A DNA stretch of 64,000 bases from Flavobacteriaceae bacterium (lineage in GTDB: Bacteria; Bacteroidota; Bacteroidia; Flavobacteriales; Flavobacteriaceae), in NCBI GenBank assembly GCA_028280265.1, contig JANQMD010000013.1, positions 27,744 through 91,743 on the forward strand, read 5' to 3'. Positions within the stretch are counted from its first letter, which is position 1. Each line of letters starts with the position of its first letter. A program made the position numbers and the translations under genes. Below the pieces are notes generated by a model, which was not told the origin of the DNA, did no database searches, and was given only the letters and a program-made list of their open reading frames with translations. This document shows, one piece after another, positions 1 through 64,000 of this stretch.

Positions 1-208
1 AAGAAGAATCAACAGGGAAAAAATCTAATCCTTTAAAGTTTTTTAAATCTCTTTTTTTGAGAGGTGATTTAGAAGCATCTTTATAAACAGCATTTAATTT
101 TTTTTGATAATCTGTGAGGCCAGATATTGGTCTTTTACCTTGTGAAGAACAAGAAACAAGACAAAAAGAACATAAAATAATTGTGATTATATTTTTAAAA
201 TTAATCAT
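1..208 (-). CDS. DUF1684-like lipoprotein, N-terminal part (runs off window start)
   Basis: Reverse-strand reading from ATG at 208: MINFKNIITIILCSFCLVSCSSQGKRPISGLTDYQKKLNAVYKDASKSPLKKRDLKNFKGLDFFPVDSS; lipobox (LVSC) and KDASKSPL..D.KNFKGLDFFPVD resemble DUF1684. Not in the ORF track. Confidence 0.65.
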   Translation of the reverse strand, partial: MINFKNIITIILCSFCLVSCSSQGKRPISGLTDYQKKLNAVYKDASKSPLKKRDLKNFKGLDFFPVDSS

Positions 209-581
209 CATGGAGTTTTTTAATCATATTGTTTTTAGGTGAATCAGGACTATAAAGGATGTTGATAGAGTCATTTACTCGAATGGGCTTATCAAAAAAA
301 TCTTTAAAATCTTTTTTCTCAACTGTTCTGATACTAGTAATTTTTTCACCTGCTTTAGTCGAAAATTGAAATGTAAAAATATAATTTTCTATACGTTTTC
401 CTTCTAATTCATTTGCATTGTAATCATTTATATCAATATCTGTTACTAGAGCTAAAGTTTCAATTCCATTTTCTTCTAATTTTGATATTTTATAATCATT
501 CCACCAATTAGAAACAAACAAAGAGATGACTAACAAGGAAAAAACAATAATAACGTAATGACTGGTTTTGAATTTTTTCAT
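201..581 (-). CDS. DUF3592-like small membrane protein
   Basis: ORF with one N-terminal TM helix and a DUF3592-like extracytoplasmic domain. Confidence 0.5.
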   Translation of the reverse strand: MKKFKTSHYVIIVFSLLVISLFVSNWWNDYKISKLEENGIETLALVTDIDINDYNANELEGKRIENYIFTFQFSTKAGEKITSIRTVEKKDFKDFFDKPIRVNDSINILYSPDSPKNNMIKKLHDD

Positions 582-680
582 AAGAAGTATTTTTTATTAA
601 AAATACAAAAAGTTACCTCTCTTTTTAGTTAATCTTAAAAAAATATGTAGCTTTACATCATTCAACAACAAAAGCGAATC

Positions 681-755
681 ATGAGAATCGTCAATACAAA
701 TACATCAAAGCAGTGGATTTCTACAATCCATAGCCGGGTAATGTATGTGTTTTGA
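681..755 (+). CDS. putative 24-aa leader peptide upstream of MFS transporter
   Basis: ATG..TGA: MRIVNTNTSKQWISTIHSRVMYVF; lies directly ahead of an intrinsic terminator whose 5' arm it can pair with. Confidence 0.4.
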   Translation: MRIVNTNTSKQWISTIHSRVMYVF

Positions 756-784
756 TGATATAGAAATAAGATCTATCAATACAG

Positions 785-818
785 AAAGTCCGGCTATTTA
801 GCCGGACTTTTTATTTTA
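785..818 (+). terminator. intrinsic terminator / candidate attenuator
   Basis: AAAGTCCGGCT-ATTT-AGCCGGACTTT followed by T-rich tract, located before the MFS start codon. Confidence 0.75.
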
Positions 819-843
819 TAATAACTCTCAATCAACTAAAAAA

Positions 844-2058
844 ATGAAAAAGCTATACTTTACTTATTTAGATACTTTCAAAGGCCTCTCAACAGAAGTT
901 TGGTGGCTCTCTCTCATAACATTAATCAACAGAGCAGGAACCATGGTGATTCCTTTTTTATCATTGTACTTGAATGAAAGTTTGAACTTCACTAAAGATG
1001 ATATTGCTTTAGTTATGATATTCTTTGGGGTAGGATCTGTGGGAGGCTCATGGTTAGGAGGGAAGCTAACAGATATGATTGGTTACTATAAAGTTATGTT
1101 TATTAGTTTAATTCTAACAGGCATTTCATTTGTAGTATTACAATATGTAAACTCAATGCTAGGTTTTGGAATAGGCATTTTAATATTAATGCTTATAGCA
1201 GATACTTTTAGGCCTGCTATGTTTGTCGCATTAAAAGCATATAGTAAAGAAGAGAATAGAACTCGTTCTTTAACACTTATAAGACTGGCAATTAATCTTG
1301 GATTTACAGCAGGACCAGCATTAGGAGGAATTATTATTACATATCTTGGATATTTAGGGCTATTTTGGGTAGACGGAGTTACTTGCCTGATGGCAGGGAT
1401 TTTACTATTAGTAGTCTTAAACCCTAAAAAAGCAAAGGTTCATGATGAAGTCTCTGTAGTAGATAACCCTATCTCTGTATATTCAGACAAAGCATTCTGG
1501 GTCTTTTTTGTTGCCATGTTCATCTTTGGATTCATCTTTTTACAATATTTCTCTACGATTCCATTATACTATTCAGAAGCACAATTTTTGAGTAAATTAG
1601 AGATAGGGCTACTTTTAGGAATGAACGGCTTTGTTATTGTTGCCTTAGAGATGCCATTAATTGCTTGGATAGAAAAAAGAAAGACCACTCTTACTCAATT
1701 GATGTTGGTAGGAATGATACTTACAGGAGTAAGTTTTGTAGTTCTATATGTAACTGAGTGGATAGGAATACTTATAATTGGAATGTTACTAATGACCGTT
1801 GGAGAAATGATCTTTTTTCCTTTTTCAAATGCATTTGCGGTAGAGAGATCTAAAAAGGGTAAAATGGGTGAGTACATGGGGCTATATACCATTGCTTTTT
1901 CATTATCTCATATTGTTTCTCATTATACAGGATTAAAATTGATAGTGGCTTTTGGGTATGATATGACTTGGGTTATTATTTCAGCCATTTCTTTTATTGG
2001 AGTCCTTTGTTTATGGCTTTTAAAACAGTTTCTTAAAAAAGAAAAATTAACATTATGA
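844..2058 (+). CDS. MFS transporter
   Basis: 404 aa polytopic, MFS-type motif GGKLTDMIGYYKV. Confidence 0.9.
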   Translation: MKKLYFTYLDTFKGLSTEVWWLSLITLINRAGTMVIPFLSLYLNESLNFTKDDIALVMIFFGVGSVGGSWLGGKLTDMIGYYKVMFISLILTGISFVVLQYVNSMLGFGIGILILMLIADTFRPAMFVALKAYSKEENRTRSLTLIRLAINLGFTAGPALGGIIITYLGYLGLFWVDGVTCLMAGILLLVVLNPKKAKVHDEVSVVDNPISVYSDKAFWVFFVAMFIFGFIFLQYFSTIPLYYSEAQFLSKLEIGLLLGMNGFVIVALEMPLIAWIEKRKTTLTQLMLVGMILTGVSFVVLYVTEWIGILIIGMLLMTVGEMIFFPFSNAFAVERSKKGKMGEYMGLYTIAFSLSHIVSHYTGLKLIVAFGYDMTWVIISAISFIGVLCLWLLKQFLKKEKLTL

Positions 2059-2432
2059 TTTTAAACCAAATAACCATTCCTTCTTTAGATGTAGAGAAAG
2101 GAACCGAATTTTATCAAAAGTTAGGCTTGCATCTCATTGTAGATGCAAGGCCTAGATATGTACGCTTCGAATTGCCTGATGGAGATGCAACGTTTTCCAT
2201 ACATTGGGTAGAGGAATTGCCCAAAGGAGAAGGCATTACTGTTTACTTTCAGAATGAAAATTTAGATGAAGTCGTTGCAGAACTTCAGCAGAAAGGAATT
2301 GAATTTGATTTGCTTCCTACTGATCAACCTTGGTTGTGGCGTGAAGCTCGTTTAAAAGATCCCGATGGGAATCAACTAATTATTTATAGTGCAGGCGAAA
2401 ACAGGAAAAATCCGCCATGGAGGGTTAATTAA
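2055..2432 (+). CDS. VOC (glyoxalase/bleomycin resistance) family protein
   Basis: ITIPSLDVEKGTEFYQKLGL..DPDGNQLIIY; overlaps end of MFS gene by 4 nt, likely co-transcribed. Confidence 0.85.
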   Translation: MILNQITIPSLDVEKGTEFYQKLGLHLIVDARPRYVRFELPDGDATFSIHWVEELPKGEGITVYFQNENLDEVVAELQQKGIEFDLLPTDQPWLWREARLKDPDGNQLIIYSAGENRKNPPWRVN

Positions 2433-2497
2433 CCTCAGTTTGACATATTTTTTGCCTTTTATTAGTCATTACTTAAGCTTTTGGTTATTAAGACGGT

Positions 2498-2572
2498 GTC
2501 ATTCCGACAGAGTGAAACGACGAGGAATCTGAGATTTCTCAATCGATTCTCCAAATCTGATTTCGAAATGAC
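2498..2572. repeat. dispersed palindromic repeat (GTCATTnCGA...TCGAAATGAC type)
   Basis: gtcattccgacagagtgaaacgacgaggaatctgagatttctc...aaatctgatttcgaaatgac with complementary ends. Confidence 0.55.
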
Positions 2573-2639
2573 ATTAATTGATAAGAAATATGAATTAATG
2601 ATTTGAATTTCAGGGACTATTAAATTTATCTGATATTCA

Positions 2640-3065
2640 TTAGTTTTTACGGATCTCTGCCTGTCGCATAGGCATACTATCAATTAAGACGAATAGCTTT
2701 TTCGATGTCAGCAGTTTTGTTTGCCGGAGTTTGATACCGCCATCCAAGCCAATGAGAACGATTTCAAAGTTGTCTTCTTTCTTTTTCATATCCACATAAA
2801 TTGTGTTTGATGGAGGAGCAATGGTGCTTTCAAGTCCTTTTTTGTAGCTGTTAGGCATGATCTGATATACAACAAGTTTTCGCTCCTTCAATCCATTAAC
2901 ATCCTTTTTGAGAAGTTGAAGCTGACTTTCAATTTTCGAAAAATTATCACTCAATACCAACAAAACTCGATCTTTCCATTCGTGTTTGGTGATGTCTTGT
3001 GAAAATGAAATGCCAGCACTAAAAAGTACCAGCATTCCAAAAAATAGGTTTTTCAAAAAACGCAT
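2640..3065 (-). CDS. DUF4174-like protein
   Basis: signal peptide; HEWKDRVLLVLSD...LIGLDGGIKLRQT...IDSMPMRQAEI typical of DUF4174. Confidence 0.65.
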   Translation of the reverse strand: MRFLKNLFFGMLVLFSAGISFSQDITKHEWKDRVLLVLSDNFSKIESQLQLLKKDVNGLKERKLVVYQIMPNSYKKGLESTIAPPSNTIYVDMKKKEDNFEIVLIGLDGGIKLRQTKLLTSKKLFVLIDSMPMRQAEIRKN

Positions 3066-4987
3066 TATTTCAAAACGGTAAATTCAATACTAGAATCTGC
3101 AAAAACCGTATGTGTTTGGGTTTTAAAATCTTTCTCGTCCGCTTTGTAGATATTGTCTACATAGGTTTGAGGATTCAGATCAATCAATGGAAACCAAGTA
3201 CTTTGCACTTGGATCTGTAGTTTATGCCCTTTCTTAAACGTGTGAAAAACATCCTGTAGCTTAATATTTACATTCGTTTTTTTATTAGGAGTAAAGGGTT
3301 TTGGCTTGCTGAAACTGTTTCGGTAGCGTCCTCGTAACACCTCACTTCTTACCATCAAATGATAGTTGCTCATTTTTAGATGATCTTGCAACTCATCATT
3401 GTTTTCTTCAGCATCTACGGGATGCACATCAATGACTTTGACAATCCAATCGGCAGCAGTTCCCGTAGTAGCGACTTTTAACTTGGCTAAAATATCTCCA
3501 GTCAAAGTGAGGTCTTTTTCCAATATATCAGTTTCAAAAACCAATACATCGGGCCTTCTTGCTGCAAATCGTTGATCATCAGTCATGTATTTTCGAGGAG
3601 TAAATACCGTTTTAATATCTTCAGAGTAAGGTACAGGACGCTTGATGTCACTGATAAAACGGATACCTTTATTTGATTTTTTTGTCGAAGTCAACTCTTG
3701 ATTTTCAGATAAAAACATCTCTTGTTTGGTAGCATTTTTTGGAGGCCAAGAATCATAAGATTTCCACTCTTTTCTACCCGAATCATATACATAAGCTTCA
3801 GGAAGTCCAGCATTTTTAGAACCATCTCCTTTTAAGAAATGATTGAAAAACTTCGTTTCTACATCGTCCTGAAAATGAATGGAGATAGAATCTCCAAAAT
3901 AATAGTTTCCTACTGCATTTCGTTTACTTCTTCTTGCCCATCTTCCATGATCCCAAGGACCAAAAACCATAATATTGTAATTATCTGGATTGTGCTTTTC
4001 TATACCCTTGTATGTCTCTAGAGGACCGTATAAATCTTCGGCATCGAACCAACCACCAACGACCATGGTAGCAACAGTAGAAGGGACTTTGTCTAAATGC
4101 TGAATGATTCCTTTGCTTTGCCATACTTCATCATAATTTGGATGTTCGGTAATCTCTTTCCAAAAGAAATCATCTACTTTATCCTCGCTCTTGGGGTTGG
4201 CATTGTCCAGCTTTTCATATTGAAAATATTTGTTTAAGTTCTTCAACGGACCAGCATCTAAGAAAAACTGATACTGATCTTGTGTTCCTAAACTAGGAAG
4301 TGAATACCAGGCTGTATCTGTGGGCGAATCTTTATAAGTGCCAAACAAAGAAATTGCTCTAAAATAACTTAACAAAAAAGCTCCGTTGTGATGAAAATCG
4401 TCGAAATAGAAATCGCCAATACATGCCTGTGGCGAAGAAGCCTTCAAAGCAGGATGAGCCTCTACGGTTGAAGTGGTTGCATAATGACCAGGATAAGAAA
4501 TTCCCCATGTTCCCACTCGACCATTGTTGTTTTCTACATTGTTAATCAGCCAATCAATGGTATCATAAGTATCCGAAGATTCATCAGTTTGTGTCGAGTC
4601 TTTTTTATTCGGAATAAAAGCCCGCATATTGTCATAAATTCCTTCACTCATCCATCGCCCTCTTACATCCTGATAAACGATGATATTCCCTTCTTTCATT
4701 AAGTTCACATTCGGACCTATGTTGGATTTCATTTGCCCTTGCCCATAAGGTCGAGAACTGTACGGAGTTCTTTGCATTAAGATGGGGTATTTTTTACTCT
4801 TGTCTTTAGGAGAATAAATAGTGGTGTGTAGTTTTACACCATCTCTCATGGCAATATCTACTTCTTGTTTGGTGTAATTGTCTTCTACAAAAGTGTCTTT
4901 GGAGTTTTCGCTAACTTTTTCCTCAGTTGGATTACAACCGAAGAGTACCAATGCACTTAAAAGTAAAAAAGGTAGAATGTTTTTCAT
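3065..4987 (-). CDS. CocE/NonD family hydrolase (X-Pro dipeptidyl-peptidase-like), lipoprotein
   Basis: MRDGVKLHTTIYSPK..PILMQRTPY, GTWGISYPGHYA nucleophile elbow; start placed at MKNILPFLLLSALVLFGCN rather than the track start at 5194. Confidence 0.88.
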   Translation of the reverse strand: MKNILPFLLLSALVLFGCNPTEEKVSENSKDTFVEDNYTKQEVDIAMRDGVKLHTTIYSPKDKSKKYPILMQRTPYSSRPYGQGQMKSNIGPNVNLMKEGNIIVYQDVRGRWMSEGIYDNMRAFIPNKKDSTQTDESSDTYDTIDWLINNVENNNGRVGTWGISYPGHYATTSTVEAHPALKASSPQACIGDFYFDDFHHNGAFLLSYFRAISLFGTYKDSPTDTAWYSLPSLGTQDQYQFFLDAGPLKNLNKYFQYEKLDNANPKSEDKVDDFFWKEITEHPNYDEVWQSKGIIQHLDKVPSTVATMVVGGWFDAEDLYGPLETYKGIEKHNPDNYNIMVFGPWDHGRWARRSKRNAVGNYYFGDSISIHFQDDVETKFFNHFLKGDGSKNAGLPEAYVYDSGRKEWKSYDSWPPKNATKQEMFLSENQELTSTKKSNKGIRFISDIKRPVPYSEDIKTVFTPRKYMTDDQRFAARRPDVLVFETDILEKDLTLTGDILAKLKVATTGTAADWIVKVIDVHPVDAEENNDELQDHLKMSNYHLMVRSEVLRGRYRNSFSKPKPFTPNKKTNVNIKLQDVFHTFKKGHKLQIQVQSTWFPLIDLNPQTYVDNIYKADEKDFKTQTHTVFADSSIEFTVLK

Positions 4988-5156
4988 AAGGGAAAATTTT
5001 AATTTCTTTCTCGATAAAAATACGGATTGTTTGTGAGATCTTACTTCAGAATCTCTGGCATTTTTTAAGAACCGCAAATAACACTGAATTGTATTATGTG
5101 TAATTTTACAAGTGTTAAATTTAGTTATTGTTGATATTTTTGCCTTAAATTTAAGA

Positions 5157-5184
5157 TTGCTTAAAAATTTAACAAGTACCTTTG
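5157..5184 (+). promoter_or_regulatory. Bacteroidota-type promoter (TTG-N17-TACCTTTG)
   Basis: -7 element TAnnTTTG at 5177-5184, TTG at 5157-5159. Confidence 0.45.
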
Positions 5185-5210
5185 TAGGGAACAAATCAAT
5201 CTTAAATATT

Positions 5211-5576
5211 ATGTCAACAATAAAAAAAGCAATTTTCTTTCTTCTTTTTACTGGACTATTTAGCGTTTCTATATCAGCTCAAAATAAAAATACTGATGTA
5301 AATGTGGGAAGTGTTTTTACCATAGGTGAAGTTGAACAAGACAACTACAAATACATTAATTTCCCAAAAGCGAATTTTGTGATTAAAAAAGGTGGAATTG
5401 TCAACTACAATTTGATAAGAGGAAAAAAAGTTGAAGTAACTTCTGTAAAGAAGAAAGAAAAAGGAACGTTAGCAACAATTAAATTAGTTTCAGGGAAGCG
5501 TTTTTTTGGTAGTCATAAGTATGTTACTGTATACATAGACAAAGCTATAGAAAGCAATGAACTGCAATCAAAGTAA
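5211..5576 (+). CDS. hypothetical secreted protein
   Basis: signal peptide MSTIKKAIFFLLFTGLFSVSISAQ; start moved inside the track ORF (5112). Confidence 0.6.
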   Translation: MSTIKKAIFFLLFTGLFSVSISAQNKNTDVNVGSVFTIGEVEQDNYKYINFPKANFVIKKGGIVNYNLIRGKKVEVTSVKKKEKGTLATIKLVSGKRFFGSHKYVTVYIDKAIESNELQSK

Positions 5577-5660
5577 AAGAAATGATATTATTGAGAAAGA
5601 CTGTCTGTGAAGATGGTCTTTTTTTGTGCAAATAATTAGATTTTAAATATTTTTGACGAT

Positions 5661-6419
5661 ATGCTAAAGAAAGTACTCATGAACCGAATTTTGATTTTGT
5701 TGGTGATATCATGTATGATGTCCTGCATTTCTAATGAGAAAAACAAAACACAAGAAAAGGCAAATACTCAAAAGAGTACTCCAGAGATAAAGCCGAATAG
5801 GTATAATGTTGCTTTTTTAATCATGGATGGAACATTTAATACAGAGCTTACAGCTCCCTATGATATTTTCCAGCACACGATTTTTAGAAAAGGAATCAAA
5901 CCCATGAATGTGTTTACTGTAGCTGATACAGACGAGCCTATTGTCACATTTGAGGGAATGCGCATTCTTCCTGATTTTAATTACTTGAAAGATAGTTTAC
6001 CCAGGATTGATATTCTGGTTGTACCCAGTGCAGAACATCATTTAGATTCTGATTTAGAAAATACACAGATGATCAATTTTGTAAAGAGAGTAGGAGACGA
6101 AGCCCAATTTGTTACCTCGCATTGCGACGGAGCTTTTGTGTTGGCGAAAGCCGGTTTGTTAAATGGAAAAGTATCGACGACATTTCCGAGTGATATTGAT
6201 AAAATGAGAGCAATGTTTCCAGATTTAGACATTCGTAAAGAAGTTTTATTTGTTCATGATGGAAATACCATTACATCTGCAGGTGGCGCTAAATCCTTTG
6301 AAGCAGCATTGTATTTGTGTGAATATTTATATGGACCTGAAATTGCGAGAAGCTTGGCAGGAGGCTTGGTGATCGATTGGAAGTTAGAAGAAGTTCCACA
6401 TTTGATTTTAAATGATTAG
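5661..6419 (+). CDS. DJ-1/PfpI family protein, lipoprotein
   Basis: lipobox VISCMMSC; nucleophile elbow FVTSHCDGAFVLAKAG; TSAGGAKSFEAAL. Actual start may be Met at 5679. Confidence 0.8.
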   Translation: MLKKVLMNRILILLVISCMMSCISNEKNKTQEKANTQKSTPEIKPNRYNVAFLIMDGTFNTELTAPYDIFQHTIFRKGIKPMNVFTVADTDEPIVTFEGMRILPDFNYLKDSLPRIDILVVPSAEHHLDSDLENTQMINFVKRVGDEAQFVTSHCDGAFVLAKAGLLNGKVSTTFPSDIDKMRAMFPDLDIRKEVLFVHDGNTITSAGGAKSFEAALYLCEYLYGPEIARSLAGGLVIDWKLEEVPHLILND

Positions 6420-6503
6420 ATAGTCAATACATCTGTTACACAAGAGAGTTTTATGTAAGCCTCAGAAGAAAGTTGTATTTTTAGAATCCTTAATTATAAC
6501 TAC

Positions 6504-9038
6504 ATGCGACTAAAAAACAAACTTCTTTACGTATTTTTATTTCTATTATCCTTTCAGCTGACTGCTCAAGATTATTTCTTCAAAGACAAAGCACCCTTCA
6601 ATCCTCAAATTCCAAGTCCAGAGGAATTTTTGGGATATCCGATAGGTGAGCAGCATACACGTCATGATCAAATGGTCGCATATTTTTACAAGTTGGCAGA
6701 AGTATCTGATCGAGCTGAAATTGAAGTGTACGGATATACACATGAAAAGAGAAAGTTAGTCATGCTGAGAGTCTCTACTCCGCAGAACCTTCAAAATATT
6801 GAAAGCATAAAAGGCGAACATTTAAAGTTTGTAGACCCAAAGCAAAGTCCCAAAAACTATAATGAAGTCCCTGTCTTTATTCAGCTAGGGTATAATGTTC
6901 ATGGGAACGAACCTTCCGGAGGAGAAGCTGCTTTGCTAACAGCTTACACCTTGGTAGCCTCTAATAGTGCAGAAGTACAAAACTACTTAAACAACTCTGT
7001 TGTCTTTATTGATCCAGTCATCAATCCAGATGGAAGAGATCGTCATACTCAATGGGCCAATCAATACAAAGCTTACTCTTTGGTTTCTGATAATTTGGAT
7101 GCTGAGCACAACGAAATGTGGCCAAGAGGGAGAACCAATCATTATTGGTTTGATTTGAATAGAGACTGGTTGTTAGCTGTACATCCTGAAAGTCAGGGTA
7201 AATTGAAGTGGTATCACAATTGGTATCCGAATGTGGTGACTGATTTTCATGAAATGGGAACCAATAGTCACTACTTTTTTGAGCCCATGAAGCCGATTGG
7301 ATCTCAAGACCCTATCATGCCCAAAGAAAACTATGAAGACCTAAACAACTTGTTTGCTCCTTACTACGCGAAAACCTTGGATAATATAGGCTCTTTGTAT
7401 TACACCAAAGAATCTTTTGACGGTACATATCCAGGTTATGGATCTTCATATCCCGATTTACAAGGAGCTTTGGCTTTGTTATTCGAACAAGCGAGTTCCA
7501 GAGGTCATATTCAAGATACAGATTATGGGAAAATCACTTTTCCTTTCACGATTAGAAATCAGTATCTATCCAGTATTGCTACCATCAAAGCTGCTGTTGA
7601 GAACAAAGCCACGCTTAGAAAATACCAACAAGACTTTTTTAAGTCAGCAGTCAGTAAAAAAGCAAAATCAGGATTTGCAGCCTATGAATTTGGTGATGAT
7701 TATGATCAAAACAGAAACAAAGCTTTCATCGACTTCCTATTGAAGCACAAAATCAAAGTATATAAGAAAAGCAATCGATTTGCTGTTCCTTTGAAACAGA
7801 ACCAACATCGAATGGTACAAACTATGTTTGAAACCTACAACAAATACAGAGACAGTGTTTTTTACGATGCATCGGCTTGGAGTGTGTCTAATTTTTACAA
7901 CATGAAGTCGAAGGGATTGAAATCCTATCGTCTCGGAACAGAAATCACTTCTACAGAGGGAATGGTGAATCCAGCAAAGGTTTCCAAAACAGCATATGCT
8001 TATCTGATGAGTTGGGACGATTATTATGCACCAGCAGCATTGAATTATTTACAACAAAAAGGATTGCAAGCTGCCGTTGCAATGAAGCCTTTTACAGCGA
8101 ATACGAATGCAGGAAATCGATCTTTTCACTATGGAGCCATTATGATTCCTGTGAGTAAGCAGAAAATGAACGCTGAGAAAGTTTTTGAGGTTGTTTCTCA
8201 AGCGCAAAGAAAATTCAATGTTCCTGTTTTTTCTACGAATACAGGATTCAGTATCAAGGGGATTGATTTAGGGAGTAATAACTTTAGAAAAATTCAAAAG
8301 CCCAAAGTAGCCATGCTTGTGGGAGATGGTGTATACTCGTACGAAGCAGGTGAGGTATGGCATCTTTTGGACACGAGGGTTCACATGCCATTGACCAAAC
8401 TACAGTTAAGGTCTTTTGGGAGAGTCTCTTTAGATAAGTATACCACTTTGGTAATGGTTTCGGGGAGTTACGGTCAATTAGATTCTATTCAAAGAAAGAA
8501 AATCAAAGATTGGGTGGGAAAGGGCAATACGCTAATTACCATCGGAAGGGCATCGCAATGGGCCATTCAAAGAAAGCTGGTAAAAGAGAGTTTAACCAAA
8601 GCGCCAAGAAGCAAAGACAAGTCAAAAGAAGTCAAAAGGTTGCCTTATGTTGAAGCTTCAGAGCACATAGGAAGAGAGCGTTTGGGAGGCGCTATTTTTG
8701 AAGTAGACTTGGATGTAACGCATCCACTAGGATTTGGATACAGAGATGCGAGATTGCCCATATATAAAAACAATAGGGTATTTCTTCAACCGAGTAAAAA
8801 TCCTTATGCTACTGTAGCGAAATATACCAAAGACCCACATATAGATGGTTATGTGTCTTCAAAGAACTTAGAAACCTATTTAAAGCCTTCAGCATCATTG
8901 ATTGTGAGTCGACTAGGTAGAGGAAGAGTGGTATTATTTGCAGACAATCCAAACTTTAGAGGAGCTTGGTACGGAACCAATAGACTCTTTTTAAATGCAC
9001 TCTTTTTAGGAAATCATATTTCAATTCCAAGGAACTAA
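6504..9038 (+). CDS. M14 family zinc carboxypeptidase
   Basis: signal peptide; GYNVHGNEPSGGEAAL; NPDGRDRH; FDLNRDW; DFHEMG. Confidence 0.88.
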   Translation: MRLKNKLLYVFLFLLSFQLTAQDYFFKDKAPFNPQIPSPEEFLGYPIGEQHTRHDQMVAYFYKLAEVSDRAEIEVYGYTHEKRKLVMLRVSTPQNLQNIESIKGEHLKFVDPKQSPKNYNEVPVFIQLGYNVHGNEPSGGEAALLTAYTLVASNSAEVQNYLNNSVVFIDPVINPDGRDRHTQWANQYKAYSLVSDNLDAEHNEMWPRGRTNHYWFDLNRDWLLAVHPESQGKLKWYHNWYPNVVTDFHEMGTNSHYFFEPMKPIGSQDPIMPKENYEDLNNLFAPYYAKTLDNIGSLYYTKESFDGTYPGYGSSYPDLQGALALLFEQASSRGHIQDTDYGKITFPFTIRNQYLSSIATIKAAVENKATLRKYQQDFFKSAVSKKAKSGFAAYEFGDDYDQNRNKAFIDFLLKHKIKVYKKSNRFAVPLKQNQHRMVQTMFETYNKYRDSVFYDASAWSVSNFYNMKSKGLKSYRLGTEITSTEGMVNPAKVSKTAYAYLMSWDDYYAPAALNYLQQKGLQAAVAMKPFTANTNAGNRSFHYGAIMIPVSKQKMNAEKVFEVVSQAQRKFNVPVFSTNTGFSIKGIDLGSNNFRKIQKPKVAMLVGDGVYSYEAGEVWHLLDTRVHMPLTKLQLRSFGRVSLDKYTTLVMVSGSYGQLDSIQRKKIKDWVGKGNTLITIGRASQWAIQRKLVKESLTKAPRSKDKSKEVKRLPYVEASEHIGRERLGGAIFEVDLDVTHPLGFGYRDARLPIYKNNRVFLQPSKNPYATVAKYTKDPHIDGYVSSKNLETYLKPSASLIVSRLGRGRVVLFADNPNFRGAWYGTNRLFLNALFLGNHISIPRN

Positions 9039-9060
9039 AACAAAAACCCATGAAAAAACT

Positions 9061-9111
9061 AAAAAAGCCACTGGCTACTGAAATAAATTCAGCACAGGCA
9101 GTGGCTTTTTT
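9061..9111. terminator. bidirectional terminator between convergent genes
   Basis: AAAAAAGCCACTG...CAGTGGCTTTTTT. Confidence 0.65.
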
Positions 9112-9130
9112 GGTTTTTAAAAATTATAGG

Positions 9131-11008
9131 TTACCCTTTTAACCAAGCATTTCTTAAAATCACTTTTGGATTGTCAGCTCCTAAATCTTGAACTTTTAAA
9201 CTAGAGATCTGTGTAGTAGCTTTCACCATTTTTCCTTCTAAAGAAACCTCTTTGCCATCTCTAACAACTTTCAGCTTTATAGGATCTCCTTCTTTCCATT
9301 GGAAAGACTTTCCAATAATTTGACGAGCATTTTGTAAATTAATTTCTTCATCGTTTACAGACTTTAGAATATCTCCAGCTTTCACGCCTAACGCCTCTAG
9401 AGCTGTGTGCGATCTTTTTAGGAAATAAATTTCTTGGTTTCCGTTTACAGAGATGAATGGAGTATTACTTCTGTCTAAGAAAAAACTGGTTTCCACAGTT
9501 TCTGTCTTCTCTTCAACCCCAACTTTTGAAAACAAAGCATTGTAATCAATTGGAGTATTTCCTACAACGTGATTTTTGAAGAATTCACCAACAGCAGGAT
9601 AGGTCATTTTTACGATCTCATCAATAATTAAGTCATCTTTAAATGGTTTTTTAGCACCGTACTTTTCAGATAAATCTTTCATTAAATTTCGAATACCATA
9701 AGCTCCTTTGCTCTCTTCTCTTAAAATAATGTCTAAACTCATACCAATGAGTGCTCCCTTCATGTAAACATTGCTATAATTCTTAGCATACGGTTCATCC
9801 AAGATGTTTTTACTCATTTTGGTAAATGACATGTTATCATCAAAACGCTTTGACGTGCTAATTTTTTGTTGCATTGCGTCGATGAAAGCTTGTTCGTCAA
9901 TAAGCCCCTGATTTACTTGAAATAGATTTGCAAAATATTCAGTCACACCCTCATACATCCATAAGTGTTGCGACATGTTAGGTTCATTAAAATTGAAGGA
10001 GTGAATTTCTTCAGAATGAACAGATAATGGGGTTACAATATGAAAAAATTCATGAGAAATAGTTCCATTAATCATTCCATCTGAAAGCTGTTGCTTTGTA
10101 TACGTTTCTGGATAAACAACAGTAGTTGAAGATAGGTGTTCTAGAGCTCCAAAACTATTCCACTTGTACACTTGCGGATCGAAGAGATATACTAAAATAT
10201 TATACTCGTTGGTCGTTTTAAAACCTTCTAAGAAATTGGTTTGTGCTTCCACCATCTTCTTCAGAGCTTCTTCCACATCCTTTGCAGCATGTACATTGTT
10301 AGGCGAATAAACAGCCAAAGTAACATCGATTCCATTTATATTGAAACTCACAGAATTTTTTGGAGCATACATAATTGGATTGTCAGAAATCTCATCGTAA
10401 CGAGAAGCAATGAATACATCTCCTGTGTTGGTTTCTTTGGTTGTATTCTTATTAATCAATGAAGAGGTTTCGTATAAATTCTCTGGATGACTCACCGTAA
10501 TTTCATAAGGATATTCTTTTTTCCCCTGGAAATAACCTACAAAACCAGGAAGATTTAAGAAGAAATTTTTATCCTTTTCAATATTCGTTCCAGCCATGAC
10601 ATAGATTTTGTGCTCTTTTTCAGAATCAAAAGTGTCTTCCACCCAGTAAGAAACTTTGTCAAGATTTTTAGCATTGTCTACTTGCCAAGAATTGGTATCT
10701 AGTTTTTTAACGGGCATTTCATTTCCGCTATTGTCATAGGCTTTAAAGTCTACAATAAACTTACCGTAATCGCTGATGGCATAAGTCCCAGGAACGATTG
10801 CAGGAATTTGATACACCACATTATCTTCTTTTATTTTTTGAGGATTGACAGTCACTTGAACTTTGTCATCGACAACATTGTTTAAATCAATAGCAATTTC
10901 TATTGTCTTGTTTTCTTTTTTGGCTAGTTTGGTTGTTGAGCAGCCACTAAGGATGACTAGACCGATGACTCCTAAAAGTAATTTTCTCATAAGTTTGTTG
11001 TATTTCAT
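9131..11008 (-). CDS. M61 family peptidase with PDZ domain, lipoprotein
   Basis: HEFFHIVTPLSVHSE; C-terminal PDZ-like LGVKAGDILKSVNDEEI; lipobox VILSGCS; start uncertain (MKYNK or MRKLL). Confidence 0.87.
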   Translation of the reverse strand: MKYNKLMRKLLLGVIGLVILSGCSTTKLAKKENKTIEIAIDLNNVVDDKVQVTVNPQKIKEDNVVYQIPAIVPGTYAISDYGKFIVDFKAYDNSGNEMPVKKLDTNSWQVDNAKNLDKVSYWVEDTFDSEKEHKIYVMAGTNIEKDKNFFLNLPGFVGYFQGKKEYPYEITVSHPENLYETSSLINKNTTKETNTGDVFIASRYDEISDNPIMYAPKNSVSFNINGIDVTLAVYSPNNVHAAKDVEEALKKMVEAQTNFLEGFKTTNEYNILVYLFDPQVYKWNSFGALEHLSSTTVVYPETYTKQQLSDGMINGTISHEFFHIVTPLSVHSEEIHSFNFNEPNMSQHLWMYEGVTEYFANLFQVNQGLIDEQAFIDAMQQKISTSKRFDDNMSFTKMSKNILDEPYAKNYSNVYMKGALIGMSLDIILREESKGAYGIRNLMKDLSEKYGAKKPFKDDLIIDEIVKMTYPAVGEFFKNHVVGNTPIDYNALFSKVGVEEKTETVETSFFLDRSNTPFISVNGNQEIYFLKRSHTALEALGVKAGDILKSVNDEEINLQNARQIIGKSFQWKEGDPIKLKVVRDGKEVSLEGKMVKATTQISSLKVQDLGADNPKVILRNAWLKG

Positions 11009-11270
11009 GTTCGTAGGACGAAACATTAACTTTTTTGTTACGTATTTGAAGTCGCAAAAATAAGATAGTTTGTGAATTATGACTGTTAAGAATTTGTGAG
11101 AGTTTTTTACAGGGTCGAGTCATCAAACCAATGAGAAAACACTTTTTTATGAATTCCTAGCTTTACTTCGACACGCTCATCCTGACACGCAGGAATGACA
11201 AATCGTTTAATGCTTTCTTTTTTAGATTTTTAAGAGTGTATTTGCAATGATTTCTTATATTGAAATGACA

Positions 11271-11810
11271 TTAACTGCATATTTTACAATCTTTTTTATC
11301 TTGAATTTCACCTACAAGATGACCTTTGTCGTTTAAAGAAAATCCACAACAATCCATAAAACCTTGAGCAATAAGTTTACGAGCTCTTTGAATTTGAGAT
11401 TTTACTGTTGGTATAGGAATGCCTAACTGATTGGCTACTTCTGACTGTTTCAGCCCCTTAATGTCTGATAAGAAAATGGGATCACGGTATTTTTTAGGGA
11501 GCCCTAATAATATGCCATGCAAGCAATCTTCTTCGGTATGTGAATCTTCTACGATTTCGGATTCAGATTCGAAATGAGCTATTTCAAAAGTCTGATTGGA
11601 TTGTTTGAAATAATCCACCATTGTATTTCTTGCTATGGAAAAAATCCAAGGCTTTAATTTCGTTAAATCATTTAGCGTATGAAGCTTGGTATGAATTTTT
11701 AAAAAAACTTCTTGTGTGATATCATTAGTCACAACAGAATCTTTTACTCTACTAAGAATAAAATGTTTAACGTCTTGAGAGTATGTGGTCCAAACTTCTT
11801 GTGTGGTCAT
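11271..11810 (-). CDS. sigZ: RNA polymerase sigma factor, SigZ-like
   Basis: sigma-70 regions 2 and 4 (DITQEVFLKIHTKLHTL..KPWIFSIARNTMVDYFKQ; GLKQSEVANQLGIPIPTVKSQIQRAR), C-terminal DCCGF...DCKIC. Confidence 0.8.
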   Translation of the reverse strand: MTTQEVWTTYSQDVKHFILSRVKDSVVTNDITQEVFLKIHTKLHTLNDLTKLKPWIFSIARNTMVDYFKQSNQTFEIAHFESESEIVEDSHTEEDCLHGILLGLPKKYRDPIFLSDIKGLKQSEVANQLGIPIPTVKSQIQRARKLIAQGFMDCCGFSLNDKGHLVGEIQDKKDCKICS

Positions 11811-11832
11811 ATATAAGTCATATAAATGAAAT

Positions 11833-11900
11833 GTCATTGCGAAGGAAGAATAACTGAAGCAATCTCATAATACGGACTGCTACGTTTCCCTCGCAGTGAC
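11833..11900. repeat. dispersed palindromic repeat (GTCATTGCGA...TCGCAGTGAC)
   Basis: 68 bp with near-perfect inverted ends gtcattgcgaagga / ttccctcgcagtgac. Confidence 0.65.
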
Positions 11901-11907
11901 AGTAAGT

Positions 11908-12018
11908 TTAACAACAATTACAACTAGAGCAATTGCAGTTCTGACAAGTACAACTTTTACAATTGCCACTTACGCATTCTGTACAATCACATGCACATTG
12001 ATTTTTATCTTTTGTCAT
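11908..12018 (-). CDS. 36-aa Cys-rich (metallothionein-like) peptide
   Basis: MTKDKNQCACDCTECVSGNCKSCTCQNCNCSSCNCC, 12 Cys of 36; below ORF-track length cutoff. Confidence 0.7.
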   Translation of the reverse strand: MTKDKNQCACDCTECVSGNCKSCTCQNCNCSSCNCC

Positions 12019-12105
12019 TCTATGAAATTTTTAAAATTCATAAAGTAGACCTAAAAGATATAAAAAAGATGCAATTTTTTTAAATTATTTTATTTTCAAA
12101 AATTA

Positions 12106-12135
12106 TTGAAAGTTTTAAATTATTTTATATCTTTG
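12106..12135 (+). promoter_or_regulatory. promoter for GbsR/MarR gene (TTG-N19-TATCTTTG)
   Basis: -7 TATCTTTG at 12128-12135, TTG at 12106-12108; ATG at 12140. Confidence 0.5.
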
Positions 12136-12139
12136 TTGC

Positions 12140-12643
12140 ATGAAGTTAGAAGAGGCTAAAATAAAATACATTCACACTTGGGGTAGTTTGGCTACCAGCT
12201 GGGGAATCAATAAAACCATGGCACAAGTACACGCTCTATTGTTAACCTCTATTGAGCCTCTTTCAGCAGAAGACATTATGGAAGCATTAAAGATATCTCG
12301 GGGAAATGTGAATATGAATGTGAGAGCTTTAATAGATTGGGGAATAGTTCGCAAAGAATTCATAGTAGGAGAGCGCAAAGAATTTTTTGTAGCAGATAAA
12401 GATATCTGGGAATTATTTAAGCAAATTACCAAAGAGAGGAAGAAAAGAGAAATAGAACCAGTTCTTAGAGTCTTGGAAGATCTCCAAGATTTAGAAGAAT
12501 CTGGCGAAGAAGCCGAGCAATTCAAAAAGCTTCTGAAGGATTTATCTTCCGTAACAAATACGGTAAATGGTATTTTAGATAAAGCCATTAAGGCAGATGA
12601 ACATTGGCTGTTATCTAATTTTACTAAGATGATAAAAAAGTAA
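12140..12643 (+). CDS. GbsR/MarR family transcriptional regulator
   Basis: WGINKTMAQVHALLLTSIEPLSAEDIMEALKISRGNVNMNVRALIDWGIVRKEFIVGERKEFF. Confidence 0.85.
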   Translation: MKLEEAKIKYIHTWGSLATSWGINKTMAQVHALLLTSIEPLSAEDIMEALKISRGNVNMNVRALIDWGIVRKEFIVGERKEFFVADKDIWELFKQITKERKKREIEPVLRVLEDLQDLEESGEEAEQFKKLLKDLSSVTNTVNGILDKAIKADEHWLLSNFTKMIKK

Positions 12644-12698
12644 AAAAATTTAAAAAAAAATTTTCAATAATTCCTGAAAGTTTAAAAACAATAAAAGA

Positions 12699-13040
12699 AT
12701 GATATACATTAGTTACATACTTTATTTACTACTTAGTAGTTGTATTGTGTTTTGGGTAGGAGACTTTTGTTATCAAAATGGTAAAGTATATATATCAAAT
12801 TACTTTCCAAATCATTTGAATATTGGAAATAGAATTAACAGACTACTACGCATCGCTTACTATTTGTTAAATATAGGTCTAACAGTCTTTAGTTTGTACT
12901 CCATAAACAATATTGAAAATCTGGAAATGATGGTGGTAGAAGTGAGTGAAATGCTTGGTTTCATTTTACTAATCATTGGGGTTTTACACTTCAATAATAT
13001 CATTATGATTTCTGTATTATATAAACATTTTAAAAATTGA
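12699..13040 (+). CDS. small integral membrane protein
   Basis: 113 aa, several TM segments, paralog-like to the next ORF. Confidence 0.6.
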   Translation: MIYISYILYLLLSSCIVFWVGDFCYQNGKVYISNYFPNHLNIGNRINRLLRIAYYLLNIGLTVFSLYSINNIENLEMMVVEVSEMLGFILLIIGVLHFNNIIMISVLYKHFKN

Positions 13041-13044
13041 AATT

Positions 13045-13446
13045 ATGAGCACTAATTATGAATTACTATCGTATCTTATTTATTTACCTGTAAGTATCTT
13101 ATTAACTACTTATGTATCTCACCATTTATTCAAGCATGGAAAGATCTTTATGTTAGATATTTTCCATCAGAAAACAGCTATAGCTTTAGCTACCAATAAA
13201 CTTTTTAAAATTGGATTTTATTTAGTGAATATTGGTTTTGCTATGCGAATTATAAAAGTATACCTAATTGAGAACTCTCAGCAATTGGTAGAGGTTCTAA
13301 GTGCTAAAATAGGAGGATTTTCCATCTATTTGGGTATAGTAATGATCCTATTTATTCTGTTTTTCTTAAAAGGAAGAAAAGCAAGTAGAAGTCTCAAAAG
13401 AGGCGAAGAAGAGCAAAATACTATTGAGCAAACGACAGTCATATGA
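13045..13446 (+). CDS. small integral membrane protein
   Basis: 133 aa, TM segments; shares KLFKIGFYLVNIGF-type segment with preceding ORF. Confidence 0.6.
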   Translation: MSTNYELLSYLIYLPVSILLTTYVSHHLFKHGKIFMLDIFHQKTAIALATNKLFKIGFYLVNIGFAMRIIKVYLIENSQQLVEVLSAKIGGFSIYLGIVMILFILFFLKGRKASRSLKRGEEEQNTIEQTTVI

Positions 13447-14336
13447 AAATTATTATCGCAGGAGGAACAGGATATCTGGGACGGTTATTATCCAGTCATT
13501 TTTTAAAAGATCAAAAGAATAAAATCTTCATTTTATCTAGAACTGAAAAATTGAACAAAAGAAATCTTCATTATCTAAAATGGGATGGGAAAACAAGAGG
13601 TTACTGGGAGCAATTTCTAGAAGATGCAGATGTATTAATTAATCTAGCTGGAAAATCTGTTAATTGCAGGTATACATCAGAAAATAAAGAAGAGATTTAT
13701 GCAAGTCGAACTGAAAGTACCCATATTTTATGTCGTGTTGTACAAGATTTAAAAAAGCCTCCCAAAGTTTTTATTCAATCATCTTCAGCGACCATCTACA
13801 GGCATTCGGAAGATAAGTTAATGACAGAAAGAAGAGGAGAAATAGGAGTTGATTTTTCTATGGATGTTTGTAAAAAATGGGAAATAGTATTCAATTTATA
13901 TAAACTTCCAAAGACGAAAAAAATCATTACAAGAACATCAATAGTAATGGGAAATAAAGGAGGAGCTTTGCCAATGATAAAAATGTTAGTGATGCTTGGA
14001 TTTGGAGGAAAGCAAGGTAATGGAAAGCAATTCATTAGCTGGATTTCTGAAGAAGATTATGTTCGATCGATCATTCATCTTTTGAAACAAGAAGAAGGAG
14101 TCTATAATCTTTGTGTTCCGAATCCATTGAAGAATGAGACATTTCAGAGGAAACTAAGAATGAAACTAGGTATGTACTTTGGATTAAATACTCCGGAGTG
14201 GTTATTGAAATTAGGATCGAGAATTGTTGGAGCAGAACCAGAATTGATTTTAAAAAGCAGAAGAGTATATCCTGAAAAATTACTGAAAACAGGATTTAAC
14301 TTTAAAACAAATAATTTCGATGCGCTAACCATCTGA
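13443..14336 (+). CDS. TIGR01777-type SDR (NAD-dependent epimerase-like) protein
   Basis: MKIIIAGGTGYLGRLLSSHFL..VLINLAGKSVNCRYTSENKEEI..SRTESTHIL; C-terminal DUF1731-like. Confidence 0.85.
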   Translation: MKIIIAGGTGYLGRLLSSHFLKDQKNKIFILSRTEKLNKRNLHYLKWDGKTRGYWEQFLEDADVLINLAGKSVNCRYTSENKEEIYASRTESTHILCRVVQDLKKPPKVFIQSSSATIYRHSEDKLMTERRGEIGVDFSMDVCKKWEIVFNLYKLPKTKKIITRTSIVMGNKGGALPMIKMLVMLGFGGKQGNGKQFISWISEEDYVRSIIHLLKQEEGVYNLCVPNPLKNETFQRKLRMKLGMYFGLNTPEWLLKLGSRIVGAEPELILKSRRVYPEKLLKTGFNFKTNNFDALTI

Positions 14337-14357
14337 AACTATGAAAAAGAAGAAAGT

Positions 14358-14383
14358 AAAAACGCCGCAATTGCGGCGTTTTT
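14358..14383. terminator. intrinsic terminator, bidirectional
   Basis: AAAAACGCCGCAATTGCGGCGTTTTT. Confidence 0.7.
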
Positions 14384-14385
14384 AA

Positions 14386-15618
14386 TTATTGTATGATAAG
14401 TTTTTTACTTAACTCATTAGAACCAGAGGTGACTTTTAAAATATAGAGTCCACCTTTTAAAGCTGATATGTCTATTGTTTGTCTACTCAATCGATGATTT
14501 AAGTCCGCTTTAAAAACACTTCTTCCAGCAAGATCAAACAATTGCATTTTAGCATTTTCACTTAAAATATTATTCGCTGTGCTCAAGCGCAATTCGTTTT
14601 CAATAGGGTTAGAGAGTATTGCAAATGATTGTTCAAATACATTTGAATCTACTGACAATACATTGGTTTTAAATTGTGATCTAATAGTGTTCAAATGCGC
14701 TAAAGATCTTGTCATTTGTCCTTGGGTAAACATATACATACACGCATCATCTACGTAATCCATATAATTCATAGTCAATGACTTATTCCCGCAAAAGACA
14801 ATAGAGCCAGGAGTAGGACAACCAGACGCAGAGCTATCTATGTTAGGTGTGTCACTTACACCATCATCGCTACTACAACTACCACTTGCCCAGGGGTGAT
14901 CTAAATTTAAATAATGTCCAACCTCATGTGTTGTTGTCCTGCCCAAATTATAAGGCGAATTGGGACTAAAAATACCACAGCCACTTCCCGCTCCAAAGGC
15001 TTGGTCGTCCATAACAACAGCATCACCTGAACTAGGGTTACCTCCTAATGGAGCATATCCAAGTACACCACCGTCTAAATTTTTTACGATGATGTTGAGA
15101 TAGCCTGCCCATTTGGGATCACTATCAGTAGTTTGACCCTGATTATTCTGGCCATAAATATATCCGACAGTTACTGCTATATTTCCCTCAGTGAGTCCCG
15201 TACCAGTTGGGTGATTTTTAGTAGCTAATCTAAATTGTACATCTAAGCTTCCTGCATTGATGCCAGGGTATTGAGCACTAGCTGTTGCCCAATTAGAAAA
15301 ATCTGCATTGGTCTGTCTGTAATCGGCATTTAAGATATCTACTTGTTGTTTTGCCATATTCTCAAGGCACGTTCTATCAGAAGCATTTCCATTGATAAAG
15401 TGAACAGCTACAGGAATAACAATGGTTGCTCTTTTAAAATTAGATCTTTGTAAGTTTTCGTATTCTCTTTGAAAAGCTTCTTGACTTGCATCATATTGGG
15501 CTTTGAATACAGGATCTTGTAGTTTCTGTTTCATGTATTCTTCAGTACCGCACGATCTTTGTGCGTACAAACTTATGCTAAAAATAGCAACAATAAGGAG
15601 AGTAATTTTTTGTTTCAT
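14386..15618 (-). CDS. M43 (pappalysin-like) secreted zinc metalloprotease with T9SS C-terminal domain
   Basis: TTHEVGHYLNLDHPW; MNYMDYVDDACMYMFTQGQ; C-terminal sorting domain ..GGLYILKVTSGSNELSKKLIIQ. Confidence 0.9.
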   Translation of the reverse strand: MKQKITLLIVAIFSISLYAQRSCGTEEYMKQKLQDPVFKAQYDASQEAFQREYENLQRSNFKRATIVIPVAVHFINGNASDRTCLENMAKQQVDILNADYRQTNADFSNWATASAQYPGINAGSLDVQFRLATKNHPTGTGLTEGNIAVTVGYIYGQNNQGQTTDSDPKWAGYLNIIVKNLDGGVLGYAPLGGNPSSGDAVVMDDQAFGAGSGCGIFSPNSPYNLGRTTTHEVGHYLNLDHPWASGSCSSDDGVSDTPNIDSSASGCPTPGSIVFCGNKSLTMNYMDYVDDACMYMFTQGQMTRSLAHLNTIRSQFKTNVLSVDSNVFEQSFAILSNPIENELRLSTANNILSENAKMQLFDLAGRSVFKADLNHRLSRQTIDISALKGGLYILKVTSGSNELSKKLIIQ

Positions 15619-15664
15619 ATATGTTATATTAATTTTGGATATCAGGTTGTAAATACAAATTTTC

Positions 15665-16876
15665 TTACTGCACGATAATTTTTTTACTTAGCTCATTAGG
15701 TCCAGATGACAGCTTTAGAACATATAAACCGCCCTTTAAAGAAGAAATATTGATTCTTTGCTCACTTAAGCGGCTATTTAAGTCAGCTTTAAAAACACTC
15801 TTTCCAGTTAAATCAAACAACTGTACCTTGGCATTTTCATCCAGAATATTGTTAGCGGTACTTAATCGCAATTCGTTTTCAACAGGATTGGAAAGTATGG
15901 CAAAAGATTGCTCAAATACATTTGAATCTACAGACAGCACATTGGTTTTAAATTGCGATGTAATAGTATTCAAATATGCTAAAGATCTTGCCATCTGCCC
16001 CTGAGTAAACATGTACATACACGCATCGTTTACGTAATCCATATAATTCATGGTCAGTGACTTGTTGCCACACAAGACAACAGAGCCAGGTGCAGGGCAA
16101 CCAGATGCAGAGCTATCAATATTAGGAGTATCACTTACACCATCATCACTAGAGCAAGTACTATTAGCCCAAGGGTGATCTAAATTCAAATAATGCCCAA
16201 CCTCGTGAGTAACAGTTCTACCCAAATCAAAATTATTAACTGGAACAACCACCCCACAACCGCTCCCAGTACCAAAAGCTTGGTCATCAATTACAGCAGC
16301 ATGTCCAGCATTAGGGCTTCCTCCCAAAGGGGCAAAACCTAAACTACCAATGTTCTTTACAAGAATGTTTAAGTATCCAGCCCAGTTAGAATCGGTATCC
16401 GTACCGCCTCCAAAATTATAACCTATGGTTACGGCTACATTTCCTTCAGTAAGTCCTGAGCCGCTTGGATGATTCTTAGTGGCTAGCCTAAATTGTACAT
16501 CTAAATTTCCTGCATTGATTCCTGGATATTGAGCACTAGCTGTTGCCCAATTAGAGAAATCCGCATTGGTTTTTCTATAGTCAGCATTAAGAATATCAAT
16601 TTGTGCTTGTGACATATTTTCCAGACAAGCTCTGTCAGAGGCATTTGATTCTGGGAAATGAATGGCTACAGGAATGATAATGGTTGCTCTTTGGAAATTA
16701 GATCTTTCCAAGTTTTTGTATTCTTTATGAAAAGCTTCTTGACTTGCATCATGTTGGGCTTTGAATACAGGGTCCTGTAGTTTATGGCTCATGTATTCTT
16801 CAGTCTCACACGATCTTTGTGCAAACAAACTCATGCTAAATACAACCATAATGAGGAGAGTAATTTTTTGTTTCAT
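15665..16876 (-). CDS. M43 secreted zinc metalloprotease with T9SS C-terminal domain (tandem paralog)
   Basis: VTHEVGHYLNLDHPW; collinear with preceding ORF over its full length. Confidence 0.9.
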   Translation of the reverse strand: MKQKITLLIMVVFSMSLFAQRSCETEEYMSHKLQDPVFKAQHDASQEAFHKEYKNLERSNFQRATIIIPVAIHFPESNASDRACLENMSQAQIDILNADYRKTNADFSNWATASAQYPGINAGNLDVQFRLATKNHPSGSGLTEGNVAVTIGYNFGGGTDTDSNWAGYLNILVKNIGSLGFAPLGGSPNAGHAAVIDDQAFGTGSGCGVVVPVNNFDLGRTVTHEVGHYLNLDHPWANSTCSSDDGVSDTPNIDSSASGCPAPGSVVLCGNKSLTMNYMDYVNDACMYMFTQGQMARSLAYLNTITSQFKTNVLSVDSNVFEQSFAILSNPVENELRLSTANNILDENAKVQLFDLTGKSVFKADLNSRLSEQRINISSLKGGLYVLKLSSGPNELSKKIIVQ

Positions 16877-16980
16877 ATATGTTATATTAAGTTGAACCCC
16901 AGATTATAAAGATAATTCTTTTTTTTTCTTACAACCTGAAGCTATTAATACAACAGCCTAATATAAAATTACCCTACTTT

Positions 16981-19900
16981 CTACATATTTCTTCGGTATT
17001 GTCCACCTACTTCAAACAAAGCAGCTGTAATTTGCCCTAGCGAACAAACCTTCGTAGCTTCCATTAATTTTTCGAACAAGTTCTTATTTTGTATGGCAGC
17101 CTCTTGTACCAAAGCCAACTGTTCTGTTACTTTTTCCTTGTTAGCTTTATTAAGATTTTCCTTTGTTTTAATCTGAAATAGTTTTTCCTCCTCAGTAGCT
17201 CTGATTACTTCGGCAGGTTGAACAGTTGGAGAACCTTTAGAGCTCAGAAATGTGTTTACGCCAATGATTGGGAATTCTCCAGTATGCTTCAATGTCTCGT
17301 AGTACAGACTTTCTTCTTGAATCTTGGAACGCTGATACATGGTTTCCATTGCTCCTAAAACACCACCACGTTCTGTAATGCGGTCAAATTCTGTTAACAC
17401 AGCCTCTTCAACCAAATCTGTCAACTCTTCAATAATGAAAGAACCTTGAATTGGATTTTCATTTTTTGCCAACCCTAATTCTTTATTGATAATCAATTGA
17501 ATTGCCATCGCTCTACGAACAGATTCTTCGGTAGGAGTAGTAATGGCTTCATCATAAGCATTCGTATGAAGTGAGTTACAGTTATCGTAAATTGCATACA
17601 AGGCTTGTAGTGTTGTTCGAATGTCATTGAAATCTATTTCCTGAGCGTGTAAAGAGCGTCCAGAAGTCTGAATGTGATATTTCAACATTTGAGCTCTTGG
17701 GTTCGCATTGTATTTGTACTTTAATGCTTTTGACCATATTTTTCGAGCTACCCGACCGATTACCGCATACTCTGGATCAATTCCATTGGAAAAGAAGAAA
17801 GATAAGTTTGGACCAAACTTATTAATATCCATTCCTCTTGATAGATAGTATTCTACATAGGTAAATCCATTTGCTAAAGTCAATGCCAATTGTGTAATTG
17901 GATTTGCTCCAGCTTCAGCAATATGATACCCTGAAATAGAAACAGAATAGAAATTACGTACTTGTTTATTTATAAAGTATTCTTGCACATCTCCCATCAA
18001 ACGCAACGCGAATTCTGTAGAGAAAATACAAGTGTTTTGAGCTTGATCTTCTTTTAAAATATCCGCCTGAACGGTTCCACGAACTTGTGCTAAGGTTTCT
18101 GCTTTGATTTGTGCATATACATCAGATGGTAACACTTGATCTCCAGTAAGTCCTAATAGCATGAGTCCTAAACCATCATTTCCTTCTGGCAATTCTCCTT
18201 GATAGGTTGGTCTTTCTAGGCCTTTATCTTCGTATATCTCCTTTAGTTTCGCTTCAACTTCAGTTTCAAGTTCATTTTCTTTAATATATTTCTCACAGTT
18301 CTGATCAATAGCTGCATTCATAAAGAATCCTAATAACATAGGAGCAGGACCGTTGATGGTCATAGAAACGGAAGTCATTGGGTGGCTCAAGTCAAAGCCA
18401 GAGTACAACTTTTTTGCATCATCTAAACAACAGATAGAAACACCTGCGTTTCCAATTTTTCCGTAGATATCTGGACGATGCCCCGGATCATTTCCATATA
18501 GAGTTACAGAATCAAAAGCTGTAGAAAGACGCTTCGCGTCCATTCCTAAACTTACATAATGGAAACGTCTGTTGGTACGTTCTGGTCCACCTTCTCCTGC
18601 AAACATTCTCGTTGGATCTTCTCCCGTTCTTTTGAAGGGGTACAATCCTGATGCATATGGGAATTCTCCTGGAACATTCTCCTGTAAGTTCCACTTTAGG
18701 AGATCTCCCCAAGCCTCATATTTAGGTAATGCTACCTTAGGAATGTCAGAATGTGATAATGATTTGGTGTGTGTTTCAATTTTAATTTCCTTATCTCTAA
18801 CCTTAAAGGAATAGATCGGATTTTTATAACGTTGAACTTTTTCTTTCCAATTTAGAATGATCTCCCAGTTGTATGGATCCAAGTTCATTTTTACCTTGTC
18901 GAACTGAGCCAACAATAATTTGATAAACTCTTTGTCATCTCGAGCGGAGTCGAGAGACAGAATCTCATCATCAATTCCAGTTTTTGACAACTCAGGAGTA
19001 ACATCAGCTACAGACTCAATAGTCTTGTAGATTCCGAACAATTTTTGAGCAACCTTAACTTGATCATCTGCTCTTTTATCATAAGCTCGATTATTTTCAG
19101 AGATCTCAGATAAATATCTTGTTCTAGAGGGAGGAATGACGAAAATTTTCTCTGACATTTCTTTCGTAATCTCAAAAGAAGATTTCAAATCAGCATCCGT
19201 TTTTTCAACCAATTTGTCCATGATGGCCTTGTACAACGAATTCATCCCAGGGTCGTTAAACTGAGAAGCGATCGTTCCAAATACGGGCATATCATCCATG
19301 TGAACATCCCATAGATTGTTGTTACGCATGTATTGCTTCTTTACGTCACGGATTGCATCTAACGCACCTCGTTTGTCGAATTTATTGATGGCAACCAAGT
19401 CAGCAAAATCCAACATATCGATTTTTTCCAACTGAGTAGCGGCTCCAAATTCTGGAGTCATTACATATAATGAAGTATCTGAGTGTTCTATAATTTCGGT
19501 ATCAGATTGTCCAATACCTGAAGTTTCTAAAATGATCAAATCAAATTCAGCGGCTTTTAAAACTTCAACAGCTTCATTTACATATTTTGACAGGGCTAAA
19601 TTGGATTGACGCGTAGCCAAAGAACGCATGTAAACACGCTCATTATTAATCGCATTCATACGAATACGGTCTCCTAACAAAGCACCACCTGTTTTTCTCT
19701 TTGATGGGTCTACAGAAATTAACCCGATCGTTTTTTCAGGGAAGTCAATTAAAAATCTACGGACCAATTCATCTACCAAACTAGATTTTCCAGCTCCTCC
19801 TGTACCTGTAATTCCTAAAACTGGTGTTTTCGATTTTTTATTCTTCTCGTGAATGATATCCATGGTCTCCTTGGCTACCTCTGGAAAGTTTTCAGCTGAG

Positions 19901-20412
19901 GAGATCACACGAGCAATGCTTCCAATTTCTTTGTTGGTAATGTGTTTGATTTCTCCATTCAAAACATCACCAATGGGGAAGTCAGATTTTTGTACTAAGT
20001 CGTTAATCATTCCTTGTAATCCCAGTTCTCGACCGTCATCTGGAGAATAGATTCGGGTAATCCCATAATCCATCAACTCCTTGATTTCTTCTGGGAGGAT
20101 TACTCCACCACCGCCGCCAAAAATCTTAATATGGCCAGCCCCTTTTTCTTGCAATAAATCATACATGTATTTGAAATACTCGTTATGCCCTCCCTGATAA
20201 GAGGTCATGGCAATGGCATTGGCATCTTCTTGAATGGCACAGTTCACCACTTCTTCTACACTTCTATCATGACCAAGATGTATGACTTCAACACCGGTAG
20301 ATTGAATAATTCTTCTCATGATATTGATTGCGGCATCGTGTCCATCAAAGAGTGACGCAGCAGTAACAATACGAACTTTATGCTTTGGTTTGTAAGGAGC
20401 TATTTGTTCCAT
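16981..20412 (-). CDS. icmF: fused isobutyryl-CoA mutase / methylmalonyl-CoA mutase family protein (B12-binding + GTPase + mutase)
   Basis: N-terminal B12-binding; P-loop [10 protein letters not shown]; mutase domain [13 protein letters not shown]. Confidence 0.9.
18933..18959. repeat. dispersed-repeat-like palindrome inside icmF
   Basis: TGTCATCTCGAGCGGAGTCGAGAGACA, resembling intergenic repeats in this window; encodes SLDSARDD in frame. Confidence 0.5.
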
Positions 20413-20688
20413 AGAGTCTTTTCAATTTTATATGTAAAAACGATACTAAATTACTGACGCAATTTACGGAATTTTCAAAAAAGTGCAGCTTTTTTTGAGG
20501 TTATAAAAATCAAAAGCTATGAAAAGTGTTTTTCATTATGAGGATTGTAATAGATGCCGTAGGTTAGAAGAAAGTTTCTAAATAATGTCTTAAATTTATG
20601 GGGATTTGGCATATTTTTTGATTTAAAAAATGATGAAATCATAAGCCAAATCTGATCAAAATGATATAATATTCACTATTAAAACCCA

Positions 20689-21249
20689 ATGACCATGAAG
20701 TTTTTTAAAGTTCTCTCATTGCTGCTAGTCTTTATAATTTCCTCTTGCAGTACTGTAAAAGTTACTACGGATTATGATACGAAAGCCAACTTTAACAGTT
20801 ATAAAACTTTTGCTTTTTACAAGAAAGGAATTGATAAAGCATCCGTTTCTGATTTGGATAAAAAAAGAATTTTAAGAGCTATTGAAAGAGAATTGACGTC
20901 GAAAGGCTTCACAAAATCGAATGATCCCGATTTTTTGGTGAGTATCTACACAAAATCTAGAGAACGTATTAATGTAAGAGATAATAATTTTGGTTGGGGC
21001 CTCGGATGGGGATGGGGCTGGGGTTGGAACCCATGGATGTGGGGAGGAATGAATAATAATATCAATGTGAATCAGTATACAGAAGGTACACTCTTTATTG
21101 ATTTTATAGATAAAGACAAAAAAGAATTGGTTTGGCAGGGCATTGGGTCGGGCTCGATGAAATCTAAAGGTCCTGAGAAAAAAGAGAAAAGGATTAATAC
21201 ATTCGTAAAAGAAATACTATCTAAATACCCTCCTGAATTAGTAAATTGA
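20689..21249 (+). CDS. DUF4136 domain lipoprotein
   Basis: lipobox ISSCS; TTDYDTKANFNSYKTFAFY...AIERELTSKGF; ends FVKEILSKYPP. Confidence 0.85.
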   Translation: MTMKFFKVLSLLLVFIISSCSTVKVTTDYDTKANFNSYKTFAFYKKGIDKASVSDLDKKRILRAIERELTSKGFTKSNDPDFLVSIYTKSRERINVRDNNFGWGLGWGWGWGWNPWMWGGMNNNINVNQYTEGTLFIDFIDKDKKELVWQGIGSGSMKSKGPEKKEKRINTFVKEILSKYPPELVN

Positions 21250-21278
21250 AAAAGGCGCTTATTTAAGCGTCTTTTTTT
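21249..21278 (+). terminator. intrinsic terminator
   Basis: AAAAAGGCGCTTATTTAAGCGTCTTTTTTT. Confidence 0.6.
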
Positions 21279-21282
21279 GTAG

Positions 21283-21465
<183 letters not shown>

Positions 21466-21505
21466 TTTGTAACTTTTTATGAAGGCAATTTCTTAATTAT
21501 TAAAG

Positions 21506-22234
21506 ATGAATATTTTGATGAAAAGCAATATTATTTTTATAGTTCTACTGGTTTTTCAAAGTTTGAACTTTCAGCAAGTACAAGCGCAATCGATCAAAGA
21601 TTTTTTGTCGCAAGATCAAATAGGTAAAGGTTTGAAAGAAGCTTTAGAACACGGTGTGAAAAATCAAGTTTCTAAGCTAACCGCAAAAGACGGTTTTTTT
21701 AAGAATGAGCTAGTTAAGATATTATTACCTGGAGATTTAAAAAAAGTAGATAAGCGATTAAGAAGATTGGGCCTGTCTAAATTAGCTGATGAAGGACTTC
21801 TTTTGTTAAATCGAGCTGCAGAAGATGCAGTAAAAACGGCCACTCCAATTTTTATAAATGCAATCAAAGGAATCACATTCGGTGATGCAAAGAAAATTTT
21901 AATGGGAGAGAAAAATGCAGCTACCAATTATTTGCAGACAAACACTTCTGAGTCTTTGTATACAGAATTTAGTCCTGTGATCAAAAAATCGTTCTCCAAG
22001 GTTGGAGCTGATAAGGTTTGGAGTCAATTGATTTCTAAATACAATAAAATCCCTTTTGTAAAGAAGGTGAATCCTGATTTAACAGATTACGTTACCCAAG
22101 AAACGTTGAAAGGTGTTTTTACAATGATCGCTATTGAAGAAGAAGGCATCCGAAAGAAAATTGGTCTAAGGGATACTGACATACTACGCAAAGTATTTTC
22201 TCTTCAGGATGTGCTTTTCAAGAAGAAAAACTGA
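21506..22234 (+). CDS. DUF4197 domain-containing protein
   Basis: IKDFLSQDQIGKGLKEALEHGVKNQVSKLTAKDGFFKNELVKILLP...AAEDAVKTATPIFINAIKGITFGDAKKIL. Confidence 0.85.
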   Translation: MNILMKSNIIFIVLLVFQSLNFQQVQAQSIKDFLSQDQIGKGLKEALEHGVKNQVSKLTAKDGFFKNELVKILLPGDLKKVDKRLRRLGLSKLADEGLLLLNRAAEDAVKTATPIFINAIKGITFGDAKKILMGEKNAATNYLQTNTSESLYTEFSPVIKKSFSKVGADKVWSQLISKYNKIPFVKKVNPDLTDYVTQETLKGVFTMIAIEEEGIRKKIGLRDTDILRKVFSLQDVLFKKKN

Positions 22235-22240
22235 GAGTTT

Positions 22241-22993
22241 TTATGCCAATGTTTTCCTTAAACTTGTAAAGTAATCAAAAGCCCTTATAAGTCGACTGCC
22301 ATACCAACTAAACATTTCCCCGTCTACAAGAATAACTTTTGTGTTAGGTATTAGTTCCTTAATTTCAAGTTGATGTTTTTCTTTGAAAGGATAAGGTTCC
22401 GAGGATAAGAGAATCAAGTCAGGAGAGCGGTCAACGACTTCATCAAGATTTATTTCTGGGTATCTTTCTTTGTTTTTAAAGATGTTCTCGAATCCGTTAA
22501 GCTCTAGTAAAAAATGAATAAAAGTTCGTGAAGCGGCAACCATCCAAGGGGCTCTCCAGATGAAATACGCAATTTTAAGTGTAGGTTTGTCTTTTATAAA
22601 GATTGAGAAATTATGTAGCTCTTTATCGATTCTCTTTGTAATTTTTTGAGCCTCTAGTTTCTTGTCAAATAGTATTCCATATTCCAATATAAGCTCTTTT
22701 GCATCTTGAAGATTAAAAATATCTGAAACATGTACTTTGCATATCTGTTCACATGCTTCAACTATTTCTTTGGTGTTTTCTTCTTTATTGCATAAAATAA
22801 TATTTGGCTTTAAGGATTTTATTTTGTCAATTTTAACATTTTTAGTGCCTCCAACAATTACCTTTTTCTGCTTCGCTTCAGTAGGATGAATACAGAACTT
22901 TGTAACTCCAACAATTTGTTCTTCTAAACCTAAATCAAACAGAAGCTCTGTCTGACTTGGGACCAGTGAAATGATTCTATAATGTGCTTTCAA
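22241..22993 (-). CDS. BtuF-like periplasmic/helical-backbone metal receptor domain protein
   Basis: IISLVPSQTELLFDLGLEEQIVGVTKFCIHP...LKPNIILCNKEEN...RSPDLILLSSEPYPFK. Confidence 0.8.
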   Translation of the reverse strand: MKAHYRIISLVPSQTELLFDLGLEEQIVGVTKFCIHPTEAKQKKVIVGGTKNVKIDKIKSLKPNIILCNKEENTKEIVEACEQICKVHVSDIFNLQDAKELILEYGILFDKKLEAQKITKRIDKELHNFSIFIKDKPTLKIAYFIWRAPWMVAASRTFIHFLLELNGFENIFKNKERYPEINLDEVVDRSPDLILLSSEPYPFKEKHQLEIKELIPNTKVILVDGEMFSWYGSRLIRAFDYFTSLRKTLA

Positions 22994-23132
22994 AATCTAT
23001 TTTTAAAAAGGGTTAAAAATAATGATCTTTTTTTGGTTTTTTCTAGCACTTATGTGTAGTTTAGCAACAGTTAATAAACTGTTAAGAAAACATAGCAAAG
23101 TGTTAAAAAATAAGGTTAAAACTAAAAAAAGT

Positions 23133-23140
23133 TAAATTTG
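23133..23140 (+). promoter_or_regulatory. -7 promoter element of susC-like gene
   Basis: TAAATTTG matches TAnnTTTG. Confidence 0.4.
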
Positions 23141-23147
23141 TGTAAAA

Positions 23148-23178
23148 ATGAGCGCATTCTTTGTGCTCATAATTTTTT
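23148..23178 (+). terminator. terminator-like hairpin in susC-like leader
   Basis: ATGAGCGCA-TTCTT-TGTGCTCAT followed by AATTTTTT. Confidence 0.5.
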
Positions 23179-23234
23179 CATCTTTCTTGTTAGATGAAAG
23201 TTTATTATAGAATGTCTAATTTAAATTAAAATTT

Positions 23235-26201
23235 ATGAAAGTAAGATTACTTCTCATTATGGTATTCTTTATGGGAGTGTCGATTTTTGCTCAGCAAAAA
23301 ACAGTTACAGGTACTGTTACCAGTGACTCTGATCCACTGCCTGGAGTATCCGTAACGATTAAAGGAACAACAACAGGTACTGAAACTGATTTTGATGGAA
23401 AGTATTCCATCCAAGCCAATGTTGGCGATGTTTTAGTATTTAGTTACTTGGGTTACAAAACAGTAGAAATGACTGTAGCTCAGAGTAACACGATTGATGT
23501 TAGTTTAGAAGAGGGGAACAATGTTTTAGATGAGGTGATTATTGTTGGATTTGGTACGCAGAGTAAGAGAAAACTTACTGATAACGTAGCGAAAATCAAC
23601 GCAGCCGATATTTCTAACATTCCTAACCCGAGTGTTTTAAACAACATCGCTGGTAAAGCAACGGGGGTTCAAATCACGCAAACAAACGGTAAAGTCGAAG
23701 CTGGTTTAAACATCCGTGTAAGAGGTCAAGCTAGTATTAGTGCTGGTACGCAACCTCTTTATGTATTAGATGGGATACCATTAATTAACAACAACGAATC
23801 TAGTAACGGTTCTCCTACAAACCCATTGTTGACATTAAGTCCAAATGAAATTGAGTCTATTGATATCTTAAAAGATGCATCATCGGCTGCAATTTATGGA
23901 TCTAGAGGTGCAAATGGGGTTGTAATTATCACAACTAAAAAAGGGAAAGAAGGAAAAGCAAAATTCAACATTAACCTTTCAAATGGTTTTAGTGATAGAG
24001 CAAATTCTAGAGATTGGTTAAATGCAGCTCAATATGTTGAGTTATTCCTAGAAGCTGGAGCTAGATCACCATTTGGTAACTTAACTGGTTTTGTACAAGG
24101 AAGATTTGATAGATACTCAAACAATACTGACTGGAGAAATGCTGCAGTAGATACAAACTGGGAAGATTTAGCCTTAAGAAAAGGATATACGAGAGATGTA
24201 GATTTCTCTATGTCTGGTGGAAATTCTAAGACTACATATTTCTTCTCTGCTGCATACAACGATACAAAAGGTATTGTAAGAGGTAATCAGTTAGAGAGAA
24301 TTTCTGCAAGAACAAATGTTCAACATAAATTAACTGATAAGTTTACTGCTGGAATGAGTGTAAACTTCTCTAGAGTTGATATTGATAGAATTGCAAACGA
24401 TAATGCGTTTGTAACTCCATTACAAGCAATTGCACAAGCACCTATTTCTCCAGCTTATGATGCTACTGGAGAGCCTTTCACAGGTACCGTTTATGCAAAC
24501 TTCTTATTACAAGACAAGCATGCGAACTACAATACCATTATTAGAAGAGTAAACGGAAGAATGTATGGTAAATATGAAATCATTGATGGATTAACGTTTA
24601 ATTCTGATTTCGGATACGACCTTTATACACAATCTGAAGACTCTTTTACAGGTAGGTTAGCGCCATTCCAATCAACAAATGGACAGGCTTTTGCTTCTGA
24701 TGTTGCAACAGAAAGCTTTAACTTTAGTAATTACTTCAACTACGATGTGAAGTTTGGAGACGATCACGACTTAAATGTTGTAGCTGGTACTGAATTTAAC
24801 AAGTCTAAGCGTAGAAGAACGAGTGTAACTGGAACACAGTTCCCAACAGATGATTTCCAAACGATTAACAGTGCAGCTCAAATTACTGCAGGTACTGGAA
24901 GTTTTACTGAGTTTGCATTTGTATCTTATTTTGGTAGAGCAACATATTCATTCAAGAACAAATACCTTTTCAAAGCGAGTGTAAGGCGTGATGGTTCTTC
25001 TCGTTTTGGTAAAGCTGTTCAGTTTGGTACATTTACTGCATTTTCTGGAGGTTGGATTTTATCTGAGGAAGATTTCTTAGCAGATAATGAAACACTAACG
25101 TTTGCGAAACTAAGAGCAAGTTATGGTACGGTAGGTAACGCGGAAATTGGAAACTTTGCCTCTAGAGGATTGTTCGGAGGAGTATCTTATAACCAAAGAC
25201 CAGGTATTGCGCCAACGCAACCAGAAAACCAACAATTATCTTGGGAGTCTTCAACACAAACTGATATAGGATTCGAGTTTGGATTGTGGAATAGAATTAC
25301 AGGTGAGTTAGCTTACTATATCAAAGATACTGATGATTTGATCTTTGCTTCTCCACTTCCACCAACTTCAGGTGCGGCTAGCATTAATAGAAATATTGGT
25401 AGAATTAGAAGTAAGGGTATCGAATTTGCTTTCCAAAGCAAGAACATTGTTTCTGATGATTTTACTTGGAATACGAACTTTAACATTGGACAAAATGATA
25501 ACGAAGTGGTAAGATTACCAGGTGGGAATGATGTAATCGGAGGAAGAAATATCTTAAGACAAGGTGAAGTTGCAAATGCATTTTACTTAATCGAATACGC
25601 AGGAGTAGATCCAGCAAACGGAAATGCATTGTACAATTTGAATAATGGTACAGGAGGAACTACAACAGACCCTAATGCAGCACAAAGAATTATAGTTGGG
25701 AATCCATTCCCAGAGTGGGTTGGAGGTTTAACCAATACATTCAACTACAAAGATTTCGACTTTAGTTTCACATTCCAAGGAGAATTTGGAGCGAGTATTT
25801 ACAATTCAGCTGGTAGATTCCAATCTGCGAATGCTGACTGGTTCGATAACCAATCTGCAGATCAGCTAAGAAGATGGCAAAATCCAGGAGACATCACAGA
25901 TGTACCTGAAGCTCGTTTGGCTGGAGGAAATGGTACTGCGCATTCTACAAGATACTTAGAAAAAGGAGACTTTGTTAGATTGAGAAACATTACTTTAGGA
26001 TATACATTACCCAAAGATGTTTTAGACAAAGCAGGATTTAGTAATGTTAGAATTTACATGAGTGGATTTAACTTATTAACGTTTACTGGTTTTACTGGAT
26101 ATGACCCAGAATCTAGAAGTGATGCTGGTGGAATTGGACAAGTTTTCTACTCTGCTCCAGCTGCTAAGACGATATCTATGGGAGTAAACTTATCATTCTA
26201 A
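23235..26201 (+). CDS. SusC/RagA family TonB-linked outer membrane protein
   Basis: CarboxypepD_reg-like domain, plug with LYVLDGIPL..LKDASSAAIYGSRGANGVVIITTKKGK, beta-barrel. Confidence 0.95.
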   Translation: MKVRLLLIMVFFMGVSIFAQQKTVTGTVTSDSDPLPGVSVTIKGTTTGTETDFDGKYSIQANVGDVLVFSYLGYKTVEMTVAQSNTIDVSLEEGNNVLDEVIIVGFGTQSKRKLTDNVAKINAADISNIPNPSVLNNIAGKATGVQITQTNGKVEAGLNIRVRGQASISAGTQPLYVLDGIPLINNNESSNGSPTNPLLTLSPNEIESIDILKDASSAAIYGSRGANGVVIITTKKGKEGKAKFNINLSNGFSDRANSRDWLNAAQYVELFLEAGARSPFGNLTGFVQGRFDRYSNNTDWRNAAVDTNWEDLALRKGYTRDVDFSMSGGNSKTTYFFSAAYNDTKGIVRGNQLERISARTNVQHKLTDKFTAGMSVNFSRVDIDRIANDNAFVTPLQAIAQAPISPAYDATGEPFTGTVYANFLLQDKHANYNTIIRRVNGRMYGKYEIIDGLTFNSDFGYDLYTQSEDSFTGRLAPFQSTNGQAFASDVATESFNFSNYFNYDVKFGDDHDLNVVAGTEFNKSKRRRTSVTGTQFPTDDFQTINSAAQITAGTGSFTEFAFVSYFGRATYSFKNKYLFKASVRRDGSSRFGKAVQFGTFTAFSGGWILSEEDFLADNETLTFAKLRASYGTVGNAEIGNFASRGLFGGVSYNQRPGIAPTQPENQQLSWESSTQTDIGFEFGLWNRITGELAYYIKDTDDLIFASPLPPTSGAASINRNIGRIRSKGIEFAFQSKNIVSDDFTWNTNFNIGQNDNEVVRLPGGNDVIGGRNILRQGEVANAFYLIEYAGVDPANGNALYNLNNGTGGTTTDPNAAQRIIVGNPFPEWVGGLTNTFNYKDFDFSFTFQGEFGASIYNSAGRFQSANADWFDNQSADQLRRWQNPGDITDVPEARLAGGNGTAHSTRYLEKGDFVRLRNITLGYTLPKDVLDKAGFSNVRIYMSGFNLLTFTGFTGYDPESRSDAGGIGQVFYSAPAAKTISMGVNLSF

Positions 26202-26220
26202 TTTTTAAACTGAGAATATT

Positions 26221-27582
26221 ATGAAAAAAATATATGCATTAATATTACTAGTAGCAGCTACAGTATTTGTAAGTTGTGAGAGTGAATTGAACGTAGAGCC
26301 CGCTCAAAGTATTTCCCAAGATGCAGCATTAGCTACTGAGGCTAATATTTTAAACATCTTAATCGGTACTTATGATGAAGCAGGACAAGCTGCTACCTTT
26401 GGAGGTAGAACTCATTTGATCGCTGATTTATTAGGATCTACCAATGAGATTGCATGGACAGGAACTTTCTTGGATCCAAGACAGTTCTTTACAAAAAGCA
26501 TATTAGTAGACAACGGTTTTGTTGCGGGTCACTGGGCTAATTCTTACGAGGTGATTAACCAAGCAAACTTAGTAATCGATAATGTGGCAAAAATTACTAG
26601 TAGCACAGCTAATAGAGATAAAGCTGAAGGAGAAGCAAAGTTTTTAAGAGCTTTAACGTATTTTGATTTAGTACGTTTGTTTGCAGATCCTTATGTAGCT
26701 GGAGGAGCAAATGCTCAATTAGGAGTGCCATTACACTTAAAAGGAATTTTAGATTATGGTGGAAACCTAGATATTGCTAGAAGCACAGTGGCGGAAGTTT
26801 ATACACAAATATTAAGTGATTTAACTGATGCTGTTGCTAAATTACCTGCTACTAACGAATTTTTCGCAGATCGTTTTTCTGCAAGAGCATTGCAAGCTAG
26901 AGTATATTTTCAACAAGGAAACTATGCAGCAGCTAGAGATGCAGCAAATGATGTAATTACAAACAGTGGTCATGCATTAACATCAACGTATGCTGGAGCA
27001 TTTAACAACAATGCTGATAGTTCAGAAGATATTTTTGCTTTCCAAGTAACAGCTCAAACAGGAACAAATCAAATGATTACTTTCTATGCTTCACAAGCAA
27101 ATGGAGGTAGAGGAGGTGATGTTGGAGTAAGAGCTGGTTATACAGCGTTATTTGATACTCCTGCAACTGATGTTAGAGCTACATTTACCTATGTAAGCCC
27201 TGACAACGGGGAAAACTTAACTTCTAAGTATACAAATCAATTTGGAAATGTACCTGTAATCAGATTTGCAGAAATGCACTTGATTAGAGCTGAGTCTAAC
27301 TTTAGAATGTCTACAACTACAGGTTTGGCTCCATTAGTTGAAATCAATGCGTTAAGAGCTAGATCTGGAGCTCCAGCTTTGGCAGGTCCATTGACACTTA
27401 ATCTATTATTCAACGAAAGAAGATTAGAGTTAGGTTTCGAAGGTCATTTATTACATGACTATAAGAGAACTCAAAGATCTGTTGGAACTACTGCTTACAA
27501 TGCTGGTAATTTAGTATTGCCAATTCCACAAGCAGAAATGGATACAAACTCATTAATGGTTCAAAATACTTTCTACCGATAG
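26221..27582 (+). CDS. RagB/SusD family nutrient uptake outer membrane lipoprotein
   Basis: lipobox VSCESELN; AKFLRALTYFDLVRLFADPY; LLFNERRLELGFEGHLLHDYKR. Confidence 0.93.
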   Translation: MKKIYALILLVAATVFVSCESELNVEPAQSISQDAALATEANILNILIGTYDEAGQAATFGGRTHLIADLLGSTNEIAWTGTFLDPRQFFTKSILVDNGFVAGHWANSYEVINQANLVIDNVAKITSSTANRDKAEGEAKFLRALTYFDLVRLFADPYVAGGANAQLGVPLHLKGILDYGGNLDIARSTVAEVYTQILSDLTDAVAKLPATNEFFADRFSARALQARVYFQQGNYAAARDAANDVITNSGHALTSTYAGAFNNNADSSEDIFAFQVTAQTGTNQMITFYASQANGGRGGDVGVRAGYTALFDTPATDVRATFTYVSPDNGENLTSKYTNQFGNVPVIRFAEMHLIRAESNFRMSTTTGLAPLVEINALRARSGAPALAGPLTLNLLFNERRLELGFEGHLLHDYKRTQRSVGTTAYNAGNLVLPIPQAEMDTNSLMVQNTFYR

Positions 27583-27604
27583 AAAGTTTACCATATAAAT
27601 CAAG

Positions 27605-27636
27605 AAGAAGCTGTCTATTTAGGCAGCTTCTTTTTT
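27605..27636. terminator. intrinsic terminator between convergent genes
   Basis: GAAGCTGtctatttaggCAGCTTCTTTTTT. Confidence 0.65.
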
Positions 27637-28442
27637 AGTATAACACTCATTTGTTTTTGCATTTCAAGAGCTTTCGATCTCGCAGCATCTGAGAAGTTCT
27701 CATCGCTGGAAGCATAGATAATTCCTCTCGATGAGTTTACGAGGAGGCCTACTTTCTCATTAAATCCATGGTCGCAAACATCTTGCAAGTTTCCTCCTTG
27801 CGCACCCACACCAGGGACTAATAAAAATGAATCGGGAATAATTTGCCTGATTTCAGAAAGGTATTCTGCTTTAGTAGCCCCAACAACGTACATTAAATTA
27901 TGAGCATTTTTCCATGTTTTAGAAGTTTCTAAAACCTTTTTATACAATTCTTGTTGATCAATTTTCTGCGTTTGAAAATCAAATGCTCCCTGATTTGATG
28001 TAAGAGCTAATAATATGGTATGCTTATTTTCGAAAGCTAAAAAAGGCTCAACAGAATCTTTTCCCATATAGGGAGCTACCGTTACACTGTCAAAGGATAA
28101 GTCTTCAAAAAACGCTTTTGCATACATGGTAGAGGTGTTCCCAATATCTCCTCTCTTGGCATCTGCAATTGTGAAAATAGTTGGATAATATTCATTTAGA
28201 TAATCAACTGTCTTTTCAAGAGCCTTCCAACCTTTCAAGCCATAAGCTTCATAAAAGGCAGTATTGGGTTTGTAGGCTACACATAAATCGTGCGTTGCAT
28301 CAATAATTGCCTTATTAAATTCGAAGATGGGATCTTCTTTTTCAAGTAAAAAGCTTGGAATTTTTGAAAGGTCTACGTCCAATCCTACACATAAAAAAGA
28401 GGATTTTTTTTGAATCTGTGAAAAAATTTCTTCTGTTGTCAT
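27615..28442 (-). CDS. pyrF: orotidine-5'-phosphate decarboxylase
   Basis: [43 protein letters not shown]. Confidence 0.92.
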
Positions 28443-28588
28443 CTAAGCAAAATATAAGTTGAGCAAATGTAGTATATATTTTCTACCCACTTAAAGTCCG
28501 ATAAAAAGTTTCCGAAACCTTGGCAGCAATTTATTTTTTTAAGAAGTTTGTGAAAGAGCTTATCAAATGTACTGTTTACAATTTCTCC

Positions 28589-29665
28589 ATGATTAGATTC
28601 ATAGCAAATAAAATTCTTTATGGTTTCCTTACTCTCTTTGGAGTAGTTACTGTGATTTTTTTATTGTTTAATATTCTGCCTGGAGACCCCGCTAGAATGA
28701 TGCTAGATCAAAGAGAAGATTCTGAACAATTAAAGAACATTCGAAAAAAGTATGGATTCGATCAATCCAAAACAAAACAGTACTTCTATTACCTAAATGA
28801 TTTATCTCCTCTGTCTTTTCATTCAACCGATAAGGAAGATTACACATATTTAAAACCTAAGAAATACTCGTATCAATCACTGCTTTCATTTGAAAAGGTA
28901 AAAGTTGTTTTAAAATTTCCTTATTTAAGGGAATCCTTTCAAAAAAATGGAAAAAGAGTCTCTGAGGTGATAAGTGAAACAATGCCTAATACGGCGATTC
29001 TTGCTGTTTTTTCAATTCTGTTGGCGGTTTTCTTAGGAATATTTTTTGGGGTACTCTCTGCGGTTTTTAAAGATACTTGGTTCGATAGAGTAGTGGCAGT
29101 TATCAGTACCTTAGGAATGAGCATACCTTCCTTTTTTTCTGCCATTCTTTTTGCGTGGTTTTTCGGTTTTATACTACACGAGTTTACAGGTTTAGAAATG
29201 ACAGGTAGTTTGTATGTAGTAGATGATTTTGGAGAAGGAACTTACATTCAATGGAAAAACTTAATTCTTCCTGCTGTTGTTTTGGGAATTCGCCCTTTGG
29301 CAGTTGTGATTCAGCTCATGAGAAATTCGCTGCTAGAAGTCTTTAGTATGGATTATATAAGGACAGCAAAAGCCAAAGGATTAAGCCCGTATCAAGTTAT
29401 TAAAAAACATGCTATAAAAAATGCTTTAAACCCAGTAATCACAGCAGTCTCAGGCTGGTTTGCTTCCATGCTTGCAGGAGCAGTCTTTGTAGAGTATATC
29501 TTTAATTGGAATGGTTTGGGAAAAGAAATCGTAAATTCTTTAAACACACTAGATCTACCAGTTATCATGGGAAGTGTACTGGTGATTGCTTCACTTTTTA
29601 TAGTTATCAATATACTGGTAGATGTTATCTACAGTTGGCTGGATCCAAGAATAAGATTGCAGTAA
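28589..29665 (+). CDS. ABC transporter permease (DppB/OppB type)
   Basis: ILYGFLTLFGVVTVIFLLFNILPGDPARMMLDQR; EAA loop RTAKAKGLSPYQVIKKHAIKNALNPVIT; start at MIRFIANK. Confidence 0.9.
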   Translation: MIRFIANKILYGFLTLFGVVTVIFLLFNILPGDPARMMLDQREDSEQLKNIRKKYGFDQSKTKQYFYYLNDLSPLSFHSTDKEDYTYLKPKKYSYQSLLSFEKVKVVLKFPYLRESFQKNGKRVSEVISETMPNTAILAVFSILLAVFLGIFFGVLSAVFKDTWFDRVVAVISTLGMSIPSFFSAILFAWFFGFILHEFTGLEMTGSLYVVDDFGEGTYIQWKNLILPAVVLGIRPLAVVIQLMRNSLLEVFSMDYIRTAKAKGLSPYQVIKKHAIKNALNPVITAVSGWFASMLAGAVFVEYIFNWNGLGKEIVNSLNTLDLPVIMGSVLVIASLFIVINILVDVIYSWLDPRIRLQ

Positions 29666-29666
29666 G

Positions 29667-29863
29667 ATGAAAAAAATCAAAAGACATATCCAAAGTATAG
29701 TATGTATCTTTCTTTCACTGGATAAAACGATGAGAAGTTGAAGAGGTTTCTATGTTTATGGTAGATTCCGAAGTATTTAGTAGTCAACAAACAAGGGAAA
29801 ATATCACTTTACAAAGTATCTGAAATAACAAATAAAAAGATTGAAGAAGCCATAAAAAAATAA
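29667..29863 (+). pseudogene. possible decayed thioredoxin/TlpA-like remnant
   Basis: Frame-disrupted reading ...FYVYG | IPKYLVVNKQGKISLYKVSEITNKKIEEAIKK*; no intact ORF. Confidence 0.3.
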
Positions 29864-29893
29864 GTACTTTTAAATTTTTATAAGATAAACAAT

Positions 29894-30652
29894 ATGGCAA
29901 GAAAAAATATAGTTGCTGGCAATTGGAAAATGAATAATAATGCTACGCAAACTCAGGAATTAATACAAGGTTTAAAATCTTCCCTCGAGGGAATAACATT
30001 GAACTCAAGAGTTGTAATTGCTCCTACTTTTGTGAACCTTTCATCTGCTGTTTCATCAACAGAGGGGACTGCAATTGAAGTATCAGCACAAAATATGCAC
30101 CAAGCAGATAGTGGAGCATATACAGGAGAAATATCAGCTGATATGTTAAAAGATATTGACATTCAAACGGTCATTTTAGGACATTCAGAAAGAAGAACTT
30201 ATTTTGGAGAAGGAGATGAGCTTTTAAAAGAGAAAGTAAACACTGCTCTTGCAAAAGAATTAGAGGTGATTTTTTGTTTTGGGGAGCTGTTAGAAGACCG
30301 TAAATCAGATAATCACTTTGCCGTAGTAGAAAGCCAGTTGAAGAATGTATTATTTGATCTAAAAGCTGATCAATGGAAAAATATTGTACTGGCTTATGAG
30401 CCTGTTTGGGCCATTGGTACAGGTGAAACAGCAAGCCCAGAGCAAGCCCAAGAAATGCATGCTTTTATACGAAGTTTGATTGAGAATCAATATGGAGCTG
30501 AGGTTTCTGAAGATGTTTCCATTCTGTATGGAGGAAGTGTAAAGCCAGGAAACGCTCAAGAGATTTTCTCTAAGAAAGATGTAGATGGAGGTCTTATAGG
30601 AGGTGCTTCTTTGAAAGTACAAGATTTTACTGAAATCATCAAAGCAATATAA
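29894..30652 (+). CDS. tpiA: triose-phosphate isomerase
   Basis: VAGNWKMNNN; LGHSERRTYFGE; AYEPVWAIGTGETASPEQAQE; YGGSVKPGNA. Confidence 0.97.
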   Translation: MARKNIVAGNWKMNNNATQTQELIQGLKSSLEGITLNSRVVIAPTFVNLSSAVSSTEGTAIEVSAQNMHQADSGAYTGEISADMLKDIDIQTVILGHSERRTYFGEGDELLKEKVNTALAKELEVIFCFGELLEDRKSDNHFAVVESQLKNVLFDLKADQWKNIVLAYEPVWAIGTGETASPEQAQEMHAFIRSLIENQYGAEVSEDVSILYGGSVKPGNAQEIFSKKDVDGGLIGGASLKVQDFTEIIKAI

Positions 30653-31057
30653 ATGGCAAAGTCTTGGTTGGAAAAGTTTCACTCTGATAAAAAACCTATC
30701 GTGAAAGTAATCGATAAGAGATTTGCAGATATGCCAGAGGGAACAAAAATGTTTATTGCTACTCCTAAGATTGTAGATGAATATATCAATCACATTCCAA
30801 AAGGGGGGCAAGTAGACATTACAACCATGCGAAAGGACCTTGCTGCTGAGTATGAGGCTGAAATGACATGCCCCGTTACAACTAGTATATTTTTGAGGAT
30901 TGCCTCTGAGGTAGCCTATGAGAAATATACCTCGGGAACTTCACTAGATGAGGTAACACCTTTTTGGAGAGTGATAACACCTAAGTTACCTATTGCAAAA
31001 AAGCTAAGTTGTGGAGTAGATTTTATTCGGACTCAAAGAGAAAAAGAGGGTATATAA
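30653..31057 (+). CDS. conserved hypothetical protein
   Basis: 134 aa ORF abutting tpiA, overlapping prmA start by 1 nt (TAATG). Confidence 0.7.
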   Translation: MAKSWLEKFHSDKKPIVKVIDKRFADMPEGTKMFIATPKIVDEYINHIPKGGQVDITTMRKDLAAEYEAEMTCPVTTSIFLRIASEVAYEKYTSGTSLDEVTPFWRVITPKLPIAKKLSCGVDFIRTQREKEGI

Positions 31058-31890
31058 TGGATGCAGTTTATATAGAATATAACTTTGAAGTCACACCAAA
31101 AGAACCGGCAACTGAAATACTAGTTGCGCAATTAGGTTTCGTAGGCTTTGAAAGTTTTGTAGAGACTGAAAAAGGCGTAACAGCTTACATTCAAAAAACA
31201 GATTGGAATAATGCCATCTTGGAAGGGATTTACATTCTTAGTTCTGGAGAATTTGATATTCAATACAATTATACTGAAGTTGCCCAAACCAATTGGAATG
31301 CAGAGTGGGAAAAGAATTTTAAACCTATCCAAGTAGATGGTTTGGTAAGTATTCGAGCACCATTTCATGAGGATGCAAAATTAGAGTACGACATTGTTAT
31401 TGAACCAAAAATGAGCTTTGGAACTGGGCATCATGAAACAACACACATGATGGTACAGCACCTTCTCGACTTAGATCTAGAAAAAAAGAAAGTACTAGAT
31501 ATGGGTTGTGGAACAGGAATTTTAGCAATTTTTGCTGAGATGAAAGGAGCTTATCCCATTGATGCTATAGATATAGATCGTTGGTGTTATGAAAACTCTA
31601 TAGAAAATGCAGATCGTAATAAATGTAAGCACATTTCCGTTTATGAAGGAGATGTTGCATTGCTAAATAATAAAAATTACGATGTAATCATTGCCAATAT
31701 CAATAGAAATATCTTACTGGCAGACATGAAAGCCTATAGCAATTGTCTCCATGAAAATGGAATTTTGCTATTGAGTGGATTTTATGAGGAAGACATTCCA
31801 ATGATCAACGAAGAGGTTTCTAAATATGGATTTACTTTTCAGAGAAAAATAGAAAGAAACAATTGGGTGGCTTTGAAATATAGAAAGTAA
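31057..31890 (+). CDS. prmA: ribosomal protein L11 methyltransferase
   Basis: FGTGHHETTHMMVQHL; VLDMGCGTGILAIFAEMKGA; ANINRNILL; start MDAVYIEYNF. Confidence 0.92.
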   Translation: MDAVYIEYNFEVTPKEPATEILVAQLGFVGFESFVETEKGVTAYIQKTDWNNAILEGIYILSSGEFDIQYNYTEVAQTNWNAEWEKNFKPIQVDGLVSIRAPFHEDAKLEYDIVIEPKMSFGTGHHETTHMMVQHLLDLDLEKKKVLDMGCGTGILAIFAEMKGAYPIDAIDIDRWCYENSIENADRNKCKHISVYEGDVALLNNKNYDVIIANINRNILLADMKAYSNCLHENGILLLSGFYEEDIPMINEEVSKYGFTFQRKIERNNWVALKYRK

Positions 31891-31910
31891 ATTTTATTAA
31901 ATTCGGGATG

Positions 31911-32186
31911 ATGAGTACAAAAGAACAGAAGCAAGAAGAAGTTGAGGTACTTGAGCAAGAGGTAAATCAACATGAAATTATACTTTACAACGATGATGTG
32001 CACACATTCGATTTTGTCATCGATTCTTTGATTGATGTTTGTGAACATACCATTGAGCAAGCAGAGCAATGTACTTGGTTGGTACATTTTAAAGGGAAGT
32101 GTACAGTAAAAACTGGAGAATATGATGATTTAAAACCTAGATGTTCTAAATTGTTAAGTCTTGGCTTGTCTGCAGAATTGGTATAA
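31911..32186 (+). CDS. clpS: ATP-dependent Clp protease adaptor ClpS
   Basis: HEIILYNDDVHTFDFVIDSLIDVCEHTIEQAEQCTWLVHFKGKCTVKTG. Confidence 0.93.
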   Translation: MSTKEQKQEEVEVLEQEVNQHEIILYNDDVHTFDFVIDSLIDVCEHTIEQAEQCTWLVHFKGKCTVKTGEYDDLKPRCSKLLSLGLSAELV

Positions 32187-32189
32187 AAG

Positions 32190-32462
32190 ATGGAAAATGT
32201 ATTAAAGTATTTCGAATTTTCACGTTTCTTTAATGATACTTCAGGGATCTTTTCAGGAAACGAAATAGCAGTCAGTCAACTCGACTCACATCATTTTTTA
32301 ATTTTTGAAAAAGAAGACAACTCTTACCATCTCTATGTTTCTAAATATGACTCACGAGCAGAGGTAGGTAAATCAAAACCTCAAATATTGGAGTTGTATA
32401 TTAAGAATTATGACAAGAGCAACCCTGAACATCGAATTGCTATTCGAAGATATTTTGAATAA
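32190..32462 (+). CDS. hypothetical protein
   Basis: 90 aa ORF immediately after clpS. Confidence 0.55.
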   Translation: MENVLKYFEFSRFFNDTSGIFSGNEIAVSQLDSHHFLIFEKEDNSYHLYVSKYDSRAEVGKSKPQILELYIKNYDKSNPEHRIAIRRYFE

Positions 32463-32601
32463 ACTACATAGATACAAATACACGACGCATTGATAGAAGC
32501 CTAAATTGTAATCACGTTGTGTTCGTTTCTTCTTAATGGGATTGTCGTTCATAAAATAAGTTCATTTTGTATCAACTTATTTTAGTACGAGACAAGCCAA
32601 T

Positions 32602-32634
32602 AAAAAAAAGCTCATCATCCCGATGAGCTTTTTT
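32602..32634. terminator. intrinsic terminator
   Basis: AAGCTCATC-ATCCC-GATGAGCTTTTTT. Confidence 0.7.
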
Positions 32635-32638
32635 ATCA

Positions 32639-33601
32639 TCAAAAGTATTGAATAACCCACAAGTAAAGTGGCATACCCAATGTTATATTAAAAGGAAAGG
32701 TAATGGCCAACGCCATTGGTAAATATAAGCTAGGATTTGCTTTAGGCGCAGCGAGCCTCATAGCTGCTGGTACAGCAATATATGAGGCACTTGCTGCTAA
32801 TATTGCAAATAATAACCTATTCCCCTCTCCATCTATAAAACTTCCGCTTAACCATGCAACCGTTAACCCATTGATAATTGGAATAATAATGGCAAATAAA
32901 AATGCAAACCATCCCTTTTTGATAAAATCTGAGAGTTTTTCACCGCTAGTAATTCCCATGTCTAGAAGGAATACTGCTAAAAAACCTTTGAAAATATCTG
33001 TTGTAAAAGGCTTGATTCCTTCAGCTTGTTGATCGCTTGCCAAAAAGCCAATTAATAAGCTTCCTAGTATCAATAGTACACTGCCATTTGTTAAAGAATG
33101 CTTTACTAGGCTAGCAATATTGATTTTTGTATCTCTTTCCTTGTTATATACCGAAATAAGGAGTACTCCTACAATAATGGACGGTGCTTCCATAAGAGCC
33201 ATGGCAGCAACCATGTGACCACCAAAAGGAATATTCTCCATCTCTAAAAAAGAAATTGCTGTTACAAAAGTTACAGCACTTACTGATCCGTATGCTGCAG
33301 CAATGGCTCCAGAATTCCATACGTTGAACTTCCTGCGTAGAATAAAGTAGGTGTAGAATGGAATAACTATTGCTAGTAAGATTCCAAACCCTAAAGACCA
33401 CCATATCTCTGCATTTAGTGCGCTATGAGCTAATTCCTGCCCCCCTTTAAAACCAATTGATAATAATAAATAGAACGAAATAAACTTTGAAGAACTTGCT
33501 GGAATTTTTAAATCGCTTTTTATCTGGACCGCAACGATGCCCAAGAAAAAAAACAAGAGGGCAGGATTAGTTAGATTGTCAACTAAAAGGTGAAAATCCA
33601 T
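32639..33601 (-). CDS. sbtA: sodium-dependent bicarbonate transport family permease (SbtA-like)
   Basis: NPALLFFFLGIVAVQIKSDLKIP...YLLLSIGFKGGQEL; FLLDMGI; polytopic. Confidence 0.85.
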   Translation of the reverse strand: MDFHLLVDNLTNPALLFFFLGIVAVQIKSDLKIPASSSKFISFYLLLSIGFKGGQELAHSALNAEIWWSLGFGILLAIVIPFYTYFILRRKFNVWNSGAIAAAYGSVSAVTFVTAISFLEMENIPFGGHMVAAMALMEAPSIIVGVLLISVYNKERDTKINIASLVKHSLTNGSVLLILGSLLIGFLASDQQAEGIKPFTTDIFKGFLAVFLLDMGITSGEKLSDFIKKGWFAFLFAIIIPIINGLTVAWLSGSFIDGEGNRLLFAILAASASYIAVPAAMRLAAPKANPSLYLPMALAITFPFNITLGMPLYLWVIQYF

Positions 33602-33648
33602 TTGGGAAAATTAATATGTTAAAGAACTTAATTGTTTTTTTAGTCATT

Positions 33649-33930
33649 TTATTCGAAAGAAATCTCAAGAATCCCATTAATTCTTAAGTTAGATCCCTCT
33701 TTTCGTGCCATAGAAATAAATTCTTTGGCAACTATTTTTTCATTTTCTAGCTCTTGTACACGTCCATCGGGATAATTACAGTCAGAGTGGATATTTCCCT
33801 CTACTTTGGATAAACGCTGTAGCTTGTGAAAATTAATCTTCTCCGTAATCAATGCTGAAATTACATCTGAAGCTTCAGAAGGAGTAAACGTACCCTCTAC
33901 TAATTGAACTTTTTGAATTACTTCTGTCAT
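33649..33930 (-). CDS. hypothetical protein in sbtA operon
   Basis: 93 aa ORF, same strand upstream of sbtA. Confidence 0.6.
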   Translation of the reverse strand: MTEVIQKVQLVEGTFTPSEASDVISALITEKINFHKLQRLSKVEGNIHSDCNYPDGRVQELENEKIVAKEFISMARKEGSNLRINGILEISFE

Positions 33931-33941
33931 TTTAAAACTTT

Positions 33942-34202
33942 TTAAGCTTTTTTAATAATTGTGTTTTGTTGCCCCATCATTTTTATAAGAAGGATTCCCA
34001 TAATGATTAAGTATCCTGATAGGAGACTCTGAAAAAATACAGCACTTATAAAATAGGAGGCCAACAGTATAGAAAAGGCTGATAAGATTAAAAGAACCAT
34101 AGCTGCTACTTTGATAAATTGTTCGTACCCAGAAGTGTTGTTACGATTAATTTCTTGCTTCTGAAATGCAGTATACTGATTTAGATTTACAAGCCTTGAC
34201 AT
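33942..34202 (-). CDS. small membrane protein in sbtA operon
   Basis: 86 aa with two TM segments. Confidence 0.6.
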   Translation of the reverse strand: MSRLVNLNQYTAFQKQEINRNNTSGYEQFIKVAAMVLLILSAFSILLASYFISAVFFQSLLSGYLIIMGILLIKMMGQQNTIIKKA

Positions 34203-34288
34203 AATACTTTCTTTTGTTGGGACAAATTTCAGTAGAATTTTTCATATATTTTTATTTATATTTATGATGTAAAATATAAATATAATTT

Positions 34289-35212
34289 ATGAATTATACT
34301 TTGCATCAACTTCAAGTATTTCTAAAGGTCTCTGAAAATGAAAGTATTACAAAGGCTGCAGAAGAGCTTTTTTTAACGCAACCAGCGGTTTCTATACAGT
34401 TAAAAAACTTTCAAGATCAGTTTTCAATTCCTCTCACAGAAGTGGTAGGTAGAAAGCTTTTTATTACTGAATTTGGAAAAGAAATTGCCAGTGCTGCAGA
34501 AAAAATACTTCTAGAAGCAGAGGCTATTAACTACAAAACGCATTCTTTCAAAGGCTTGTTAGCAGGTCGCTTAAAAGTATCGGTCGTTTCTACGGGGAAA
34601 TATGTAATGCCGTATTTTTTATCGGACTTTATGGAGAAACACAGTGGTGTGGATTTGGTTATGGATGTTACCAACAAATCGAGAGTTGTTAGGAGTTTAG
34701 AAAACAACGAAGTAGATTTTGCTCTGGTATCTGTAATACCCGAACATCTTAAGTTAGAACGAATTCAATTGATGAAAAATAAGCTGTTTCTTGTTGGGAA
34801 TACACAAAAGAGTATTGCTAAAAATTTTTCCAGAAAGAAAATTTTTGAAGAGTTTCCATTAATTTTTCGAGAAGAGGGATCGGCGACTAGAAATGCTATG
34901 GAGGCCTACATAAAGAGAAATCACTATGCAACTAAGAAGAAAATTGAGCTTACCTCTAATGAGGCTTTGAAACAAGCAGTTACGGCAGGCCTTGGGTATT
35001 CCATTATGCCATTGATTGGAATTAAAAATGCTCTGAAGAATCAAGAGCTTCAGATTATTCCAGCAAAAGACCTTCCGATAGTGACGCATTGGAACTTAGT
35101 TTGGCTGTCTGCTAAGAAATTATCGCCTACAGCAGAAGCTTTTTTAAGTTATATTCAAGAAGAAAAAGAAAGAATTATTGAAAAATCTTTTGCTTGGTTT
35201 GAAAGTTATTGA
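34289..35212 (+). CDS. LysR family transcriptional regulator
   Basis: LHQLQVFLKVSENESITKAAEELFLTQPAVSIQLKNFQDQF; divergent from sbtA operon. Confidence 0.92.
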   Translation: MNYTLHQLQVFLKVSENESITKAAEELFLTQPAVSIQLKNFQDQFSIPLTEVVGRKLFITEFGKEIASAAEKILLEAEAINYKTHSFKGLLAGRLKVSVVSTGKYVMPYFLSDFMEKHSGVDLVMDVTNKSRVVRSLENNEVDFALVSVIPEHLKLERIQLMKNKLFLVGNTQKSIAKNFSRKKIFEEFPLIFREEGSATRNAMEAYIKRNHYATKKKIELTSNEALKQAVTAGLGYSIMPLIGIKNALKNQELQIIPAKDLPIVTHWNLVWLSAKKLSPTAEAFLSYIQEEKERIIEKSFAWFESY

Positions 35213-35269
35213 TCAAAAATGTGACTTTTATATAGAAAGGAATGTCAAATAAATAGGAAGATCAAAAAA

Positions 35270-35455
35270 ATGGGTAAAAAAATATGGGTTTTATGTGTGA
35301 TGCTGCTAACAGCATCTGGTGTAGTTGGACAAGTAGTGCCTCCATCTATTCCGCCTCCGCCTCCGCCTCCAGGTTTGCCCATAATTGGTGAAGAGTTATT
35401 TTTTTTATGTATTGGTTTCTTATATGCAGTAAAGGAAGTGAAGAAAGCTAAATGA
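35270..35455 (+). CDS. short signal-peptide/poly-Pro/TM protein
   Basis: MGKKIWVLCVMLLTASGVVGQVVPPSIPPPPPPPGLPIIGEELFFLCIGFLYAVKEVKKAK. Confidence 0.6.
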   Translation: MGKKIWVLCVMLLTASGVVGQVVPPSIPPPPPPPGLPIIGEELFFLCIGFLYAVKEVKKAK

Positions 35456-35636
35456 TTTGATACAAACTGATTAGGTTGATTTAATAATGAAGTCCTCGTC
35501 AGTAAAGGAGTCTGCAAATTTTGCAAATTTTTTGTTTTTATAGGATTGTAGTTCCTTGGCGCTCCGCGCTGAAAATCAAAACCTCGCTAAAACAAAAAAG
35601 CAAGCTTTAAATTTTAGCTTGCTTTCGATTTATTCG

Positions 35637-35710
35637 TGACCTCGGCAGGATTCAAACCTGCAACCTCTTGAGCCGTAATCAAGTGCACTATTCAGTTATG
35701 CTACGAGGCC
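35637..35710 (-). tRNA. tRNA-Arg(ACG)
   Basis: Reverse strand GGCCTCG TA GCAT AACTGAATA GTGC A CTTGA TTACGGC TCAAG AGGTT GCAGG TTTGAAT CCTGC CGAGGTC A; complete cloverleaf, anticodon ACG. Confidence 0.88.
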
Positions 35711-35768
35711 TTTCTGCTGTTAAGCGGGTGCAAATATAAACATGTTTTTTAAATCTGAAAAGCTTTCT

Positions 35769-35984
35769 TTAAGCGATTTCGTTCTTAAATTCTTCTATAA
35801 TAGGAGTCGCTTTTTCGAGGTTAGTATTTAAAATATACAACTCATCAACATAGTTGGTAATTTCATAAGCAGGAATTTTGTCTGACTTTACAATACTACT
35901 AATGTTTTTCTCTTCTAAAATAGATTTTAGCCTTCTGGTAATAATAGGAGAGCCAGTAAATACTTTAATATGTTCTTCTTTCAT
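35769..35984 (-). CDS. DUF2007-like (putative signal transducing) protein
   Basis: HIKVFTGSPIITRRLKSILEEKNISSIVKSD...ELYILNTNLEKATPIIEEF; start at MKEEHIK. Confidence 0.65.
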   Translation of the reverse strand: MKEEHIKVFTGSPIITRRLKSILEEKNISSIVKSDKIPAYEITNYVDELYILNTNLEKATPIIEEFKNEIA

Positions 35985-35995
35985 AAATATAGATA

Positions 35996-36148
35996 TTAGT
36001 CTAGTGCGTTTAATGTTATATATGCCTTCCATCCAATAATAGCAAGTTGAACTTTAGAGGCTTTTGATAAATCCAACCTTCGTTTCGTGTAGGATGGTAA
36101 AAGAGCTTTGTTGAGTTTGGCCAAAATCTTAAAAACCGATTTTTTCAT
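35996..36148 (-). CDS. 50-aa conserved small protein
   Basis: MKKSVFKILAKLNKALLPSYTKRRLDLSKASKVQLAIIGWKAYITLNALD, intact ATG..TAA, just upstream of the DUF2007 gene; absent from ORF track. Confidence 0.6.
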   Translation of the reverse strand: MKKSVFKILAKLNKALLPSYTKRRLDLSKASKVQLAIIGWKAYITLNALD

Positions 36149-36230
36149 ATTACTTGGTTCTTACTCAAATATAGCGAAAAACAATGAGAGCGGGTACAAG
36201 ACCCGCTCGACATATCCATTTAAAAGATGG

Positions 36231-37568
36231 TTACTTTTTGTTTTCCATCATTTTTTTTGCCAATTCAGCACCAATCAAAGACTCTAATAAATTTCCTTTG
36301 CTAGCACCTTTGCCACCTTCAATATAGGTTTGCGGGAGCCTCAAATCCTTTAACTGTTGAGCTACTCCAACTGCTGTCTTATACTGCCACTCAGCTTTTT
36401 CTTGTGGAGTCAAACCAGCGCTTACTAATTTTGCGTTTTCGTAGTATTGAGCATCAGCAGCTACCTTTTTGCTTTTAGCCTTGTATAGCTCAACCTCGTA
36501 TTGCTTTTTCTCTTTGATCAAATTAAATTCAGCGACTTTGGCTTCTGTTTCAGCAGCAATGGTTTGCTGTATTTGTACTTTTTCAAGACGAGCTCTTTCT
36601 TTTGCTTTTTCAGACTCTCCTTTTGCAACCTCTTTCTTAGCTCTGTAATACTCGCGTTCTGCTTGCTGTTTCTCTAATTGAGTTTGTGCAACTTCATTTT
36701 TCTGTAAATCCAATCGTTGATCGAACGATGCTTCCCAATCGATTCCAGTTACTTGTGCTTGGTAAATTTTTAGTCCGTATTGCTTCAAAGTATTTGAATT
36801 GTCTCGAATAATGTTTCCGTTAGCATCTCTCTTAATACGAAATTTCTTTTGCTTGTTGGATTTTCCAACTTTAATTTCTCTTACAGTAGTGGTATCTCCA
36901 ACAATTTCTGTAACACTTTCGTCTTCGTAATATTGTTCTACTTGATACATGCCATTTTCCAATTGATCTCTAAAATATCTATCAAAATCGGAGGCTTGTC
37001 CAGAAATATAATCTTGAGCATCCATCAACTTACAAGTATTCTTTATAGCGGCATCAATGTTGGGAAGTACTCTTCCGAATATCAATTTCCCTTCACTTTT
37101 GTTACGATCTGCCATGTTCAAAAAGATCTCTTCGTCGTTTATATTCACTCCTACAATAACGGAAGTACTGATTTCTGCTTTGATGGCATCACTGAATTCC
37201 CATTTTTGAGCTTTTCGGTTGTATATTCCTTGCCCATTTTTAGGTAATTCATCTTTGCTGTTTACAATAATATCTTTAATAGATATCTCGTAAGATAGGG
37301 GGATAACTCTTCCCCAGTATTTAAGTTTGATTCCTTGCGTTGTAATCATTTTATCTCCTCCACTTAGATATTGGACCGCATAGGCAGTTCCGGCGTCAGC
37401 ATAAAAGAACAGCCCATTGATAAGACTCAGTACAATACCTAAAAAGGTAATTTGCAAACTTCTGGCTTTTGTGAATGTATTAAGAAGTTTGTTGGTGGTA
37501 AATAATGACTTTAAGACAATGGTAAGGATTCCAATGATAATTAATAAAATTCCAATAGTTGTTAACAT
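36231..37568 (-). CDS. SPFH/band-7 domain protein
   Basis: N-terminal TM, band-7-like core, long charged helical C-terminal half (QLEKQQAEREYYRAKKEVAKGESEKAKERARLEKVQIQQTIAAETEAKVAEF). Confidence 0.75.
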   Translation of the reverse strand: MLTTIGILLIIIGILTIVLKSLFTTNKLLNTFTKARSLQITFLGIVLSLINGLFFYADAGTAYAVQYLSGGDKMITTQGIKLKYWGRVIPLSYEISIKDIIVNSKDELPKNGQGIYNRKAQKWEFSDAIKAEISTSVIVGVNINDEEIFLNMADRNKSEGKLIFGRVLPNIDAAIKNTCKLMDAQDYISGQASDFDRYFRDQLENGMYQVEQYYEDESVTEIVGDTTTVREIKVGKSNKQKKFRIKRDANGNIIRDNSNTLKQYGLKIYQAQVTGIDWEASFDQRLDLQKNEVAQTQLEKQQAEREYYRAKKEVAKGESEKAKERARLEKVQIQQTIAAETEAKVAEFNLIKEKKQYEVELYKAKSKKVAADAQYYENAKLVSAGLTPQEKAEWQYKTAVGVAQQLKDLRLPQTYIEGGKGASKGNLLESLIGAELAKKMMENKK

Positions 37569-38216
37569 AGCGTTTGGTTTTAATAGATTAATAATTTATT
37601 CGTAAAATAAGTTTGATTTTGATAGCAATTTTTAGACAATTTTCTCCAAAACTAATGGAAAAACTACGAATTCAGATGATTATTTAATAATAAATCGACA
37701 ATAAAATAAATCAGAGCGAGCATAGCACTCGCTCTTCATTAGTTGGCTAGCTATTTTTTTAAAATTCAAATAAATTAACGGTTGTTTAGCAATTTTTCCC
37801 CTTGGGAATTAAAATATAATAGTAATAAAATAGTTAGCGACTTCAATAAGTTTCAATGCAGCGACAATCATTTTTGTTAGTTTTTAGTGTTAGACAATGT
37901 TCAATTTCGAAATTGTTTTTTGAAGATAATTTAATAAACGTATATCTTCCTAATAAAATCACTGAAAAAGATTAAATTAATTTTATAATTAAAATTAAAT
38001 AATTAATTTTAGTTATAATGTGTAACATTTATTGCTTCATTATTGTTTTAAATTGTAATAATAAATGAGTTTTATTATTCGAAAATGTAATAAAATAAAG
38101 GGTTTTTTAGATGTTTTTTTTAAATTAAGTACTAAAAAAGCCCTTTTTTAAGCAAATCCATCTTTTCGACTTATTGAGAGGTAAGAAAAATGTATCTTCG
38201 CAAAAAAAATTAGAAA

Positions 38217-39152
38217 GTGAATTTTATATTGATCCTTTTAGGATTTTCTCTCTTAATTTTGGGTGGAAATTGGCTGCTAAAATCAGCAATTTCGATCTCT
38301 TTAAAACTACAGATACCAAAAATTGTAATTGGAATGACTGTAGTTTCTTTTGCAACTTCAGCACCAGAATTGATTGTGAGTTTACAATCTGCCATTGATG
38401 GATATACAGATCTTGCGTTAAGTAATGTCATTGGATCCAATATAGCCAACCTAGGTTTTGTTTTAGGAATTACTTTATTGATTGCTAAAATAGATGTAGA
38501 AAAAAGTTTTTATAAGACAGATTGGCCTATTATGATGATTGCTTCTGGTTTCTTGTATTATTTTATTCTGAGCAATAATGCCATAGGAAGATATGAAGGG
38601 ATTTTTCTATTTAGTTTTCTAATCATTTTTTTGATTTACTTATTAAGGTTTCAAAAACAGGCAGTTGTAGATGAAATGCCAGAGGATGACGAGGTTTTAC
38701 CCAATTATAAAACAATGCTTTTTCTAGTAATTGGCGGGATTGCACTGTGGGGTGGGTCTGAACTATTAATAGAAGGAGTTACAGATATGGCGAAAGACTT
38801 TGGAATAAGTGAACGTTTAATTGGAATTACTGTGGTATCTATTGGGACTAGTATTCCTGAGTTAGCGGCCTCTGTGATTGCAGTAGTAAAAAGAGAAAAA
38901 GCAATTTCCTTAGGAAATCTAATAGGATCAAATATTTTTAATATTTTGGCTGTACTAGGAGTTACTTCTATAGTAGAGCCTGTAGCGATAAACGATAGCA
39001 AGTTAGTGGATATAGATATCTATTGGATGCTGGGAATATCCTTTTTAACCTTTCCATTAGTACTTTTATCGAAGAAAATGAGATTAGGAAGAAAAAGCGG
39101 CTTTATCCTTTTAATCTTGTACTTTATCTTTTTATATCAAACATTTTCATAA
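38217..39152 (+). CDS. calcium/sodium antiporter (CaCA family)
   Basis: GMTVVSFATSAPELIVSLQSAIDGYTDLALSNVIGSNIANLGFVLG and GITVVSIGTSIPELAASVIAVVKREKAISLGNLIGSNIFNILAVLG alpha repeats. Confidence 0.93.
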   Translation: MNFILILLGFSLLILGGNWLLKSAISISLKLQIPKIVIGMTVVSFATSAPELIVSLQSAIDGYTDLALSNVIGSNIANLGFVLGITLLIAKIDVEKSFYKTDWPIMMIASGFLYYFILSNNAIGRYEGIFLFSFLIIFLIYLLRFQKQAVVDEMPEDDEVLPNYKTMLFLVIGGIALWGGSELLIEGVTDMAKDFGISERLIGITVVSIGTSIPELAASVIAVVKREKAISLGNLIGSNIFNILAVLGVTSIVEPVAINDSKLVDIDIYWMLGISFLTFPLVLLSKKMRLGRKSGFILLILYFIFLYQTFS

Positions 39153-39180
39153 AAAAAGCAGTCAATAAATGACTGCTTCA
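39151..39180. terminator. intrinsic terminator between convergent genes
   Basis: GCAGTCA-ATAAA-TGACTGC with A/T flanks. Confidence 0.5.
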
Positions 39181-39204
39181 TATATCTTAAAAATAGGTAA
39201 AGTC

Positions 39205-40215
39205 TTAAACGTTAGCAGACTTTACAGTTTCTACGATTCTTCCGGCTACTTTGTATGGATCAGCATTTGAAGCAGGTCTTCTGTCTTCTAACCATCCTTT
39301 CCATCCTTTTTCTACTGTAATGATAGGAATTCTAATAGATGCTCCTCTATCAGATACACCATAACTAAAGTCATTGATAGATGCAGTCTCATGAAGTCCT
39401 GTCAAACGTTGGTCATTAAACTCACCATAAACGTCGATGTGTTCTTTTGTTACAGGTCTAAAAGCCTCACACACCTTTTCATATACCTCTTTAGAACCAC
39501 ATGTTCTTAATAAAGTATTAGAGAAATTTGCGTGCATACCAGATCCATTCCAATCTCCTTTTATGGGTTTAGGGTGATATTCAATATAGTATCCATACTT
39601 TTCAGTTAATCTGTCTAGTAAATAACGACCTATCCAGATCTCATCACCTGCTTTTTTAGCTCCTTTCGCAAACAATTGGAATTCCCATTGTCCAGAGGCT
39701 ACTTCTTGGTTGATTCCTTCAAAGTTTAAACCAGCTGCAATACATAAATCAGCGTGCTCTTCTACAAAATCTCTTCCGTGTGTATTTCTACCTCCTACAG
39801 AACAATAATAAAGACCTTGGGGTCCAGGGTATCCGCCAATAGGGAATCCTAATGGTAATTGAGTGTGGGTATCCATGATAAAATACTCTTGCTCAAAACC
39901 AAACCAGAAATCGTTATCATCATCATCAATTTTTGCTCTTGCATTGGTTGGATGAGGAGTTCCGTCTGCATTTAATACTTCTGTCATTACTAAATAACCA
40001 TTCTCTCTAGCAGGATCTGGATAAATAGCTACAGGCTTTAATAAACAATCTGAAGAACCTCCTTCTGCTTGTTTGGTTGATGAACCATCAAAAGACCATA
40101 TTGGACAATCTTCTAATTTTCCACTAAAATTATCCTCAACTTTAGTTTTACTTCTCATGTTTTGAGTAGGGAAGTAACCATCTAACCAAATGTACTCTAA
40201 TTTAGACTTGCTCAT
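39205..40215 (-). CDS. glutamine synthetase, type II (eukaryotic-like)
   Basis: LEYIWLDGYFPTQNMRSKTKV..WSFDGSSTKQAEGGSSDCLLKPVAIYPDP; GSGMHANFS; FGFEQEYF. Confidence 0.93.
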   Translation of the reverse strand: MSKSKLEYIWLDGYFPTQNMRSKTKVEDNFSGKLEDCPIWSFDGSSTKQAEGGSSDCLLKPVAIYPDPARENGYLVMTEVLNADGTPHPTNARAKIDDDDNDFWFGFEQEYFIMDTHTQLPLGFPIGGYPGPQGLYYCSVGGRNTHGRDFVEEHADLCIAAGLNFEGINQEVASGQWEFQLFAKGAKKAGDEIWIGRYLLDRLTEKYGYYIEYHPKPIKGDWNGSGMHANFSNTLLRTCGSKEVYEKVCEAFRPVTKEHIDVYGEFNDQRLTGLHETASINDFSYGVSDRGASIRIPIITVEKGWKGWLEDRRPASNADPYKVAGRIVETVKSANV

Positions 40216-40635
40216 TGTGTTGTTTTATGTAAGTTAATAATACAAGCAAATATAATTGAATTCATGTTTTTCAAATAAAAAATGATGTCCATTTAAAGGT
40301 TTTTATTAAGAAATTGTTCATATTTATTATTTTGCTAAAAAACAGTGTTTTAGAATGTGACTTTTTCAAAAAAAAACTTCTTTTTTTAGAATTTCAAAAC
40401 GGGATTTTTAAGCAGTTTTCAACTAATACGTTTTCGTAATTGTGTTTTTTCTTTTCAAAACCAAAACAATATGTGCTATTCTTCTATAAAAACGAAATTT
40501 TTGTTTTTCAAGAGAATAAAAAAATTTCGTTTTACCTCAGGAATCACCTCGTTAGGACATAAATTTTTTTCATGTGATTTTGTAAATTTTCAAATGAAAA
40601 AAATCATGTACTTTTGTGCAAAATCACAACTACAA

Positions 40636-41814
40636 ATGAACCAAGAGGTTTCAAAAAGATACGCACAAAGAGGTGTTTCAGCTTCTAAAGAGGATGTTCA
40701 TAATGCCATAAAAAATATCGACAAAGGATTGTTTCCAAAGGCATTTTGCAAAATAGTTCCTGATTATTTAACTAATGATGAAGATTACTGTTTGATTATG
40801 CATGCAGATGGCGCTGGAACCAAATCATCTTTGGCTTATATGTATTGGAAAGAGACTGGAGATATTTCTGTTTGGAAAGGAATAGCCCAAGATGCGTTGA
40901 TTATGAATATTGATGATTTGTTGTGCGTAGGAGCTACGGATCATATTATGTTATCTTCTACGATAGGGAGGAACAAAAATTTAATTTCTGGTGAGGTAAT
41001 TTCAGCAATTATTAACGGTACAGAGGAGCTGATTGAAGACCTCAAAGAGTTTGGTGTCACCATTCACTCAACTGGAGGAGAGACAGCAGATGTAGGAGAT
41101 TTGGTACGAACGATCATTGTAGATTCTACTGTGACTGCCCGAATGAAGAGGTCGGATGTGATTGACAATGCAAATATTCAATCTGGAGATGTTATTGTTG
41201 GTCTAGAATCTTTTGGTCAGGCTACTTATGAAAAGGAGTACAATGGAGGTATGGGAAGTAATGGATTGACTTCAGCAAGACATGATGTTTTTCATAAATA
41301 TTTGGCTGAAAAGTTTCCTGAAAGTTATGATGCATCTGTTCCTGAAGACTTAGTGTATTCTGGTCAAGTAAAGTTAACTGACAGAGTAGAGAATGCTCCT
41401 ATTAATGCAGGAAAATTAGTTTTATCTCCTACAAGAACCTATGCACCCATTATCAAGGAAATATTGTCAAAATACAATTCCGATACCATACATGGAATGA
41501 TTCATTGTTCTGGAGGAGCGCAAACTAAAATACTTCACTTTGTAGATGACTTGCATATTATCAAAGACCAGATGTTTGCAGTTCCACCTTTATTTCAACT
41601 GATTCAAGAACAATCAAAAACTGATTGGAAAGAAATGTATCAAGTATTTAATTGTGGGCACCGAATGGAGTTGTATGTGTCTCCAGAAGTAGCAGATGAT
41701 TTGATTGCAATTTCTAAATCTTACAATGTAAATGCTCAGGTTATCGGTAGGGTAGAAACTTCAAAAACAAAAAAGTTGACGATCAAAAGTGAATATGGAA
41801 CTTTTGAATACTAA
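40636..41814 (+). CDS. AIR synthase related protein (PurM-like)
   Basis: SKRYAQRGVSASKEDVHNAIKNIDKGLFPKAFCKIVPDYL; -7 element TACTTTTG at 40609-40616 supports the start MNQEVSK over the track start. Confidence 0.88.
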   Translation: MNQEVSKRYAQRGVSASKEDVHNAIKNIDKGLFPKAFCKIVPDYLTNDEDYCLIMHADGAGTKSSLAYMYWKETGDISVWKGIAQDALIMNIDDLLCVGATDHIMLSSTIGRNKNLISGEVISAIINGTEELIEDLKEFGVTIHSTGGETADVGDLVRTIIVDSTVTARMKRSDVIDNANIQSGDVIVGLESFGQATYEKEYNGGMGSNGLTSARHDVFHKYLAEKFPESYDASVPEDLVYSGQVKLTDRVENAPINAGKLVLSPTRTYAPIIKEILSKYNSDTIHGMIHCSGGAQTKILHFVDDLHIIKDQMFAVPPLFQLIQEQSKTDWKEMYQVFNCGHRMELYVSPEVADDLIAISKSYNVNAQVIGRVETSKTKKLTIKSEYGTFEY

Positions 41815-42245
41815 GGACCAGCAGACTTTACAAATACAAAGTCTATTGAAAAATCATCATTAGAAACTTCTGCCCTTAAAGTATCTGAAGCTATTTGATA
41901 TTGAATTTTTTTTGGAAATTCATTGTCAGGATTTTCGCAGGTAAAAGAGGTAGGAGATTGTTTTGTAAACTTAAACAATGTGGGTTTTTCATTCACGCCA
42001 ACTACTTGTAAAAATAAAGAGTCATTCTTTTCTATCACAGATAGAATTTCCTTAAAAATAGTATCGCTCTCTTGTAAAGTAAAACCGATACCGGTAAAAT
42101 TAGACCTCCAGATTTCATACGTTTTTTTATTGGATTTGTTATTCAAGCGTTTCCACTTACCAATTAAAAAGTCTGGTTTTACTATTGAATCATTTTTGCA
42201 AGAAAAAAAGCAAACGCAAAATAAGAATAGGTAAAGTCCTTTCAT
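41811..42245 (-). CDS. DUF6265-like lipoprotein
   Basis: lipobox VCFFSCK; FLIGKWKRLN..YEIWRSN..GIGFTLQESDTIFKE. Confidence 0.6.
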   Translation of the reverse strand: MKGLYLFLFCVCFFSCKNDSIVKPDFLIGKWKRLNNKSNKKTYEIWRSNFTGIGFTLQESDTIFKEILSVIEKNDSLFLQVVGVNEKPTLFKFTKQSPTSFTCENPDNEFPKKIQYQIASDTLRAEVSNDDFSIDFVFVKSAGP

Positions 42246-42533
42246 TTTAGTTTTTAAAATGATATAAAACCAAATTTAACAGAATAATTGATAAAAAGTA
42301 AACTTATAGAATATAAACAAGTTCGAAAAAAATCTGAGATCTTAGAAAAAAGGACGGGTTTAAAAATTAAATCGATCAAATATCAAATTGTTTCGCTTGT
42401 CTTACTACTATATTTTTAAAAAATGAAACCCAAGTAAAAACTTGGGCCTTAATTCATTGAATCTGTTATTTCTTACGGGTAAAATGAAATGATGTTGATT
42501 CAAAGTTCTCTTCTGTATTTTAGTCTTTACGTT

Positions 42534-42713
42534 CTATAAACTAATGTGAAAGTCTAAATCTATTTGATTGGTATTGATTTCTATTTTCTTAAGGGCAAAC
42601 TCTAAGAATTCCTTTAATTCATAACCATTGGTAGTAATTTGATCCATCGGTCTAATTCCTCTTTTGCTCTTAGTATAAGAGTAATATATGTGATTAAATT
42701 CTTGATATGTCAT
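42534..42713 (-). CDS. 59-aa hypothetical ORF
   Basis: MTYQEFNHIYYSYTKSKRGIRPMDQITTNGYELKEFLEFALKKIEINTNQIDLDFHISL; ATG..TAG, protein-like composition. Confidence 0.4.
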   Translation of the reverse strand: MTYQEFNHIYYSYTKSKRGIRPMDQITTNGYELKEFLEFALKKIEINTNQIDLDFHISL

Positions 42714-42911
42714 GATCTATTCTTGTTTACTTTTAATTCTTTTTTGACTAGTAGCCCTTTTCCATATACTTTAGGAAAAGTATGTAGAAATGGGCATACT
42801 CCTAATCAAAAATTGTGTCTTTTTTTATCTTAAATTATTAGCGAGTGTTTGTTTTTAGGTGTAGCAATAAGATGCTCAGTTATTGTTCTTTTATACAAAC
42901 TAAAAATGATG

Positions 42912-43007
42912 TTTTTGATTATGGTAAGGACCTCTTTTTATATTGCATCGTCTGGGGTTAATCTTTCAATGTTCAAAAAAGAGGTCTTACCTCCCCTAAT
43001 CAAAAAG
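42912..43007. repeat. long imperfect inverted repeat
   Basis: tttttgattatggtaaggacctcttttt ... aaaaaagaggtcttacctcccctaatcaaaaa. Confidence 0.6.
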
Positions 43008-43487
43008 GTACATCGATTAGTACTTGACACGAGTCTTGTTTCGTATCAATAACTAATTCCGATGATTAATATTTTTTATGTATCGTGATGTTTTCATGTG
43101 TAATTGATCCCTTTATTATAAGACAACTTTATAAGTAAGTCCCCCTATTTTTATTTGTAATTCTTCAATAAAAACTCTTGCCTTGATTTTATGTAAAATG
43201 ACTGTATCATCCCCATTAGTATCAAAACAAGTTTTTCTCTTTGATTAGTAATGTGAATCAAAGTGTTCTTGTGTGAACCAATTTTATTTTGGACGTTTAT
43301 TCCAACAAAAGATGGTGAGAATAACATGGGGAGGACAAGTTGTTCTTTCATGAAAAGTGTTATTGACTAAGTAAATATAAGACAAGATAATAAGTAAATA
43401 CCCTATTTTTTAACACTTTTATACATTATACTTGAGTATGATTTAATAAGTTTGTAGAGTTAGTATCACTCATTTTTAAGCGAAAAG

Positions 43488-46166
43488 ATGCGTATATTTT
43501 TATTTTCTCTCCTTCTTTTTACCCCTATTGTTGCGTCTTATTCTCAAGATAATCAATATGTTAATTATAATAATGTTAAAGACCTTCGAGAGGTCTTGAA
43601 AGATCTCGAGTCTAGGTTTGATATACTATTCTCTTACGATCCCGAAATTTTAAAAGGGAATAAAAAGATTACCATAAACCAAAGACTAACTTTAAAACAG
43701 ATACTTAAAGAGCTAGCAAGTCAAACTGGTTTGGTGTTTGAAAAGGTATCTGAAAAACAAATTCTCATTACTAGAACAGGAATCATCTGTGGTTATGTTA
43801 AAGACAAAGAAAGTTCTGAACCTTTAGCATACGTAGATGTGTTTATCGATGACAAAGTATATACTGTAACAGATGGAAACGGTTTTTTTAGTTTTGATCT
43901 ATCATCTTATTCAAGCAAAGAAAGAGTCATTACTTTTAGCAGTTTAGGTTATAAAGGTTTTAAACAGCCTATAACTCCTAATAAAGATTGTATTACTGTT
44001 TTCTTAGAAGGTAACACCTCTACATTAAACGAAGTAGTTGTATTGAGTTATGTAACTAGTGGTATAGATAGAAATAAAGATGGATCTGTTGATGTAGACA
44101 CAAAACGATTGGGGATCTTACCAGGTTTGGTAAGCCCTGATATTGTACAAAGCATTCAGCTAATTCCAGGAATTTCAACTTTAGATGAATCGGCAACTGG
44201 AATTCAAGTTAGAGGCGGTACACCAGATCAGAATCTAATTTTATATGATGGTATAAAATTATATAACACGGGATATTTTTACGGAATGTTCTCCCTTTTC
44301 AATCCTTTTGCAACTGAGAAAGCAAAAATATTTCGATCGGGTACCAGTGCTTCTTACGGTGATCGCATTTCTGGTATCATAGATATCTCGAGCGGAGAAA
44401 AAATACCATTGAAAACTGAGGGAGGAGCAGAAATAGATGGATTATCGCTTAATGGCTTTTTAAAGACAAAATTATCAGATAAATTAGGGTTGTATTTCTT
44501 TGCTAGAAGATCCTACTCAGATATCCTGCAAACACCTACCTATCATAGTTATGCAGATAAGATTTTTACAAACTTTGGTGTTGCGAGAGATATCAATGGA
44601 AATGTTCTACAGTTAGAAACAGATGACGATTTTACACGAGAAACGAGTAACAATACATTCACTTTCTCAGATTTTAGTACAAAACTTATTTATGAGCCTA
44701 ACGAGAGAAATACAATTTTATTCAGTGGTTTGTATACCAATAATTCTTTAGATTTCGATTTTACTGGAGGTGAAGAAAAATCTGCTGATGATCTAAATAC
44801 AGTAAACAAGGGTTTTAGTGTTCAATGGCAGCATAGCTCAAGTGAGTATCAAAAAGAAGAAATCACTTTTTATTATTCTGGTTACGATTCTTTTTATCAA
44901 AATGATGAAATCGAAAATGTAAATGGTAATGGAGTTGTAGATGTTACTAAAATTAACATTCGCGAAAATAGAATTGATGATTTTGGTTTGAATCTTTCTT
45001 TAGAAAGGCAGCTAACGGAGTCTCAAAAAATAAATCTAGGATTTCAAACATCAAACACCAATGTAGTTTTAAATGTACAAGAAATTGAACCTTTTGATCC
45101 CAATGAAAATGAGACGACATTTCAAGATTTGAATAATTTTAAGAATGCTATTTTTAGCGAATATTCCTATACTTTTTCGAATAAAGGGTATATGAATATT
45201 GGTGCTCGTTTGGTCCATTATAGCTCGGTAAATAGATTTTTACTCGAACCTAGGTTTAACTTGGAATATCCGATCTCCGAACGCTTTAGATTAAAAACTG
45301 CTATAGAAAGAAGGAACCAACCTATTTCTCAGTTGATAGAGTTTAATACAACAGAACTTCGTTTGGAAAATGATCTTTGGCGTTTGTCTAATAACGATGA
45401 ATTTCCTTTGTTACGTAGCAATCAGATTTCAGGAGGATTATTGTATAATTATAAGAACTTGAATTTAGATATTGATGCCTATTATAAAAAACTTGATGGA
45501 TTAACGACCTTCACAAGCGGTTTTAGTAACCCTTTAGATAATTTAGAGCAAGGAAGTAGTATTATAAAAGGATTGGATATTTTAATGAGATATCGATGGA
45601 ATAACTATAAAATATGGCTCGGCTACACTTTTAACGATATTACCTTTCAATTTCCAAATCTTGTGAATACAAGTTCTCGATTTCCAGGGAATAATGACAT
45701 CACCCATCAATTTAGAATTTCAAATTCACTAAAATTGAACAATTGGGAGTTTGCATTAGGATGGCAAATAAGAACTGGAAGACCCATTACACCAGTTACT
45801 AGCTATGAGATAAAAATAGATGCGGATGGGGAAAATGCGGGAGTTGTCAACTTTGGAGCAATCAATAGTGGTAGATTGCCAGCTTTCCACAGATTAGATG
45901 CTTCTATACTATATGATTTTGATATCAGAACTTCGAATAAAAAAATCAAAGCGCAGTTTGGACTTTCTGTATTAAACATCTACAACCGAATAAAGCCTTT
46001 AGACTTAATTTACAAAGCTGAAAAAAAACCACTAGATGATGGAGGTATCGCTATACCTGGTACAACTGGTAGTACTCCTGATGAGTTAGAAGTGATTTTG
46101 GAACAAGTAATTCAGCGTAATTCTTTAGGGCTTACACCAAATGCAGTCCTAAGGATTATTTTTTAA
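43488..46166 (+). CDS. TonB-dependent receptor with N-terminal STN-like and CarboxypepD_reg-like domains (FecA-like)
   Basis: LREVLKDLESRFDILFSYDPEILKGNKKITINQRLTLKQILKELASQTGLVFEKVSEKQILI; VRGGTPDQNLILYDGIKLYNTGYF. Confidence 0.93.
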   Translation: MRIFLFSLLLFTPIVASYSQDNQYVNYNNVKDLREVLKDLESRFDILFSYDPEILKGNKKITINQRLTLKQILKELASQTGLVFEKVSEKQILITRTGIICGYVKDKESSEPLAYVDVFIDDKVYTVTDGNGFFSFDLSSYSSKERVITFSSLGYKGFKQPITPNKDCITVFLEGNTSTLNEVVVLSYVTSGIDRNKDGSVDVDTKRLGILPGLVSPDIVQSIQLIPGISTLDESATGIQVRGGTPDQNLILYDGIKLYNTGYFYGMFSLFNPFATEKAKIFRSGTSASYGDRISGIIDISSGEKIPLKTEGGAEIDGLSLNGFLKTKLSDKLGLYFFARRSYSDILQTPTYHSYADKIFTNFGVARDINGNVLQLETDDDFTRETSNNTFTFSDFSTKLIYEPNERNTILFSGLYTNNSLDFDFTGGEEKSADDLNTVNKGFSVQWQHSSSEYQKEEITFYYSGYDSFYQNDEIENVNGNGVVDVTKINIRENRIDDFGLNLSLERQLTESQKINLGFQTSNTNVVLNVQEIEPFDPNENETTFQDLNNFKNAIFSEYSYTFSNKGYMNIGARLVHYSSVNRFLLEPRFNLEYPISERFRLKTAIERRNQPISQLIEFNTTELRLENDLWRLSNNDEFPLLRSNQISGGLLYNYKNLNLDIDAYYKKLDGLTTFTSGFSNPLDNLEQGSSIIKGLDILMRYRWNNYKIWLGYTFNDITFQFPNLVNTSSRFPGNNDITHQFRISNSLKLNNWEFALGWQIRTGRPITPVTSYEIKIDADGENAGVVNFGAINSGRLPAFHRLDASILYDFDIRTSNKKIKAQFGLSVLNIYNRIKPLDLIYKAEKKPLDDGGIAIPGTTGSTPDELEVILEQVIQRNSLGLTPNAVLRIIF

Positions 46167-47072
46167 AGAAACAGTCTTTTTATCTGAGGATAAATTGTAA
46201 TCAATACCCAAAACAGGCAATGTAGTCCTTAATGCTAAGGATACATCATTATGAGCAAAACTTCCTGTAAAAAGTACGGAAGTATCTACTTCATTTGTTT
46301 CAACTTTAATATTGTACTGTCTTTCCAAAGATTCTAGTACGTTAGATAAAGGTTCTTCATTAAATACACTGAATCCATTTTTCCAACTTGGTGCTAGAGA
46401 ACTGTGTGAATTGGTAACCGTTTTTTCGGCTTCGAAAAGAACCCTATCTCCTTTCTGTAGGATAATTTCTTTATTAGAATCGTTTTCTGTAACTGAAACC
46501 TTACCAGAATAGCAAACAACCTCGAAACGTTGGTTTCTATCCGTTATGTTAAACTTGGTCCCTAATACTAGTACTTGACCAGATTCAGAATTTACTTTGA
46601 AATTAGTGTCTCCCTTGAGAACATCAAAGTAGGCTTCTCCATTTAAACTTACTTCTCTATTATTATTCCAGAAGAAGCGTTTGTATTGGATTTCAGACCC
46701 TGCATTGATATGAACCTTGGAACCATCTGGCAAATCCGCAAGGACTTTTTCACCAAAACCAGCTACAATTGTTTTAGAAGAATTGAGAAACCATACTACA
46801 CTTACTAATAGTGCAACAGTTGCAGCAATATAATAGAATTGACTGATATGTATATTTTTGCTTTTCTTTGTGTCAGAAGAAATTTTTGTGTTTAATTTTT
46901 TATAATCTTTTTCTAAATCTACAGAAGTAACAGCGAAACTAGAAACCTCTTTATTTATTCTATCAAATAAGGTAAAGTCATCTCGGGACTCGAATTCTGT
47001 AAGCTCTTCTGGAGTTAGTCTATTCTCTGCCCAACGGGCTAGAAAACTTTCATCATCTTTAAGCCTATTCAT
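46149..47072 (-). CDS. FecR family anti-sigma factor
   Basis: LADLPDGSKVHINAGSEIQYKRFFWNNNREVSLNGEAYFDV; C-terminal STN-like domain. Confidence 0.92.
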   Translation of the reverse strand: MNRLKDDESFLARWAENRLTPEELTEFESRDDFTLFDRINKEVSSFAVTSVDLEKDYKKLNTKISSDTKKSKNIHISQFYYIAATVALLVSVVWFLNSSKTIVAGFGEKVLADLPDGSKVHINAGSEIQYKRFFWNNNREVSLNGEAYFDVLKGDTNFKVNSESGQVLVLGTKFNITDRNQRFEVVCYSGKVSVTENDSNKEIILQKGDRVLFEAEKTVTNSHSSLAPSWKNGFSVFNEEPLSNVLESLERQYNIKVETNEVDTSVLFTGSFAHNDVSLALRTTLPVLGIDYNLSSDKKTVSLKNNP

Positions 47073-47163
47073 TTTGTAAGTGCTTTAATTCCATGTGGAA
47101 AAATAGTTATTTTTAGATTTATTAAGCTGTTTAAATAAGACAGACATTTTGCATTATACCCTA

Positions 47164-47682
47164 TTAAATTCTATGATTATTCCCTAGAGCATCTCTTAAC
47201 TGTAATAAGGCCTTACTCATTCGACGTTCTACAGCCTTAACAGTTATACCAATAATGTCTGAAATCTCTTTGTAAGTTTTTTTGTCAATTCTACTCAACA
47301 AAAACACTTCTCTTTCCTTTGGAGAAAGCTCAGAAATTGCAGTCTCTAACTTTTCTTTGAACTCATTTACTTCCATCAAATATTGTGGAGATTCCTGATT
47401 GTAATCTATTTGTTTAGAGTTCTTTTCAAATTTCATAACCACTTTTTTATGGGCTACTTGGTTCAAAAAGGAATTATGGCAAGTCTTATAGATATAGGAT
47501 TTTGCTTTATTAAATTGGATATCCGCACACCTTTTCCATAGTTCTACAAAAGCATTTTGTACTAAATCTTCGGCTAAGTCCATGTCACCACTTTTGTAAT
47601 ACATGTGATTTCTTACCGATTCATAGTGTTCACGAAACAGAAAATTATAATTTTTTTCTTCGCAGATGGAGAGTTTCATCAT
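47164..47682 (-). CDS. ECF RNA polymerase sigma-70 factor (FecI-like)
   Basis: DLAEDLVQNAFVELWKRC; LSPKEREVFLLSRIDKKTYKEISDIIGITVKAVERRMSKALLQLRDAL. Confidence 0.92.
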   Translation of the reverse strand: MMKLSICEEKNYNFLFREHYESVRNHMYYKSGDMDLAEDLVQNAFVELWKRCADIQFNKAKSYIYKTCHNSFLNQVAHKKVVMKFEKNSKQIDYNQESPQYLMEVNEFKEKLETAISELSPKEREVFLLSRIDKKTYKEISDIIGITVKAVERRMSKALLQLRDALGNNHRI

Positions 47683-48049
47683 TCAAAATTTTCTATACAA
47701 AGAAACAATAAAAAAATAAAGTAGGGTAATATAAGTTTCAAATGTCTTTTAATAGTAACGAGCGGGCTACACATTAAAATGAGAGATTACCAATCGATAT
47801 ATAAAGCATATCTGAAAAACAGAAATAATGAAATTTCATTTTTTTGCTCGCTATCATAGATCTTTGAAACATAAGCAATTTATGATTTTTTAGTGGTTTT
47901 ACCTAAAATTTTTTAGCTAAAGGCGCTACTAAAAATAGATAATGGTATTTTACTTATAGTTTATAAAGTATTCACGCAATAAAACTTTAAGACTCTTGAA
48001 AATAAAACTGCTATAAGAAGAAAACAATTAAATGCTTTATATATTAGGG

Positions 48050-48087
48050 GCCTCAGGATTAGATTTTATCTTTCTTGAGGCTTTTTT
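48050..48087 (+). terminator. terminator-like hairpin upstream of prfA
   Basis: GCCTCA...TGAGGCTTTTTT. Confidence 0.45.
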
Positions 48088-48166
48088 CTTCTAGCTGTGT
48101 TTGAATGATATTTCGATTGTAGTATCACAAAAAATTGTAAATTCGTTGCCCAAGAAAAGACAGTAG

Positions 48167-49243
48167 ATGCTAGATAAGTTACAAATAGTAAAGCAACGTT
48201 ATGATGAAGTTTCTGATCTCATTATCCAACCAGATATTATTTCAGATCAGAAGCGTTACGTTCAATTGAATAAAGAATACAAAGATTTAGGTGAGGTGGT
48301 AAAAAAGGCCAATGAATATGAATCTTTGTTAGGAAATATCGATGAAGCTAAGGAAATTATTGCCGATGGTTCAGATGCAGAAATGGTGGAAATGGCCAAA
48401 ATGGAATTGGATGAAGCCAATGGAAGAATTCCTGCTTTGGAGGAGGAAATCAAATTTTTGTTGATACCAAAAGACCCGGAAGATAGTAAGAATGCTGTTG
48501 TAGAATTACGTGCGGGAACTGGAGGAGATGAAGCGAGTATTTTTGCTGGTGACTTATTCCGTATGTATACCAAATATTGTGAAGGGAAAGGTTGGAAAGT
48601 TTCTACAGTGGATTTTAGCGAAGGAACGAGTGGAGGATTTAAAGAAATACAATTTGAAGTTTCTGGAGAAGATGTATATGGAACGCTAAAATTTGAAGCA
48701 GGTGTGCATCGTGTACAACGTGTACCACAAACAGAAACGCAAGGTCGTGTTCATACATCTGCAGCAACCTGTATGGTATTTCCAGAAGCTGAGGAGTTCG
48801 ACGTAGAAATCAACCCCAAAGATGTACGTATCGATTATTTCTGTTCATCAGGTCCAGGTGGGCAATCTGTAAATACCACATACTCTGCGGTGCGTTTGAC
48901 GCATATTCCAACTGGTTTGGTAGCACAATGTCAGGATCAAAAATCACAGCATAAGAACAAGGAGAAAGCTTTTAAAGTATTGCGCTCTCGTTTGTATGAC
49001 TTGGAATTAGCAAAGAAACAAGAAGCCGATGCAGCTAAAAGAGGAAGCATGGTTACTTCTGGGGATCGTTCGGCAAAAATACGTACCTACAATTACCCAC
49101 AAGGTCGTGTAACTGATCACAGAATTGGATTGACATTATATGATTTGTCTAACATCGTGAATGGAGACATTCAGAAGATTATAGATGAATTGATGCTCGC
49201 TGAGAACATGAACAAGCTCAAAGAATTAGGAGAAACGATATAA
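48167..49243 (+). CDS. prfA: peptide chain release factor 1
   Basis: [25 protein letters not shown] motif [26 protein letters not shown]. Confidence 0.97.
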
Positions 49244-49283
49244 TGTTAGTTCGAGTGAATTCACGAGTTGAAAACGAATGAAT

Positions 49284-49323
49284 TTGTATCGAGAACTACC
49301 TAGGGCAAAACTTCTCGATACAA
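49284..49323. repeat. inverted repeat
   Basis: TTGTATCGAGAA ... TTCTCGATACAA, perfect 12-bp arms. Confidence 0.6.
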
Positions 49324-49389
49324 TTTTCTTAACTTCGACAAGCTCAGTTTGACAGAAAATTACTCGAAGTGACAATAAGAAATATAAAC

Positions 49390-49412
49390 CTCGCAATCGG
49401 CGAGTTTTTTTT
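49390..49412 (+). terminator. intrinsic terminator
   Basis: CTCGC-AATCG-GCGAG-TTTTTTTT. Confidence 0.6.
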
Positions 49413-49473
49413 AGTTAACATCATTCTGATCATGTTTTAAGCATGAGAAGAAATCTCTTTGAAACATTGCTTT

Positions 49474-49535
49474 GTCATTTTGAGCGAAGCCGAAAAATCT
49501 CTTTTATTAGATTTCTCCATTTCAGTCGAAATGAC
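49474..49535. repeat. dispersed palindromic repeat (GTCATTTTGAGCGAAG...CAGTCGAAATGAC)
   Basis: inverted ends gtcattttgag / cagtcgaaatgac with internal aaatctc / agattt. Confidence 0.6.
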
Positions 49536-49542
49536 ATTCTTT

Positions 49543-51948
49543 TTACTTCCCAAACAAATGGAGTTCGGTAAATTCTTTATCTATGGTAATAGAATTTTTA
49601 CCATTCACTTTTAAATCCTTTAAAGAAATCTCTACATTGTCTATTTGTATCGATGTGATCATAAAAGGAAGGTTGTGGAATACCAGATTAAACTTAGAAT
49701 AGTTGGCATCAAATTTCCCTTCTTTGTGTTGCTGTAAGATGAATTCATCCTTCTTTCCTGTTACTTTAAAAGTACGCAAACTATAGCGCCCTTTCTTATA
49801 ATCCAATCCGTCATGCGCATCATCAAACAATTGAGATTTTTCTTTTCCCTGTTTGTAATAAATGTCCAAAGTAATTTCATCAAACTCTTTTTCACCTACA
49901 TACTGTTGTACAGGATATTTTGGAATAACTGCTCCTGCTTTTACAAACAATGGAACCGTTTCGAGATCGGCGTCTACCCACATTTCTTTTCCTCCATCAA
50001 CTAGTTCATCGGTCCAGAAGTTGTACCATTCTCCTCTTGGAATATACATACGTCTTCCTTTTGCATTGGGTTCCATAATTGGACATACAAGGATTTGATC
50101 TCCAAAGAGAAACTCATCACTTCTGTAATGGGTATGAATGTCCTCTTGGTCATACAATACCAAGGATTTGATAATTGGAGTTCCTTCTTCTGCATATTTC
50201 CAAAAAGCTGTGTACAAATACGGCAACAACTGATAACGCAGCTCGATGAATTTTCTGACAATATCAGTAATTTCATCTCCGAACTCCCAGGGTTCTTGAT
50301 CTCCATGGTCTCCTGAGGAATGGACTCTGCAGAATACATGGAAGACTCCCATTTGAATCCAACGGGCAAACAATTCTCCTTGGGGCTGCTCAGCAAATCC
50401 TCCGATATCGCTTCCAGCGAATGAGAATCCAGACATGGCCATACGCTGTGCTTGGACATTTGCAATCCACAAGTGTTCCCATGTGGCTATATTGTCCCCA
50501 AACCAGCTTGAGGTGTAGCGTTGTGTTCCTGAATACGCGGAACGAGTAATCACAAACGGACGTTTCGGATAACAATATTTCTTTAACCCATGATAGGTAG
50601 CACGGGCCATTTGCATTCCGTAAACATTATGTGCTTTTCTATGGCTACACGGATTTCCGTCGTAGTCATGTCTTACATCGTCTGGAAAGGTTTTGTTGGG
50701 AACTTCCATCACGGCTGGCTCATTCATATCGTTCCAAACACCTTTTACACCGATATCTTCAATCAACTCTTTAAACAATCCAGACCACCATTCGCGAACT
50801 TCAGGTTTGGTGTAATCGGGGAAGTAACAATCTCCTGGCCATACTTTTCCTTTCATATAAGGTCCGTCTGCACGTTTGCAGAAATAATCTTTGTCTAAGG
50901 CTTCTTTAAAAACAGGATAATCAGGATCGATCTTAATTCCTGGATCTATAATCACGACAGTTTTAAAACCATCGTCCTCAAGCTCTTTAACCATTCGTTT
51001 AGGATCAGGGAAGCGGTCTTTATCCCAAGTGAAACAACGGAATCCATCCATATAATCAATATCCAAATAGATCGCATCACAAGGAATGTTCAAGTCTCTG
51101 AATTTTTGAGTAATTTCTTTTACGTTGCTTTCAGGATAGTAACTCCATTTACATTGATGAAATCCTAATGCCCAGAGAGGAGGTAGTGTGTGTGGTTTTC
51201 CAGTTAGGTCTGTATAATTTTCAATCACATCATTTAGCTGTGGGCCGTAGATGAAATAATAATTCATCTCTCCACCATCAGCCCAAAAACTGGTGATGTT
51301 TCGCCGCTCGTGAGCAAAGTCGTAATGACTTCTAAAAGTATTGTCGAAAAAGATTCCGTAAGCTTTATTGTTGTGAACCCCTGTGTAAAAGGGAATGGCT
51401 TTGTATATAGGATCGGTATCTTTTCCGAAAGCATAGGAGTCTGTGGACCAATTCTCAAAACGTCGACCTTTTAAGCTCACTTGAACAGGCTTATCACCTA
51501 GGCCATAATAACTTTCGGTCCTGTGAGAAACCTTGCTCATTTTCACAATATTTCCACCCCACTGATAACTTTCTTCCCAATGAAAACCGAGTTCATCTTC
51601 ATTAATTACCTTTCCATCTTTGGCATCATACAAAGCGATACGCATGTTTGCTTTGGTAACCTTGCAAATCAATTTAGAGGTAGTGATGGTAAAGACATCT
51701 TTTTCTTCAACCACTTCTAGTTTATTGTAGCCACGGCTTGCATACATGGTAATTCCGTATGAAAAATCGGTATCAAATTTTCCTGTAGTAGCATAACGAA
51801 AACGGATGACACTATCTCTTACCACAGTCACTTGAAGCACAACTCCATTATGAGCTGTAAAAGTTAGGGTATCAACGTCTTTAGAATAATTTACAATATG
51901 TGTGGGAAACTGATTCCCTTTATATTCGAGTTCAGTATTAACAATCAT
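49543..51948 (-). CDS. glycoside hydrolase family 31 (alpha-glucosidase-like)
   Basis: GVWNDMNEPAVME nucleophile region; YLDIDYMDGFRCFTWD; RSAYSGTQRYTSSWFGDN. Confidence 0.94.
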   Translation of the reverse strand: MIVNTELEYKGNQFPTHIVNYSKDVDTLTFTAHNGVVLQVTVVRDSVIRFRYATTGKFDTDFSYGITMYASRGYNKLEVVEEKDVFTITTSKLICKVTKANMRIALYDAKDGKVINEDELGFHWEESYQWGGNIVKMSKVSHRTESYYGLGDKPVQVSLKGRRFENWSTDSYAFGKDTDPIYKAIPFYTGVHNNKAYGIFFDNTFRSHYDFAHERRNITSFWADGGEMNYYFIYGPQLNDVIENYTDLTGKPHTLPPLWALGFHQCKWSYYPESNVKEITQKFRDLNIPCDAIYLDIDYMDGFRCFTWDKDRFPDPKRMVKELEDDGFKTVVIIDPGIKIDPDYPVFKEALDKDYFCKRADGPYMKGKVWPGDCYFPDYTKPEVREWWSGLFKELIEDIGVKGVWNDMNEPAVMEVPNKTFPDDVRHDYDGNPCSHRKAHNVYGMQMARATYHGLKKYCYPKRPFVITRSAYSGTQRYTSSWFGDNIATWEHLWIANVQAQRMAMSGFSFAGSDIGGFAEQPQGELFARWIQMGVFHVFCRVHSSGDHGDQEPWEFGDEITDIVRKFIELRYQLLPYLYTAFWKYAEEGTPIIKSLVLYDQEDIHTHYRSDEFLFGDQILVCPIMEPNAKGRRMYIPRGEWYNFWTDELVDGGKEMWVDADLETVPLFVKAGAVIPKYPVQQYVGEKEFDEITLDIYYKQGKEKSQLFDDAHDGLDYKKGRYSLRTFKVTGKKDEFILQQHKEGKFDANYSKFNLVFHNLPFMITSIQIDNVEISLKDLKVNGKNSITIDKEFTELHLFGK

Positions 51949-52104
51949 TCGGCATCATTTTTCGTATGTAAAAAAAAGGAAAAAATCACAGAGACTCAAG
52001 TGTTTTTAACGATAACGGTGTAGTTAAGATTACAGACTTTTGGAGCTTAAAGCCTAAAGTCAGAAGCCAAGAGGTTCTTTTTCTAAATTGATGTAAAAGC
52101 TTTG

Positions 52105-52452
52105 CTACTTATCAGAAATTCCATCTTCCTTCATCAACTTGAATCCATAGTCACGCAACATAGAAATAATAGGAATGGATTTTTGCCCTTTTTCGGTGAT
52201 TTGATACTCAACTTTTACAGGAACTTCAGGAATGATTTCTTTACTTATGAATCCATCTGCAACGAGCTCTTTTAAATTTTTACTTAGCATCCGATCTGAA
52301 ATATGCCCAATACTTTTCTTGAGTTCGTTATAGCGCCATGATTTGTCTTTCACTCGCCATAAAATGGGCATTTTATAAGTTCCCCCAATCTTGGAAAACA
52401 CATATTCAACTGGAGTGTAATAGAGTTTTTTGTCTTTGATAAATTCGGGCAT
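52105..52452 (-). CDS. HxlR family transcriptional regulator
   Basis: VEYVFSKIGGTYKMPILWRVKDKSWRYNELKKSIGHISDRMLSKNLKELVADGFISKE; start moved to MPEFIKDKK. Confidence 0.88.
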   Translation of the reverse strand: MPEFIKDKKLYYTPVEYVFSKIGGTYKMPILWRVKDKSWRYNELKKSIGHISDRMLSKNLKELVADGFISKEIIPEVPVKVEYQITEKGQKSIPIISMLRDYGFKLMKEDGISDK

Positions 52453-52464
52453 ACTTACAGCGAT

Positions 52465-52477
52465 GTTAGTTACTAAC
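52465..52477. promoter_or_regulatory. palindrome, candidate HxlR operator
   Basis: GTTAG-TTA-CTAAC just upstream of the HxlR start. Confidence 0.4.
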
Positions 52478-52493
52478 AAATATAGTCAAGTCA

Positions 52494-52523
52494 TTGAATC
52501 AAAACAAGTTCAATATAACTTTG
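52494..52523 (+). promoter_or_regulatory. promoter of DJ-1/PfpI gene (TTG-N19-TAACTTTG)
   Basis: -7 TAACTTTG at 52516-52523; TTG at 52494-52496. Confidence 0.45.
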
Positions 52524-52641
52524 TGCAAAGTAAATTACATCGGTGTAAGCACACGATACATTTACAGAAAACTAAATTTAATTTCGAGACAAGCCTCCAG
52601 GGTATTAAACCCTTTGGCAGTGCCAATAAAAATTACAAAAA

Positions 52642-53409
52642 ATGAAAACAATTATTGAATCAAATGAATATGTACATTATCATGGAGCTCCTTCAAAAGG
52701 AAAAATATTGATGGTGGCGAGTAGTCCAACTATTTCTGAACAAACGGGCTGGCCCATTGGATTTTGGGCTGCAGAATTAACACATCCTTTATTGGTATTT
52801 AAAGAAGCTGGCTACGAAGTTGAATTGGCCTCCACAGAAGGAGGGAAGATTGAAATGGATGGTTATTCCAATCCTACAGATGAAAGTGGTTATGCAGCTC
52901 ATGATGTTATTTCTCTAGGTTTTATGCAACAAGACAGCTTTCAAGAATTTTTAAACTCTACAAAAAAGATTACGGAAGTAAATGCAAATGAGTATAAGGC
53001 GATTTTTTTGGTGGGAGGCCAAGGGCCGATGTACACCTTCAGAGGAAATTCAGCTCTAGAAAAATTATTTGCAGACTTTTATGAATCTGGAAAACCCAGT
53101 GCAGCAGTTTGTCATTCTACGACTTTGTTGTTAGAAGCAAAAACATCGAATGGAGAGTTGTTAGTGATAGGGAAAACATGGACGGGTTTTGCAGATAGCG
53201 AAGAAGATTTCGCAGATCAAGCTGTTGGGATGAAAATTCAACCTTATCGAATTGAGACAGAGGCAAGAAAGCTAGAAAACACCAATTTTAAAGTTGCAGC
53301 ACCATTTTCTTCCTATGTGATTGCAGATGGAAATCTAATTACTGGTCAGCAGCAAAATTCAGGATATGCAGCGGCGAAAATGGTTGTACAACAATTAAAT
53401 GAATTATAA
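52642..53409 (+). CDS. type 1 glutamine amidotransferase domain (DJ-1/PfpI) protein
   Basis: FLVGGQGPMYTF; SAAVCHSTTLLLEA nucleophile elbow. Confidence 0.87.
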   Translation: MKTIIESNEYVHYHGAPSKGKILMVASSPTISEQTGWPIGFWAAELTHPLLVFKEAGYEVELASTEGGKIEMDGYSNPTDESGYAAHDVISLGFMQQDSFQEFLNSTKKITEVNANEYKAIFLVGGQGPMYTFRGNSALEKLFADFYESGKPSAAVCHSTTLLLEAKTSNGELLVIGKTWTGFADSEEDFADQAVGMKIQPYRIETEARKLENTNFKVAAPFSSYVIADGNLITGQQQNSGYAAAKMVVQQLNEL

Positions 53410-54044
53410 TGAAAATTGCATTCATCGGGATAGGAAATGTAGGATTTGCCTTGGCGAATAACCTTCAAAAGAAAGGACATAAGATTCTAGTAGTGAGTAA
53501 CGACCAAACATCAAAGAGTGTTCAAAAAGCCTTAGAATCAAATGAAAGCTTTCAGGTAGTTGGAGTTCAAGAAGCTATTCAAGAAGCGGAGATGTTTTTT
53601 TTAGCAACTCCTTTTTCAGCTAACGAAAGCATCTTAACACAACTGGATTTCCAAGGAAAGATTTTAGTAGACTGCACGAATCCAGTGGGAGCAGGAATCT
53701 CTCATGGTTTGAGTAGTAAAGTTTCTGGAGCAGAGAAAGTTCAAGAATGGGCATCATCAGCAAAAGTGGTCAAAGCTTTTACCATTTATGGATTTGAGAA
53801 TTTTCAAAATACTATTTTTCCGAAATACAATGTAAAACCTGTGATGATGATAGCAGGAAATGATTCGAGCGCTAAAAAGCAACTTGAACCTCTGGTAAAT
53901 GATTTAGGTTTTGATATGCTCGATACAGGAAAACTAGATCAGGCATTGCATTTAGAGCACATGACCTTACTTTGGGTGAAAATGGTAAGAAGAGACGGAC
54001 ATCACCCTAATTTTACTTGGGCGTATTTGGAGAAGAGTGTATGA
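53409..54044 (+). CDS. NADPH-dependent F420-reductase-like / NAD(P)-binding protein
   Basis: MKIAFIGIGNVGFALANNLQKKGHKI; VDCTNPVG; VVKAFTIYGFENF. Confidence 0.85.
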   Translation: MKIAFIGIGNVGFALANNLQKKGHKILVVSNDQTSKSVQKALESNESFQVVGVQEAIQEAEMFFLATPFSANESILTQLDFQGKILVDCTNPVGAGISHGLSSKVSGAEKVQEWASSAKVVKAFTIYGFENFQNTIFPKYNVKPVMMIAGNDSSAKKQLEPLVNDLGFDMLDTGKLDQALHLEHMTLLWVKMVRRDGHHPNFTWAYLEKSV

Positions 54045-54106
54045 AAAAATTTAAAAACTTCGTCAGGCCTGCCTGCTGACAAGGCAGGCTCAATTTGACA
54101 AGCCTG

Positions 54107-56029
54107 TCACTTTTTAGCAGAGCTCACATACTTAAAAGCCATCATTCCCAATGGAGGTAAGGTTAATTCAACAGAATTTTCTCTGTAATTCCATCCGATT
54201 TCTTGAGTCTGAACTTTCTTGTTGTGATAGTCTCCAGTTCCATTAAATTTCTTGGCATCAGAATTAAAAATTTCCTTCAATACTCCAGACCTTGGAACTC
54301 CAATTCGGTAGTTCTCTCGTGGAATAGGAGTGAGGTTGCAGATGATAATGACATCGTCTTTCTCTGCTTTTCCTTTTCGTATGTATGAAATCACAGAGCT
54401 CTCATGATCGCTGTGATTGATCCATTCAAATCCTTCTGCTGTAAACTGATGTTGGTACAGCGCTTTTTCTTTTTTATACAAAGTGTTCAACGCTTTTACA
54501 CAGGTTTGAGCTCCTTTGTGAACATCATATTCTAACAAATGCCAATCCAAACTTTGTTGAAAGTTCCATTCACTAGATTGGCCAAACTCTCCTCCTTGAA
54601 ATAACAGTTTGGTTCCTGGATGTGTATACATGAAGCTGTACAACAAACGCAAATTGGCAAAACGCTGCCACTCGTCACCAGGCATTTTCCCTAAGATAGA
54701 TTGCTTTCCATAAACCACTTCGTCATGTGAAAGTGGCAACATAAAGTTTTCTGTGAAAGCGTAGTTTAAACTGAAAGTCAATTCGTTTTGATGGTGTTTC
54801 CTGTAGATCGGCTCTTTGGCAAAATACTGTAACGTATCGTGCATCCAACCCATCATCCATTTCATTCCAAACCCGAGTCCTCCAATGTAAGTGGGTCTGG
54901 AAACCATTGGGAAAGAAGTGGACTCTTCAGCGATGGTTTGAACATCGGGAAAAGATTCATAAACAGCCTCATTCATCTCCTTCATAAAGGCAATGGCTTC
55001 TAAATTCTCTCTTCCTCCATATTGATTTGGCTCCCATTCTCCATCTTCTCTAGAATAATCTAAGAATAGCATGGAGGCAACTGCATCTACTCGCAATCCG
55101 TCTGCATGAAATTGATCTAGCCAGAAGATTGCATTGCTAATTAAAAAAGATTTTACCTCGTTTCTCCCATAGTTGAAAATCAAACTTTTCCAATCTGGGT
55201 GATATCCTTTTCTTCTATCTGGGTGCTCGTATAAATGAGATCCATCGAAGAATCCCAATCCATGATCATCTGATGGGAAATGGGATGGAACCCAATCCAA
55301 TAAGACTCCAATTCCTTTTTCGTGAAATTTGTCAACCAAATATTTGAAATCATCTGGATACCCAAAGCGTGAAGTGGGTGCAAAATATCCAGTTAGCTGA
55401 TACCCCCAAGAAGGATCGTAAGGATATTCCATTACAGGCATAAATTCGACATGTGTAAAATTCATGTCTGCCACATAATCAACCAAGTCATCTGCCATTT
55501 CACGATAACTTAAAAATCTGTTTTCTTCCGTATTCTTTTTCCAGGACCCTAAGTGAACTTCGTAGACAGAAAAGGGCGCATCTAAGGCATTTTTCTTCTT
55601 GCGATTTTTCATCCATTTGGCATCTTGCCAAGCATAATCATCACTCCAAACCACAGAAGCAGTTTTGGGTGGATGCTCGCATCTTTTGGCAAAAGGATCT
55701 GATTTTTCAACAGTAGAATCGTTATGGTGGCTTTGTATTTTGTACTTGTAGAGATTTCCTTTTCCTACTCCAGGAATGAAACCTTCCCAAATACCACTAC
55801 CGTCCCAACGAACATTGAGTTGGTAATCTCCTTCCACCCAAAAATTAAAATCTCCTATGACTGAAACATTCTTTGCGCTAGGAGCCCAAACAGCAAAATA
55901 AGTTCCTGTGATACCATCAACTTCAACGATATGAGAACCAAATTTCTCATAGAGGCGATAATGCTTTCCTGCTTTAAATAAGTTGATATCAAACTCTGTA
56001 AAAAGACTGTGTGCTTGTGTGTAAGCCAT
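54107..56029 (-). CDS. glgB: 1,4-alpha-glucan branching enzyme
   Basis: GTYFAVWAPSAKNVSVIGDFNFW; GLRVDAVASMLFLDY; LPLSHDEVVYGKQSIL; start MAYTQAHS. Confidence 0.95.
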   Translation of the reverse strand: MAYTQAHSLFTEFDINLFKAGKHYRLYEKFGSHIVEVDGITGTYFAVWAPSAKNVSVIGDFNFWVEGDYQLNVRWDGSGIWEGFIPGVGKGNLYKYKIQSHHNDSTVEKSDPFAKRCEHPPKTASVVWSDDYAWQDAKWMKNRKKKNALDAPFSVYEVHLGSWKKNTEENRFLSYREMADDLVDYVADMNFTHVEFMPVMEYPYDPSWGYQLTGYFAPTSRFGYPDDFKYLVDKFHEKGIGVLLDWVPSHFPSDDHGLGFFDGSHLYEHPDRRKGYHPDWKSLIFNYGRNEVKSFLISNAIFWLDQFHADGLRVDAVASMLFLDYSREDGEWEPNQYGGRENLEAIAFMKEMNEAVYESFPDVQTIAEESTSFPMVSRPTYIGGLGFGMKWMMGWMHDTLQYFAKEPIYRKHHQNELTFSLNYAFTENFMLPLSHDEVVYGKQSILGKMPGDEWQRFANLRLLYSFMYTHPGTKLLFQGGEFGQSSEWNFQQSLDWHLLEYDVHKGAQTCVKALNTLYKKEKALYQHQFTAEGFEWINHSDHESSVISYIRKGKAEKDDVIIICNLTPIPRENYRIGVPRSGVLKEIFNSDAKKFNGTGDYHNKKVQTQEIGWNYRENSVELTLPPLGMMAFKYVSSAKK

Positions 56030-56031
56030 AA

Positions 56032-57660
56032 TTAGTTGTTCAAAATATTCTGAATTCCCGTTAAGGGGATAATGGCCCATCTAGGTCTTGAGTTTAATTC
56101 ATAACCCAATTCATAGATAGCTTTTTCTAATAAGTGATATTTGAGAATAAAAACGCGTTCTTGATTGTAGCCCAAATTGAGGTTTTCTCCTTGTATGGTT
56201 ACAATGTATGTTTCCATGAAAATGGCAACAAAATATCTGTACAGAAGCTCTCCAAATTCAAAGAGCTCTTCAGGTGATTTCTGATACTCATCTTTGTGGC
56301 TAAAAATAGTTGAATAGATGGCATAGTGAAACGATCTAAACAATCCAGCAACGTCTTTTAGAGGAGGTTGTTTTACTTTTCTATCTCGAATTGTGCTCTC
56401 AGGCTCTCCTTCAAAATCAAGGATGCAAAAGTCATGCTCTTGAACCAATACTTGACCCAAATGATAATCTCCATGAATTCGAATGCGTTCTCCTTTCAGC
56501 TTGGTCCAATCAAAACTAACCAGGCGTTTTCGGATTTCATTTTTCTGATCTAAGAATTCTTTTGCCAAATCGAGCGCAGCTCCATCCAATTTGTGCAGAT
56601 TGTTTTCTGTCATGTTCAATCGGTTTTGAAACATATAAGTCAACCTGTTTTTCAACCAAACGGTATAGTCGCCATTGAACTGCGTAGGTGTAAAAGCTGT
56701 TTCTTCAAATTCAGAACCCAATGCAGCATGCATCTCACCAGTTCGTTGGGCCAATAATCGCACCTTTAATAAAATATTCAATCCTGCCCAGTCAATGATT
56801 TCTGCTGGAAGATCATTGATCTTGAGACGGCCAAATAATTCAACCTTGGGAAGGTTCTGTATTTCAATGTTTTTTTGATCGATCGTTTGATAAATCTTAT
56901 GAATTTCTTTTAAGAAATAATCCCATGCATCTCCTTGGTTAGAAACCAACTTTTGCATCAACGCTATGGTAATGTATGTACTATCAGAATCAATAATATT
57001 GATGCTTCCCATATAAGGAGGCGTATTCTTAAAATCTTTCTTGTCCGACAAAAATCGACTCATTTCATAATCAGGATTCTTATCTGCATAAATTCTACGA
57101 AAGAATTTTAAGATATATTGCTCGTTGTAAATAATGGAAGTATTACTTTGCTCTACTCCTATAAACCGAGAAGATTGATAGGGGACAACTTCGTAATTTT
57201 CTGATTTATGATACTGTACTTTGGTCTTGTCGATTGGCAGAGCAGTTGAAATTCTTTCGAAAGCTAGTTTTCGAAATGCCTCTAAATAAATGGCATCGAT
57301 GATAAAACCATCTTGATCTTTTAATTTGATTGGAAGAATTCTATTTTCTTCTGCGAATGATTCGTCAGAAACAAAAGCGATAGGAAGAAAATAATGATGA
57401 TAGAAAGCCTCAGCAAAGTTCACTTCTAAGAGCAGTCCAAAATAGACCTCTCCGTGTTGCTGAATGCGAAAGTATTCTCTTAGCTCTATGTATTTTAGTT
57501 TGCTAGATTTTCCTCCATACCAGCGTTGTTTTTGGATGTACTCCTCCAAAACATCAGCTAAAAAGACTTTGATAAAGTCTTTATTCTCTATCAAATCATT
57601 CCAGTTGCTTTTGGCACTAAAAATGGAAACTTCTTTTTTGGTAGCTGATCTTTTAGACAT
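56032..57660 (-). CDS. maltokinase (Pep2-like)
   Basis: RIHGDYHLGQVLVQEHDFCILDFEGEPE; N-terminal QKQRWYGGKS cap; between glgE and glgB. Confidence 0.88.
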   Translation of the reverse strand: MSKRSATKKEVSIFSAKSNWNDLIENKDFIKVFLADVLEEYIQKQRWYGGKSSKLKYIELREYFRIQQHGEVYFGLLLEVNFAEAFYHHYFLPIAFVSDESFAEENRILPIKLKDQDGFIIDAIYLEAFRKLAFERISTALPIDKTKVQYHKSENYEVVPYQSSRFIGVEQSNTSIIYNEQYILKFFRRIYADKNPDYEMSRFLSDKKDFKNTPPYMGSINIIDSDSTYITIALMQKLVSNQGDAWDYFLKEIHKIYQTIDQKNIEIQNLPKVELFGRLKINDLPAEIIDWAGLNILLKVRLLAQRTGEMHAALGSEFEETAFTPTQFNGDYTVWLKNRLTYMFQNRLNMTENNLHKLDGAALDLAKEFLDQKNEIRKRLVSFDWTKLKGERIRIHGDYHLGQVLVQEHDFCILDFEGEPESTIRDRKVKQPPLKDVAGLFRSFHYAIYSTIFSHKDEYQKSPEELFEFGELLYRYFVAIFMETYIVTIQGENLNLGYNQERVFILKYHLLEKAIYELGYELNSRPRWAIIPLTGIQNILNN

Positions 57661-57662
57661 GC

Positions 57663-59600
57663 CTATTTCTTTATTTTAAAGATGTGAAAGGGGAGTGTAG
57701 GATGTAGCTCCACATAATTCCACTCATCATACCAATTGTAACTATTTCCGGTAATGAGATCATGAACCTGAACTTGTTGTCCCTGTTGAATACCGAGCTC
57801 ATGCATTGGAAGCTGAACGTGGCCAGATTGCATGTAATACGGATCTAAACTGATTACGGTTAATGTTTCATCAGTTTTTTCATCATCCCACTTGTAAAAA
57901 GCAATGAGGTTTTCATTTTCGATATGACAAAATTGAATGTTATTGGTTTGCTGATAAGATGCATGATGATGACGTATCTTATTGATACTACCGATTAATT
58001 TTGTCAGCTTATTTTCTTGAAACCAATCATAATGGCATAGCTGAAACTTCTCAGACATATAATACTCTTCTTTGCCTGGAATGGCCTCATCGATCATTTG
58101 CTCAAAAACAGGTCCATAGATTCCAATATTTGAGCTCAAGGTAGCAGCCAATGCATAACGTTGCAGGTATTTTGATTCGTTGGCCCCTTGAAGGTGATAT
58201 GGATTGATGTCAGGAGTATTTGGCCAGAAATTAGGTCGCATGTATTCTTTACGATCCGTTTTGGTCAAATCTTTCATGTATTCAATCAACTCGTGTTTTG
58301 TATTTCTCCATGTAAAATAGGTATACGATTGAGTATAGCCTTGCTTTGCCAGTTGCTCCATGACTTTTGGTTTGGTAAATGCTTCCGCCAAAAACAGTAC
58401 ATTTGGATGTTTTTTCTTGACTTCAGTGATAATCCAATTCCAGAAATAATAGGGCTTTGTGTGAGGATTGTCTACACGAAAAACCTCAATACCACAATCA
58501 ATCCAATAAAAAAGGATCTCCAAACATTCTTTCCACAGATTTTTGTAGTCTTTGCTTTCCCAGTAGATAGGTAAAATATCTTGGTATTTCTTTGGAGGGT
58601 TTTCTGCATATTGAACCGTTCCATCGGGTCTCCATTTGAACCAATCTGGATGCTCTGTCACCCACGGATGATCAGGAGCTGCCTGTAAGGCATAATCCAT
58701 AGCAACATCGATACCTAAACCTTTGGCCGCTTTTACCAACTCCTTAAAATCTTCTACAGTTCCTAATTCTGGATGAATATCTTTATGCCCCCCTTGCTTT
58801 GAACCAATACCCCAGGCAGACCCCACATCTCCATCTTCTGCCTCAGTCGTATTGTTTTTTCCTTTTCTATTGACTTCTCCAATAGGATGAACAGGAGGGA
58901 AGTACAGGGTGTCAAATCCCATTTCAGCAATTCTGGGGAGCAATCTATGACAATCTTTAAAAGTTCCATGTGTTCCTTCATCCTCTGAAGATGATCTAGG
59001 GAAGAATTCATACCAAGTACTAAAACGTGCTTTCTTTCTATCTACATACACCTGAAACTCTTGAGATTCGTTCATCAAAAACTTAGCGGGATATTTTGTG
59101 AAAATAGTTTCTAGTTGATCGCTAATTGCTTCTTTGATCGCTTTCTCGTAATCTTCATCAGATTTAAAAATAGAAATGACGTGTTGTAAGTATTTTTTTT
59201 CTGTTTTATTTGCTTCTTTCAAGAGAGGCTTTAGATACTCAATGCCTTCTAACAGTTCTGACTTTACATGTTGATTGTCGCTAATTTTTCTTCCAATACC
59301 ATATTGCCAGTTTAAGGCATCATCTACCCAGCCTTGAAGTTTGTATGAATAAAATCCTTGCTTTTGAACTTGAAAAGTAGCGGCCCAACCATCGTTATCT
59401 ACATGATGCATTCTTACCTCTCTCCAAACTTTTTCTTTTTGGTGTTTGTATAAAATACTTGCTTGAATTTTGTCGTGACCATCAACAAGAACATCTGCAG
59501 TTACATCTACCAATTCATCGAGAACTCGTTTGATAAAGACAGTACCTTGATTGATTTGTGGTCTGATATTTTCAAGAACAACACGCTTCTGATTTTGCAT
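57663..59600 (-). CDS. glgE: alpha-1,4-glucan:maltose-1-phosphate maltosyltransferase
   Basis: GFDTLYFPPVHPIGEVNRKGKNNT; EVFRVDNPHTKPYYFWNW; FLAEAFTKPKVM. Confidence 0.94.
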   Translation of the reverse strand: MQNQKRVVLENIRPQINQGTVFIKRVLDELVDVTADVLVDGHDKIQASILYKHQKEKVWREVRMHHVDNDGWAATFQVQKQGFYSYKLQGWVDDALNWQYGIGRKISDNQHVKSELLEGIEYLKPLLKEANKTEKKYLQHVISIFKSDEDYEKAIKEAISDQLETIFTKYPAKFLMNESQEFQVYVDRKKARFSTWYEFFPRSSSEDEGTHGTFKDCHRLLPRIAEMGFDTLYFPPVHPIGEVNRKGKNNTTEAEDGDVGSAWGIGSKQGGHKDIHPELGTVEDFKELVKAAKGLGIDVAMDYALQAAPDHPWVTEHPDWFKWRPDGTVQYAENPPKKYQDILPIYWESKDYKNLWKECLEILFYWIDCGIEVFRVDNPHTKPYYFWNWIITEVKKKHPNVLFLAEAFTKPKVMEQLAKQGYTQSYTYFTWRNTKHELIEYMKDLTKTDRKEYMRPNFWPNTPDINPYHLQGANESKYLQRYALAATLSSNIGIYGPVFEQMIDEAIPGKEEYYMSEKFQLCHYDWFQENKLTKLIGSINKIRHHHASYQQTNNIQFCHIENENLIAFYKWDDEKTDETLTVISLDPYYMQSGHVQLPMHELGIQQGQQVQVHDLITGNSYNWYDEWNYVELHPTLPFHIFKIKK

Positions 59601-59735
59601 TCTTACGTCTGATTTTTAGTTTGATAAAATCAAAAGTAGCAAAATTCAATACCGGATTGATACCCTCAAAAAAAATAGCGTTCAATACAACGTTTTCGTG
59701 TTGATAACATTTTGTAAAATGCTAAAAAAGAAGAC

Positions 59736-60320
59736 TTAAACCCCTCTTTGTTTGTTGATTTCGTCTTGTAATTGGCGACGTAATTTTTGCTCTCTCTCCA
59801 GCGATTTCTTTTTGTGAATTGCAAATTCTTGTTCCAAATCGATGAGGTCAGATTTTGCATTTGTAGTAAGCACATTGCTGTTTTTAAAGCGATACATGAA
59901 GTACAAAAGGAACACCAATAATATGGTTATAATAGACCAAACAATAATATTATAAGTGCTTTTTGAAAATTCGATTCCTAGAAACCGAATGCTATTTTTT
60001 TGAGCCAAAGTCTGTCTCCAATCAGTTTCGAATGTAGCCGCTATTTTTTTGATACCATTGATGCTGTCTTTTTGACTCTCAATTTGACGTTGATTAGAAA
60101 GTACTTTAGATTTTAAGTCTTTTATGGAATCAGCAACTTGATTTTTTAAATTACGATACCTCTCTTTGCTGATGACTTTATATTCTTGATAAGAAGTTGA
60201 AATTCTATATATTTTATCAAACTTTTCAAGAATAGTCAACGTATCTTTTTTCTGTTGAGCTTGAACAGAAATTGAAAGAAATATACAAAATACAATGAGT
60301 AGGGACTTGAGTATTTTCAT
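59736..60320 (-). CDS. conserved hypothetical protein: signal peptide, coiled coil, one TM
   Basis: MKILKSLLIVFCIFLSISVQAQQKKDTL...; TM YNIIVWSIITILLVFLLYFMY. Confidence 0.65.
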   Translation of the reverse strand: MKILKSLLIVFCIFLSISVQAQQKKDTLTILEKFDKIYRISTSYQEYKVISKERYRNLKNQVADSIKDLKSKVLSNQRQIESQKDSINGIKKIAATFETDWRQTLAQKNSIRFLGIEFSKSTYNIIVWSIITILLVFLLYFMYRFKNSNVLTTNAKSDLIDLEQEFAIHKKKSLEREQKLRRQLQDEINKQRGV

Positions 60321-60351
60321 GGTTGATGAGGTTAGTGATGCGAAATTTAAA

Positions 60352-60385
60352 TAAAAAAACCCAAACTTATCGTTTGGGCTTTTTA
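60352..60385 (-). terminator. terminator downstream of rplT
   Basis: GCCCAAAC-GATAA-GTTTGGG-TTTTTT on reverse strand. Confidence 0.65.
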
Positions 60386-60403
60386 GTATAAGCGAATGAA
60401 TGA

Positions 60404-60748
60404 TTATTTTACTTTCTCTACGATTGCCTTAAAAGCTTCTGGGTTATTCATAGCTAAATCTGCTAAAACCTTACGGTTTAACTCGATATTATTAGCTTTT
60501 AATTTTCCCATAAACTGAGAGTAAGACATTCCGTGTAAACGTGCTCCAGCATTGATACGCTGAATCCATAATGAACGGAAGTTTCTCTTGTTATTTTTAC
60601 GGTCTCTATATGCATATAGCATTGCTTTTTCAACCGCATTTTTTGCTACTGTATAAACGTTTTTTCTACGTCCGAAGTAACCTTTTGCTTGCTTCAAGAT
60701 TTTCTTTCTTCTATTTCTTGAAGCTACTGAATTTACTGATCTTGGCAT
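60404..60748 (-). CDS. rplT: 50S ribosomal protein L20
   Basis: [42 protein letters not shown]. Confidence 0.98.
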
Positions 60749-60904
60749 AATTCAAATTGTTTTTGTAGTAGGCGGCTTATTTAATTATGAATTTTTAATT
60801 TTCAATTACGAATTTTTGTAAAATTTAACTCGTAACTCAACACTCATAACTCAAAACTCTTAGTTGCCTAGCTCCATGGTTAATAATTAAATTCCCTTGC
60901 GAAA

Positions 60905-61102
60905 TTATTTCAACGATAATTGTTGCTTAATATTCGCCTCATCTGACTTATGAACTAATGTATCATGAGTCAATTTAAGCTTACGTTTCTTAGACTTCTT
61001 TGTTAAGATATGACTTTTAAACGCGTGCTTTCTTTTGATTTTACCAGAACCTGTCAACTTAAAACGTTTCTTTGCACTGGATTTTGTTTTCATTTTAGGC
61101 AT
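60905..61102 (-). CDS. rpmI: 50S ribosomal protein L35
   Basis: [44 protein letters not shown]. Confidence 0.98.
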
Positions 61103-61209
61103 CTCTCCTTCGTTTTTATTTCTCGCTTATATATTTTTAGTTGAAAAGTTTAAAAGCCAAAAGTTGAAAGTGTAATTCTACTTAAGTTTCTAACTTTCCA
61201 ACTTTTAAC

Positions 61210-61770
61210 TTATTTTGTTTTCTTTGGAGCGATAAACATAATCATACGCTTACCTTCAAGTTTTGGCATTTGCTCTAACTTACCATACTCCTCTAATTCT
61301 TGAGCCAAACGCAATAATAAAATTTGACCCTGTTCTTTAAAGATAATTGAACGTCCCTTAAAGAATACAAATGCTTTTAATTTCGCACCGTCTTGTAAGA
61401 ACTTAATAGCATGTTTCTTTTTAAATTCATAATCATGCTCGTCAGTTTGAGGTCCAAAACGAATTTCTTTGATGGTTACTTTAGTAGCTTTCGCCTTTAA
61501 AGCCTTTTCACGTTTCTTTTGCTCATACAAGAACTTTTTGTAATCAATGATTTTACAAACCGGAGGCTTTGCTTTTGGACTAATTTCAACTAAATCTAAT
61601 CCTTGCTCTCTAGCCATTTCTTTAGCTCTGGCTAAAGGGTAAACACCAACTTCTACATTTTCGCCCACTACTCTAACTTCATCAACATATTTAATTTTTT
61701 CGTTGATTCTGTGTTGGTCTTCTTTGATAATTCTTGCTGGTCCTCTAGACCTTTTTCTTCGTATTGCTAT
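61210..61770 (-). CDS. infC: translation initiation factor IF-3 (non-canonical ATA start)
   Basis: Full-length reading [ATA][79 protein letters not shown]; in-frame TAA two codons upstream and no ATG/GTG/TTG until the internal GTG at 61668. Confidence 0.9.
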
Positions 61771-61807
61771 GACTTATAAATTTTATCCTGTTTTGCAGGG
61801 GTTGTTA

Positions 61808-63754
61808 CTAATTTTTAAATTCTACAATTGTTTTACTTATTTCTTCTTTGATTAAGGCAACAAATTCATCAATTGTAAATGTTCCCAAATCTCCCTCTCC
61901 GTGTTTTCTAACAGATACAGTGCCTTCACTTTCTTCTTTTTCTCCAACAATCACCATAAAAGGAACCTTACTTACTTCTGCATCACGAATCTTTCTTCCT
62001 GTCTTTTCATTCCTGCTATCTACGAGGGCGCGAATTTCGGAATTTTCCAACAAATGTAAAACTTTTTCAGAATATTTTTGATATTTCTCACTGATTGGCA
62101 GGATGATAACTTGTTCTGGGGTGAGCCATAACGGAAAATTTCCTCCTGTGTGTTCCAATAAGATGGCAATGAATCTTTCCATAGATCCAAACGGAGCTCT
62201 ATGAATCATTACAGGCCTGTGAGATTGATTGTCTGATCCCTTGTAGGTCAGATCAAAGCGCTCAGGCAGGTTATAGTCGACTTGGATGGTTCCCAATTGC
62301 CAACTTCTTCCCAAGGCGTCTTTCACCATGAAATCTAATTTGGGTCCGTAAAACGCTGCTTCACCTTCCTCTATCACATAATCCAGACCTTTGTCTTTGG
62401 CAGCATTGATAATTGCTTGTTCAGATTTTTCCCAATTCTCAACAGAACCAATATACTTTTCAGGTTTTTCTAGATCCCTAACAGAAACCTGCGCAGTAAA
62501 GTTTTCGAATCCTAAAGATCTAAAAACATATAGTACGAGATCTATTACATTTTTGAATTCTTCATCTAGTTGTTCAGGAGTACAAAAAATATGTGCATCA
62601 TCCTGAGTAAATCCACGAACACGAGTTAACCCGTGTAATTCACCACTTTGTTCGTATCGATATACAGTGCCAAACTCTGCAAATCTTACTGGTAAGTCTT
62701 TGTATGAATAAGGTTTGAAATTATAAACTTCACAATGATGTGGACAATTCATCGGTTTTAATAAGAATTCTTCATCATCTTTTGGAGTTGTGATAGGTTG
62801 AAAACTGTCTTCTCCGTACTTGGCATAATGTCCTGAGGTTACATACAAATCTTTCTGACCGATATGTGGAGTCATCACCATTTGGTATCCAGCTTTCTTT
62901 TGAGCCGCTTTCAAGAAGTTTTCTAATCTTTCTCTCAATGCTGCGCCTTTGGGAAGCCATAAAGGGAGTCCTTGACCAACAGTTTGTGAGAAAGCAAATA
63001 ATTCTAATTCTCTACCTAGTTTTCTATGATCCCTTTTCTTAGCTTCTTCTATCAACTCTAAATACTCAGTCAGCATTTTCTGTTTTGGAAATGAGATTCC
63101 ATAAATACGTGTTAGTTGATTGTTCTTTTCATCACCTCGCCAATAAGCCCCAGCAACATTCATGATCTTAATAGCTTTGATAATTCCTGTATTTGGAATA
63201 TGTCCACCACGGCACAAATCTGTAAAATCGCTATGATCACAAAATGTAATATCTCCGTCCGTTAGGTTTTCAATGAGCTCTACTTTGTAAGGATTATTTT
63301 CTTCCTTATATAAGGACAGTGCATCAGCTTTTGAAACAGACCGCATTGTAAATTCATGCTTCCCTCTTGCTAACTCTAAAAATCTCTTTTCTATGGAAGG
63401 AAAATCTTTTTCTGAAATCGTTTCCTCACCAAGATCAATATCATAGTAGAATCCGTTATCAATTGCAGGACCTATAGTTAGCTTTGCATTCGGGTGAAAC
63501 TCCAAAACAGTTTGAGCCAAAACATGGGCAGAAGAATGCCAAAAGGCTTTTTTGCCTTCAGCATCATTAAATGTATACAATATTAATGATCCATCAGAGG
63601 TTAATGGGGTGGTCGTTTCAATGGTGTCTCCATTAAAACTTGCAGAAATCACATTTCTTGCCAAACCTTCACTAATGCTTCTAGCAACATCTATAGAATT
63701 GATGCCGCTTTCAAACTCTTTAATGCTACCATCAGGTAGCGTAATATTGATCAT
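61808..63754 (-). CDS. thrS: threonine--tRNA ligase
   Basis: TGS domain, [23 protein letters not shown]; class II core. Confidence 0.98.
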
Positions 63755-63931
63755 GTACTTGATATTATATAATAATGAAGCTGCAAAGATATTAGAAAAC
63801 TAAAATGAATACAATAAAATATAGTTTTCTCTGGCTAAAAAGGTTCGTTCTAGAATAAATAAGTTGGTGTGCTTGGGTAAATATTTGATGTTTAACTGAT
63901 TAGAAAAACTTGAAAAAAAAGTAAAGAAATA

Positions 63932-63964
63932 TTTGGTTGTGGGGTTTATAGTGTACTATCTTTG
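63932..63964 (+). promoter_or_regulatory. strong Bacteroidota-type promoter at window end (TTTG-N21-TATCTTTG)
   Basis: TTTG 63932-63935; TATCTTTG 63957-63964; downstream gttcattgag resembles an rRNA-operon leader, but the gene lies outside the window. Confidence 0.45.
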
Positions 63965-64000
63965 CGGTCCGTTTTCACGGGGAGTTCATTGAGAAGTTTG

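Follow-up and report, generated by a model that had tools for sequence, protein, structure and literature searches.

The question raised by this locus is why the gene of an MFS transporter should be preceded by a short upstream open reading frame (uORF) and an intrinsic terminator, a signal that would end the transcript before the coding sequence is reached. An earlier note, made from the letters of the window (the whole 64,000-nt stretch of Flavobacteriaceae DNA analysed here), proposed that the leader is a ribosome-mediated attenuator, and this reading is supported by a conserved uORF, a terminator, an antiterminator exclusive with it and a predicted upstream promoter. We conclude that the leader is very probably a ribosome-mediated transcription attenuator of an MFS exporter gene. 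The features on which the argument turns are the following.

648-655, + strand: predicted sigma-A -7 box TAGCTTTA (consensus TAnnTTTG), placed by box position across leaders
681-755, + strand: uORF of 24 codons, putative regulatory leader peptide MRIVNTNTSKQWISTIHSRVMYVF, conserved with the MFS gene at ~100 loci
687-705, + strand: 5' arm of the end-to-end stem (off state; anti-antiterminator), from the centroid fold, the recoding test and pairing across 64 leaders
713-731, + strand: small inner hairpin, common to the two predicted folds
730-738, + strand: 5' strand of the antiterminator, inside the uORF, pairing with 789-797 (recoding test 1%)
741-759, + strand: partner arm of the end-to-end stem (3' side), running across the uORF stop codon (centroid fold; homologous stem in other leaders)
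783-818, + strand: intrinsic terminator, its 5' arm 789-797 being the antiterminator partner (terminator search, conservation)
844-2058, + strand: MFS drug/H+ antiporter-like transporter, the regulated gene (Pfam MFS_1, E 7.7e-52)
2055-2432, + strand: VOC-fold (glyoxalase/bleomycin-resistance) gene (Pfam PF00903), overlapping the MFS stop codon

The elements that the earlier note had read from the letters are all present: the 24-codon uORF at 681-755 exactly as claimed, the terminator at 785-810 with its T-tract upstream of the MFS gene, the MFS ATG at 844, and ATAGCCGG (730-737) as the exact 8-base complement of CCGGCTAT (790-797). The terminator, with 13 pairs, is the sole one found in 300-1200 (shuffles gave a mean of 0.3). 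The gene upstream, at 201-581, lies on the opposite strand, so the terminator does not belong to it and serves the uORF-MFS transcript instead. Taken as a whole, the leader (660-820) folds with z = -6.4, and 0 of 200 shuffles were equally stable. In 88 of 91 leaders a TAnnTTT[GA] box is found 26-40 nt 5' of the uORF ATG, where shuffles gave 15 on average and 26 at most; consensus and spacing agree with the -7 box published for flavobacteria, which lies at -12 to -5 (PMC9723704). In the window, transcription is predicted to start at about 660, some 20 nt 5' of the uORF; the note had named a start downstream of 755 as evidence against its reading, and the predicted promoter (-7 box 648-655) lies instead upstream of the uORF.

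Matches to the MFS gene came from 24 of 38 relatives; among 300 family genomes, 176 had one at E <= 1e-60. Tenacibaculum, Polaribacter, Psychroserpens, Winogradskyella, Wenyingzhuangia, Hyunsoonleella, Robertkochia and Lutibacter are among the named relatives. Conservation of the uORF in such homologs, on which the attenuator reading depends, extends to about 100 loci. At 99 loci a uORF of 22-28 codons stands upstream of the orthologous MFS gene, its stop codon mostly 34-43 nt before the loop of a terminator with the consensus AAAGTCCGACT..AGTCGGACTTT; the leader nearest to that of the window is L060 (MRNVNTYNCKQWISEVHGRAIYVF). The bearers are flavobacteria, mostly marine. In an order-wide sample every occurrence at E <= 1e-5 fell within the same family; L018, a locus of another family, carries a diverged form. 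The leader is absent from the Aquimarina and Flavobacterium orthologs that were fetched, and five Aquimarina MFS orthologs (L108, L111, L112, L113 and L118) stand without it, so regulation must differ there. Two uORFs are shortened, to 18 aa in L103 (MKTVNSYKPKQQLVGIMF) and 17 aa in L075 (MSIISTYFSKVTFAYIN), both upstream of an MFS gene and with the terminator kept; these natural deletions could reveal dispensable parts.

We built a covariance model from 10 leaders, leaving out the window's genus group (no Tenacibaculum leaders), and it recovered the window leader at 66 bits. Across the 300 family genomes 89 of its 90 strong matches fell directly upstream of the MFS gene family, and the leader is therefore dedicated to that family. 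For 81 of the 90, a listed MFS match follows on the same strand at a distance of 14-216 nt (median 53); eight of the remaining nine likewise precede an MFS gene, in one case as no more than a partial match. For the ninth, in genome G162, the 7 kb on each side contain no MFS gene, and the terminator is mismatched; this orphan copy (L147 and L167; G162:C4:25122-25263), which scores 111 bits, looks like a relic decaying after gene loss. The window's own genome carries a single strong copy. Weak R1 matches away from MFS genes (~44 bits and below, in G183, G253, G038, G326 and G155) look like lone terminators and were set aside.

How such a leader might switch is suggested by two exclusive folds. 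In the off fold (the centroid) the two ends of the uORF pair, 687-705 with 741-759, enclosing the hairpin at 713-731, and the terminator forms; in the on fold the segment 730-738, just after the small hairpin, pairs with the terminator 5' arm at 789-797. The earlier note had cast the hairpin TGGATT-TCTAC-AATCCA (714-730) as the element that blocks the antiterminator. The hairpin exists, but it is drawn in both predicted folds and coexists with the antiterminator, so it is not the competitor; in the modelled folds that role falls to the longer stem 687-705/741-759. We then held each peptide fixed and drew synonymous codons from the same family. For the window, such recodings matched the observed end-to-end stem in only 1% of trials and the observed antiterminator duplex likewise in only 1%, and across leaders the uORF (off) fold was in the best 5% for 61% and the antiterminator (on) fold for 73%. 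Both exclusive folds are favoured beyond what the peptide requires.

The leaders are related by descent, so that statistics on their folds and conservation are not independent of one another. A structural alignment of 64 leaders, which leans to the off structure, had 87% of cells paired in the off structure versus 36-45% when slid, with 81-89% in the end-to-end stem and 98.7% in the terminator. For the antiterminator, a helix outside the model, 81.5% of cells were paired versus 34-40% when slid, and the helix homologous to 730-738/789-797 of the window reached 84.9%; the complementarity of 730-737 and 790-797 is conserved in homologs. Of the covariation that the earlier note suggested looking for, the retention of both pairings across leaders was borne out, but two-sided change in the antiterminator is modest (15 cells versus a shuffle mean of 8; 3 of 500 shuffles), which counts against the attenuator reading and is explained by a terminator arm that seldom varies. 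L110, L059 and the window have changed terminator arms, and in each of them the uORF segment fits its own arm better than the usual arm. RNAalifold on a raw MAFFT alignment of 57 leaders found the terminator only, since uORF gaps put the arms out of register; a near gap-free subset of leaders and the covariance model overcame this. A second antiterminator helix, which would pair the end of the uORF with the 30 nt preceding the terminator, stands out in one leader group but is weak in the window; it was no better than synonymous recoding and is not claimed.

To relate the folds to translation, we masked a ribosome footprint at each uORF codon and computed the probability of the antiterminator. 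With the P-site at codons 1-12 its mean probability was 0.83-0.87, and with the ribosome at codons 16-24 it was 0.03-0.2; the model gives antitermination for P-sites 1-13, and the on/off boundary falls at codon 13-15 in 81 of 88 leaders. In this model the position of the ribosome decides the fold, such that early stalling would turn the gene on and passing ribosomes would turn it off. When no ribosome is placed on the leader, the equilibrium model does not decide between the folds (antiterminator 0.60 in the window, 0.74 on average). This counts against the attenuator reading: for the off state to arise without translation, the RNA would have to be trapped kinetically in the end-to-end stem, as we assume.

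From the anatomy and conservation established by comparison we infer the following course of stalling, readthrough and induction. Transcription would begin about 20 nt before the 24-codon uORF. If the uORF is not translated, its ends would pair (687-705/741-759), hindering 730-738, and the terminator would form. Under normal translation, ribosomes past codon 14 and up to the stop codon would cover 730-738, again giving termination. A ribosome stalled or slowed in codons 1-13 would break the end-to-end stem and free 730-738, which could then pair with 789-797 and block the terminator, allowing transcription of the MFS exporter gene and its VOC partner. The likeliest inducer would be one or more ribosome-targeting antibiotics, which we consider reasonably probable.

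The same RNA mechanism could, however, answer to another signal, with the uORF sensing a shortage of Thr, Lys or Trp and the MFS protein handling a related compound. The layout is that of trp-type leaders, at least two Thr occur in residues 4-14 in 79% of leaders, and leaders of this kind have been reported before amino-acid operons of F. psychrophilum, where there are clues for amino-acid leader attenuation (PMC9723704). Yet no single amino acid is common to every leader, tandem repeats of any residue occur in at most 10%, and Trp is found in only 42%, never twice; no run of codons for one amino acid was found in the stall region across leaders. The gene, moreover, is exporter-like rather than biosynthetic, and the match to Bacteroid-trp (Rfam RF01692) scores 24.2 bits (E 1.7) against a gathering threshold of 49 bits. 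We regard amino-acid sensing as unlikely. Less likely still is a riboswitch-like leader that binds a ligand or protein, with the uORF incidental. Alternative folds and a terminator are conserved, as such a leader would have them, and the end-to-end stem is long, but an open frame of conserved length is kept throughout, with synonymous changes at the conserved K and Q codons, whereas the invariant unpaired core typical of riboswitches is absent and nothing in the leader matches Rfam at the gathering threshold. The conserved peptide and strong terminator might also mark the uORF as a functional small protein gene with a terminator of its own, the MFS gene being served by readthrough or another promoter. 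That we find the least credible reading: the leader accompanies the MFS gene in 89 of 90 strong matches and decays without it, the RNA pairing goes beyond the peptide's needs, and the terminator is complementary to a strand of the uORF.

Returning to the attenuator, we asked what in the peptide might cause stalling. Set against shuffled bases, codons 2-13 encode an excess of W (6.2x), C (3.0x), T (2.4x) and Q (2.0x), with D, E and P (0.05-0.08x) and L (0.24x) scarce. The rows are related, which inflates the composition z-scores, and the same codons are under constraint from base pairing. The composition departs strongly from chance and is nearly acid-free. The conserved T-Y...K-Q-(W/C) residues fall within the permissive stretch of the masking model, and the conserved K and Q are retained through synonymous codon changes; composition and synonymous conservation together suggest nascent-chain specificity. 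The macrolide motif R/K-x-R/K occurs in the stall region of just 1% of leaders, and no known drug-arrest motif was found in the leader peptides, which counts against the attenuator reading. It is conceivable, and we propose it only tentatively, that the uORF encodes an arrest peptide of a new, drug-dependent class peculiar to Flavobacteriaceae, rich in Thr, Lys, Gln, Trp and Cys, nearly free of Asp, Glu, Pro and Leu and with a K-Q-W/C core. Such a peptide would stall ribosomes when an inhibitor, either a known one or a natural marine one, is present, and its motif would differ from those of macrolide leaders.

The layout had been likened to that of resistance and efflux genes in Firmicutes; the likeness in mechanism stands, whereas the host here is a Tenacibaculum-like flavobacterium. 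The bmrB-bmrCD leader of Bacillus subtilis, likened here by layout and not by sequence, also has a translated uORF, alternative stem-loops and a terminator before a multidrug exporter, and senses 50S inhibitors when ribosome slowing gives readthrough; it differs in its Firmicute host, its 53-codon uORF and its ABC transporter (PMC4191407). In rli80-hflXr of Listeria monocytogenes, induced by lincomycin and erythromycin, a short uORF likewise overlies an anti-antiterminator, followed by an antiterminator and terminator, but the uORF has 14 codons with the RLR macrolide motif (absent here) and precedes a ribosome-splitting factor gene (PMC6310831). The streptococcal mef(E)/mel leader shares transcription attenuation before an MFS exporter gene (PMC4335068, PMC5418344), but is macrolide-specific, Gram-positive and on mobile elements, and the tetQ leader of Bacteroides CTnDOT shares drug sensing and the phylum, but acts by translational attenuation on a ribosome protection gene (PMC5418344). 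The uORF toiL of Escherichia coli senses several classes of ribosome inhibitor, stalling being effective at several codons, but it unmasks a ribosome-binding site and affects Rho termination, with no intrinsic terminator/antiterminator pair (PMC12121999).

No Rfam family covers the MFS-linked leader (sub-threshold matches on both strands to STnc50, MicC and others cluster on the terminator hairpin and were rejected), and we found no published description of it in the open-licence literature. The leader family is real, widespread, of a known switch kind and apparently undescribed. If the attenuator reading is true, a large environmental family that initiates without Shine-Dalgarno pairing senses ribosome stress through transcription-translation coupling and so induces a chromosomal exporter. 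The leader could then report natural ribosome inhibitors in the sea, inducible intrinsic tolerance in the leader-bearing groups would be explained, and some 100 natural variants would be at hand for dissecting the possible arrest peptide.

The regulated gene and its neighbours are compatible with such a role. The MFS protein has weak matches to drug-efflux models and to the NorA and VMAT structures, and by these matches it is of the drug/H+ antiporter kind and exporter-like. The VOC-fold gene, probably in the same operon, directly adjoins the MFS gene in 45 of 115 loci. In 20 loci a DJ-1/PfpI-like protein is encoded downstream. PADLOC found nothing. Together, the MFS, VOC and DJ-1/PfpI context fits an inducible tolerance operon and points to no particular drug. 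In the window the VOC-fold gene and a DJ-1/PfpI-like lipoprotein gene (5661-6419) have a CocE/NonD-type peptidase gene (3065-5194, other strand) between them; in several relatives the lipoprotein gene directly follows the MFS or VOC gene. At one further locus (L010, 4120-4193, - strand) the Rfam Flavo-1 RNA, a motif of unknown function, was found downstream of the MFS gene at 73 bits.
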